Assembly (NCBI GenBank): GCA_028823395.1
Contig: JAPKBO010000006.1
Coordinates: 1 to 43,831, forward strand
Direction: 5' to 3'
From: Planctomycetota bacterium
GTDB taxonomy: Bacteria; Planctomycetota; UBA1135; GCA-002686595
DNA length: 43,831 nt
Shown: positions 1-43,831 of the stretch, piece by piece
How the letters are laid out: each line of letters opens with the position of its first letter
Position numbering within the stretch: the first letter of the stretch is position 1
Made by a program: the position numbers and the translations under genes
Notes under the pieces: model-generated
Database searches by the model: none
What the model was told of the DNA's origin: nothing
The model's input: only the letters and a program-made list of their open reading frames with translations

Positions 1-1968
1 TCACTTCACCGCCTGGCTGGAAAACAGACTCCGCACGGAGCGAGAGACCCCATCGGCATCTAACCCCAGCTCCGTCAATTGCTCCTCGCGAGTCGTTTTG
101 TGCTCCAAGAACCGGTCGGGGATTCCCAAGACCTTGACGTGCATGAGCGAAAATCCTCCATGCACCGGCCGCATGCGACTGCAACTCTCGAGGACCGCAG
201 AGCCAAAGCCGCCGGCACGCTGGTGATCCTCAAGGGTCACGATGTATTTCATGGTGCGCGCGTGTTCGGCGAGCAGCTCTTCATCCAGCGGCTTGACCCA
301 GCGCGCATCCACCACAGTGATAGGTGTCCCTTGCGCCTCGAGAATTTGAGCTGCAGCCAGAGCCACCTCCACCATGGCACCAAGCGCCCACAAGGCCACC
401 TGCCCACCACTGCGCAGTACCTCAGCCTTGCCAGGCACCATTTCCCGCCGCTCCGCCTCGTGTACGGCTTCCTGCACGGGGCAGTTCCCCCGCGGGAAGC
501 GCAACGCCACGGGGCCATCCTGGGCCAGGGATGCGGCCAGCATGCGACGCATGTCCGTCTGATCACGGGGCGCACCAAGGGTCATGTTGGGCAGCACGCG
601 CAGGTAGGCTAGGTCAAAGACACCGTTGTGGGTGGGCCCGTCCTGTCCCACGGGACCAGCGCGATCCATGGCAAGCGTGACCGGCAACCCCTGCAGGGCA
701 ATCTCCTGAAAGACTTGGTCGTAACCGCGCTGCAAGAAGGTGGAGTAGATGGCCGCCACAGGTCGCAGACCCGAGCGCGCCATACCTGCAGACATAGCCA
801 GCAGGTGCTGCTCAGTGATCCCCGTATCGTGGAATCGGCCCGGGAAGCGCTCAGCAAACGCGGTGAGACCGGTACCCGAAGGCATGCCCGCCGTCAGGGC
901 CCGAATACGCACGTCACCCTCCGCCAGAGAGCACAGGGCCTGAGCAAAGGCCTTGGTGTAGGGCACAGGTTTAGGCTCAGAAGCCGCCGCTTGATCCTTG
1001 GAGGAAGCCTCGGCCTTGCCCGCGGGCGCGGAGGGTCCAACGGCATGGACCCGCTCCGGATGGTTCGGCGCTTTGGGATGCCCCTTGCCCTTCTCTGTCA
1101 GGCAATGCAAGACCACCACACCCTCCAATTGGCGTACACGCTCTAGGGCGCGCACAAGCCCATCCACATCGTGGCCGTCGATGGGTCCGACATAGGTCAC
1201 CCCAAGCTCTTCAAACACGTGACCGGGAACCACCGTGTGACGCATGACCTCGCCGATGTCGTCGATGGCCTTGTCCAGCCGAGGACCCACAACCGGAATG
1301 GCGTGGATCAAGTTCTTGGTCTCCTGGCCCGCGCGCTGCACCAGTCGGGCGGAACGGATGCGAGAGAGGTAGCGCGCCAAAGAGCCGACCGATTTGGAGA
1401 TCGACCACTCGTTGTCATTGAGAACCACGAGCATGCGACTGCCTAAAGCGCCCGCGTAATTCAAACCCTCAAAGGCTACGCCCGCTCCCAGGCTGGCATC
1501 GCCAATGACAGACACGACGTGGGGCGGGTCCTCTTCGAGGGCCGCTGCGGCCGCCATGCCGAGGCCCAATGAAATGGAGGTACCCGCATGCCCCGTATGG
1601 AACAGGTCGTACTCGGACTCAACCGGATTAGTGAATCCGCACAGACCTCCTGTGCGCCGCAGTTGAGCGAAACCTTCACGACGCCCGGTCAGGATCTTGT
1701 GCGGATAACACTGGTGACTCACGTCCCAGACCAGACGGTCGCGCCTGAAGTCGAACACTCGGTGCAGAGCCACCGTCAGCTCGACAACGCCCAGGTTGGA
1801 CCCCAAGTGACCACCGGTGTCCTGAACGCTCTGTAGGAGGAAGCCCCGCAACTCATCGCACAACCCGGGCAACTGCTCGGCCTCTAGGGCGCGCAGTGCA
1901 ACGGGTGACTGGACCTGATCCAGGAGCGGATAGGTGCCGTCAGGGAACTCTTTAGGAGGGGAGGACAT
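1..1968 (-). CDS. dxs: 1-deoxy-D-xylulose-5-phosphate synthase
   Basis: A 655-residue protein of normal family length that condenses pyruvate and glyceraldehyde 3-phosphate to DXP, the first step of the MEP isoprenoid pathway. Visible family blocks are GHLGSNLGVVELT, WDVSHQCYPHK, the thiamine-diphosphate region GDASLGAGVAFEGLN followed by NDNEWSIS, the DTGITEQH block with the catalytic Glu, and DRAGPVGQDGPTH in the pyrimidine-binding half. The usual GDG of the cofactor motif is GDA here, which I believe also occurs in other planctomycete-type enzymes. A low-complexity Ala/Ser/Lys linker separates the two halves. It is the last gene of a minus-strand xseB-ispA-dxs order, the same order as in E. 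coli. The stop codon lies at the very edge of the window. The ATG start is 69 bases after the ispA stop. Confidence 0.97.
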   Translation of the reverse strand: MSSPPKEFPDGTYPLLDQVQSPVALRALEAEQLPGLCDELRGFLLQSVQDTGGHLGSNLGVVELTVALHRVFDFRRDRLVWDVSHQCYPHKILTGRREGFAQLRRTGGLCGFTNPVESEYDLFHTGHAGTSISLGLGMAAAAALEEDPPHVVSVIGDASLGAGVAFEGLNYAGALGSRMLVVLNDNEWSISKSVGSLARYLSRIRSARLVQRAGQETKNLIHAIPVVGPRLDKAIDDIGEVMRHTVVPGHVFEELGVTYVGPIDGHDVDGLVRALERVRQLEGVVVLHCLTEKGKGHPKAPNHPERVHAVGPSAPAGKAEASSKDQAAASEPKPVPYTKAFAQALCSLAEGDVRIRALTAGMPSGTGLTAFAERFPGRFHDTGITEQHLLAMSAGMARSGLRPVAAIYSTFLQRGYDQVFQEIALQGLPVTLAMDRAGPVGQDGPTHNGVFDLAYLRVLPNMTLGAPRDQTDMRRMLAASLAQDGPVALRFPRGNCPVQEAVHEAERREMVPGKAEVLRSGGQVALWALGAMVEVALAAAQILEAQGTPITVVDARWVKPLDEELLAEHARTMKYIVTLEDHQRAGGFGSAVLESCSRMRPVHGGFSLMHVKVLGIPDRFLEHKTTREEQLTELGLDADGVSRSVRSLFSSQAVK

Positions 1969-2037
1969 GGCCGAATGGCCCCCATCATACCCCGTCCGCG
2001 CCTTACCTTCTGCACGTCAGGCTATGAACGCGGCGAC

Positions 2038-2934
2038 CTAGCGTGTGCGGTCGAGCAGATGGTCCACGAGAGCCAAGGCCAATCCCCCTTCAGGACAGCC
2101 CACCTCTAAAGCGGTTTCGCGGGTCTCCTGGGCTAGAGACCGGGCTTCTTCCCGGGCCCCATCGAGTCCTAGGGTGGCCACCAGGGTCGCCTTCTGGGCT
2201 GCCTCGTCCTTACCTGGAGTCTTGCCGAGCGTGCCCGCATCCCCCGTGACGTCGAGCAGGTCATCCACAGCTTGAAAGCAGAGGCCCAGGCCCCGTCCGT
2301 AGCGTGCCAAGCCCATGCGCTGCTCCGCGGTGGCGCCACCGGCCACGGCGCCAAGCTCCACCGCAGCAGCTATCAGGGCTGCGGTCTTGGAGGAATGGAT
2401 GCGTCGTACTTCGTCCACGGCGATCGCGTCACCCCGCCCGGTCGCGGCGAGATCTAGAGACTGCCCACCCACCATGCCTGCAGGACCTGCAGCATGCGCC
2501 AGGATCGCCACCGGCTCAGCGGAATGAGCCGTACGCGCCAGCCACTCGAAGGCCAGACTTTGCAGTCCATCCCCCACCAGCACAGCCTCGGCCTCACCGT
2601 AGACCTTATGCACCGTTGGCCGGTTCCGGCGCAGATCATCGTCATCCATGCACGGCAGGTCATCGTGCACGAGGCTATAGGTGTGCAGCATTTCAATGGC
2701 AACAGCAGATGGCGCGGCGTCTTCGTCCTGCCCGCCCATCTGGGCGCAGATCAAGCGCACGAGCGCCGGACGCAGTCGCTTGCCTGGACCCATCAGTGCA
2801 TAGCGCACGGCCTCGCTGTGGGCCGTGGGGCCCAAGTCCAAACTGGACAAAGCCTTCTCCATGTGGGCATCCGCCCAAATGCGCGTCTCCGCCAGCCAAT
2901 CCACGAGGAACGACTCTTCCACAGGAGAGCTCAT
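2038..2934 (-). CDS. ispA: Polyprenyl (farnesyl-type) diphosphate synthase
   Basis: A 298-residue trans-prenyltransferase that extends DMAPP/GPP with IPP, most likely to farnesyl diphosphate. The first Asp-rich motif DDLPCMDDDDLRRN (Mg-diphosphate binding) and the second motif QAVDDLLDVTGD are both intact, and GPGKRLRPAL near the N-terminus is the IPP-binding block. Its start overlaps the xseB stop by 4 bases (ATGA), implying translational coupling, and dxs follows downstream, so the operon joins DXP synthesis to chain elongation. Exact chain length cannot be read reliably, but the small, bacterial FPP-synthase-like form with a short first-Asp-rich-motif insertion favours C15. Confidence 0.93.
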   Translation of the reverse strand: MSSPVEESFLVDWLAETRIWADAHMEKALSSLDLGPTAHSEAVRYALMGPGKRLRPALVRLICAQMGGQDEDAAPSAVAIEMLHTYSLVHDDLPCMDDDDLRRNRPTVHKVYGEAEAVLVGDGLQSLAFEWLARTAHSAEPVAILAHAAGPAGMVGGQSLDLAATGRGDAIAVDEVRRIHSSKTAALIAAAVELGAVAGGATAEQRMGLARYGRGLGLCFQAVDDLLDVTGDAGTLGKTPGKDEAAQKATLVATLGLDGAREEARSLAQETRETALEVGCPEGGLALALVDHLLDRTR

Positions 2935-3212
2935 GCCTCTTCGGGGGTGTCCCCATCCACGTCAGGGTCTCCGGCGTAGGGTGTCAACTCGCCCTCCACC
3001 TGCTGGCCGAGCTCCTCAACCTGCCGGCGGTAACCCTCAAGGAGCTCCCGGCAACCGCCGAGCAACTCCACGCCCTCCCGGTAACGCTCAATCGCCGACT
3101 CGAGCCCAAGGCCGCCCTCCTCAAGGGACCCAACGATCTCCTCAAGGCGCTGGAGGCGGTCATCAAAGCTCGGGGCATCAGGCTCGGTCTTGCTGGACTT
3201 CTTGGGAGTCAT
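2931..3212 (-). CDS. xseB: Exodeoxyribonuclease VII small subunit
   Basis: A 93-residue protein starting at the ATG that reads MTPKKSSK. A longer reading frame extends upstream, but XseB is normally 70-90 residues and the extension is low-complexity, so I chose the internal ATG. The core, FDDRLQRLEEIVGSLEEGG followed by LESAIERYREGVELL, is the typical XseB two-helix coiled coil that binds the XseA large subunit in the single-strand nuclease. An acidic tail (GDPDVDGDTPEEA) follows. The gene overlaps ispA by 4 bases. xseA is not in this window. It is divergent from the TMTC-like gene, with a 50-base gap. Confidence 0.9.
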   Translation of the reverse strand: MTPKKSSKTEPDAPSFDDRLQRLEEIVGSLEEGGLGLESAIERYREGVELLGGCRELLEGYRRQVEELGQQVEGELTPYAGDPDVDGDTPEEA

Positions 3213-3262
3213 GGTCGCCAGTGTAACGCACCGCGCGGCCGCAGTCGCGCTATGCTCAGCCC

Positions 3263-4924
3263 GTGCCCCAAAGCCCCCTGATCCGATTGCTGCTCCTGAC
3301 CTGCTTGGCATGGAGTGGTGGACTTATCCGCGGTGGCTTCGCCCTTGACGACCTGGAAGTCCTGCGGAACAACCCCGTGGTACAAGGCGAGGTTCCGTGG
3401 CAAACGGCCTTTCAGCAGGACTACTGGGCTCATCAACCGGCCGGCGGGGCAGGCCACTTCAGGCCCCTGGCGACCCTCAGCCTGCGCTTGGATCACCAAC
3501 TCTGGGGCCTCGAGCCCTGGGGGTACCACCTCACGAATCTCATCCTCCATCTGTGCGTCGTCGCATTAGCTGGGTGCTTCCTCACGGGCTTGGGGCCCGG
3601 GAGTGGATCCTGCGCCTGGCTGGGCCTCTCGGTGTTCGCCCTCCATCCGGCCCTATGTGATTCAGTCATCTGGATTTCGGGACGTACCTCCATGCTCTCG
3701 GTCCTTCCCGGCCTAATCGGTGCGTACGCCCTATTGCGTCCGGGACCCCTTTGGCGCACCGCACTCATCGCAGGCCTGGCCCTTGGGGGATCGATCCTGG
3801 GCAAAGAGGATGGTGTACTTTTCGCTCTGCTCCTGCCCTTGGTGGCCGCTCGCTTTGGAGGTCGGCGCAGTGCGGGAGCCGCCGCCGTAGGTGCAGCTGT
3901 AGCGCTCGCCATTTGTGGCTGGCTACGGCACCAGGCCCTCGGTCAGTGGATGCCCGCCGCAACCCACGCCCCACTCGCAGGAGTCGCTGTTGCCGAACGT
4001 CTGCACCTGGGCGGCAGCGCGTTGTGGCGCCTCTTCGTCACCTTCCTCACTCCCTTCCGTACAAGTACGCCCCAAGCCGGCATGGACATGCTCGCCGCAA
4101 CCCCTCCCATCCTGGCATGGGCCAGCCTTCTCGTCCTCATGGGATCTTGCGCCACGGGGTTGTGCACCCTACTGCGAGGCTCCCATGCCATCCTCGGTGC
4201 GTCCCTTCTTCTGTCCGCGCTAGCTCTTGCGGTCCACGTACAACTCATTCCCAGCGGTGAGCTGTTTGGGCCCCGGTTTCTCTACCTGCCCCTGATCTTG
4301 GGGGTGATTCCCATGGACTTGGCACTTCGGCGGCTCCGGGACAAACATCCTTGGTTTAGACCCTGCCTTCTGATCCTTGCTCTGACTGCCGTGCCCCTGA
4401 CCTGGAACCAGGCCGGGACCTACGCCAGTCGGAGAAGCTATTGGGAGGCCGTACTGGAAGACCAACCCAACTCTCCACAGGCTTGGAACGCTTTGGGCAA
4501 CGCGGCCCTGGAAGAAGGCAACCCTGATGGCGCGCGACGTGCATGGGAGATGGCCGCCGGTCTGGCCCCCGATTACTCCAGACCGTGGACTAACCTGGGA
4601 GGCCAGGCTCTGAAAGAGGGACGGATTGCACAAGCACTCGATCATCTACAGCGGGCCACACGCCTCGGGCCCACCAACTCCGTGGCCTGGGCCAATCTCG
4701 GTAATGCCCTACTACGCAAGCCCGACCCGGCGGCTGCGGTAGGGGCCTATCGCAAGGCCACCGAACTCACGCCTTCGGTCGCAGCTCTTTGGCGCGGGCT
4801 GGCACGCGCCGAACATGCAAATGGTGAGATCACTGCCGCTAGGTCAGCACTCACAAGGGCACTCACGCTAAGCCCCCGCGACCCCCTCTCTCTGGATCTG
4901 GCTGAACGCTTGAGTGCAGACTAG
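3263..4924 (+). CDS. TMTC-like membrane protein with C-terminal TPR repeats (GT-C glycosyltransferase-like)
   Basis: A 553-residue protein from a GTG start. The first about 390 residues hold many hydrophobic segments and family-typical blocks: LDDLEVLRNNPVV in the first loop (an acidic DD as in GT-C enzymes), HFRPLATLSLRLDHQLW, YHLTNLILHL, SGRTSMLSVLPGL, and KEDGVLF. About four TPR units follow (residues about 400-545; for example AWNALGNAALEEGNPDGAR). This matches the bacterial relatives of eukaryotic TMTC O-mannosyltransferases. By analogy it would transfer a sugar from a lipid-linked donor on the outer face of the membrane, with the TPR part binding protein; substrate and activity are inferred. 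It converges on the OsmC-like gene with only 8 bases between the stops. Confidence 0.72.
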   Translation: MPQSPLIRLLLLTCLAWSGGLIRGGFALDDLEVLRNNPVVQGEVPWQTAFQQDYWAHQPAGGAGHFRPLATLSLRLDHQLWGLEPWGYHLTNLILHLCVVALAGCFLTGLGPGSGSCAWLGLSVFALHPALCDSVIWISGRTSMLSVLPGLIGAYALLRPGPLWRTALIAGLALGGSILGKEDGVLFALLLPLVAARFGGRRSAGAAAVGAAVALAICGWLRHQALGQWMPAATHAPLAGVAVAERLHLGGSALWRLFVTFLTPFRTSTPQAGMDMLAATPPILAWASLLVLMGSCATGLCTLLRGSHAILGASLLLSALALAVHVQLIPSGELFGPRFLYLPLILGVIPMDLALRRLRDKHPWFRPCLLILALTAVPLTWNQAGTYASRRSYWEAVLEDQPNSPQAWNALGNAALEEGNPDGARRAWEMAAGLAPDYSRPWTNLGGQALKEGRIAQALDHLQRATRLGPTNSVAWANLGNALLRKPDPAAAVGAYRKATELTPSVAALWRGLARAEHANGEITAARSALTRALTLSPRDPLSLDLAERLSAD

Positions 4925-4932
4925 GGCGCGGC

Positions 4933-5343
4933 TCAGGCACCCCACTCAAAGGTCACATCCATCGCCACGTTGCCGCCCAAGGTCGCGTGCACAGGGCACC
5001 CTAGCGCCGCCTTCTCCAAGGCCGCGCGGATCTTGTCGTCGGGCTGCAGGGGCACCCGGATCTGCACATCCAGACGTTCAATTCGGCGTGGCCCCTCGCT
5101 GGCCATGCCTTTAACCACCCGGGCGCTTGCCCCCTTTAGGTCGACGTCATGCCGCTCAGCTACGATCCCCATCAGGGTCAAGATGCAGCTTGCGAGAGCC
5201 GTGGCCACCAGATCTGTTGGGGAGAAACTCTCCCCCTTGCCCTGGTTATCCACCGGCGCGTCGGTGATCAGGGTCTGACCCGAGGGGCCGTGGCTTGCCT
5301 GTGTGCGCAGGGCACCTTGGTAGACGACATCAATTTGGACCAT
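4933..5343 (-). CDS. OsmC/Ohr-family peroxidase-like protein
   Basis: A 136-residue protein of OsmC-family length. The two conserved cysteines sit in family-typical contexts: ALASCILTLMGI on the long central helix, and ALGCPVHATL near the C-terminus. The N-terminal region SFSPTDLVATALASC is a hallmark of the YhfA/OsmC branch. Such proteins reduce organic hydroperoxides with a thiol pair. An AGGA lies 9 bases before the ATG. The gene is transcribed divergently from the SDR gene. I cannot tell OsmC from the less well characterised YhfA-type from sequence alone. Confidence 0.87.
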   Translation of the reverse strand: MVQIDVVYQGALRTQASHGPSGQTLITDAPVDNQGKGESFSPTDLVATALASCILTLMGIVAERHDVDLKGASARVVKGMASEGPRRIERLDVQIRVPLQPDDKIRAALEKAALGCPVHATLGGNVAMDVTFEWGA

Positions 5344-5416
5344 GGCTAATATTCCTGGTTGGAGAGTTGGTCGACGAAACTAGCACAGCCCAAGGGGCCA
5401 TGCGTACTGTGTACCC

Positions 5417-6157
5417 ATGAAGCTCAAGAACAATCCCCTAGCCCTCGTAACCGGTGCATCCGCTGGCATCGGGGAGGCAAGCGCCAGAGCCTTACACGCC
5501 GCAGGCGCGCAGGTCCTACTGGCCGCCCGACGAACCGATCGACTCCAAGCTCTCGCCGAAGAGCTACCCGGGTCGGAAACCGTACAACTTGACGTGCGCG
5601 ATGCCAGCGCAGTGCAGAAAGCCCTCCAGGATCGGGCTATCGATATCGCCGTATTGAACGCTGGACTGGCGCGTGGGGCGGGACCGATTCAAGAGGGCGA
5701 TCCGGCGGACTGGGACGAAATGCTCGATACCAACGTGAAGGGAGTGCTGCACTGTGCCCGCGCCGTCCTGCCGGGCATGCTTGACCGAAAACGGGGGGAC
5801 ATGGTGCTCCTGGGTTCGGTCGCCGGGCGCCAGGTCTACCCCGGTGGCAACGTCTACAATGCCAGCAAATTTGCCGTGCACGCGCTCTACCAGGCCCTTC
5901 GGCTGGATGCTGGCGGGCGCGGGGTGCGCTTCACCACCCTGGATCCGGGCATGGTTCAGACAGAATTCGCAGAGGTTCGCTACCGGGGTGACAAAGACCA
6001 AGCCAAGGCGGTGTACGACGGCATGCAACCCTTGGCCCCGGAGGACGTGGCGGATGCCCTGGTCTATGCGGTCACACGCCCGGCCCACGTCAACGTGGGC
6101 GAGATCGTGCTTTGGCCCACCTGCCAGAGCAGCACACGGGACGTGGCCCGCACCTAG
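5417..6157 (+). CDS. Short-chain dehydrogenase/reductase (classical SDR)
   Basis: A 246-residue NAD(P)-dependent oxidoreductase. The Rossmann glycine motif TGASAGIGEASA lies near the N-terminus, LAARRTDRL suggests NADP preference (basic residues after strand 2), NAGLARGAG is the NAG motif, GSVAGR carries the catalytic Ser, and Tyr147-x3-Lys151 (YNASK) completes the catalytic set. The pattern resembles the YdfG/serine 3-dehydrogenase-like branch, but the substrate cannot be assigned. The C-terminus ENIV-type segment here reads NVGEIVLWPT, typical of that branch. It is followed by the S1 gene 35 bases downstream in the same direction. Confidence 0.9.
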   Translation: MKLKNNPLALVTGASAGIGEASARALHAAGAQVLLAARRTDRLQALAEELPGSETVQLDVRDASAVQKALQDRAIDIAVLNAGLARGAGPIQEGDPADWDEMLDTNVKGVLHCARAVLPGMLDRKRGDMVLLGSVAGRQVYPGGNVYNASKFAVHALYQALRLDAGGRGVRFTTLDPGMVQTEFAEVRYRGDKDQAKAVYDGMQPLAPEDVADALVYAVTRPAHVNVGEIVLWPTCQSSTRDVART

Positions 6158-6192
6158 CGCCCCGAAGCTCCAGCGCGGATAATTCTCGACCC

Positions 6193-7416
6193 ATGAGTGC
6201 ACCCCAAGAAAACTCCCTCGACCGCGAGATCGCAGCCGCCCTGGACGGCGTCGACCTTCAAGACCTGGGCTCAGATACCGATTCTGCCCCGGCTACAGGT
6301 CAGGGTAGCGACAAGCTATGGCCTGGCGTCGTGACGGGAATCAGCGGTGACGACGTCATCGTTGAGCTGGGGCCCCGCATGCAAGGTGTCTGCTCCCTAC
6401 GTGAATTCGAAGCCCCCCCTGCTGTGGGTGCCAGCTTGCGATTCGCCATGCGCGGGCGGGAAGACGACCTTTGGGTACTGTCCATCCAGGCCGCCAAGGA
6501 GGTCACCGCATGGGAGAGCCTGGAACTCGGCTCCCACGTGAAAGCGCGTGTTAGTGGCCAGAACCAGGGCGGCCTTGAACTGCGCATCGGCAATAATGAA
6601 GCGTTCATGCCCGCCAGTCAGGTCTCCCTGAACCGCGACCTGGACCCCTCAACACTCATAGGGCAGACCCTCACCTGCGAAGTGGTCGAGCTCGACCGCA
6701 ACCGCAAGCGTTGCGTGATTTCCCGCCGTCGGGTGGAGGAAAGTGAGCGCAGCCATGCCATGCAGGAGAGTATCGGCAAGCTACACACGAACATGGTCCT
6801 CAAGGGCAAGGTCACACGGCTCGAGTCCTTCGGGGCCTTCGTGGATCTGGGTAACGGACTCGAAGGGCTGATGCACGTCTCCAACATCTCGCGCAAGCGC
6901 GTGGAAAACCCCGCCGACCTCCTCGCCCCAGGCCAGGAGATCGAGGTGAAGGTTTTGGAAATCAAAGATGGCGGTAAGCGTATCGGCCTGGGGATGAAGC
7001 AACTCGAGCCCGACCCCTGGGACCAGGTGCCCAGTCGCTACCCCGCCGAGAGGCAGGTCACCGGCAAAATCACACGCCTGATGGACTTCGGTGCGTTCGT
7101 GGAACTGGAACCTGGACTAGAAGGCCTGCTGCACGTCTCCCAACTTGGAACCGAGAGGGTTCGGCGGGCCAGTGACGTCCTAACGGAGGGCGAGGAGGTC
7201 ACCGTACGCATCGTCAACGTGGACCCCGGCGCCCGGCGCATCGCCCTCTCTCGCTTGGATGTTCGAGGAGCCATCATCGGGTCGGAAGACGCCGTCGATG
7301 CGGACGTCATTGAAGAGGCGCTAGCCAAGCCCGAGGCAGGCAACCTCGGAACAAACCTCGGGTCCCTGTTCAAGCAAGCCATGCAGAAAGGTGGCGAAGG
7401 CCCCGGCGACGCTTAG
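6193..7416 (+). CDS. S1 RNA-binding domain protein (ribosomal S1-like, four repeats)
   Basis: A 407-residue protein with four S1 OB-fold repeats. Repeat 1 (about 43-100) is degenerate, repeat 2 spans about 111-180, repeat 3 about 201-271 (KGKVTRLESFGAFVDLGNG), and repeat 4 about 289-358 (TGKITRLMDFGAFVELEPG). The acidic N-terminus and long C-terminal tail lack known domains. E. coli S1 has six repeats, so this is either a short S1 or a paralogue acting on mRNA binding or translation. I chose the ATG at 6193 because upstream in-frame sequence is the SDR coding region in another frame. Its stop overlaps the panB stop by 4 bases, in convergent orientation. Confidence 0.88.
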   Translation: MSAPQENSLDREIAAALDGVDLQDLGSDTDSAPATGQGSDKLWPGVVTGISGDDVIVELGPRMQGVCSLREFEAPPAVGASLRFAMRGREDDLWVLSIQAAKEVTAWESLELGSHVKARVSGQNQGGLELRIGNNEAFMPASQVSLNRDLDPSTLIGQTLTCEVVELDRNRKRCVISRRRVEESERSHAMQESIGKLHTNMVLKGKVTRLESFGAFVDLGNGLEGLMHVSNISRKRVENPADLLAPGQEIEVKVLEIKDGGKRIGLGMKQLEPDPWDQVPSRYPAERQVTGKITRLMDFGAFVELEPGLEGLLHVSQLGTERVRRASDVLTEGEEVTVRIVNVDPGARRIALSRLDVRGAIIGSEDAVDADVIEEALAKPEAGNLGTNLGSLFKQAMQKGGEGPGDA

Positions 7417-8264
7417 TAGCTCTCGCCTTCGGTGGGGAATTCCCCCGAGCGCACATCACCAAGGTAGTGCTCAAAAGCCTCTACCATGTCGTCCGCCATG
7501 GACGCATAGCGCCGCACGAACCTCGGACTAAAACGTGTGCAGATACCCAGCATGTCATGGGTAACAAGGATCTGGCCGTCACAGCCCTCTCCGGCCCCAA
7601 TGCCAATCACGGGGACAGAAACGGACGCGGAAACCTCGCGCGCCAGCTCGCTGGGAACTTTCTCAAGAACGATAGAGAAAGCACCAGCCTCTTCAAGGCG
7701 CTTCGCGTCCTTGCGTAACTCCCGCGCTTCATCCTCGCCGCGCGCACGCACCTGATAGGTGCCGTACTTGTGAATGGACTGAGGCATCAGACCCAAATGG
7801 CCCATGACAGGAATGCCTGCAGCCACTATGCGCTGCACAGTACCGCACACACTCTCCCCGCCCTCCAACTTGACGGCCTCCACCCCACCTTCCTTAACCA
7901 TTCGGCCGGCGTTGCGCAGAGCCTCGTCTGAGTTCACCTGATAGGACATGAAGGGCAAATCCCCCACGACCAGGGCCCGCTTGACACCGCGCCGCACAAG
8001 TGAGCTGTGGTAGACCATGTGTTCCATGGTGACGGTGACCGTCGTATCGAGCCCTTGCACCACGGTCGATACCGAATCGCCCACAAGGATCAAATCGATT
8101 CCGGCCGAATCCAAGAGGCGCGCCATGACCTGGTCGTAGGCGGTCAGGCACGCGATGCGCTGGCCACGTTCCTTCATGAGACCCAGGCGGCGGGTCGTGA
8201 CCTTGTTGCGGCTCAGATCCTGTGACTCTTCGCCTTCGAGGGGTTCGTCGGGGGTTTGGCTCAT
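7413..8264 (-). CDS. panB: 3-methyl-2-oxobutanoate hydroxymethyltransferase
   Basis: A 283-residue (beta/alpha)8 enzyme that transfers a hydroxymethyl group from 5,10-methylene-THF to 2-oxoisovalerate, giving ketopantoate for pantothenate and CoA. Family blocks are LTAYDQVMARLLDSAGID, the Mg ligand region VGDSVSTVVQG, KLEGG, PVMGHLGLMPQS, the catalytic Glu in VLEKVPSELA, and PVIGIGAGEGCDGQILVTHD. An N-terminal acidic extension of about 20 residues precedes the core. No panC or panD is nearby. The COG2509 flavoprotein gene lies upstream on the same strand with only 26 bases between, so they may share a transcript. Confidence 0.96.
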   Translation of the reverse strand: MSQTPDEPLEGEESQDLSRNKVTTRRLGLMKERGQRIACLTAYDQVMARLLDSAGIDLILVGDSVSTVVQGLDTTVTVTMEHMVYHSSLVRRGVKRALVVGDLPFMSYQVNSDEALRNAGRMVKEGGVEAVKLEGGESVCGTVQRIVAAGIPVMGHLGLMPQSIHKYGTYQVRARGEDEARELRKDAKRLEEAGAFSIVLEKVPSELAREVSASVSVPVIGIGAGEGCDGQILVTHDMLGICTRFSPRFVRRYASMADDMVEAFEHYLGDVRSGEFPTEGESY

Positions 8265-8290
8265 GGTGGGACTCTCGTGTCGTAATCAGT

Positions 8291-9979
8291 CTAGCGCGAA
8301 GCAGGAGCCACCGCGCCCCGTAGCCAGACCTGTGCACTGAGGGCCCCGTCAAGGGCGGCGCTCATGATGCCCCCCGCGTATCCAGCACCCTCCCCGAGGG
8401 GAAATAAGTCCTCCCAACCGACCGCGGCGCGACTCCCCGCTTCGCGTGGGCAGCGCACAGGGCCCGAACTTCGGGATTCAATGCCCACCAGGATCCCGTC
8501 CGATCCGCCGAAGCCGGGAAGCATCTGATCAAAGCGCGCAAGTCCGCGCCGGAGCGCATCGCGACTGCCGGGGGGCAGTAGCTCGTCGAGCCGTCCCGGA
8601 ACCGCCCCGAAGGTGTAGCTCGTCTTCAGTTCCCCGGACGAGGAACGGCCGGCCAGGAAGTCCGGCACACGCTGGGATGGGGCCGCGTAGGTGCTGCCAC
8701 CCGCTTCGAAGAAGCGCTCTTCATAGTACCGCTGGTAGTCCACACCTGCGAAGGGGCCGGTTCCATGGGCTGCGAACTCCTCGGGCAGCACTGTGGTGAC
8801 CAATGCTGCGTTAGCGAAGGGTGAGGAGTGGGAAGAGTTGCTCATGCCGTTAGTGCACAAGTAACCGGGCTCATTCACGCTGGCCACGATTTTGCCCCCC
8901 GGGCACATGCAGAACGAATGAACGCCCGGAAGTCCCTCTCCCGCTCGGCACTGCAGCGCGTAGCTGGCGGGGCCCAACAAGCCTGCGGGATCCCCACCTC
9001 CATAGCGCCCGCTCGTGACCAACTCCTGGGGATGCTCCACACGTACACCGAACTGGAAGGGCTTCTGTTCAAACGCAACCCCCTGCTCATGCAGAGTCTG
9101 CCACGTATCACGCGCGCTGTGGCCTAGAGCCAGAAACAGGCCATCACAAGGCAACTCCCCCTCTTGCGTCTGGACAGCGCGCGCGCGTTGCGGCGGGCCG
9201 GATTCCACGATCAAGGACTCCATGCGCACGCCGTAGTGAAAGCGCACGCCGGCATCCTGCAGGCGTGCTCGCAGGCGCGGCAGAACGGTGTGCAGCCTAT
9301 CGGTTCCGATGTGGGCACGAGAGTCGTAGAGGATGTCCGGTTGCGCGCCGCAGGCCACGAGCTCTTCAAGGATGGGAACTTCCAGCGGGCTATTCACCCG
9401 GGTGTACAGCTTGCCGTCGGAGTAGGTTCCAGCACCCCCCTCACCGAAGAGCAAGTTACTGTCCTGGTCCAGATCGCCCCTGCGATGGAAGCCCGCCAAG
9501 GACTTCGAGCGCTCCTCTACTCTCTGGCCGCGATCCAACAGATCCACTTCCACCCCGTTGCGCGCTAGGACTAGGGCAGCCATAAGCCCGGCGGGGCCCG
9601 CCCCCACGACGACCGCTCGCGCCCCCCGGCGCCGCTCATCCACAACGCTAAGATCCAGCGAACCATGGACGGGCGTCTCGCGCACCGTGCCCTTCTTTAG
9701 TAGGCGGGTCAGCCGAGGCGGCTGCAAACCCTGATCCACCATCACGTCTACCTGACAGACAAAGCGCAGATCCGTGCGTCGGCGGCGGGCATCCACCGAG
9801 CGCTTGGCAATCCGAAATCCTCGCAGTTGCTCCGGCTCAAATCCCAAACGATGAGCCGCCCGCTCACGGAGGGCGGATTCTGGCTCATCGAGGGCCTGCT
9901 CTAGGTCCGTAAGCCGCCAGGTATCGATGCCTTTGTCGGAGCGAGCTGCGTTCTGATCAGGTTGGAGGGAGTCAGTCAT
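8291..9979 (-). CDS. COG2509-type NAD(P)/FAD-dependent oxidoreductase
   Basis: A 562-residue flavoprotein from the ATG reading MTDSLQ; the frame runs further upstream but crosses the start of the divergent gene. After an N-terminal domain of about 110 residues with an RxxDxR-type basic block (KRSVDARRRRTDLRF), the dinucleotide motif VVVGAGPAGLMAALVLARNG appears, then the family signature GEGGAGTYSDGKLYTR and, later, CMCPGGKIVASVN and PLGEGAGYAGGIMSAALDG. These are typical of the broadly conserved but poorly characterised 'FAD-dependent dehydrogenase' family. The substrate is unknown. It is divergent from the possible oxygenase gene at 10045, with a 65-base shared upstream region. Confidence 0.88.
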   Translation of the reverse strand: MTDSLQPDQNAARSDKGIDTWRLTDLEQALDEPESALRERAAHRLGFEPEQLRGFRIAKRSVDARRRRTDLRFVCQVDVMVDQGLQPPRLTRLLKKGTVRETPVHGSLDLSVVDERRRGARAVVVGAGPAGLMAALVLARNGVEVDLLDRGQRVEERSKSLAGFHRRGDLDQDSNLLFGEGGAGTYSDGKLYTRVNSPLEVPILEELVACGAQPDILYDSRAHIGTDRLHTVLPRLRARLQDAGVRFHYGVRMESLIVESGPPQRARAVQTQEGELPCDGLFLALGHSARDTWQTLHEQGVAFEQKPFQFGVRVEHPQELVTSGRYGGGDPAGLLGPASYALQCRAGEGLPGVHSFCMCPGGKIVASVNEPGYLCTNGMSNSSHSSPFANAALVTTVLPEEFAAHGTGPFAGVDYQRYYEERFFEAGGSTYAAPSQRVPDFLAGRSSSGELKTSYTFGAVPGRLDELLPPGSRDALRRGLARFDQMLPGFGGSDGILVGIESRSSGPVRCPREAGSRAAVGWEDLFPLGEGAGYAGGIMSAALDGALSAQVWLRGAVAPASR

Positions 9980-10044
9980 GGTTCGCTGCCATTGTAGTTC
10001 CCCTACCACTGCCACGGGAACGGCTCCTGCCCTACCCTCTGCCC

Positions 10045-11355
10045 ATGGCCACCGAGTTCCAAGGACCCCAACGCGAGCTCCTCGACGCACCGGACCGGGA
10101 TCACCCCCCCGGCGCACGGCCCGTACTCGCCTACCGCGAGGAGGATGAGCCGGAGTATCTCGCGGGACTCGATGCTCGGGCCCGACAGAAAATTCAACTT
10201 CAGCGGCGGGGCACCTGGCACGGGGAGCTGGTTGAGCTTCGGGCCGATCAGGCCCCGGCGCTCAGTCGGCCGCGAGAAGCCCTCCTCGATGAACGCTGGC
10301 ACCGGGCACGCCCGATTCTCCTACCCGGACTCCTAGAGCACGACACGGCGTGGCCCGGCCAAGCCCAGGAGCGTTTGGCGCTATTCGATTCACTTCAACG
10401 GCCCGAAGGATTGGCCGAGTTCATTTCCAATCGGCCTACGGAAGATCCACCACACTGGCGGCCCACCGGCTCACTCCCCCTTCACGATCCATCCAGAGAC
10501 ATCGCCTGCCTCGGCCTGGAAACCAATCCGGGCAACGGGGTATGGGTCAAGAGCGGGCACCTATCCACCTTCGATAAAGATCGCTCCCTGCGGGTTCGAT
10601 TTTCAGCAGGACGCGAAGGTAGCAACGACGCCAATCGCGACCTTAGATCCCACCGACAGGTCCAGTCCCTTGCTCAGCAGCTTCTACCCGAAGTGCGCAC
10701 CATCGAATCCACGCCGGCCTTGATCGAGCCTCTGGAGAACTGGATTGACGGCCCTGTATTTTTCACCCAGCACATCGGCTACTGGAACGCACCGGGTGGT
10801 GGCGCGCTAATGCATCACGACGCGTTCCGCGAACCCCTTGAAGGTGGACAACGCGGAGTGGTGTACGTGCAGCTCGCTGGCCGCACAGCATGGATGGCAC
10901 TCTCCATAGAAGACCTCAGTCGGCGCGTGATCGAATTCGTGGAGTACATGCAGGAAGGGGAATTGGCCTGGGTACGGGAGGAACTGTTCCCCGACCTGGA
11001 AACATTCCAATGGCTGGAGCGCATGGTGGCTCGCTTCGGGCGGGTGCGCAAAGAACTGGGCAAGCCCGGCTGCGGCCGACTGGGGCCCCTTGTGGGCCGC
11101 GGCCCGGAGTTCACATCCCTGCTTGCCGACGCGGGTCACACGTACATCCTGGAGCCGGGCGATGGAATCGTGCTTCCCAACCAGGGGCTCGAGTGCACCT
11201 GTATGCACTCGGTGTTCTGCGCTTCCCCGGGACCCACTTATGGAGTCTCTATGGCCGTACGCGAGGCCCAACCGGCCGTTTCGGCCCAGGAGCCCGCCCC
11301 CTCTAAGCCAGCCCGGGGACACAGCGGCCCGCGACGGAAGCGACGGCGAAGGTGA
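10045..11355 (+). CDS. Unrecognised protein, possible JmjC/cupin-like Fe(II) oxygenase
   Basis: A 436-residue protein that I do not recognise as a named family. The C-terminal half has what looks like a metal facial triad: His257-x-Asp259 after WNAPGGGALM, and a distal His388 in a segment (YILEPGDGIVLPNQG, then CTCMHS) resembling the 'GD...P..W.H' end of JmjC/cupin_8 oxygenases. Between them lie strand-like stretches such as GVVYVQLAGRTAWMAL. The N-terminal about 200 residues are polar with no motif. The protein ends in a strongly basic tail, RRKRRRR, suggesting nucleic acid or ribosome contact. It is followed 54 bases later by a SAM methyltransferase gene in the same direction. Oxygenase function is inference; a non-catalytic cupin is the main alternative. 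Confidence 0.4.
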   Translation: MATEFQGPQRELLDAPDRDHPPGARPVLAYREEDEPEYLAGLDARARQKIQLQRRGTWHGELVELRADQAPALSRPREALLDERWHRARPILLPGLLEHDTAWPGQAQERLALFDSLQRPEGLAEFISNRPTEDPPHWRPTGSLPLHDPSRDIACLGLETNPGNGVWVKSGHLSTFDKDRSLRVRFSAGREGSNDANRDLRSHRQVQSLAQQLLPEVRTIESTPALIEPLENWIDGPVFFTQHIGYWNAPGGGALMHHDAFREPLEGGQRGVVYVQLAGRTAWMALSIEDLSRRVIEFVEYMQEGELAWVREELFPDLETFQWLERMVARFGRVRKELGKPGCGRLGPLVGRGPEFTSLLADAGHTYILEPGDGIVLPNQGLECTCMHSVFCASPGPTYGVSMAVREAQPAVSAQEPAPSKPARGHSGPRRKRRRR

Positions 11356-11409
11356 ATTGCTGCACGGGGTCCGAGCCTCAGGGCACCCTAGGCGGTACGC
11401 TTCCGACCG

Positions 11410-12585
11410 ATGAGTTCTATCGACCTCCCCGCTGTTCCCGGACCTTCAGAGTTGGCCCCGGCCTTGGCCGACTTGGGCCTGGATGGCAGCAGCCTGTCCC
11501 GGCTGGGAGCCGGCGCAAAGGGAGACAAGCTTGCTGGAGCTCAGGGTGACCCAAACCCTGAGACGACGATGCAGCAGCAGGCTGCCGCGGAACTTGGGCT
11601 TGGGTCCACGTTGCTGCTCTTCCTGCCAGGCCCGCCCCCCCTGACCACCCTCGCAGCCTGGCGCAATGAACTGTGGCCGCTACTGCATGTACCCGCCTGG
11701 TACCGCTTCGACGGCCAGACGGTGAGGCGCATGGAATACGACCGCGAGACCCAGGTTGGCCAGTCCGCCCTTTCAGGAGCGATGATTGTCGGCCGACGTC
11801 GCACAGACCTGATGTCGCCCGACGCCACAGTCACGAAGTTCGACGAGAACGCTGCAGGGTGGGACGGTCAGCCCGGCGGCCCAGGCTACCCCCACTTCCG
11901 TTGGATGCGTCGCTACGTGGGCTGCTTCGCAGGCAGGAAAAAACCCAAGAGCATTCTCGACTTTGGTTGTGGAGCTGGCTGGTGCGGCATTGAAGCAGCT
12001 CGGGCGTCCAATCCGTCGACCCTGTGCGCCTTCGACCCAAGCCCGCGCATGGTTCAGCAGGCTGCACGCAATGCCCACGCATCGGGCATAGGGCCCTTCG
12101 AAGGTCGAACGGGATTTGGCGAGGCACCTCCCTTTCCCACCCAGGGCCAAGAGCTCTTCGATCTGGTAATCAGCTCTGGCGTCATCAGCTTCTCTCCGGA
12201 CCCTCAGACCTGGATGGATGGAATCGCAAGCACCGTGGCACCCGCAGGAGATCTAGTCATAGGCGACATCCACCGGGAGTCCGCAGGATTCCGGGCCAGA
12301 CGCCGCAAGAGACCCGTGCTCCCCGCCCGCGAACTATCTGCCTTGACGGCCGCCGAGGTTGAGGAAGGCATGGCAGCCCGCGGCTTCCACGTCGTGAGCA
12401 AATCGAGCTACCAGGTCACCTGGCCAGTGCCGCAACTCATGCACCTGAACGAGACGCGACTGAAGGGCGCCTTGACCTACCCACTCCTGTGGGCTAATCA
12501 GCTTGCGGCGGGATCAAACCGCGCCAGCGGGTTTCCTCCCGCGAACTGGTTTGACTCCTGGGTGCTGCACCTGCGGCGCCGATAG
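11410..12585 (+). CDS. SAM-dependent class I methyltransferase
   Basis: A 391-residue protein. Motif I of the Rossmann methyltransferase fold is clear (ILDFGCGAGWCGIEAAR, about residue 180), followed by an acidic strand-2 end (CAFDPSPRMVQQAARNA) and the motif IV region FDLVISSGVISFSPDP, then DLVIGDI. The first about 100 residues form an uncharacterised domain with a hydrophobic segment (TLLLFLPGPPPLTTLAAW). The target is unknown. It lies 54 bases after the possible oxygenase gene, so the two may act together; its end converges on accD with an 17-base gap. Confidence 0.75.
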   Translation: MSSIDLPAVPGPSELAPALADLGLDGSSLSRLGAGAKGDKLAGAQGDPNPETTMQQQAAAELGLGSTLLLFLPGPPPLTTLAAWRNELWPLLHVPAWYRFDGQTVRRMEYDRETQVGQSALSGAMIVGRRRTDLMSPDATVTKFDENAAGWDGQPGGPGYPHFRWMRRYVGCFAGRKKPKSILDFGCGAGWCGIEAARASNPSTLCAFDPSPRMVQQAARNAHASGIGPFEGRTGFGEAPPFPTQGQELFDLVISSGVISFSPDPQTWMDGIASTVAPAGDLVIGDIHRESAGFRARRRKRPVLPARELSALTAAEVEEGMAARGFHVVSKSSYQVTWPVPQLMHLNETRLKGALTYPLLWANQLAAGSNRASGFPPANWFDSWVLHLRRR

Positions 12586-12602
12586 GCACCCACCCGCTCA
12601 CC

Positions 12603-13679
12603 TCAGGCCTGCTCGGGGCGGGGAATCGCATCCCCAGAATCCATCTCGGGAGTCGAAGGAGCCGCCGGCGGCTCTTCACCTGACACAGACCCCACGTCCT
12701 CGCCCGATGCGGCCTCGCTGCCGCCCGCCTCCGACTCGCTCCCAGATTCCTCTGTGGAATCCCCGGTGGAACCCACTGCGGAATCCACTGCGGAATCCAC
12801 TGTGGAATCCTCTCGAGGCTGCAGAGGACGCCCAGCAGTTCCAAAGTCGATCAGCTTGGCCAGCATCCCAACAAGATCCTCGCGCGGGACAATGGAGTCC
12901 ACCTGCCCCTTCTCCAGCAGGAACTCTGCCCGCTGAAAGCCAGGAGGCAGCTCCTGCCTGATAGTGGCCTTGATAACCCGCGGGCCAGCGAAGCCGATCA
13001 GGGCCCCGGGCTCGGCCAAGGTCAAGTCGCACACCGAGGCGAAAGAAGCAGTCACTCCACCCGTGGTCGGATTGGTCTGCACGCAGATCGAAAACCCACC
13101 GGCGCTGTTGAAATCCGCCAGAGCTGAGCAGGTCTTGGCCATCTGCATGAGGGACAGCACGCCCTCGTGCATGCGAGCTCCGCCGGAGCTGGTGAACAAG
13201 ATCAAGGGTAGATGGCGAACCCGTGCCACGTCCGTGGCCAGCGAGACCTTCTCGCCCACGACCTCTCCCATCGAGCCGCCCAGGAACTTGAAGTCCAAGA
13301 CCGCCAGGACAACGGGACGTCCGAGGATGTCACCTGTACCGCAGATCAGTCCTTCCTTTTCGCCGCTCTTCTCCATCGTGCGAACGATCTTCTCGGAGTA
13401 AGGCACGGCATCGGTGAACCCCAAACGGTCCACCGCTTCTAGATCCGCAAACATCTCATTCCACGTGCCCGGGTCCAGCGTCATGGCCACCCGATCGCGT
13501 CCTGGAACCGTAAAGTGAAAGCTGCAACTGGGACAGGTATGCCCCTTAGCTTCCAGTTCCTTACGGTAGATCGTCGTGTCACACGAAGGGCACTTGAGCC
13601 ACAGCCCCCCCGGTATGTCTTTCTTCTTAAAGCGCAGCCCGGACAGGCGACCACGCGGTTTCTTCTTCGGCTCTCCCAT
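12603..13679 (-). CDS. accD: Acetyl-CoA carboxylase carboxyltransferase subunit beta
   Basis: A 358-residue subunit that, with AccA, transfers the carboxyl group from biotin to acetyl-CoA to make malonyl-CoA. The N-terminal zinc ribbon is intact (Cys30, Cys33, Cys49, Cys52; CX2C-X15-CX2C). The carboxyltransferase core shows FTSSGGARMHEGVLSLMQM, PTTGGVTASFA and GFAGPRVIKATI, the oxyanion and CoA-binding blocks. After about residue 285 an acidic, Ser/Glu/Asp/Gly-rich tail of about 70 residues follows, partly built from 12-base DNA repeats; it is not part of the standard fold. The gene lies 2 bases after rpe. accA is not in the window. Confidence 0.96.
   Translation of the reverse strand: MGEPKKKPRGRLSGLRFKKKDIPGGLWLKCPSCDTTIYRKELEAKGHTCPSCSFHFTVPGRDRVAMTLDPGTWNEMFADLEAVDRLGFTDAVPYSEKIVRTMEKSGEKEGLICGTGDILGRPVVLAVLDFKFLGGSMGEVVGEKVSLATDVARVRHLPLILFTSSGGARMHEGVLSLMQMAKTCSALADFNSAGGFSICVQTNPTTGGVTASFASVCDLTLAEPGALIGFAGPRVIKATIRQELPPGFQRAEFLLEKGQVDSIVPREDLVGMLAKLIDFGTAGRPLQPREDSTVDSAVDSAVGSTGDSTEESGSESEAGGSEAASGEDVGSVSGEEPPAAPSTPEMDSGDAIPRPEQA
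12756..12803. repeat. Four tandem 12-base repeats in the accD 3' end
   Basis: Four consecutive 12-base units with the pattern GGAATCCACTGC (small variations), followed by a partial fifth unit. The repeat length is a multiple of three, so copy-number change keeps the frame. On the coding strand it encodes a repeating acidic/Ser/Val tetrapeptide (D/E-S-x-V/A type) in the AccD tail. Confidence 0.85.
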
Positions 13680-13681
13680 GT

Positions 13682-14374
13682 TTAGGCTTTGCTTCCTGCT
13701 GGGAGGGCCATTTCGGCAGCCGTGCGTAACTTACTGATCGTGGCGGCCATGTCCGGCGGCCCGAAGATGGCGGAACCCGCCACCAATGCGTTAGCCCCTG
13801 CCTCCGCACACAGGGGTAGGGTGGTCGGGTCGAGACCCCCGTCCATTTCCACGTGACCCTCGAAGCCCGCCTGACGCAACCAGCGGGTCTTGTCGAGGAC
13901 GTCCGAGATGAAACTCTGCCCACCAAAGCCCGGGAAGACACTCATCACCAAGATAAGGTCCACGCTCTCCAGCAGAGGTTCGAGACCCTCAATGGGGGTA
14001 TCAGGATTTACCGCAATGCCAACCTGGGGGACACCCTGCTCGCGAAAGGCGGCGATGACCTCGAGCGAGGCTTGCTCGCTCGGCGCCACCTCCCAGTGAT
14101 AGGTCAACACCTCCGCACCGGCCTTGGCGTAGGGCGCTGCGAACTCCGCAGGATTAGTGATCATCAGATGTACATCAAGAGGAACACTCGCGGCGGCGTG
14201 GATGGCCTTCACCAAAGGCGGACCGATGGTGAGGTTGGGAACGAAATGGCCGTCCATGACGTCCACGTGCAACCAGTCCGCGCCGGCGGCCTCAGTACGC
14301 TTGACCTCCGAAGCGATTTGCCCGAAATCACAGGACAAAAGCGAGGGAGCGATCTTGATCGGAGGGGTCTGCAT
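13682..14374 (-). CDS. rpe: Ribulose-phosphate 3-epimerase
   Basis: A 230-residue TIM-barrel enzyme interconverting ribulose 5-phosphate and xylulose 5-phosphate. Family blocks: IAPSLLSCDF, WLHVDVMDGHFVPNLTIGP (metal His and catalytic Asp), LDVHLMI (second metal His), MSVFPGFGGQSFI with the phosphate-binding Gly-rich loop, EMDGGL (catalytic Asp) and GANALVAGSAIFG. It lies 2 bases upstream of accD and 110 bases downstream of pgk, in the gap-pgk-rpe-accD direction. Confidence 0.96.
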   Translation of the reverse strand: MQTPPIKIAPSLLSCDFGQIASEVKRTEAAGADWLHVDVMDGHFVPNLTIGPPLVKAIHAAASVPLDVHLMITNPAEFAAPYAKAGAEVLTYHWEVAPSEQASLEVIAAFREQGVPQVGIAVNPDTPIEGLEPLLESVDLILVMSVFPGFGGQSFISDVLDKTRWLRQAGFEGHVEMDGGLDPTTLPLCAEAGANALVAGSAIFGPPDMAATISKLRTAAEMALPAGSKA

Positions 14375-14484
14375 GGGATCTGCGTGGTGAAGACTGAAGC
14401 GGGGATTGTATGCGCCCTAGTCTAGGGCCCGGGCGCGTAAGCCTCCAGTCTGAGTTCCCCACCCCTGAAGGTCCATCGAACGTG

Positions 14485-15669
14485 CTAGCCCAGGGCTGCA
14501 ATGCCGGGCAGTTCCTTGCCCTCTAGCAACTCCAAGGAGGCGCCCCCGCCTGTGGAAATGTGCGACATACGCGTAGCCAGACCCAGGCCGCCGACCGCCG
14601 CCACGGAGTCGCCCCCTCCCACAACGGTGTACCCGCCACACTCCGCCAGCGCCCGGCCCACAGCCTCGGTCCCGGCGCTGAAGGCCTCCATTTCAAAAAC
14701 GCCCATAGGCCCGTTCCAAACCACGGTGCTGGCGTCCGCCACGGCAGCCACGTAGCGCTCGATGGTACGCGGCCCGATATCCAATCCCATCCAGCCCGCA
14801 GGTATCTCAGGCCCACACACCTGAGTGTCCGCATCAGCCGCGAAACGATTCGCCGCTACATGGTCGAGGGGCAGCAGCAACTCTACGCCCCGTTCGGCCG
14901 CCTTTGACTCAGCCGCCCTGCAAAGATCAAGCTGTTCAGGCTCCACCAGGGAATCCCCGACCTCAAGCCCTTGGGATTGAAGGAAGGTGTAGGCCATGCC
15001 GCCGCCAACCAAGATGACGTCCACACGCTCAAGGAGATGTTCAATTACGGTCAACTTGTCGGAGACTTTGGCTCCGCCAAGAATGGCCACCAGAGGGCGC
15101 TCGGGATTGTCCAGCACACGCCCAAAGGCTTCCATCTCCCTCTCAAGCAAACGGCCCGCCGCTGAAGGCAAGAACCTAGGGATACCGGAGACAGAGGCAT
15201 GGTCGCGATGGCAAGCCCCGAAGGCTTCCCCCACGAAACAATCGCCCAAAGCTGCGTAGGCTTTTGCTAACTCCTCGTCGCCCCGTGTCTCCCCTTCGTG
15301 GAAGCGCACGTTTTCGAGGAGCACCGTCGTCCCGGCCTCAGCCCCAGCGATGGCTTCCGCCACGGCAGCGCCCGTCGACTCGCCCAACTTCAGCACAGGG
15401 GACCCGAGCAATTCCTGCAGGCGGGCCCCGATCGGATCCACGCGCAACGCCTCCACGACCTGCCCCTTAGGGCGGCCGAAGTGACACAAGCATATGGGAC
15501 GCCCGCCCTGCTCCAATATGTAGCTAAGGGTGGGCAGGACGGCCCGGATTCGGGTGTCGTCGCGGATCTGACCCTGCCCGTCCAGGGGAACGTTAAAATC
15601 CACACGGACAAGCACGCGCTGGCCCTCCAGCGACAAGCTCTCCAGTCTGGGTGCCTTGAGTGTGCTCAT
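14485..15669 (-). CDS. pgk: Phosphoglycerate kinase
   Basis: A 394-residue two-domain kinase of normal length making ATP from 1,3-bisphosphoglycerate. Blocks seen: VLVRVDFNVPLDGQG (catalytic Arg), CHFGRPKG (usually SHLGRP), ENVRFHEGET, LVAILGGAKVSDKL, VILVGGGMAYTFLQ, VVWNGPMGVFE and VVGGGDSVAAV. The substrate loop GEAFGACHRDHASV is slightly unusual compared with the common DAFGxAHRAHAS. It follows gap by 25 bases, so the two glycolytic genes probably share a transcript. Confidence 0.97.
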   Translation of the reverse strand: MSTLKAPRLESLSLEGQRVLVRVDFNVPLDGQGQIRDDTRIRAVLPTLSYILEQGGRPICLCHFGRPKGQVVEALRVDPIGARLQELLGSPVLKLGESTGAAVAEAIAGAEAGTTVLLENVRFHEGETRGDEELAKAYAALGDCFVGEAFGACHRDHASVSGIPRFLPSAAGRLLEREMEAFGRVLDNPERPLVAILGGAKVSDKLTVIEHLLERVDVILVGGGMAYTFLQSQGLEVGDSLVEPEQLDLCRAAESKAAERGVELLLPLDHVAANRFAADADTQVCGPEIPAGWMGLDIGPRTIERYVAAVADASTVVWNGPMGVFEMEAFSAGTEAVGRALAECGGYTVVGGGDSVAAVGGLGLATRMSHISTGGGASLELLEGKELPGIAALG

Positions 15670-15694
15670 GGGCGGAACGCGGCCCTCTAGAGAC

Positions 15695-16744
15695 TCAGCG
15701 CTTTCGCTTAGCCGACTTCTTGGATGACTTGCGCGGAGCCTTGGACTTAAGGCTGTGGGCCTTTCGCATCAGCTGCACGACACGGTTGGAATAGCCGCAC
15801 TCGTTGTCATACCAGGAGATAACTTTGACCGAATTGCCACCGATCGCCATCGTGGCACCACCGTCAATGATGGAACTGTGGGGATCACCAATGATGTCAG
15901 AAGAAACAATCGGATCTTCGGTGTAAGCCAAGATCCCTTTCAGGGGACCGCGCTTGGCCGCTGCCGCCAGAGCTTCGTTTACGTCTGCCACGGAAGCCTT
16001 CTTCTTCAGAGTCGCCACAAGGTCCACGACCGAACCCGCGGGCACCGGCACACGTAGGGAGCAACCATCCAGCTTGCCTTCCAGGTGTGGCATGATCTTG
16101 CCAACAGCGCGGGCCGCGCCCGTGCTTGTGGGAATAATATTGACGGCTGCTGCACGTGAACGGCGCAGGTCCGAGTGCGGAAGGTCGAGAACATGCTGAT
16201 CGTTGGTGTAGGCGTGCACCGTCGTCATCAAGCCGTGCTTGATTCCGAACGCGTCGTCTAGAACCTTGGCCAGGGGCGCCAGGCAGTTGGTCGTGCAGGA
16301 TGCGTTGGAGATGATGCGGTCGCTCGCTTTGAGCTCTCCGTCATTGACCCCCATCACGATCATGGCATCGATGGCGTCCTTGGGCGGAACCGTCAAGAGA
16401 ACCTTCTTGGCTCCGGCGTCCAGGTGCTTCGTGCACGCCTCGCGGGTGGCCAGCACTCCCGTGGCTTCCACCACAAAGTCCACGCGATTGGCCCCGTGGG
16501 GCAACTTGGAGGGATCGCGCTCAGCCGTAATAGGGATGCGCTTGCCGTCCACCATGATGGCCCCTTTCATGGCCTTCACCTTGCCGGGGTAACGACCCAG
16601 GATCGAGTCGTACTTGAGCAGGTGCGCCAGGGTGGCCGGATCGGTGAGGTCGTTGATATGGACAACCTCACAGCGGGGAGTGTTCTGCAGGATCCGGAAG
16701 ACGTTCCGGCCAATGCGGCCGAAGCCGTTGATCGCGATGCGCAT
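15695..16744 (-). CDS. gap: Glyceraldehyde-3-phosphate dehydrogenase, type I, with basic C-terminal tail
   Basis: A 349-residue enzyme from the ATG reading MRIAINGFGRIGRNVFRI; a GTG 48 bases upstream exists but only adds a non-family extension. The catalytic Cys150 sits in SNASCTTNCLAP, followed by TVHAYTNDQ and RRSRAAAVNIIPTSTGAA, and the substrate loop WYDNECGYSNRV. The standard fold ends at about residue 330; a Lys/Ser/Arg-rich tail of about 20 residues ending KSAKRKR follows, which is not usual for GAPDH. An upstream Shine-Dalgarno sequence is not evident. It heads the gap-pgk-rpe-accD series. Confidence 0.96.
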   Translation of the reverse strand: MRIAINGFGRIGRNVFRILQNTPRCEVVHINDLTDPATLAHLLKYDSILGRYPGKVKAMKGAIMVDGKRIPITAERDPSKLPHGANRVDFVVEATGVLATREACTKHLDAGAKKVLLTVPPKDAIDAMIVMGVNDGELKASDRIISNASCTTNCLAPLAKVLDDAFGIKHGLMTTVHAYTNDQHVLDLPHSDLRRSRAAAVNIIPTSTGAARAVGKIMPHLEGKLDGCSLRVPVPAGSVVDLVATLKKKASVADVNEALAAAAKRGPLKGILAYTEDPIVSSDIIGDPHSSIIDGGATMAIGGNSVKVISWYDNECGYSNRVVQLMRKAHSLKSKAPRKSSKKSAKRKR

Positions 16745-17148
16745 GAGAGAGTAAAGGTGCTGTAGGGAGGTGATACTCGGCAGGAGGATCACCCTCGATA
16801 CAGGCGACTAGAACAAGGATGTTGGAATTAGGAGGGTCCCAGCGAGCACGGATCGGGTCGAGGCCCAATGTTTCCGCCGGAAACGTGGTCGAGGATACCC
16901 CCGAGCACCGATGGAGACAACTGGTCTCAGGCCTAGCAGGAACCCCCTCTCCGCGTATTCTCTGACGGACGGATCGTAAAGCAAAAGCCCTGATTTCAGG
17001 ATTCTGGCCCCCCCCGGCTCCCCCACGGGAGTTCACACGCCAGGCCCTGTTGATCAGGCCGGAAGGAATCAGGCTGGAATGAACCCTCTCAATTGGTGCC
17101 TAACTTCGGGACCAACAGACCTCGGCGCCCCCAACCCCCTCATTCACC
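16745..17148. other. 404-base intergenic region between divergent gap and tilS
   Basis: No coding region or known RNA is recognisable. It should hold the promoters for both directions. Small inverted repeats are present: GTTTCC/GGAAAC at 16870-16884 with a 3-base loop, CCTG/CAGG at 16989-17000, and a hairpin with a bulged C at 17043-17060. No convincing -35/-10 pair stood out on either strand. Confidence 0.5.
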
Positions 17149-18222
17149 TTGTCTTCACCCCAAGCTCCCTCTCCTAGTCAGACTGACGATGCATCCCCTT
17201 GGCGCGAAGCCTGGGCTGGTCGCTGGCACGCCCTCGCAAAAGTCGCTGGCTTAGACCCCAGGGAGCCGCTGGTGCTGGCCCTCTCCGGTGGTGCCGACTC
17301 GGTCTACCTCCTGCACCTTGTGGCCGCGGCGCGCATGCAGAGTTCGGTTGATGGTGACGGCCCCCACCCCAAGGTTCTAGCCGTACACGTGGACCACATG
17401 CTCCGAGGCGAGGAGTCCTGCGAGGATTCCGCCTTCTGCGCCCGAATGTGCGCGCGCCTCTCGGTGCCCTTTGCACGTCGCCGTGCTGAACTGGGCAGTG
17501 ACAGTTCCAACCTCGAGGCCCGTGCCCGCAAGCTGCGCTACGGCCTCCTTGCTGAAGAGGCCATTGGTGCAGGGTGCCATGTCATCCTCACAGGCCATCA
17601 TGAAGATGACGCCCTCGAAACCCTCCTTCTACGCTGGATGCGAGGCTCTTCCCTCCCAGGCCTCGCTGGCCTGAAAGCGGTGAATATCCTCCGGCCGGCC
17701 TCCGAGACTTCTAAACCCATGCGTGTCGTCCGTCCCCTGCTCAATTTGAGACGGGAAGAGGTCCGCCACCTTCTCCGTGAAGCAGGCATTGAGTGGCGCG
17801 AAGATTCGAGCAATGGCAGCCCGGCCCACACCCGTAACCGGGTTCGGAATCAGCTCCTACCCCGCATCGAGTCCACCTGCGGCCCCGCGGGCGTGGAAAA
17901 CCTGCGCGCCTTCGCCAGTGCAGTTGAAGGACTAGAGGATGAGCTGGCCACCCGCACAGCGAATCTGAACTGGAACGCAAATGGCCCGACGGAGCGCCAG
18001 ATATCCCGGAGTAGCCTTGATCTCGCGCACACCCTTCAGCGGCGAGCCCTTTGGCGCTTGCTGTCCGAAGGTACCGGTCGGCCGCCGTCTCACACTCTGC
18101 TGGCCATCCTGCAAGAGGACCTGGAGAAGAAAGTGCAGGCGCGCCACACTCTGCCCGGCGGTTGGCACCTAGATCTGGGCGCGGACACCCTTGTCCTGAC
18201 CCCACCAAGCGCACTGGCCTGA
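17149..18222 (+). CDS. tilS: tRNA(Ile)-lysidine synthase
   Basis: A 357-residue N-type ATP pyrophosphatase that adds lysine to C34 of the tRNA-Ile CAU anticodon so that it reads AUA. The PP-loop SGGADS is at residues 46-51; VDHMLRGEES, NLEARARKLRYGLL, TGHHEDDALETLLLR and RPLLNLRREEVRHLL are family blocks, and DSSNGSPAHTRNRVRNQLLP matches the RN-motif. The start is a TTG; no ATG or GTG sits closer to the family N-terminus. It is shorter than E. coli TilS (about 430), lacking most of the C-terminal domain, as in other compact family members. Confidence 0.92.
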   Translation: MSSPQAPSPSQTDDASPWREAWAGRWHALAKVAGLDPREPLVLALSGGADSVYLLHLVAAARMQSSVDGDGPHPKVLAVHVDHMLRGEESCEDSAFCARMCARLSVPFARRRAELGSDSSNLEARARKLRYGLLAEEAIGAGCHVILTGHHEDDALETLLLRWMRGSSLPGLAGLKAVNILRPASETSKPMRVVRPLLNLRREEVRHLLREAGIEWREDSSNGSPAHTRNRVRNQLLPRIESTCGPAGVENLRAFASAVEGLEDELATRTANLNWNANGPTERQISRSSLDLAHTLQRRALWRLLSEGTGRPPSHTLLAILQEDLEKKVQARHTLPGGWHLDLGADTLVLTPPSALA

Positions 18223-18450
18223 ACGCAGGACGCCCTTCTGCAGCGCGCTACGGAGTTAGGCGCTAGGTCTGTGAGACCCGCAAAGCGGGCGCCACGGCAT
18301 GGCCCATACCGAGAGCGGCCCCAGCTCTTGCCCCATCCGGGTGACTTCCCTGGGTCGGGCCTATACTCTCTTCCGGAAATCAGGTTCCAGCCCTCGGGAT
18401 CTGCTCCTGGACCGTCCGCCCTCGATCCACCCATCCAACTCCCTTCGCCC
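18223..18450. other. Intergenic region tilS-yggS with a short hairpin and a possible -10
   Basis: About 230 bases without a supported gene, although the yggS frame stays open through it. It holds a CCCGC/GCGGG hairpin with an AAA loop at 18277-18289, with no T-run, and a TATACT at 18363 that could be a -10 element; its -35 is poor. This would place a transcription start about 75 bases before the chosen yggS start. Confidence 0.3.
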
Positions 18451-19167
18451 TTGCCCCGTTCCCTACAAGCCAACCGCCAAGCCGTGCACAGGCGCATTGA
18501 GCGCGCCGCAAAGGCTGCGCACAGGGACCCGGCGGACATTCAGTTGCTGCCGGTGACGAAGGCCGTGGACCACGCCACGACCCGAGCCCTCTATGAATTG
18601 GGCGAACGGGAACTTGCCGAGAATCGCGCCCAGGCCCTGGAGGACAAGGCAGCCGCCCTGAACGACATGGACGTGCGCTGGCACTTCATTGGCCACCTCC
18701 AACGCAACAAGGCCCGCCGAGTCCTTAAACGGGCGGAGGTCATGCACTCGGTGGACTCCATGGCCTTGACCTCAGCGCTGGCGCGAATCTGCGCCGAGGA
18801 GAACTGGCAACGCCAGATCTACCTGCAACTCAACCTAACGGGTGAGGACGCCAAACACGGGATGCAGGTCGCCGAATGCGAGGAAGCACTAGCCCTGGCA
18901 GGTGAATCCGACCATCTGCAGGTTCTGGGGCTAATGGGCATGGCCCCCCTGACTCCGACGGATCAGTGCAACGCGGACTCTGTTTTTAAAAGCATGGGCC
19001 ATTTGGCTCGGCAATTCGAATCTGAGAACGCAAGCCAGTTCGCGGCAGGCCATTGCGGTCTCTCCATGGGGATGAGTTCGGACCTGGAATCCGCCGTCAG
19101 CGCAGGCAGCACCTGCCTGCGAATTGGGAGCGACCTGTATGTCGAATCCGAGGAGGGACAACTTTGA
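18451..19167 (+). CDS. yggS: YggS/PLPBP-family pyridoxal-phosphate-binding protein
   Basis: A 238-residue protein when started at the TTG at 18451, matching the family length of 225-235; an open frame extends to a GTG at 18271, but that extension is Pro-rich and non-family. The PLP-binding lysine is Lys37 in LLPVTKAV; further family blocks are GERELAENRAQALEDKAA, WHFIGHLQRNKARRVL, SVDSMALTSAL, QLNLTGEDAKHGM, GLMGMAPL, LSMGMSSDLESAV and LRIGSDLY. These proteins have no known enzyme reaction and help balance free PLP and amino acid/keto acid pools. Its TGA overlaps the TTG of the kinase gene (TTGA), indicating translational coupling. Confidence 0.88.
   Translation: MPRSLQANRQAVHRRIERAAKAAHRDPADIQLLPVTKAVDHATTRALYELGERELAENRAQALEDKAAALNDMDVRWHFIGHLQRNKARRVLKRAEVMHSVDSMALTSALARICAEENWQRQIYLQLNLTGEDAKHGMQVAECEEALALAGESDHLQVLGLMGMAPLTPTDQCNADSVFKSMGHLARQFESENASQFAAGHCGLSMGMSSDLESAVSAGSTCLRIGSDLYVESEEGQL
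19151..19156 (+). promoter_or_regulatory. Shine-Dalgarno site that fixes the FHA-kinase start
   Basis: AGGAGG inside the end of yggS, 7 bases before the TTG at 19164. It supports the TTG over upstream in-frame starts. Confidence 0.75.
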
Positions 19168-22154
19168 GCTCATCCAACCTGATTATTGAGGTGACTGGCG
19201 AAGGCCGCGAAGTAAACCTGCCCCAGAGCGGTCAACTCGTCATCGGATCAGACCCAGAACGGACCGACCTTACCCTCGACGATCAGGGCATTGCGCCCGT
19301 GCACTGCACGGTGGGGCGCATTCGAGGTGGCGGCTGGGCCCTCAAAGACATGGGCTCAGACTACGGATCTCTCGTCAACGGTCGTCCGGCCACCACCGTG
19401 CGCCTCATGCACGGCGACGTCATCGTCATCGGCTCAAAGCACCTGCGCATCAAAGATCCCAGCCTGCCCCAAGAACCGAATGTGGACGAGCCCGCACCGC
19501 AGGCCAAACCCTCTCCTCCCCCCACGCACGCTCCAGCGCCGGCCGCCCGGAGTTCTCAGCCAAAGTCCGGAGCCCCCGACCTGCCTGGCTATCGCTTAGA
19601 TTCCCTGCTAGGACGCGGCGGCATGGGCCAAGTCTGGCTCGCGACACAGGTAAGCCTGGACCGTCGCGTAGCCATCAAAGTGCTCTCAGCTGGGCTAGAA
19701 GCGGACAGCGCCTTCGTGGACCGCTTCCAAGCCGAGGCCCGCGCTGCAGCCGCCCTGGCCCACCCCAACGTAGTAACGGTGCACGATGTCAGCGAGGCAA
19801 ACGGGCACCACTTCCTGACCATGGAGTACATGGGCGGGGGCTGCCTGGAGTCACGCCTTGCCGAACTAGGCCCAGTACCGTGGCAGGAAGCCCTAAGCAT
19901 ATTGCGCGATGCCGCCCGCGGCCTGGAATACGCCGAGTCCAAAGGCATCGTTCACCGGGACATCAAGCCCGCCAACCTGATGTGTTCCGAGACGGGCCTA
20001 GTCAAGATTGCCGACCTGGGCCTGGCCGGTAGCGTGGAACAGGATGAAACCACCGAGGGGGGCAAGATTTTCGGCACACCGCACTTCATCGCCCCCGAAG
20101 TGGTGCGCGGAAACCGTGCCGACGCGCGCAGTGATCTCTACTCTTTGGGCGCCACGGCCTATCGCATCATCTCCGGACACACCCCCTTCGAGGGCGAAAG
20201 CAGCAAGGAGATTCTGCGCCAGGTACTGCATGAAGAAGCGCCCGATCTACGCGACTTTGCACCCGAGATACCCGATGGGGTCAACAGCCTGATCGCGCGT
20301 CTACTGGCCAAGAAACCCGAGGAGCGGCCACCCTCCGCCGCCATCCTCCTGCGTGAGATCGAAAGACTCCTCACTCACCAGGGCCAGAATTCGGATACCC
20401 AGGGGACTCCGGGTTCCACCAAGAAGGCTCCAGTCGGTTTGATCCTAGGCGCCCTGGCCGTCGTCGTCCTGGGAACCATTTTCGGGGGTGGTGGTGAAGA
20501 CCCCATTCCAACTCCGAAGCCAACCCCAAATGAACCCGAGGTGCCCCAAACAGGTCCGACCCCCACCGAGGGGCAGGCTGATTCGGGCGGCGACGGGCAA
20601 GGTGAAGACACGCCGGAGGTCCCCGAACAACGGGGCGATCAGAGCGAGCAACTCGTGGAACTTGAAGCCGAGAATGCTCTGTATAAGTTGAGCGATCGAA
20701 GCCTTACCGATGAGAATCGCATTATCGAACTCCGGGCCGTGGCTAAGCGCTACCTTGGAACAAATGCGGGACGCCGTGCAGGAGAGGAGGCGTCGCTTCT
20801 CACCGCCAGGATTGCAGCGGAGGCTGAAGCCACCGCAGCTCGCGGCCAGCTCCGAGAGGGTTTATTGGAGTCCATGAAGCTTGCAGCCGCCCCATTCGCC
20901 ACACAGCCCGGCTCCAGACCCACCCCAGGCCATGCTTTGCGCGCCCTCGCTGCAGTGCCCGGCCAGCAGGAATGGAACGACGACCAAGTATTCTTGGATG
21001 CTCGAGGAGTCTTGCAGCACACGGTCCTTGCGAACGCCCTGGCTTGGACCGAGGAGCGCTGGGCCGCAGCCCTGAAGTTGAGGGATGCCGGAGACTTCAA
21101 ACGTCTGGATGAGATTCTGGTCAGCATCCTCCCCCCCGCGGACCTGCCTCCCCTTTGGGAAGGAACCCCGCAGGCGACGCAAGACTGCGCCAGTGCACTC
21201 CAAAAGCTTGGGCGCGAGGTGAGCGACACCCACGACATGATCCCCGTCCTGGAATCCCAGCACTATGCTGAACGGTCCCAAGCCGACATCGAAGCGATCG
21301 CCAAGGGCGTAGGCCCCTCTAGCGGGGTACGCACTTTGGTTCGCAACATCGACCTGGCGTCTCTCGCCGAGCGCCTATCGGAATTGCAGCAGGGCTTATC
21401 GAGCCCCGCGGCCCGCGCGACTCTGACCTCGCTTGGTGAAAAGGTCGAAGCCGGGCACCGGGCCTTGGAGAGCCTTGTAACCACATGGGAACAAGGCCGA
21501 TGGAAACGCCACCAGATCCAGGATCCAAATGGTGGCCGCACATCGCTGTTGGCTGCCGGAGCAGACTCCACGGGCCTACGACTCATGATCGACGGCGTCG
21601 CCCGACACACGCCCTGGTCTGCCTGGCAAGACAACACGCGGGCCTTCGAGAACCTGTTCACCGGCCGGCTTGACCGCGCCTGGACGGGCCCGGAGATCGA
21701 GGATATCTCCTCCGCACTCATGCTGGCTTCTATCAGCCAGGCCCTGGGCCATATTCAAGGACTGGTTGGCGGCACCGGCTCCTTCAAGACCTCCCTTCCC
21801 AGAAGCGCAGCACAGGACATCGAAGGCAGTTTCGCCACGGCCATGGAGTGGGCCGAACGAGCCCCCCAAGAAGGCGGAGCCGAAACCGCCCGCGTTGAGA
21901 TCGCCCGTGAGGCCGCCGTTTCCAAAATCCTGATCGCCGCGTGGCTGGCCGGCAAGGATGGGCGCTGGGCAGAGGCCGCTTCGGCCCTCGAATTCGCCCT
22001 GAGGGAGTACCCAGGGTCTTTCCTTGTCCTGCTCCTCTCCGATGGCACTGAAATCGGGAAGGCCCCCGCCACCACCCCCTCTAAAGGGGATAAAGAGGCG
22101 GATGACGATCCCGTGACCCTCGACGGAGAGGGCTCCGGCAACGAGTCTGATTAG
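19164..22154 (+). CDS. FHA-domain Ser/Thr protein kinase with single TM and large exported domain
   Basis: A 996-residue protein. Residues about 5-95 form an FHA phosphothreonine-binding domain (IGSDPERTDLTLDDQGI, HCTVGRI, GSLVNG). After a Pro-rich linker, a PknB-type kinase domain spans about 139-405: GRGGMGQVW P-loop, Lys172 in VAIK, catalytic Asp266 in HRDIKPANL, DLG in place of the common DFG, GTPHFIAPE activation segment and SDLYSLGA. A single membrane segment at about 423-443 (LILGALAVVVLGTIFG) is followed by an acidic/Pro linker and a helical C-terminal region of about 500 residues with no recognised domain, expected outside the cytoplasmic membrane. It is coupled to yggS by a TTGA overlap. 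Signal and substrates are unknown. Confidence 0.88.
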   Translation: MSSSNLIIEVTGEGREVNLPQSGQLVIGSDPERTDLTLDDQGIAPVHCTVGRIRGGGWALKDMGSDYGSLVNGRPATTVRLMHGDVIVIGSKHLRIKDPSLPQEPNVDEPAPQAKPSPPPTHAPAPAARSSQPKSGAPDLPGYRLDSLLGRGGMGQVWLATQVSLDRRVAIKVLSAGLEADSAFVDRFQAEARAAAALAHPNVVTVHDVSEANGHHFLTMEYMGGGCLESRLAELGPVPWQEALSILRDAARGLEYAESKGIVHRDIKPANLMCSETGLVKIADLGLAGSVEQDETTEGGKIFGTPHFIAPEVVRGNRADARSDLYSLGATAYRIISGHTPFEGESSKEILRQVLHEEAPDLRDFAPEIPDGVNSLIARLLAKKPEERPPSAAILLREIERLLTHQGQNSDTQGTPGSTKKAPVGLILGALAVVVLGTIFGGGGEDPIPTPKPTPNEPEVPQTGPTPTEGQADSGGDGQGEDTPEVPEQRGDQSEQLVELEAENALYKLSDRSLTDENRIIELRAVAKRYLGTNAGRRAGEEASLLTARIAAEAEATAARGQLREGLLESMKLAAAPFATQPGSRPTPGHALRALAAVPGQQEWNDDQVFLDARGVLQHTVLANALAWTEERWAAALKLRDAGDFKRLDEILVSILPPADLPPLWEGTPQATQDCASALQKLGREVSDTHDMIPVLESQHYAERSQADIEAIAKGVGPSSGVRTLVRNIDLASLAERLSELQQGLSSPAARATLTSLGEKVEAGHRALESLVTTWEQGRWKRHQIQDPNGGRTSLLAAGADSTGLRLMIDGVARHTPWSAWQDNTRAFENLFTGRLDRAWTGPEIEDISSALMLASISQALGHIQGLVGGTGSFKTSLPRSAAQDIEGSFATAMEWAERAPQEGGAETARVEIAREAAVSKILIAAWLAGKDGRWAEAASALEFALREYPGSFLVLLLSDGTEIGKAPATTPSKGDKEADDDPVTLDGEGSGNESD

Positions 22155-22206
22155 AGCTCGCACTCGGGGCTCGATCTGTGCGCCATTTTCTGCTGGAGTA
22201 GCCCCC

Positions 22207-23088
22207 ATGGATCCCATGCGCCTAGACGAATGTGTGGCCGCCGCCGCAAGCCAACTTGAAGAAGAAGGCGTGGGCGCTCCCCAGATCCTGTTCCTGCTAG
22301 GCACCGGAACCGGGACCATGACCAGTTCACTTCTCGGCGCGCGGAAGACCCACCTGGACCAGATCGAGGGCATGCCCCTGATCTGGAGCGAGCAGACTCT
22401 GCACAGCGGCCGCATGGGTGGCATCCCCGTCTGGCTCCTGGAGGATGCTCCCGGCGACCTGGAGTTCGGTGAGGGAGGAGGCCCGGCCCATCCCCCCTGG
22501 GAACGTGCTTTCCCAGTCTGGCTGGCGGCCGAACTCGGGGCACGCCTTTGTGTGTTCACGGCAGCCGGTGGATCGCTTGTGGAGGACCTACGCCCTGGCC
22601 AACTTGCAGTCCTTCGCGACCACATCAACCTCTCTGGCACGACGCCCCTGTTAGGTATGGGGCAGACCCGCCTCGGTCCCCTATTCCCGGATCAATCAGA
22701 GTTGCACAACGAGGCCCTCCGCGCCCTGTCATTGGAGCGCGCCACGGAGCGTGGCATTTCCCTCAGCCCACGCATCGGCGCCTGCGTCCAGGGACCAGCG
22801 CTCAGCACCCCAGCCGAGCGTGCTTGGTTCGCCTCCACTGGGGCAGAACTCTTCGCACAGGGAATGGCCGGCCCACTCCTGGCTTGCGCCCATGCGGGAC
22901 TGACAGCGCTCACACTGGTAGCCATCACGGACGGTCCCGTCCCAGGAAAGGGCCCATCGGAAGGCCTAAACATGGCAGAGCTGGTCGCTAGTGCCGAGAA
23001 GGCCGCGCCTGCCATGGAAGATCTAATCCATAGTCTCCTCGCGGACTTGGGTCGCGTCGCCAGCGAACGGGAGGCGGAGTACTCATGA
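22207..23088 (+). CDS. Divergent purine-nucleoside/MTA phosphorylase family protein
   Basis: A 293-residue member of the trimeric NP-I phosphorylase family. Recognisable blocks: LLGTGTGTM (phosphate loop), VFTAAGGSLVEDLRPGQL, LRDHINLSGTTPLLG, FPDQSEL, QGPALSTPAE and LVAITDG. By alignment by eye, the human PNP base-contact residues Glu201 and Asn243 correspond to Ser200 and Asp242 here, the same residue types as in methylthioadenosine phosphorylase. The segment that usually reads RFHxYEGY is replaced by a Gly/Pro-rich stretch (residues about 80-100). It could use 6-aminopurine nucleosides, or have lost activity. Its TGA overlaps the purN ATG by 4 bases, so the context is purine metabolism or salvage. 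Confidence 0.72.
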   Translation: MDPMRLDECVAAAASQLEEEGVGAPQILFLLGTGTGTMTSSLLGARKTHLDQIEGMPLIWSEQTLHSGRMGGIPVWLLEDAPGDLEFGEGGGPAHPPWERAFPVWLAAELGARLCVFTAAGGSLVEDLRPGQLAVLRDHINLSGTTPLLGMGQTRLGPLFPDQSELHNEALRALSLERATERGISLSPRIGACVQGPALSTPAERAWFASTGAELFAQGMAGPLLACAHAGLTALTLVAITDGPVPGKGPSEGLNMAELVASAEKAAPAMEDLIHSLLADLGRVASEREAEYS

Positions 23089-23699
23089 GCCATCCGATTG
23101 CCGTCTTCGTCTCCGGCACAGGCCGCCACCTCGAGAACTTCGTTCGCCTGGCCCTGGCTGGCGAGTTGGATGCACGCGTGAGCCTCGTACTCTGTGATCG
23201 CGCCGAAGCAGGAGCCATCGAACGCGCACAGAAGTACGGTTTGCAGCCCGTAACACTACTGCCCGCCGACTTTGAGAACAGTGAGGCCTTCAGCCGAGCC
23301 GCCTTCGACGCCGCTCGCGAGGCCGGCGCAGAGACCATCCTCTTGGCCGGTTTCCTACGACTGCTGCACATCCCTGCCGACTGGACGGGGCGAGTCCTTA
23401 ACATTCACCCCTCCTTGCTCCCGGCCTTCGGGGGTAAGGGATATTACGGGCACCATGTACATGAGGCCGTGCTTCAGCGTGGCTGCACGATCTCTGGTTG
23501 CACCGTGCACTATGTGGATCAGGAGTACGACCACGGACGAATCCTGGTCCAGCGCACAGTGCCGGTACTCCAAGTGGATACGCCCGAAGATTTAGCGACG
23601 CGAGTTTTTGATGAGGAACTCATCGCCTTCCCCGAAGCCCTGCGCCTCCACATGCAAGCTCTACCGGCCGCACATGGTGCCGAGAAAACCTCGGGGTGA
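23085..23699 (+). CDS. purN: Phosphoribosylglycinamide formyltransferase
   Basis: A 204-residue enzyme transferring a formyl group from 10-formyl-THF to GAR in purine synthesis. The N-terminal phosphate loop FVSGTGRHLENF, LLAGFLRLL, the catalytic block LNIHPSLLPAFGGKG (Asn and His), HVHEAVLQRGCTISGCTVHYV and the catalytic Asp in DQEYDHGRIL are all present. The GGKGYYG insertion form differs from E. coli but is common in a bacterial subgroup. It overlaps the phosphorylase gene by 4 bases upstream and the LemA-like gene by 4 bases downstream. Confidence 0.95.
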   Translation: MSHPIAVFVSGTGRHLENFVRLALAGELDARVSLVLCDRAEAGAIERAQKYGLQPVTLLPADFENSEAFSRAAFDAAREAGAETILLAGFLRLLHIPADWTGRVLNIHPSLLPAFGGKGYYGHHVHEAVLQRGCTISGCTVHYVDQEYDHGRILVQRTVPVLQVDTPEDLATRVFDEELIAFPEALRLHMQALPAAHGAEKTSG

Positions 23700-24256
23700 A
23701 TGACCTCCTCCTCGCACTGGCCGGAGCCTTCGCGGGGCTCCTATACCTTGCTCGCGAGCAGAGCAGGGTGAGCGTAGCCAAGCGCGGATTTGGAGAGCAA
23801 CTCCTACACCAGACCGCCCTACTCAAACGACGCGCCGCAGTCGTTACCGAATACCAGGAGTGGGCCCAACGCTCGGGCGCCACCCCCACCGCAGATCTAG
23901 AGCGCTTCAGCGATCACCAAACCCAGGCTGAACACTGCTGCAACAACCTGGGTCGTAACCCGGGCGACCAACAGGCACTAGAGGCGTTCAAGGCCAGCGC
24001 GATCCAGATGATGGGCTCCCGCGAGGCCCTTGCCATCGCAGCCCAAGAGCAGAGCGTAAAGGCGCAAGGAGAGCGTGGTCCCGTCCTCATGGGAGAGCTA
24101 GAACGGCTAGATCAACTGCTTTCGGATCAGACCCAAACAACGTGCACCCTAGCCGAATTGCTCGACCAGACCCGTCGTCGCCCGGTCGCGCGCCTCTCCA
24201 GCCTTGTAGCCCACTTCGGAATTCTCCCCGGGGCATCCTGGGGATTTCGTTCCTAG
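23696..24256 (+). CDS. LemA-like membrane-anchored protein
   Basis: A 186-residue protein from a GTG overlapping the purN TGA (GTGA). A short N-terminal hydrophobic segment (LLLALAGAFAGLLYLA) would anchor it with the rest as a helical bundle. The LKRRAAVVTEYQEW segment resembles the LemA 'qLkRRxdLIPnLv' helix, and the C-terminus ARLSSLVAHFGI with a terminal aromatic resembles the LemA end. Similarity is weak, so the name is provisional. It ends 9 bases from the convergent mrfB stop. Confidence 0.5.
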   Translation: MNDLLLALAGAFAGLLYLAREQSRVSVAKRGFGEQLLHQTALLKRRAAVVTEYQEWAQRSGATPTADLERFSDHQTQAEHCCNNLGRNPGDQQALEAFKASAIQMMGSREALAIAAQEQSVKAQGERGPVLMGELERLDQLLSDQTQTTCTLAELLDQTRRRPVARLSSLVAHFGILPGASWGFRS

Positions 24257-24265
24257 CACTTGGCA

Positions 24266-25636
24266 CTAGGCCGCGGGACCGTTCGGTAAGACGGAATCCC
24301 CGAGAGCCCCCCCGGTTTTGATTGTCAGTCGTTCCAGTCGGTGCGCCAGGTTTCCAGATGTAGGGACACCGCTCGCACGCGGAGCCAAACCAACCCGCAA
24401 GGTGATGGCTGCGCGCGTCCACCCGGCCGCACCGGCCGGATCGCCAAGGGCGTGCTCATGAAGCTTAGCCAAGGCCTCAGAGGCCAAAAGGGCGAAGCCA
24501 TCCTTGGCCGCCCCTCCCCGGGTCAAGGCTTCCAATGCGGCTCGGGCCACTTCGACCCGTCCTTCCAGCCGCAAGCTCTCTGCGCAGAGCCACCGCCACT
24601 CCCGGCACTCTTCTCCACCCTCAGCCAGACGATCCAGAGCACGCCCCATCCAGTCGAGAGCCTCGGCTCGTTGGCCGGAACTCCACAGTGCGCGGCCCAC
24701 GGCCCAAGCCCTCCTCGCCGGGCAGCCGGTTAGGGCCTGGCCGTCCTCCCCACCGCCCGGTCCCTCCTCGGAAAGGGAGAACCCCAGATGTGCGGTCAGG
24801 GTGACCAGGGACAGCACGTCCAGCAGATTGTGGTGAAAGACCCCCTCCAAGCGGTGCGGGCGGCCTGCGAGATAGTCGAACCAGGCTTCAGGCGCCATGG
24901 ACCCGGGTAGATCTTGCTCCCGCTCCAAACCCAACAGACCCCGCTCCAGAGTCTGCAGCCGGTTGTTCTCGAACTGGCCGCCGTTCACCCTTCGCATGGG
25001 GTGATAGAGGTCCAAGTGCGGAAGATCCTTGAACGGCGAATCCACTCCAACAATGCGCATCTTGTCCTCAAGGCGGTGCCGGTCGAAGGACTTGCCGAAA
25101 AACGACACAACGGATTTTGCGCCTGAGATTCGCCGGGCCGTCTCCGCGAGGAGAGCGGCCTCTTGCTCCGGTCCACCAAGGAAGCCCTGCCAGACCTTGA
25201 ATGCACCGCCCTCGAACCATCCCAAGCCAACCATGAATACGTAGGTGCCCGCCCCACCGGAGAGGCCTGTGGTCTCCGTGTCCAAGTACACGGCGCGCTC
25301 GGGATCCAGGTCAGCCAGGCTCTCGTCTCCACACAGCAAAGCGAAAGCCCTCGGGTCGAGCCCTTTGACACCCCCGAGGCGCCAAGCTCCATGGGACGTG
25401 TCCCGTTCAAAATCCTGGCAGCGTGCCAGATAGTCCCCCGCAGGCCCCCTGCATTGCCCTAGGTCGGCCGGATCGCCGCTAGTGTGGGTACCAGGATCAT
25501 CCAGCAGTTCGGTGCCCACCGGCGGCTCTGGGAGGGACTCGGAGCCGGCCCTGGGATTAGCCGCACCACGGCCCAAGAGGCGCGCAATGCGCTCGCGGGA
25601 AACGCCCGGACCACCTGGAGCGCCTGCGGGACTCAC
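24266..25636 (-). CDS. mrfB: MrfB/YprB-type exonuclease with RNase H-like domain
   Basis: A 456-residue protein. The RNase_H_2 exonuclease domain covers about 110-285: YLDTETTGLSGGAG (metal Asp and Glu, about residue 118), SFFGKSFDRHRLEDKM, HLDLYHPMRR, NNRLQTLERGLLGL, and FHHNLLDVLSLVTL with the last Asp. A helical, TPR-like tail follows. In B. subtilis the neighbouring YprA (MrfA) and YprB (MrfB) act together in repair of mitomycin C lesions, MrfB supplying the exonuclease. Here the start overlaps the helicase stop by 4 bases. The first about 100 residues are low in recognised motifs. Confidence 0.88.
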   Translation of the reverse strand: MSPAGAPGGPGVSRERIARLLGRGAANPRAGSESLPEPPVGTELLDDPGTHTSGDPADLGQCRGPAGDYLARCQDFERDTSHGAWRLGGVKGLDPRAFALLCGDESLADLDPERAVYLDTETTGLSGGAGTYVFMVGLGWFEGGAFKVWQGFLGGPEQEAALLAETARRISGAKSVVSFFGKSFDRHRLEDKMRIVGVDSPFKDLPHLDLYHPMRRVNGGQFENNRLQTLERGLLGLEREQDLPGSMAPEAWFDYLAGRPHRLEGVFHHNLLDVLSLVTLTAHLGFSLSEEGPGGGEDGQALTGCPARRAWAVGRALWSSGQRAEALDWMGRALDRLAEGGEECREWRWLCAESLRLEGRVEVARAALEALTRGGAAKDGFALLASEALAKLHEHALGDPAGAAGWTRAAITLRVGLAPRASGVPTSGNLAHRLERLTIKTGGALGDSVLPNGPAA

Positions 25637-28143
25637 GGCGCCTCCAGCTCTCCCGCCGCAGCGCTGGATGGCTCGGGGGCCTCACACTCATGGGGCCCAG
25701 GCCCGGACGCCAAGTGTTCCAGCAAACGTGCGGCGGTCTCCTTACCCAAAGGCCCCACCTCAGCTAAGGGCCCCACACAAGCTGGGCATCCCTGGGTGCA
25801 AGAGCACCGCACCAGCACTTGTCGGGCAGCGATCAAGAGGGAACGATGCTCGCGGAAGACCAACTCACCCAGGCCAACCCCACCCTGCACCCGGTCATAG
25901 AGATAGAGAGTGGGCCGCTTGAAATGGGGTGAACGCACCTGGGTGGAGATGCCCAAGTCGCTGGGCGAGCAACGCACATACAAAGGCGCGACACGCCGGA
26001 GAAGATTGCCCATTCCCCGCCAAGCCGAACCGCGATCCCCCCCTGCGAGCCCTAGATCCGCCGCCGTGGATTCGGACAACGTCAGCACGAAGGCCTCGGT
26101 GGTCAACTCTTCCGGCGGAAGGTGAATCTCCCCCGCACCTACGTTTTCGCGACTGTAGAAACGCACCTTCTTGTACTGCGTGGCGAGGGTCGTTACATGC
26201 ACCTCCCCCCGCCAAACGGAGTAGTCTTCTCCGCTGCATAGATCTCCGTCCTCAGGGAGAGCACTCATGGTCCCGGAGGTTCCAGCGGCACCGGCGGCCA
26301 CAACTTCAGGAGGAACAGGATGCGCCTCTCGCTCGCGCTGAGAGTGAGCTTCGAGCCGCAAGACCCGGACCTCGGTATTCGTCTCCGCATCGGTGAAGTA
26401 GTCCGAGTCCACTTTGCGCGCGTAGGCCCTACGGTTCGTGTGGTCGAAGCGCTCGATACGCCAGGTCACTCCCTGCACCTGATAGATGGCGCCCTCGTGG
26501 ACCTGGGTGATAGAGCTCTCGCGGTCCACCTCGCCAATGGCGCTGCCTGTATCCATGTCGAGCACCAAGACGTTATCCGCCTCACCACCGTTCAAGGACA
26601 CGTCCTGAGCGGGATAGGCGTCCGCCATCCAGTACCAGGTCGAACCGCGGCGGTGCAGGAAATGGGACTCCTCACAAAGGTAGTCCAGGATCGGTGCCGC
26701 TGGCGTCTGATCGTAGTCGGGTTCCCCCTTGAGCCCGCCGGTTTCTGGATCCTCGTGAAAGGGCAGCTCGAACGCCGCGCACTTGAGCTGCTCGGAAAGG
26801 ATCACCAGATTGTCGGGGTCGCTCGCCAATTCCTCCTTGGGCGCGGCAAAGAGCCAATCGGGGTGATGCACCAGGAACTGATCCACCGGCTCAGAGCGCG
26901 CAATCTGGATCACAAGGCTGGGCTTTCCACGTCGGCCCACACGCCCAGCCCGCTGCCAGAAAGAAGCCTGACTGCCCGGATACCCCACCAGCACGGCCAC
27001 GTCTAAAGCGCCGATGTCGATGCCCAACTCCAGCGCGTTGGTAGACACCACAACCTTGACCGTCCCGTCCTTGAGACCACTCTCTATCTCGCGCCGCATG
27101 TCGGGGAGATAGCCCCCCCGATACCCGCGCACCTGCTCAGGATCGAGCCCCATGCGCGCAGCACCCTCCTTGAGGTAGCGGGTCAGGACCTCCACCGCCG
27201 TACGCCGCCCGCAAAAGAAAATGACCTGCCGATTGGGGGCGCAAACCTCTCGCGCCAAGTCCCGTGCCTCCTCAAGCGCATTGGCGCGCAGACCAGCCAC
27301 GGGGTTGACGATGGGAGGATTCAGTACACCGAAGGTGCGCGCACCCGAAGGGCTGGCATCCTCATCAATCACCTCAAGATCCCGGCCGAAGAGCCGCCGC
27401 GCGTGGGCACCAGGATTCTTGAGCGTCGCAGACGAAGCTATAAAAGTGGGGTTCGCCCCGTAGTGCCGGGCGATGCGCAGGAGGCGTCGCAGCACATTAG
27501 CCACGCTTGATCCGAAGACGCCGGTAAGGGTGTGCACTTCATCGACAACCACATACTTCAGGTCACGAAAAAGCTCCGACCACTTGGCATGGTTCGGCAG
27601 GATCCCCTGGTGCAGCATGTGCGGATTGGTAAGGATCATGTGCCCGCGGTCCCGCAGGCTGCGCCGAACGGACGGCGGCGTGTCGCCGTCGTAGGTGAAG
27701 GCGTGCCAGGGCTGTTCCAGAGCCTGCACAAGGGCCGTCAGTCCGACGGTCTGGTCCTGGGAGAGAGCCTTGGTTGGAAAAAGGAAGAGGGCGCGCGCGG
27801 ACCCGTTACTCTCCAGAAGGGAGTGCAGTACAGGGGCCGTATAGCACAGGGTTTTACCCGAAGCCGTGGGCGTGGAAATGAGCACGTCCCGGCCAGCAAG
27901 TGCGGCCTCGATGGCACGTGCCTGGTGCGTATACAGTGAGTCCAGGCCCTGACTGGCCAGGACCTCCTTGAGGTGTGGATGCAGCCTATCTGGAAAAGGA
28001 GCACACGAGCCCACACGGGACTCGACCTCATGCCAGTGAACGAGCCGCGCTCGCCAGTGCGGATCAGATCGCAGGTGGGCGATCAGGTCGGGCAGCTCCC
28101 GGTTCAGACGGGACTGGCGCTGAGCGGCGGGAGAGGGATGCAT
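25633..28143 (-). CDS. mrfA: MrfA/YprA-type DEAD/DEAH-box helicase with C-terminal zinc motif
   Basis: An 836-residue superfamily 2 helicase. Motif Q-like YTHQARAI, Walker A TPTASGKTLCY (about residues 90-97), motif II DEVH (about 200), SSATLKNP, STNALELGIDIG, and QRAGRVGRRGKPSL (motif VI) are visible. Near residue 780 the four-cysteine motif CSCTQGCPACVGP of the DUF1998/MZB domain follows LYDRVQGGVGL, matching MrfA. In B. subtilis this helicase translocates 3'-5' on DNA and works with MrfB in interstrand-crosslink/adduct repair. It is translationally coupled to mrfB by a 4-base overlap. Confidence 0.92.
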   Translation of the reverse strand: MHPSPAAQRQSRLNRELPDLIAHLRSDPHWRARLVHWHEVESRVGSCAPFPDRLHPHLKEVLASQGLDSLYTHQARAIEAALAGRDVLISTPTASGKTLCYTAPVLHSLLESNGSARALFLFPTKALSQDQTVGLTALVQALEQPWHAFTYDGDTPPSVRRSLRDRGHMILTNPHMLHQGILPNHAKWSELFRDLKYVVVDEVHTLTGVFGSSVANVLRRLLRIARHYGANPTFIASSATLKNPGAHARRLFGRDLEVIDEDASPSGARTFGVLNPPIVNPVAGLRANALEEARDLAREVCAPNRQVIFFCGRRTAVEVLTRYLKEGAARMGLDPEQVRGYRGGYLPDMRREIESGLKDGTVKVVVSTNALELGIDIGALDVAVLVGYPGSQASFWQRAGRVGRRGKPSLVIQIARSEPVDQFLVHHPDWLFAAPKEELASDPDNLVILSEQLKCAAFELPFHEDPETGGLKGEPDYDQTPAAPILDYLCEESHFLHRRGSTWYWMADAYPAQDVSLNGGEADNVLVLDMDTGSAIGEVDRESSITQVHEGAIYQVQGVTWRIERFDHTNRRAYARKVDSDYFTDAETNTEVRVLRLEAHSQREREAHPVPPEVVAAGAAGTSGTMSALPEDGDLCSGEDYSVWRGEVHVTTLATQYKKVRFYSRENVGAGEIHLPPEELTTEAFVLTLSESTAADLGLAGGDRGSAWRGMGNLLRRVAPLYVRCSPSDLGISTQVRSPHFKRPTLYLYDRVQGGVGLGELVFREHRSLLIAARQVLVRCSCTQGCPACVGPLAEVGPLGKETAARLLEHLASGPGPHECEAPEPSSAAAGELEAP

Positions 28144-28257
28144 TGCGGGACGGACCGGACGTTCGGGTTTTGTGAGGGTACCCTAGGCCCGAGAGTGGAT
28201 CAAGGGTGCTCTAGCCCCCTTTGCCGGCCCCGTCCTGTCCCGCACCCCAACCCCGCC

Positions 28258-30024
28258 TCAGCGCAGCAAAGCGAGCAGTTCCCCGTGCAGTTGCGCCCGG
28301 GTTAGCACCGACTGGCTCTCACCGTAATCCGCTCGCACCTCGCCACGCTCCGTCAGGCCGATGCTTACCACGGTCTCCTCCCCACCAGCGCCCACGAGTT
28401 TCACCTCCACAACATCCGTCAGGACGGCACGCTCAGAAAGGTGCAGTTCCGCCCGAAGGTGGGTCAAGTGGTCGAGCAGAGGACGCAACTCCCGTGCCTC
28501 GACTCGCACACGCACATCCTTGTTGGGATAGATCCAGGTTCCTTGAACGCTGCGCTGGTAGAGACGCTCTTCGCCAGCCCCCCTAACCACAAGTTGCTTA
28601 AGCCGGATTTCATCCACGGTGTACACAAAACGCGACAGCAACTTCAGCGGATCCAAGTCTAAGAGTTCTCGCAGCGCGCTTCCGACCAATCCCACAGCGG
28701 ATTCCCGCTCGCGTAGAAATGCAAACTGCCGAGCCCCTGTGTCTGAAGGAACCGCCGCGCCAATCCAACCGCCGTGCCGTTGATCGCCAGCTTCGACAAA
28801 GAACCCCAAACGCTTGGAGAGATCAGGGTCGAAGTAATCACTAACGGATTCATTCCACAGGTAATCGTGCACCTTCTCCTGCTCGATTACCGACAGAATC
28901 CCCTCCACGGCAGAGGGTTCCGCGGGCCGCCCCTCGCCCCACTTCCCTTCAGCGTCCAAGTGGCTCAGACTCCAGGCCTGACTGCCCGCCGTACGCGATA
29001 GGCGCAATGACCCCTCCGGCCTAAAGAGCAGCACCCTCTCGATTTCACGACGGAAGATGCGCGTCAGTGCCTCGTCATAAAGCTTGGAGGCGTCGAAGAA
29101 CACAGCCTCTAGATCGCGTCCCTGGACCGTCCAGATATTGGGTAGGCCAACGCGTCTGCAGAAATACGTCCCCAACTTGGAGGCAAACTCCACCGTCTGC
29201 GCCTCGCCACGCTGGTCAATCAACGTCAAGGTGAACCAGGGCTCATGCAATCCGAACTTCTCAAGTGGAGGCGGATCGAAATCCGAGACGAACTGATCCA
29301 CGCCCAGGCGCGCTAATACCTCGGCCCAGGTGGCCACAGCCGCAGGGTCCCCGTGCAAACGCAGAGGGCGTTCCATGAACCAGTTTGACTGCTGGCGTTG
29401 AACCTCAAGGTCCAGCGGAACCTGCACGTCACCGCGATAGTCCAAGCCCCGTCGGGAGATGCTCACAACGCTCTTGCCATCGACTTCAAAGATGCGCCGA
29501 CTGCGCCATTCGACGAGGTCATTCTCGAGCGCGACCTCGAGGTTGCGCATGGTGCGCAGAGTGCGGCCGTCCACCTCTGCGAACACGCGCATCTGGTCCA
29601 GATCCACCGCGCCCATGCTCACCCGGTGCAGACGCTCGGTGCCATCATCGAGAAGTTCGCTTAGCTCCAGCACGGCGCGTGGAGAGGACAGGCTGGACTG
29701 GGCCAGTCCCTGCTCCTCCGCCGGCACGAGCCAAGCCGTGTTTGTTGTGACCCGCAAAAGCGCGAGAACGAGCTCCTGCCGAGCAGGATAAGCGATGGGA
29801 TCCACGATATTCCAAACGCCCCTGCCATCGCGCGCGAGCCCCAACTGCATGGAGCGCTCAACGTTGTCCACCCGTATGCGATTCACCCGCGACGGATCAA
29901 GCCCTTCAAAGAGCGCGAACTCCCCTCGGCCGAAGTCCGGGTCTTCACGCTGCCCCTGGAACCAGGCGGCCAGACCGAGGCTCAGGACTAAAAGTGCCAG
30001 CAGCGCAGTCGTCACGCGACTCAT
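28258..30024 (-). CDS. DUF4340-type protein of the GldAFG-like ABC cluster
   Basis: A 588-residue protein with one N-terminal membrane anchor (TALLALLVLSLGLAAWF) and a large, presumably periplasmic, part made of repeated domains. Segments such as GLDPSRVNRIRVDN, RRIFEVDGKSVVSISRRG and YTVDEIRLKQLVVRG recur at intervals and look like the DUF4340 'f.. d.. v..i.i...' units. Proteins of this type regularly follow GldG in bacterial ABC clusters of unknown substrate. Its start overlaps the GldG stop by 4 bases and it is the last gene in the series; 114 bases separate it from mrfA. Confidence 0.72.
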   Translation of the reverse strand: MSRVTTALLALLVLSLGLAAWFQGQREDPDFGRGEFALFEGLDPSRVNRIRVDNVERSMQLGLARDGRGVWNIVDPIAYPARQELVLALLRVTTNTAWLVPAEEQGLAQSSLSSPRAVLELSELLDDGTERLHRVSMGAVDLDQMRVFAEVDGRTLRTMRNLEVALENDLVEWRSRRIFEVDGKSVVSISRRGLDYRGDVQVPLDLEVQRQQSNWFMERPLRLHGDPAAVATWAEVLARLGVDQFVSDFDPPPLEKFGLHEPWFTLTLIDQRGEAQTVEFASKLGTYFCRRVGLPNIWTVQGRDLEAVFFDASKLYDEALTRIFRREIERVLLFRPEGSLRLSRTAGSQAWSLSHLDAEGKWGEGRPAEPSAVEGILSVIEQEKVHDYLWNESVSDYFDPDLSKRLGFFVEAGDQRHGGWIGAAVPSDTGARQFAFLRERESAVGLVGSALRELLDLDPLKLLSRFVYTVDEIRLKQLVVRGAGEERLYQRSVQGTWIYPNKDVRVRVEARELRPLLDHLTHLRAELHLSERAVLTDVVEVKLVGAGGEETVVSIGLTERGEVRADYGESQSVLTRAQLHGELLALLR

Positions 30025-31616
30025 CCCGTCGTTCCCCCGCGTGCACGCCGACGGGCCACTAGAATCCCCAGCAGCAGGCAGAGTCCGGGAAGGTAGCCCC
30101 AGGCCAGACGGCTCAGGAGCGGCAACGCCGTCCCGCGTTTGCTGACAGGGATCAACCGGACGTCCGGATTGCGCGCGGAGATCGACAAGCGATACTCGCG
30201 ATCCAGGGTCCAGTTGTAGATGTTGCGCAACAGATCCTGGTTGTAGCGGAAGGCGCCGTTGGTAAAGGCCATGGATGACCCCACCACCACCACGCGCGCC
30301 TGGGGTTTTTCATCCATGGCGGGCTGGGGCCTCGAATCTGCAGGCGGAAACGCCGAGGCCAATGCCAACTCAAAACGTCGCCCCGTGGCCTCAATGGCCG
30401 GATCCGGGCGGAAGTCCAAGGTGGGGCCCGTCCGCCCCGGTTGGAAGCCGTCCACCCAGGATTCGGCCGAGGAGAAGAACAGCGGCGAGGTCACACCGCC
30501 AGCGGGCTGGGCCATGCGCCGCACGGGATGCGTACCCGACACGACAAAGCTGCGCTCGGCACGCTTGATCGGCAACAGCATGGGGTGACCCGCAATATTG
30601 TTCGGGCTCACGGCAAACGACGAAACCTTGGGATCTCCAACGGACAAGCGTCCGGTCTGGGGATCCACAACGGGCTGACAGACGATGCCCTCCTGAATCT
30701 CGATTCCAAAGCGCGCGCTGAGTTCACCCAGGCGGCTAGTGGCGAGGACAGAGTCTTCGGGGTGAGGAACGAGGACCATACGTCCGCCAGCTCGCACCCA
30801 AACCTCAATGCTGTCCAAGAGCTCGTCGCTTAGGGCATCGGTCGGGCCGATCAGCGAGAGGCATGCGCAGTCCTCAGGGATGGGCCCATCCGTGAGTGGA
30901 TTCCAACGGCTGACCCCCAGGCCATCCTCTGCCAACTGTCGGTCGAGCTCGCTCAGCCCGCTTGAGCTTGTATCGTCCACCTCACGCTCCCCGTGCCCCA
31001 CGACGAAATAGACCTCACGTGCGGCGCCACGGGTCACCTTCAGCATGGCTGAGATGATTGCTCGCTCGGCGGCGAACTCCACGATCTGAGCTGGACGCGA
31101 TTCCGGAGGTGGTGCACCCGGATCGAACACGGCCAAGCCGCCGTTCAATGACACCACTTCCCTTTGGTCGCCGAATGAAACCACAACGCAGTTCTCGAAA
31201 CCCCGGAGGCGGAGCTCGGACAGGCGTCGCTCGATGGCCTCAGCATCGCGAACATCATTCTCCCGCAGATCCACCTGATCGAAGCTGGCATCGCGCAGGG
31301 TCCGCATCAGCCGTCTCGTGCGCTCCTGGGCGATGTAGGCGACCTGAGTCAGGGGTGGCTCCTCGGGGCGGAAAAACACGTCCAACGTGACAATCCCGGG
31401 CAGGCGTTCGAGCACGCTCGAGCTGGCTTCCCCCACCGTATTCTGACCCGTTTCCGTCCAGTCCATGCGCACGCGCAGACCCGGCCGAGCCGCGAGCCAA
31501 TTGATGAGCAACACAGCCGTTAGGGCCAAACCCACAGTCAAGACCACTCGACTGGCAATCCAGAAACGCGCAGCCATACCCTGACGCTCGCTGCCCTTTT
31601 GAACTTCACCGCTCAT
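30021..31616 (-). CDS. GldG-like auxiliary protein of an ABC exporter
   Basis: A 531-residue protein. An N-terminal TM (SRVVLTVGLALTAVLLINWLAA) and a C-terminal TM (LAWGYLPGLCLLLGILVARRR) bracket a large extracytoplasmic domain. The N-terminal DWTETGQNTVGEASSSVL fits the 'DLT..k.ysLS..t..ll' start of GldG/IflG family proteins, and YFVVGHGERE and WVRAGGRMVLVP match the ABC_transp_aux domain. The ATG at 31616 overlaps the permease TGA (ATGA), so I prefer it to a GTG 9 bases upstream. Together with the permease and ATPase it forms a Gld-type complex of unknown cargo. Confidence 0.82.
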   Translation of the reverse strand: MSGEVQKGSERQGMAARFWIASRVVLTVGLALTAVLLINWLAARPGLRVRMDWTETGQNTVGEASSSVLERLPGIVTLDVFFRPEEPPLTQVAYIAQERTRRLMRTLRDASFDQVDLRENDVRDAEAIERRLSELRLRGFENCVVVSFGDQREVVSLNGGLAVFDPGAPPPESRPAQIVEFAAERAIISAMLKVTRGAAREVYFVVGHGEREVDDTSSSGLSELDRQLAEDGLGVSRWNPLTDGPIPEDCACLSLIGPTDALSDELLDSIEVWVRAGGRMVLVPHPEDSVLATSRLGELSARFGIEIQEGIVCQPVVDPQTGRLSVGDPKVSSFAVSPNNIAGHPMLLPIKRAERSFVVSGTHPVRRMAQPAGGVTSPLFFSSAESWVDGFQPGRTGPTLDFRPDPAIEATGRRFELALASAFPPADSRPQPAMDEKPQARVVVVGSSMAFTNGAFRYNQDLLRNIYNWTLDREYRLSISARNPDVRLIPVSKRGTALPLLSRLAWGYLPGLCLLLGILVARRRARGGTTG

Positions 31617-32404
31617 CCGCGCCACCTCCGGGCCTCGAGACTGCGAGTGGTCAGGAAAAGGAACAGGCCAATCCAGGTAAAGAAAAAGATCACCTCAGCG
31701 GAATCGAGGACACCTTGAAAGTAGGAGTTGCCGAAGTGCCGGCGAACATCCATACGCTCCAGCGCTCCACCGATCCAGGCCTCAGCTACCTCGAAACCTC
31801 CGAACAGGTCCGCGAACAGAACGCGCATCTGGACGAGCAGCATGCCCCCTAGTGCGGGCATCATGACCCACAGCAGGCAGGCCATGAACGCCAGGAAGGC
31901 AGCCAACAGCGGTATGTCCGTTAGGGAACAGGCAACCAGACCTATGGCCACGAAGAGGGCCGAAGACAGTACAGCTCCCAGATAGATAGTGATCACCTGC
32001 CCCCAGTCTGGTTCCACGCCCCAAAGGGACAGGGCCGCCGCGTAGATCAGCAGGGATGACCAGAGGGTCGCCATGAACGCCGTTCCCGCCAGGAACTTGC
32101 CGGTCACAACGGCCGCGTCACTAACCGGCGCGGTACGGAGATACTCGAGGGTTCCGTTGGCTGCCTCTTCGGTCAAGAGGCGCATGGCCAGCAGCGGCGA
32201 CAGCACTAACATCAATGCCCAAAAGAAAAAGTTGCCGCCGAAGACGAACTCTAGAGAGGCCGTCGCGTCTCCCTGAGTCTGACTGAGAACCAGCGAAAAC
32301 AGGTAGCCGTTAAGGAGCAGGGAGACAAAGAGCAGAATCCATGCCAAGGGCGCAGCAAAGAGCCCGGCCAGCTCGCGCCGAAAGATGATCAGGGTGCCCC
32401 TCAC
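31613..32404 (-). CDS. ABC-2 family transporter permease (GldF-like)
   Basis: A 263-residue integral membrane protein with about six hydrophobic segments, beginning FRRELAGLFAAPLAWILLF. The segment LLTEEAANGTLEYLRTAPVSDAAVVTGKFL is the characteristic ABC-2 permease coupling region. It overlaps the ATPase gene upstream and the GldG-like gene downstream by 4 bases each. No substrate can be inferred. Confidence 0.88.
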   Translation of the reverse strand: MRGTLIIFRRELAGLFAAPLAWILLFVSLLLNGYLFSLVLSQTQGDATASLEFVFGGNFFFWALMLVLSPLLAMRLLTEEAANGTLEYLRTAPVSDAAVVTGKFLAGTAFMATLWSSLLIYAAALSLWGVEPDWGQVITIYLGAVLSSALFVAIGLVACSLTDIPLLAAFLAFMACLLWVMMPALGGMLLVQMRVLFADLFGGFEVAEAWIGGALERMDVRRHFGNSYFQGVLDSAEVIFFFTWIGLFLFLTTRSLEARRWRG

Positions 32405-33606
32405 GCCTCGTCCTCCTCATCCTCGCAGCCTTCGTCTTGCGTATCGCCGGAGCCCACGGGCTTGGAGAGGTCCCGACTGCCGCCACCGTCGAAGGGATTC
32501 AGGCTGTAGAAGTTGTCCTTCTGGCCCGGAGTGCCAAGTGACGGGGCTTCAACCGCGGGCGCTAAAGGCATGAGATCCAACCCCATACCAGAGATGCCAT
32601 CCAGGACTATGGGCTCAACGGAGAGGGAGACGGGGGCGGGTGCAGGCGCAGACCGCGGTGCCGGCGCGATCGAACCATCGCCCACCACTAGGCTCGCAAA
32701 GAGGGATTCCAGTGTCGGCCGTACCTCAGAGAGTTCGCGGAGGGCCCAACCCTTCATGGCCGCGAGGGCACCCACGTCCTCCCGCAAATCGCCGCTCCCG
32801 CTCAGAGTGAAGCCGTCGTGGATGCCCACGCGCTCTGTGATCTGCACATCCTCCACACCGGGCAGGGTGGCGAGCAGGTCGCGCGCGGCCTCTGCGTCCC
32901 CCACCACGGCTTCCAGACGTACGTGTCCCCGACCTCCAAGAGTCGCAATCAGTTCCTCACGCGCGCCGTCCGCCACCACGCGGCCCTCGCGCAGAATAAT
33001 AACGCGGTCACTCATGCTCTCTACCTCCGCCAGGATGTGAGAGGACAGAAGCACCGTGTGCTCCCCGGCTAGTTCGCGGATCAGGGTTCGCACCTCCGCG
33101 CGCTGCAGAGGGTCGAGACCACTGGTTGGCTCATCGAGAATCAAAACCTTGGGATTGGGAAGCAGGGCCACCGCCAGTCCCACACGTTGGCGCAGGCCAC
33201 GGGACAGATGCCCCACGAGCTGACGCTTGCGGTCCAACACCCCCACCCTTTCGAGAACCTCAGGCACGCGGCCCATCAGTTGCTTGCGGCCCATTCCATG
33301 TAGACGGCCCTGGAAGGCCATCATCTCCTCGACCCGCATCTCCTTATAGAGAGGTACCGATTCGGGGAGGTAGCCGATGTTCTGGCGCACTTTTAGGGAG
33401 TCACGTAGAACGTCGTAGCCGGCCACCCGGAGTACATCCGCCGAAGTGGCCGCCAGATAGCCGGTCAGGATGCGCATGCTGGTGGTCTTGCCCGCGCCAT
33501 TGGGGCCCAAGAAACCCACGACCTCCCCAGGCTCAAGGGAGAAGCTCACGTCATCCACGGCTACAAGGGAGCCGAACCGGCGGGTCAAGTGGGATACTTC
33601 AATCAT
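32401..33606 (-). CDS. ABC transporter ATP-binding protein (GldA-like) with long C-terminal extension
   Basis: A 401-residue ATPase starting at MIEVSHLTRRFG. Walker A GPNGAGKTT (34-42), the Q-loop region NIGYLPESVPLY, signature LSRGLRQRVG (in place of LSGG, as in GldA-type proteins), Walker B VLILDEPTSGLDP and the H-loop LLSSHI are intact. Residues about 215-300 form the accessory domain common in ABC-2 exporters; after about 315 a Pro/Ala-rich region and acidic tail (GCEDEEDEA) are added, which is longer than usual. It is first in the four-gene cluster, divergent from the isomerase-like gene. Confidence 0.9.
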   Translation of the reverse strand: MIEVSHLTRRFGSLVAVDDVSFSLEPGEVVGFLGPNGAGKTTSMRILTGYLAATSADVLRVAGYDVLRDSLKVRQNIGYLPESVPLYKEMRVEEMMAFQGRLHGMGRKQLMGRVPEVLERVGVLDRKRQLVGHLSRGLRQRVGLAVALLPNPKVLILDEPTSGLDPLQRAEVRTLIRELAGEHTVLLSSHILAEVESMSDRVIILREGRVVADGAREELIATLGGRGHVRLEAVVGDAEAARDLLATLPGVEDVQITERVGIHDGFTLSGSGDLREDVGALAAMKGWALRELSEVRPTLESLFASLVVGDGSIAPAPRSAPAPAPVSLSVEPIVLDGISGMGLDLMPLAPAVEAPSLGTPGQKDNFYSLNPFDGGGSRDLSKPVGSGDTQDEGCEDEEDEA

Positions 33607-33722
33607 GGAGCGCAGGAGGGTACCCGTAGCTGAGGCGAGCCTCAACGGAGGGACACAAACCAACGCCGGGTAGGAACTCACGTTCAAACCCCGTGCCAGG
33701 AGATTTCGACTATGAATCCGCG

Positions 33723-33738
33723 CCTGGGGACGCCCAGG
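33723..33738. repeat. Inverted repeat in the ABC/isomerase divergent region
   Basis: Perfect 6-bp stem CCTGGG/CCCAGG with a GACG loop. It lies between divergent start codons and lacks a T-run, so a terminator is unlikely. It could be an operator half-site pair or leader structure. Confidence 0.4.
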
Positions 33739-33784
33739 GACGGTCTGGGGCCTAACCGGTGCAAAATCGCCCCCGCCATGTGCG

Positions 33785-33804
33785 CTGGGCGCACACGCGC
33801 CCAG
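33785..33804. repeat. Strong 8-bp inverted repeat upstream of the isomerase-like gene
   Basis: Perfect stem CTGGGCGC/GCGCCCAG with an ACAC loop, about 100 bases before the isomerase-like start. The spacing (4-base centre) also fits a DNA-binding operator. The remainder of the 296-base divergent region (33607-33902) shows no coding region. Confidence 0.45.
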
Positions 33805-33902
33805 TCACCGCGAATGGGTCCCCGCCATCACAGAAAGGCCTCCAGCGGCATGTGTGGTGGCGCTATGCTGCTGCCCTCCCTCCACCCACCTATTACATCT
33901 TC

Positions 33903-34829
33903 ATGCAACGACGCGATCTCCTCCATGGCGCTGCCCTCTTGGGCGCAGGTGCCTCCCTCTCTCCTCTCGCCGCAGCCGGACAACCGACCAGGCCTCCGGC
34001 GGGACCGGGCGCGCCCTTCAAGCTGCCCTACGCCCCACACTTCGGCATGTTCAAGAACCATGCGGGCGGCGATCTTGTTGACCAACTCAACTTCATGGCG
34101 GCCGAGGGCTTTACCGCCCTGGAAGACAACGGAATGATGCGCAAGTCCGTGGAGGACCAGAACCGGGTCGCGCAGAACATGCAGCGCCTTGGCATGCACA
34201 TGGGCGTCTTCGTCTGCAACTTCGGTACGGCCTTTGGCAAGCAGTCGTTCGTCTCCGGCAAGAAGGAGTTCGAGGACAACTTCAAGAACGATCTCACTAA
34301 GGCCATCGAGACGGCCAAGCGTGTGAATGCAACCTGGATGACCGTAGTCTTGGGCGACCGCCATCCGGGCAAGCGTCAGGGATTCCAAGACGCGCGCGCC
34401 ATCGAGATGCTGCGCCGCGGAGCAGAAATGCTCGAGCCCCATAACCTAGTAATGGTGATGGAGCCTCTGAACTTCCGCGACCATGCAGGCATGTTCCTTC
34501 AGCGCAGTGATCATGCCTACATGCTGGCCAAAGCCGTGGACTCTCCCGCGGTCAAGATCTTATTCGACATCTACCACCAGGCCATCTCCGAGGGCAACCT
34601 CATCCCCAACATCGACCTGTGCTGGGATGAGATTGGGTACTTCCAGATCGGTGACAACCCCGGTCGCAAGGAACCCACGACCGGCGACGTGAACTACAAA
34701 AATATCTTCCGGCACATCCACAAGAAGGGCTGGAAGGGGATCCTGGGAATGGAGCACGGAAATTCCAAGGGCGGCAAGGATGGCGAGCGCGCCGTCATCG
34801 ACGCCTATCGGGAAGTGGACAACTTCTAA
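33903..34829 (+). CDS. Tat-exported hydroxypyruvate isomerase-like TIM-barrel protein
   Basis: A 308-residue protein from the ATG at 33903, which opens with a twin-arginine signal (QRRDLLHGAALLGAGASL). The mature part matches the xylose isomerase-like TIM-barrel/hydroxypyruvate isomerase family: FGMFKNHAGGDLVDQLNFMA, VMVMEPLNFRDH (metal Glu), LFDIYHQ, YFQIGDNPGR and GILGMEHGNS (last Glu). Enzymes of this fold isomerise or epimerise sugars and keto acids. Its stop overlaps the sulfatase start (TAATG), so the two are probably translated together, as expected for exported carbohydrate breakdown. The exact substrate is not assignable. Confidence 0.85.
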   Translation: MQRRDLLHGAALLGAGASLSPLAAAGQPTRPPAGPGAPFKLPYAPHFGMFKNHAGGDLVDQLNFMAAEGFTALEDNGMMRKSVEDQNRVAQNMQRLGMHMGVFVCNFGTAFGKQSFVSGKKEFEDNFKNDLTKAIETAKRVNATWMTVVLGDRHPGKRQGFQDARAIEMLRRGAEMLEPHNLVMVMEPLNFRDHAGMFLQRSDHAYMLAKAVDSPAVKILFDIYHQAISEGNLIPNIDLCWDEIGYFQIGDNPGRKEPTTGDVNYKNIFRHIHKKGWKGILGMEHGNSKGGKDGERAVIDAYREVDNF

Positions 34830-36403
34830 TGGGGCTCACAACACGCGGGCTACTGCAATCTTTGGCCGCCGGGTACCTAGTGGCTTGCGGCAACCTAGCC
34901 GTCGTGGATTCGCAGCCAGAGGGCACCGCCGAACCGGCTGCGGAGCAGCAGCGCCCCAACATCCTGTTTGTCTTCACCGACGACCACGCGCCCCACGCTA
35001 TCTCGGCCTACGGCTCCGTCCTCAACGAGACTCCCAACATCGATCGCCTAGCCAACGAGGGCATGCTCTTCACGCGCACGTTCTGCGGCAACTCGATCTG
35101 CGCCCCCAGCCGGGCCACGATCCTCACCGGTAAGCACAGCCACGCCAACGGCCACATCGACAACGGATCCGAGTTCGACGGCTCCCAGGAGACCTTTCCC
35201 AAGCTGTTGCGCGCGGCGGGCTACCAAACGGCCCTCGTGGGAAAGTGGCATCTTCGAAGTGCGCCCACCGGATTCGATCACTGGTTGGTCCTGAAAGGTC
35301 AGGGCCCCTACTACAACCCGCCCATGCGCTCAGAGGAAGGAACCGAGGCCATAGAGGGCTACACCACCGAAGTGCTGACGGACCTCGGGCTGGATTGGTT
35401 GCAAAATCAACGGGACCCGGACAAGCCGTTCATGTTGATGCTCCAGCACAAGGCTCCCCACCGGCGCTGGCAACCGGGTCCCAGAGAGTTGGGCATGTAC
35501 GACGACGTGCAGTTCAAAGAACCCGCCACACTCTTCGACGATTACAAAGGCCGCAGCAGCGCAGCGGGCATGCAGGAGATGACCCTGCGCGACCACATGA
35601 GCACCGATCTGGATCTCAAGCTGAAAGATCCGGGCGGCATGAACGCCGAGCAGCTCGCGGCCTGGAAGAAGGTCTACGACCCCAAGCGTGAGGCCTTCGA
35701 GGCGGATCCCCCGACCGGGGATGACCTGGTGCGGTGGAAGTACCAACGCTACATGCAAGACTACCTGGCCTGTATCGCGGGCGTCGACCGTCAGCTAGGG
35801 CGCGTGCTGGACTACCTCGACGAGTCGGGCCTGGCCGACAACACGGTGGTGATCTACTCCTCCGACCAAGGCTTCTACCTGGGGGATCACGGCTGGTACG
35901 ACAAGCGCTGGATGTACGAAGAGAGCCTGCGCATGCCCTTCATCGTGCGCTGGCCCGGCCAAACTCCGGCGGGGTCAAACTGCGACGCCCTGTGCCAGAA
36001 CATCGACTTCGGTCCGACCTTCCTGGACCTTGCCGGCGCCGAGGTTCCGGCCGCCATGCAAGGCGTCAGCCTGACTCCACTCATGCAAGGTGAGCGTCCA
36101 GAGGACTGGCGGCGCTCGATCTACTACCACTACTACGAGTATCCGGCCGTCCACATGGTCAACCGCCATTACGGCGTGCGCACGGAGCGACACAAGTTGA
36201 TCCACTACTACCAATTGGACGAGTGGGAGCTGTTCGATCTCGACCTCGACCCCGATGAACTGACGAATCGCGCGGATGACCCGGCCTACGCTTCCGTAAG
36301 GGCGGAGCTAGAAACGGAGCTCACAAGACTACAAGAGCTTTACGGCGAGACCGACCCAGAAGGCACGGTGGATCGCATCTATCCCCCTAAAGAGGACGCC
36401 TGA
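34829..36403 (+). CDS. Formylglycine-type sulfatase, probable lipoprotein
   Basis: A 524-residue arylsulfatase-superfamily enzyme. The lipobox LVAC (Cys at about residue 20) predicts a lipoprotein. Metal ligands lie in ILFVFTDDH, the formylglycine precursor is Cys91 in the C-A-P-S-R motif (NSICAPSRATILTGK), and VGKWHL, HKAPH, and SSDQGFYLGDHG with DKRWMYEESLRMPF complete the active site. The C-terminal region HYGVRTERHKLIHYY is typical of planctomycete-type sulfatases. Cys91 must be oxidised by a maturase not encoded here. It probably removes sulfate esters from a polysaccharide. The gene ends in TGA, which shows that TGA normally terminates here. Confidence 0.93.
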   Translation: MGLTTRGLLQSLAAGYLVACGNLAVVDSQPEGTAEPAAEQQRPNILFVFTDDHAPHAISAYGSVLNETPNIDRLANEGMLFTRTFCGNSICAPSRATILTGKHSHANGHIDNGSEFDGSQETFPKLLRAAGYQTALVGKWHLRSAPTGFDHWLVLKGQGPYYNPPMRSEEGTEAIEGYTTEVLTDLGLDWLQNQRDPDKPFMLMLQHKAPHRRWQPGPRELGMYDDVQFKEPATLFDDYKGRSSAAGMQEMTLRDHMSTDLDLKLKDPGGMNAEQLAAWKKVYDPKREAFEADPPTGDDLVRWKYQRYMQDYLACIAGVDRQLGRVLDYLDESGLADNTVVIYSSDQGFYLGDHGWYDKRWMYEESLRMPFIVRWPGQTPAGSNCDALCQNIDFGPTFLDLAGAEVPAAMQGVSLTPLMQGERPEDWRRSIYYHYYEYPAVHMVNRHYGVRTERHKLIHYYQLDEWELFDLDLDPDELTNRADDPAYASVRAELETELTRLQELYGETDPEGTVDRIYPPKEDA

Positions 36404-36527
36404 CACCCGCTGAGAGGGAGACACGCGCCCCACACCAATCAACGTCTGAATTCATGATGGACAGTTCCCGCCCGTGAAGGGACACTGCTTCCGTTCGATA
36501 TCCACCCCGTCACCCTACCCCCCGTTT

Positions 36528-36531
36528 GGAG
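36528..36531 (+). promoter_or_regulatory. Shine-Dalgarno GGAG for the first selenoprotein gene
   Basis: GGAG 6 bases before the ATG at 36538, supporting that ATG over the in-frame TTG at 36526. Confidence 0.55.
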
Positions 36532-36537
36532 CCCTTC

Positions 36538-37635
36538 ATGGTTCTCTGCTCATCCCTGCTCTTCACCGTTTCCCTGGCGACCGCCCCGCCTCCAATGGAA
36601 CCCACCGCTCCGTGCCCTGCACCCGCTTGCGTGCAGGCCGATGATGACCCCGCCGACTTGCTCGAGGACATCATGGACGAGTACCAGGAGGCGAACGCCG
36701 AACTGGGACAGAACTACCGCAGTGCCGACGAAGAGCAACGCAAGCAGATCCTAGAGGTGGACCTGCCGAAGCTCAGCGAGACCTATGCACAGCGCGTCCT
36801 GAAACTAACGAGCGCCCACCCGGGCACGGATGTGGCCTGGGAGGGCCTCTCCTGGATCGTTAGCCGGGCTCGAGGCGCTGCTTGTCAGGCCGATGCCCTC
36901 TTGCAGATGTTCAAGGATTTCAGCAAGGACGAGCGCATCGGAGACACTTGCCTGACCGTGGCTCGTGGACCCTTTACCAAGAGCACCGTCAGGGCCCTCA
37001 ATAAGCTGATCAAGGACAGCCCGCACAAGGACGTACGCGGCCGGGCGACCTTCGCCCTCGCCATGCAGTACAAAGGTCTCGAGGACCAGAAGGGCTTCAT
37101 CAAGCAGATGTCCCTGGTCCAGAAGAAGTTCGCGGACGTCCCGTACACCCGCGGGACCCTAGGCCCCGTTGCCGAAGGCGCCATGTTCGAAGTGCAGCGA
37201 CTCCAGATCGGCATGGTCGCACCGGACATCGCGGGTGCGGACCTTCAAGGTGTCGACTTCAAGCTCTCCGACTATCTAGGCAAAGTGGTGGTGATCGACT
37301 TCTGGGGCAACTGGTGAGGCCCCTGTGTGGCCATGTACCCCCACGAGCGGTCGCTCGTGAAACGCCTCGCCGGTGAGCCTTTTGCCCTGATCGGTGTGAA
37401 CAGTGACAAAGACCTCGAAGCACTTCAGGACGTTCTCCTTGAAGAGAACATCACCTGGCGCTCCTTCTGGAACGGCCCCGAAGGAACTAGCGGCCCCATC
37501 TCCACCCAGTGGAACGTGCGCGGCTGGCCGACGATCTACATCCTCGACCACGAGGGCAAGATCCGCTTCAAGGGCCCGCGCGGCGAGGCCATGGACGAAG
37601 CCGTGGACCAGCTCCTCGCGGAGATGAAGGCTTAA
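36538..37635 (+). CDS. Exported TlpA-like redoxin, predicted selenoprotein (Sec260), copy 1
   Basis: If the TGA at 37315-37317 is read as selenocysteine the product has 365 residues. A signal peptide (MVLCSSLLFTVSLATA) precedes a mostly helical domain of about 190 residues. The C-terminal thioredoxin domain (about 225-365) reads IGMVAPDI, KLSDYLGKVVVIDFWGNW, Sec260-Gly-Pro-Cys263, a conserved MYPHERSLVKRL helix, GVNSDKD, and the cis-Pro331 in GWPTIYILD. Ordinary family members have CGPC, so TGA replaces the attacking cysteine exactly. Without readthrough the protein would stop at the active site and lose half its fold. A hairpin with GGTC loop follows (37342-37359). It probably reduces or isomerises disulfides, or acts as a peroxidase-like reductant, outside the cytoplasm. 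The gene follows the sulfatase by 134 bases; the copy 2 gene follows at once. Confidence 0.85.
37300..37499 (+). repeat. 200-base identical repeat across the Sec codon, unit 1
   Basis: Every base is identical to 38442-38641 (offset 1142), spanning the codons before TGA, the hairpin and most of the thioredoxin domain. Flanking coding sequence differs: upstream the two proteins are only partly similar, downstream a few substitutions appear (37500 onward). Confidence 0.9.
37342..37359 (+). promoter_or_regulatory. Predicted bacterial SECIS hairpin, copy 1
   Basis: A perfect 7-bp stem CACGAGC/GCTCGTG with a GGTC tetraloop at 37349-37352, starting 25 bases after the TGA; 31 bases lie between TGA and loop. 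The E. coli fdhF SECIS loop contains the same GGTC, where SelB contacts the G and U. Distance fits the 16-37-base range I recall for bacterial SECIS elements. Unlike fdhF there is no obvious bulged U in the upper stem. Confidence 0.8.
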
Positions 37636-37637
37636 AA

Positions 37638-38777
37638 CTGAGCTCCACCCTCAGCATCGGGTTTCTGTGCTCACTCCTGCTACCGGCCGCGCTATGTGCG
37701 GCCGGTAGTTCGTCTGAGGGATCCACCCCCCCCCTCGGCCTCACTGCCGAAAGGGCCGACGATGGCGATGAGCAACTGGAAGACCTCATCGACGAGTTCG
37801 ATGAGCGCATGGCGAAATTCAGGGCGGCATACCAGGCCGAGCAGGATGAGGCCAAGCGCAATAAAATCCTTGAAGATACGTACCCCAACCCCACCGACTA
37901 CGCCCCTCGCTTCCGCGCTTTGGCCACCCAGTTCAAGGGCACAGAGGCCGGCGCCGGTGCCCTGATCTGGATCGCCACCAGTTTCTATGGGGACACCCAA
38001 GAAGCAACCGTTGACGAATTGCTCAAGGACTACAAGGACAGTCCGCTGCTGGAGCAGGTGATGTACACCTTGGGACAGCGCGAGGACGACGAATCCCGAG
38101 TCCACTTACGCTCACTGCTCGCGGATAGCCCGCACCGTAACGTGCAGGCCGGCGCCTGCCACGCCCTGGCTCTGAACCTGCGTGGATTGGCAGCCAACAC
38201 CAAACGGGGTGAACAGAAAGAGGCCCTGATGGCGGAGTCCCGAGCATTGTTCATGCGGGTGCAGAATGACTTCGACGACGTGCCGTACCGCGGTCGCACG
38301 CTCGGCGCGGTGGCGCGCGCCGAACTGTTCGAATCCGACCGCCTGCAAATCGGCATGTTGGCCCCCGACATCGAGGGGGCAGACCTCAATGGCGTCGCGT
38401 TCAAACTCAGTGACTACCGTGGCAAGGTCGTGGTGCTCGATTTCTGGGGCAACTGGTGAGGCCCCTGTGTGGCCATGTACCCCCACGAGCGGTCGCTCGT
38501 GAAACGCCTCGCCGGTGAGCCTTTTGCCCTGATCGGTGTGAACAGTGACAAAGACCTCGAAGCACTTCAGGACGTTCTCCTTGAAGAGAACATCACCTGG
38601 CGCTCCTTCTGGAACGGCCCCGAAGGAACTAGCGGCCCCATATCCACCCGCTGGAACGTGCGCGGTTGGCCAACGATCTACATCCTCGACCACGAGGGCA
38701 AGATCCGCTTCAAGGGCCCGCGCGGCAAGGCCATGGACAAGGCCGTGGACAAGCTACTGGCCGAAATGAAAGAGTAG
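37638..38777 (+). CDS. Exported TlpA-like redoxin, predicted selenoprotein (Sec274), copy 2
   Basis: With TGA at 38457-38459 read as selenocysteine, and a CTG start, the product has 379 residues with Sec274-Gly-Pro-Cys277. The CTG lies 2 bases after the copy 1 stop with GAAGG 7 bases upstream; the only other in-frame alternatives are a GTG at 37509 inside copy 1 or a late ATG that would cut into the conserved domain. From the CTG a clear signal peptide follows (LSSTLSIGFLCSLLLPAALCA). The helical domain resembles that of copy 1 (for example EQLEDLIDEFDE against DLLEDIMDEYQE; ADSPHRNVQAG against KDSPHKDVRGR), and the thioredoxin half is nearly identical. It ends 13 bases from the convergent topA stop. 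The start choice is the least certain part. Confidence 0.8.
37679..37709 (+). repeat. Strong hairpin in the 5' coding region of selenoprotein copy 2
   Basis: A perfect 10-bp inverted repeat TACCGGCCGC/GCGGCCGGTA (37681-37690, 37698-37707) with a 7-base loop, extended by one C-G pair and a G-T wobble. It encodes part of the signal peptide cleavage region. No T-run follows. It could slow or gate translation, or protect/process the mRNA between the two copies. Confidence 0.6.
38442..38641 (+). repeat. 200-base identical repeat across the Sec codon, unit 2
   Basis: Exact partner of 37300-37499; see the matching unit. The identity includes synonymous third positions, so it exceeds what protein constraint alone would require. 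Confidence 0.9.
38484..38501 (+). promoter_or_regulatory. Predicted bacterial SECIS hairpin, copy 2
   Basis: Same 7-bp stem and GGTC loop (38491-38494) as copy 1, at the same distance from its TGA. Confidence 0.8.
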
Positions 38778-38790
38778 CGCCTCCGTCGCG

Positions 38791-41511
38791 TCAGTCTTTC
38801 TTCCCGTTCGGCTTCTTCTTGGCCGCAGATTTCTTGGCCGCCTTTTTCTTGGCCGCTGGCTTCTTCTTGACGGCCTTCTTTTTAGCGGACTTCTTCTTGG
38901 CGCCTTTCTTCTTGGTCGCCTTCTTCTTCGCCCGTCGCCCGCCCTTGCGCTCGCGCTGACGCTCGAGGATATCCAGGGCATCGCCCTCCTCCAGATCCTC
39001 GGGGTTGGAGCCCTTGGGTAGAGAGGCATTGACGACGCCGTCCGTGACGTAGGGACCCCAGCGCCCTTCCAGGAGGAGAATCGTGCCCCCATCCAATGCA
39101 GGCACGTCCTTGAAGGACTTGATCTCCTTGGGTTTGGTCCGGTAGTTGCGCCGCGTGGGCTCTTGAGCCAGCAGTTCGAGCGCGCGCTCCAGGGACAGCG
39201 TCAGGAGATTATCCTCGGGTGTCAAACTGCGAGTGTCCTCATCGCGCTTGATGTAGGGACCATAGCGGCCGTTAAAGGCCAGGATTTCGACCTTGTTGGT
39301 GTCCTCCCCAACCTTGCGGGGCAGGGCCAACAACTGCAGCGCCGTGTCCAGATCGACACCCTCAGGCTCCATGTCCTTCAGGAGCGAAGCCATCTTGGGC
39401 TTGGTATCCGCCTCGTCATCCGGGAGGCCCAATTGCACGTAGGGACCGTAGCGGCCGGACTTCAAGAAGATGGGCTCGCCCGTATCGGGGTGCTCCCCGA
39501 GAGGCTCCTTGCCCTTCTCGCTGGCCGCCAGAAGCCGCGTGGCGGATTCCACGTCGATCTCGTCCGGACAGGTCAGATCGGGCACCGTGGCAGTCGTGTC
39601 CCCCCGTTGCAGGAAGGGCCCATAGCGGCCTACTCGCAGGACGATCTCACGCTGCTTGTCGTCGGTGCCGACGGGCAAACTGCAAACCACACGCGGATCG
39701 ATCTCCGCCACGCTCGTTTCGAGCAGAGGCTTGAGCCCCGTGTCGCTCGTACCGAAGTAGAACTCTTTGAGATAATCGGACCGGTTCTCCTCGCCCTTGG
39801 CGATGGCGTCCAAGCGACTCTCCATCCCTACGGTGAAGCTGAGATCCACCAGGTGCGTCAGGTGATCCTGAAGCAGCTTGGTCACCGCGAAGGCCGTGAA
39901 GGTGGGCACCAAGGCCGACCCCTTCTTGAAGGTGTAGTCACGGCGCTGAATAGTGTCGATGATCGAGGCGTAGGTACTCGGCCGGCCGATACCCGACTCC
40001 TCTAGAGCCTTGACCAGTGTGGCCTCAGTCAAGCGCGCAGGAGGGGAGGTCTTGTGCTCTTCCGCGGTCAGGTCCGTGGAAGTCATTCTGTCCCCCTGCT
40101 CAACCGCCGGGAGGATCTTCTCTTGATCCGCTAGGGCCTGCCCCGGGTCGTCGGCACCCTCAACGTAGGCGCGCAGGTAGCCCGGGAAGTCGATCACGTT
40201 ACCCCCAGCCTGGAACACCGCTTGTCCCCCCTCGGGCCCGCCGACGTTCCCCACGCGTAAACTCATACGCCGCCCACGGGCGTCCCGCATCTGGGAGGCC
40301 ATGGTGCGCTTCCAGATCAACTCGTAGACCTTCGCCTCGTCCTGACCTAGTTGCTTACGGATCTCCTCAATCGGAGTTATGCGGTCACCCGCCGGACGGA
40401 TGGCCTCGTGGGCCTCCTGGGCATTGCTGACCTTGCTCTTGTAGGTACGCGGCTTCTCGGGAACGAAATCATCGCCATACTGGGCCGAGATCTCCTGACG
40501 CGTCATGTCGATGGCAACCTGACTCAACGCCACCGAGTCGGTCCGCATATAAGTGATGTACCCGTTCTCGTACAGGCGTTGGGCCGCACGCATGGTGCGC
40601 TTGGCATCAAAGCGCAGTTTGCGGTTGCCCTCCTGCTGCAGTGTTGAGGTATGGAATGGAGGTGAGGGTTTCTTCGTAAAGGGCTTCTCTTCTGCGGACA
40701 GGATATCGAAGGGCTCACTCTCAATCGTCTTGACGAGCGCCTCGGCCGCGGCACCGTCCAGCAGCGTCACGTCATCCCGTTTCAGCATGCCCGTGTCGGC
40801 ATCGAAGTCTTTACCCGCAGCAATGCGCTGCCCGCCGAGACTCACCAAGTTGGCTTCGAACACCTCGTCCGCGGGAGTCTTGAAGGAAGCCACTAGGTCC
40901 CAGTACTGGGCCTCGCAGAATCGTATGCGCGCCTTCTCGCGTGCCACCAACAAGCCCACCGCCACGGACTGCACACGCCCGGCGGACAACTTCGGCTTAA
41001 TCTTACGCCACAAGACGGGCGAGACGCCGTAACCGAACAGGCGGTCAATAATGCGCCGCGTCTCCTGGGCCTGCACCATGTTGCCGTCAATGTCGCGGGT
41101 ATCCTCAAGCGCCTCTAGAATCGCCCCCTTGGTGATCTCATGGAACACCATGCGACGAACCGGACACTCAGGCTGCAGCACCTCCATCAAGTGCCAGGCG
41201 ATAGCCTCTCCCTCGCGGTCTTCATCCGTAGCCAGCAGCAGCGCGTCGCACGTCTTAAGCTTGGCCTTGAGCTCTTTGATACGAGCCCTGGCGTCAGGCT
41301 TGATCACATACAGCGGCTCGAAGTCCTCCTCCACGTTGACCGCCAGACTGGCCCACTCCAGCTTCTTGTATTTAGCGGGTACTTCGGCTGCCTTGCCCGG
41401 CAGGTCACGGATGTGGCCCACGCTGGACTCCACCAGATAGTCGGGACCCAGGTACTTACGCAGGGTCTTGGCCTTAGTGGGTGATTCGACGATGACGAGG
41501 GTTTTGGACAT
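38791..41511 (-). CDS. topA: DNA topoisomerase I (type IA) with histone-like C-terminal tail
   Basis: A 906-residue enzyme that relaxes negative supercoils. The Toprim domain shows VIVESPTKAKTLRKYL and the acidic DEDREGEAIAWHL; the catalytic Tyr (about residue 318) lies in GYITYMRTDS; GRVQSVAVGLLVAREK and SNAQEAHEAIRP are further family blocks. Instead of C-terminal zinc fingers it has about four Topoisom_CrpT-type repeats, each with GRYGP or GRWGP. The last about 50 residues are Lys/Ala-rich (KKKATKKKGAKKKSAKKK), like histone H1 tails, and should bind DNA non-specifically. It converges on the second selenoprotein gene with a 13-base gap. Confidence 0.97.
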   Translation of the reverse strand: MSKTLVIVESPTKAKTLRKYLGPDYLVESSVGHIRDLPGKAAEVPAKYKKLEWASLAVNVEEDFEPLYVIKPDARARIKELKAKLKTCDALLLATDEDREGEAIAWHLMEVLQPECPVRRMVFHEITKGAILEALEDTRDIDGNMVQAQETRRIIDRLFGYGVSPVLWRKIKPKLSAGRVQSVAVGLLVAREKARIRFCEAQYWDLVASFKTPADEVFEANLVSLGGQRIAAGKDFDADTGMLKRDDVTLLDGAAAEALVKTIESEPFDILSAEEKPFTKKPSPPFHTSTLQQEGNRKLRFDAKRTMRAAQRLYENGYITYMRTDSVALSQVAIDMTRQEISAQYGDDFVPEKPRTYKSKVSNAQEAHEAIRPAGDRITPIEEIRKQLGQDEAKVYELIWKRTMASQMRDARGRRMSLRVGNVGGPEGGQAVFQAGGNVIDFPGYLRAYVEGADDPGQALADQEKILPAVEQGDRMTSTDLTAEEHKTSPPARLTEATLVKALEESGIGRPSTYASIIDTIQRRDYTFKKGSALVPTFTAFAVTKLLQDHLTHLVDLSFTVGMESRLDAIAKGEENRSDYLKEFYFGTSDTGLKPLLETSVAEIDPRVVCSLPVGTDDKQREIVLRVGRYGPFLQRGDTTATVPDLTCPDEIDVESATRLLAASEKGKEPLGEHPDTGEPIFLKSGRYGPYVQLGLPDDEADTKPKMASLLKDMEPEGVDLDTALQLLALPRKVGEDTNKVEILAFNGRYGPYIKRDEDTRSLTPEDNLLTLSLERALELLAQEPTRRNYRTKPKEIKSFKDVPALDGGTILLLEGRWGPYVTDGVVNASLPKGSNPEDLEEGDALDILERQRERKGGRRAKKKATKKKGAKKKSAKKKAVKKKPAAKKKAAKKSAAKKKPNGKKD

Positions 41512-41759
41512 AATGAAGGCGTTTAGCTCAGCGACGGCTCGAGGGGCAGGGTTCTAGCACGGGGTCAAGCCGGCTGCCACCCGTCAGGTGCATAGACCTC
41601 TCCGCCCGTACGAGCGGCCCCTTCGGGGCCGGAATTGCCCTGGAGTGCAGATATTTTTTGGAGCCTGGTGTCCCGGCGGGGCTCCCGAGACCGCCAATCA
41701 CCCCCCTCGGGTCCATCCTGGCCGTTGCGGGCCCCACCCCCTCCGGCCAGAATCCACCC
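41512..41759. other. Divergent topA/mogA intergenic region with a GC-rich hairpin
   Basis: 248 bases without a gene. A 7-bp perfect stem CGGCCCC/GGGGCCG with a TTC loop lies at 41615-41631. Because the flanking genes diverge and no T-run follows, it is not a simple terminator; it may be a leader structure. No clear promoter pair was found. Confidence 0.4.
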
Positions 41760-42296
41760 ATGGCTCCCACCCCCCGCATTGGCGTCGTCACTATTTCTGA
41801 TCGCGCCAGCAGAGGCGAGTACACCGACCGCGGCGGGCCGGCGATCAGCGCGTACCTAAAAGAAGTCCTCGACGGCCCCTTCCAGACCGTGCCGCGCGTG
41901 ATCCCAGATGAGCGCGCTGGCATTGCCAGCACCCTGAAGGAGCTCGCCGACGAGGAGGGTTGCTGCCTAGTCGTCACAACCGGAGGAACCGGGCCGGCCG
42001 TCCGCGATGTAACACCCGAGGCCACAGAGGACGTCTGCGAGAAGATGATGCCCGGCTTCGGAGAGCTCATGCGGCAGACCTCCCTGAAGGTCGTCCCCAC
42101 GGCCATCCTCTCGCGCCAAACAGCCGGCATCCGAGGTCACACACTTATCGTCAACCTGCCCGGCCAGCCCAAAGCCATTGCCGAGTGCCTGGACGCCGTC
42201 TTCCCCGCCATCCCCTACTGCGTGGATCTGATTGGTGGCCCGTTCCTAACCACCAACGAAGAGCGACTGGTCGCCTTCCGGCCCAAAAAGAAGTGA
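41760..42296 (+). CDS. mogA: Molybdopterin adenylyltransferase (MogA/MoaB-like)
   Basis: A 178-residue protein from the ATG at 41760. Family blocks are IGVVTISDRASRGEYTDRGG, TTGGTGPAVRDVTPEATE (catalytic Asp and Gly-rich nucleotide loop), GFGELMRQ, and GHTLIVNLPGQPKAI. MogA adenylates molybdopterin before metal insertion in molybdenum/tungsten cofactor synthesis. No other moa or moe genes are present here, so function relies on other loci. It ends in TGA, 2 bases before the PIG-L start. Confidence 0.93.
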   Translation: MAPTPRIGVVTISDRASRGEYTDRGGPAISAYLKEVLDGPFQTVPRVIPDERAGIASTLKELADEEGCCLVVTTGGTGPAVRDVTPEATEDVCEKMMPGFGELMRQTSLKVVPTAILSRQTAGIRGHTLIVNLPGQPKAIAECLDAVFPAIPYCVDLIGGPFLTTNEERLVAFRPKKK

Positions 42297-42298
42297 GT

Positions 42299-43285
42299 AT
42301 GCGGCAACACATTACATGGTTCATTCTCGCCCTGACGGGATGCGCCAGCACTCCGCAGCCGGGCCAACCCTGGGTCGTCACACAGATCGAGACGCCAGTC
42401 ACCGGCCCACGGGTCCTTGGCATCTACGCGCACCCCGACGATGAAACCAGCGCCGCCGCAATCCTCTACAAAACACGCGCACACCTTGGAGGCGTATGCG
42501 ACCTGTTGCTAATCACTAACGGCGAAGGCGGATTTAAGTACTCCACGCTAGCAGAGGATCTATACGACGCGGAGTTGACAGATGAAACCGTGGGCCGCTC
42601 CCGACTTCCGGAGATCCGGCGCGATGAATTCCTCGAGGGCTGCGCTCTGATGCAGATCCGCGCGGCCTACTTCCTAGAGCAGACCGATCACCGCTACAGC
42701 ACCGACCCCGAAGAGGTTCTCGCCGCCGACGCAGGCGTCTGGGATCTGGGCCGCATTGAGCACGCCCTGGTCGAGCGCATGACGAAGGGCCGATACGACT
42801 TCGTCCTGACCTTCGCGCCAACGCCCCAGACCCATGGCCACCACCAAGCAGCCACGATCCTAGCCCTGCGGGCCGCAGCTCAGCTGCCCGCCGACCGCAG
42901 GCCAGCGGTGCTGTGTGCACGTCAGGAGACCGCCGAAGAAGTCCCCGACCCACCCGCTATTCTCTCTGGCTATCCCGAGACAGCTCTGGCAGCGGATGCG
43001 TCGCCGCTGATCTTCGACCGTACGCAACCCTTCGGCCACCGGGGGCGACTCGACTACCGGGTGCTGGTGAACTGGGTTATCGCCGCGCACAAGTCCCAGG
43101 GGACCATGCAATTGGCCATGTCCCGGGGTTTGAGAACGCACCTATTCCTATTCGCGCTCAGCCCCCCTGGCTCGGCCGAGGCAGCCCAGGCCTGGCTCGA
43201 GGGTCTCGCCCAGCCGCAGTTCACCCCGCGCCAGTACGGCTCCAGCGCGGGCACGAACGCCTCGAACTCCACGCCCATCCAGTAG
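42299..43285 (+). CDS. PIG-L family deacetylase, lipoprotein
   Basis: A 328-residue protein starting at MRQHITWFILALTGCAS, whose lipobox LTGC predicts a lipid anchor. The zinc site is AHPDDE (about residue 45) and a later GHHQAAT His pair. PIG-L family enzymes remove acetyl groups from N-acetylglucosamine-containing substrates. The open frame extends further upstream in the mogA region, but that part is shadow sequence. It is followed 7 bases later by an acyltransferase-like membrane gene, a pairing that suggests amino-sugar acetyl exchange (inference). Confidence 0.85.
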   Translation: MRQHITWFILALTGCASTPQPGQPWVVTQIETPVTGPRVLGIYAHPDDETSAAAILYKTRAHLGGVCDLLLITNGEGGFKYSTLAEDLYDAELTDETVGRSRLPEIRRDEFLEGCALMQIRAAYFLEQTDHRYSTDPEEVLAADAGVWDLGRIEHALVERMTKGRYDFVLTFAPTPQTHGHHQAATILALRAAAQLPADRRPAVLCARQETAEEVPDPPAILSGYPETALAADASPLIFDRTQPFGHRGRLDYRVLVNWVIAAHKSQGTMQLAMSRGLRTHLFLFALSPPGSAEAAQAWLEGLAQPQFTPRQYGSSAGTNASNSTPIQ

Positions 43286-43292
43286 CCCCGAC

Positions 43293-43831
43293 ATGAGCGC
43301 TAACCGGGCACCCCAACGACTGCAGTCTCTCGACGCCCTGCGTGGAGCGGACCTATTCTGGATCGTCGGGGGACACGCCTTAGTCGCAGGCCTTGCCAGC
43401 GCCACGGGTTCTCCGACGTTGGAGTGGATCGAGGCACAGTGCCACCACGCCCCCTGGCACGGGTTTAAATTCTACGACCTGATTTTCCCGCTCTTCCTCT
43501 TTCTCGCCGGAGTCTCCCTTCCGCTCTCCATCACGGCCCGCCAGAAACGGGGGCAAAAGCGTTCGGAGATCCGGCGTCATGCTCTCATTCGGGCCACTGT
43601 CCTGGTTGCACTTGGCGTGGCCTACAACACGCTGGGCGCTGGCGACCGTGAGGTGCGTTACGCCAGCGTGCTGGGTCGCATCGGCCTGGGTTGGTTGGGC
43701 GCAGCCCTCCTGGTGATTGAAGTTTCACCACGCGCCCAATGGCGCTGGTTTTTCGGACTTCTCGGCGGCTATGCCTGCTTGCTCCTCGTCGTACCGGCAC
43801 CGGGAATGCAGGAGGTCTCCTTGGCTCAGGG
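43293..43831 (+). CDS. HGSNAT/NagX-like membrane acyltransferase (DUF5009), partial
   Basis: The first 179 codons, open to the window end. The N-terminus RLQSLDALRGADLFWIVGGH is the family's 'SLDALRGFDMFWI.GG' signature, followed by membrane segments (FYDLIFPLFLFLAGVSLPLSI and others) and RHALIRATVLVALGVAYNT. Relatives include the heparan-alpha-glucosaminide N-acetyltransferase and bacterial NagX proteins, which handle N-acetyl or acetyl groups on amino sugars at the membrane. The 3' end is missing because of the window edge, not a break in the gene. Confidence 0.82.
   Translation, partial: MSANRAPQRLQSLDALRGADLFWIVGGHALVAGLASATGSPTLEWIEAQCHHAPWHGFKFYDLIFPLFLFLAGVSLPLSITARQKRGQKRSEIRRHALIRATVLVALGVAYNTLGAGDREVRYASVLGRIGLGWLGAALLVIEVSPRAQWRWFFGLLGGYACLLLVVPAPGMQEVSLAQ

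Follow-up and report, generated by a model that had tools for sequence, protein, structure and literature searches.

A probable SECIS hairpin in two tandem genes for TlpA/ResA-like selenoproteins and its shifted relatives in Planctomycetota

The analysis of a 43,831-nucleotide stretch of DNA from a Planctomycetota bacterium (the window) indicated that the hairpin found downstream of two in-frame TGA codons very probably acts as the SECIS of two tandemly arranged genes encoding exported TlpA/ResA-like selenoproteins. This assignment is based on the freezing of synonymous codons within the hairpin, on compensatory changes in homologues, on the absence of the structure from homologues carrying Cys and on the presence of the selenocysteine (Sec) machinery in the genome. 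The features of the two genes are collected in Table 1.

Table 1. Position of the two genes, their Sec codons and the associated RNA and repeat features within the window.
Feature	Coordinates	Strand	Basis or remark
Gene 1: exported TlpA/ResA-like thioredoxin-fold selenoprotein, WUGPC motif, 365 aa	36538..37635	+	TGA=U translation; Pfam
Gene 2: paralogue in tandem with gene 1, from the same protein family	37638..38777	+	TGA=U translation; Pfam
Sec UGA codon of gene 1, in frame, at a Cys position of the WCGPC motif	37315..37317	+	TGA in almost every homologue of the family, otherwise a Cys codon
Sec UGA codon of gene 2, in frame	38457..38459	+	TGA=U translation
Spacer, 24 nt, with weak UGA-proximal hairpin (GGCC 37318-37321/GGCC 37329-37332)	37318..37341	+	
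Putative SECIS hairpin 1: stem CACGAGC 37342-37348, loop GGUC 37349-37352, stem GCUCGUG 37353-37359	37342..37359	+	Fold, codon freezing, compensatory changes
Putative SECIS hairpin 2, same sequence as hairpin 1	38484..38501	+	Exact match
200-nt tract, copy 1, identical to 38442-38641	37300..37499	+	Gene conversion or recent duplication
200-nt tract, copy 2, identical to 37300-37499	38442..38641	+	Spans TGA and hairpin

Gene 1 was assigned the ATG at 36538 as start codon, with TTG 36526 as an alternative, and its product matched the Pfam AhpC-TSA model with 54.5 bits, Thioredoxin_8 and Redoxin likewise scoring over the cut-off. When TGA is read as Sec, gene 2 encodes a product of about 379 aa whose start is uncertain, the candidates being CTG 37638, which has AAGG ahead and lies directly past the end of gene 1, or GTG 37509. 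Within 37509-37641 no ATG, GTG or TTG is found close to the signal peptide of gene 2. Both products show a signal-like N-terminus followed by a C-terminal TlpA/ResA-like thioredoxin domain with the WUGPC motif. The occurrence of an AhpC-TSA/Redoxin/thioredoxin domain above Pfam gathering scores, with UxxC in place of CxxC, assigns them to the TlpA/ResA-like thiol-disulfide oxidoreductases, and the NCBIfam models returned values far under their curated cut-offs (55.7 vs 170 bits for ResA, 46.3 vs 230 bits for TlpA). Homologues were found in 81 of the 81 genomes of the family, with one in-frame TGA in most among the matches listed, and the six named homologue records comprised five from Planctomycetota and one labelled Verrucomicrobiales. 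The neighbouring gene on the opposite strand (38791-41511) encodes 906 aa and carries a long, low-complexity tail rich in lysine and alanine at its end.

The N-terminal halves of genes 1 and 2 align poorly at the nucleotide level, unlike the 200-nt exact run, and a comparable situation is found in sister genome G025; the identity of the two tracts suggests gene conversion of the Sec domain between the tandem paralogues. Hairpins 1 and 2 are identical because the two genes share this run, and the presence of two copies in the window was rejected as proof of constraint, both lying inside the tract; that evidence is provided by the homologues.

The sequence-only reading of this DNA had placed the same stem-loop 25 bases behind each Sec TGA. 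The exact 18-nt matches were recovered, and the distance proved right within one base, 24 nt separating the end of each TGA (37317, 38459) from the stem. The sequence CACGAGCGGTCGCTCGTG was found exactly at 37342-37359 and 38484-38501, against a chance expectation of 0.14 matches at three or fewer mismatches, and in the whole 3.8-Mb genome CGAGCGGTCGCTCG occurred exactly only at hairpins 1 and 2, 14-mer copies with one mismatch being no commoner elsewhere than those of a reversed control. RNAfold calculations, which that reading had proposed as a check, returned the hairpin in every context tried, from 51 to 131 nt, and the isolated element showed an MFE of -10.5 kcal/mol with a z value of -4.0. 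A longer-context fold in which CUGGUGAGGC paired with GCCUCGCCGG around the hairpin was rejected because the downstream codons are not conserved in homologues. An Rfam scan of the whole window gave no match. A near-perfect inverted repeat in two copies might also represent an intrinsic terminator, a DNA-binding site or the end of a mobile element spread by duplication; however, the position of the repeat is fixed relative to the TGA in 106 genes from many families, no further exact copies occur in the genome, no U-tract is present and the element lies inside coding sequence, making such an origin almost inconceivable.

The genome of the window contains SelB, SelA and SelD, together with a tRNA-Sec scoring 73.4 bits and bearing a TCA anticodon. 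Hairpins close to stop codons can raise readthrough, and the UGA might be decoded as Trp or by plain readthrough, with the hairpin acting as a readthrough or pausing element. This explanation is very improbable, as homologues have Cys at exactly the UGA position of the CxxC active site and the Sec machinery, including the tRNA, is complete. SelB was found over the cut-off in one copy in each genome of the family that has it. Its RNA-binding domain is canonical: the C-terminus matches the SelB chains 1wsu, 2ply and 2pjp, and the last winged helix (WH4), in which the R-D-x-L-G-x-x-R-K motif is retained, can be aligned with the RNA-binding domains of the SelB proteins from M. thermoacetica and E. 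coli. No extra domain that might bridge the spacing was detected in SelB, whose likely true start gives a protein of about 638 aa aligning with E. coli SelB over its whole length.

Sites from TlpA/ResA-like genes were then collected from the family and the phylum, resulting in 191 Sec and 14 Cys sites. The Sec sites were sorted into 106 with the architecture of the window (type I), 76 of a second architecture (type II) and 9 with neither; since type I was defined by loop and stem, the invariance across its 106 sites arises partly by construction, which does not apply to the codon count in proteins reading ERSLV. Among the 67 Sec proteins of the family with this motif, GAG was used in 66, CGG in 66, TCG in 67 and CTC in 66, counts that, like those of the sites, are not probabilities because related sequences are not independent. 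In the same genes CGG represents 11% of Arg codons and TCG 22% of Ser codons. The conserved Pro beside ERSLV is encoded by CCG (32), CCC (17), CCA (9) and CCT (6) and the adjacent Val by four codons. The 106 type I sites displayed the same codon freezing, with equally conserved neighbouring residues varying freely. As HERSLV is strongly conserved in the group and the genome is GC-rich, codon bias acting on a conserved peptide might generate a hairpin without function, but this is highly unlikely considering that minority codons (CGG, TCG) are used in 66-67 of the 67 proteins, that neighbours under equal conservation are free in their codons and that a codon-shuffled null was rejected. Furthermore, the lone ERSLV protein with other codons (L066; GAA AGG TCG) has a shifted type II hairpin instead, GUCGCU-CGUGA-AGCGAC.

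Compensatory changes, which the sequence-only reading had proposed to look for, were found in homologues. In CACGAAC-GGUC-GUUCGUG, present at three sites in two genomes (twice in L261, once in L262), a synonymous Glu GAG to GAA change is accompanied by Leu to Phe, converting a G-C into an A-U pair, while in CAUGAGC-GGUC-GCUCAUG (L244) a synonymous His CAC to CAT change occurs together with Val to Met, converting C-G into U-A. A further variant type I hairpin, AACGAGC-GGUC-GCUCGUU, was found in L240. The type I compensatory changes come from families other than that of the window; their small number reflects the near-invariance of the element, and the stem showed 5 double-change cells vs 0.4 in shuffles.

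The constraint was evaluated with a null model in which synonymous codons were redrawn and the best stem was scored in distal, proximal and control stretches. For non-redundant sites, the distal region returned z values of 1.96 for type I (72 sites), 1.69 for type II (46), 3.65 for selD (19) and 0.21 for Cys homologues (13), and the hairpin was absent from Cys homologues. The corresponding proximal values were 0.84, 2.86, 2.83 and -0.33. Stretches taken further downstream as controls ranged from -0.61 to 0.40 across sets, with -0.15 and -0.32 for type I, and an MFE version of the null gave the same picture. The strong proximal hairpins of type II and selD might indicate that the SECIS is the UGA-proximal hairpin, at an E. 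coli-like spacing, and the distal one secondary. We consider this unlikely, since in type I, the window included, the proximal z of 0.84 compares with a distal z of 1.96, and GU is retained in the distal loop, in contrast to the freely varying proximal one. The weak proximal pairing led us to reject the proximal hairpin as the main element of type I. In the protein tree, at least nine changes between Sec and Cys were counted.

According to the sequence-only reading, homologues retaining TGA and losing the hairpin would speak against the element. Such homologues exist in part: at the 76 type II sites the type I hairpin is replaced by a shifted one with compensatory changes, and 9 of the 191 sites have neither. 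Type II sites carry a UGA-proximal hairpin and a distal hairpin shifted by 7 nt, with a spacing of 38 nt from UGA to loop. The proximal hairpin has a variable loop (CGUGGGG-AUGAUU-CCCCACG, GUGCG/CGCAC, GUGAGG/CCUCAC), and the distal one follows the pattern GNNGCU-[C/G]GUNN-AGCNNC, in which the loop keeps GU. The column pair 36/50 of type II had the highest mutual information of any pair in the stretch, with G-C, A-U, U-A and C-G all seen, and the distal stem showed 96.7% pairing with 23 double-change cells vs a shuffle maximum of 13; slid versions of the stem all collapsed. The protein tree requires at fewest two changes between types I and II, a value that is indicative only, as the motif columns were included in the tree. 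Neither the two-hairpin plan nor the 7-nt shift was described in the literature searched, which comprised papers outside subscription.

The third Sec-TlpA gene of the window's genome (L139, contig C130) has a type II SECIS, and both architectures therefore coexist with one SelB. In the same genome selD, which adjoins selA (L227, contig C176), is itself a selenoprotein gene with an in-frame TGA, as in almost all relatives where selD was found. Its mRNA shows a proximal hairpin around UGCCCAUGGGGCA followed by CUCACGCAG-GUU-CUGCGUGAG. Compensatory changes occur here too, and the loop contains GU in every case. With the U of UGA numbered 1, GU occupies positions 36-37 in type I elements, 37-38 in selD and 43-44 in type II, compared with 23-24 in E. 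coli fdhF (PMC8659212). As each genome has one SelB, the same protein presumably reads all three layouts.

As a group, the nine Sec sites with neither structure gave no signal above the codon-shuffled null. The TlpA homologues L242, L243, L255, L233, L238 and L258 keep the TGA although no clear hairpin lies within some 50 nt of it, and a partial type II stem is present in L265. The genomes of the exceptional sites that were checked all have a SelB match, that of G209, at a contig end, being under the cut-off. In family f40, one of the exceptions, the SelB recognition helix reads EAKDVIGGTRK vs the usual PELRDRLGTTRK; two other exception genomes keep the usual motif, and this divergence is therefore only a lead.

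From these data we infer the following mechanism. The 7-bp hairpin, about 24 nt downstream, would still be folded on arrival of the ribosome at the UGA. SelB, loaded with Sec-tRNA-Sec, would most likely grip the GGUC loop with its fourth winged-helix domain, through G and U, the bases used in E. coli, and the bound SelB would deliver selenocysteine at the UGA in place of termination. Since the bulged U needed by E. coli SelB is absent here, recognition must differ somewhat. The putative [G/C]GU recognition loop lies further from the UGA than in fdhF, by 13 nt in type I up to 20 nt in type II, and in type II and selD the UGA-proximal hairpin may fold up the extra spacer. More broadly, Planctomycetota might possess a distinct long-spaced class of SECIS, in which one and the same SelB recognises, with no bulged U, a [G/C]GU loop placed 36 to 44 nt from the UGA, type II TlpA and selD pack the spacer into the proximal hairpin, and, inside a single gene family, the recognition hairpin jumped 7 nt, the old 3' arm becoming the new 5' arm and loop and dragging the protein sequence along; we hold this wider proposal to be quite plausible, if just short of probable. 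The substitutions observed (Leu to Phe, Val to Met, Glu/Leu against Thr/Arg) suggest an RNA signal that constrains, and even changes, protein residues to keep base pairs. A single protein family of one lineage thus provides about 190 natural Sec sites, and selD adds to them; the hairpins are backed by statistics, and with presumably one SelB per genome the rules of SelB recognition (loop, bulge, spacing and proximal hairpin) become directly testable.

A 2026 review (PMC13188914) defines the bacterial SECIS consensus by an upper stem of 4-16 bp, a UGA-to-apical-loop spacing of 16-37 nt and an MFE of at most -7.5 kcal/mol, and reports that many bacterial SECIS are unlike each other and unlike that of E. 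coli, some falling outside the model. The hairpin of the window lies within an ORF downstream of an in-frame Sec UGA, aligned with the Cys of homologues, and has a 4-nt loop starting with GG, a 7-bp stem, the MFE given above and a spacing of 31 nt (37318-37348), near the upper end of the range; every value lies inside the limits, and the model therefore classes the element as a bacterial SECIS. It differs in being nearly invariant in sequence across a phylum, and its type II relatives, with their 38-nt spacing and second hairpin, fall just outside the model. For E. coli fdhF, PMC8659212 describes U17 and G23 as essential, a distance of 11 nt between the UGA and the start of the upper hairpin, and a loop containing G23-U24. 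The likeness to the fdhF loop claimed by the sequence-only reading was confirmed, the apical loop being GGUC with G and U at the places of G23 and U24, and so were the differences: the 7-bp stem is unbroken, with no bulged U17, and starts 24 instead of 11 nt from the UGA, 13 nt further out. In addition, the UGA of the window lies outside any conserved lower stem. Having neither the bulged U17 nor the 11-nt spacing, the element does not belong to the fdhF subtype; the earlier suggestion of a distinct SECIS type thus holds in respect of fdhF and does not hold in respect of the published consensus.

Selenoproteins of Planctomycetes have been reported (PMC4807772) and a class of Sec-containing selD genes noted (PMC4561486). 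The planctomycete selD element shares with that of the window the succession of UGA, proximal hairpin and stem with a [G/C]GU loop, G37 and U38 corresponding to G36 and U37 of type I, but its stem reaches up to 9 bp, its loop has 3-5 nt and its proximal hairpin is stronger. As for the proteins, the review lists 'Thiol-disulfide isomerase-like protein' and 'Redoxin family protein' as selenoprotein families (PMC13188914), with which the window proteins share the TlpA/redoxin fold and UxxC; they differ in having an N-terminal region ahead of the domain and in the occurrence of several paralogues per genome, some of them in tandem.
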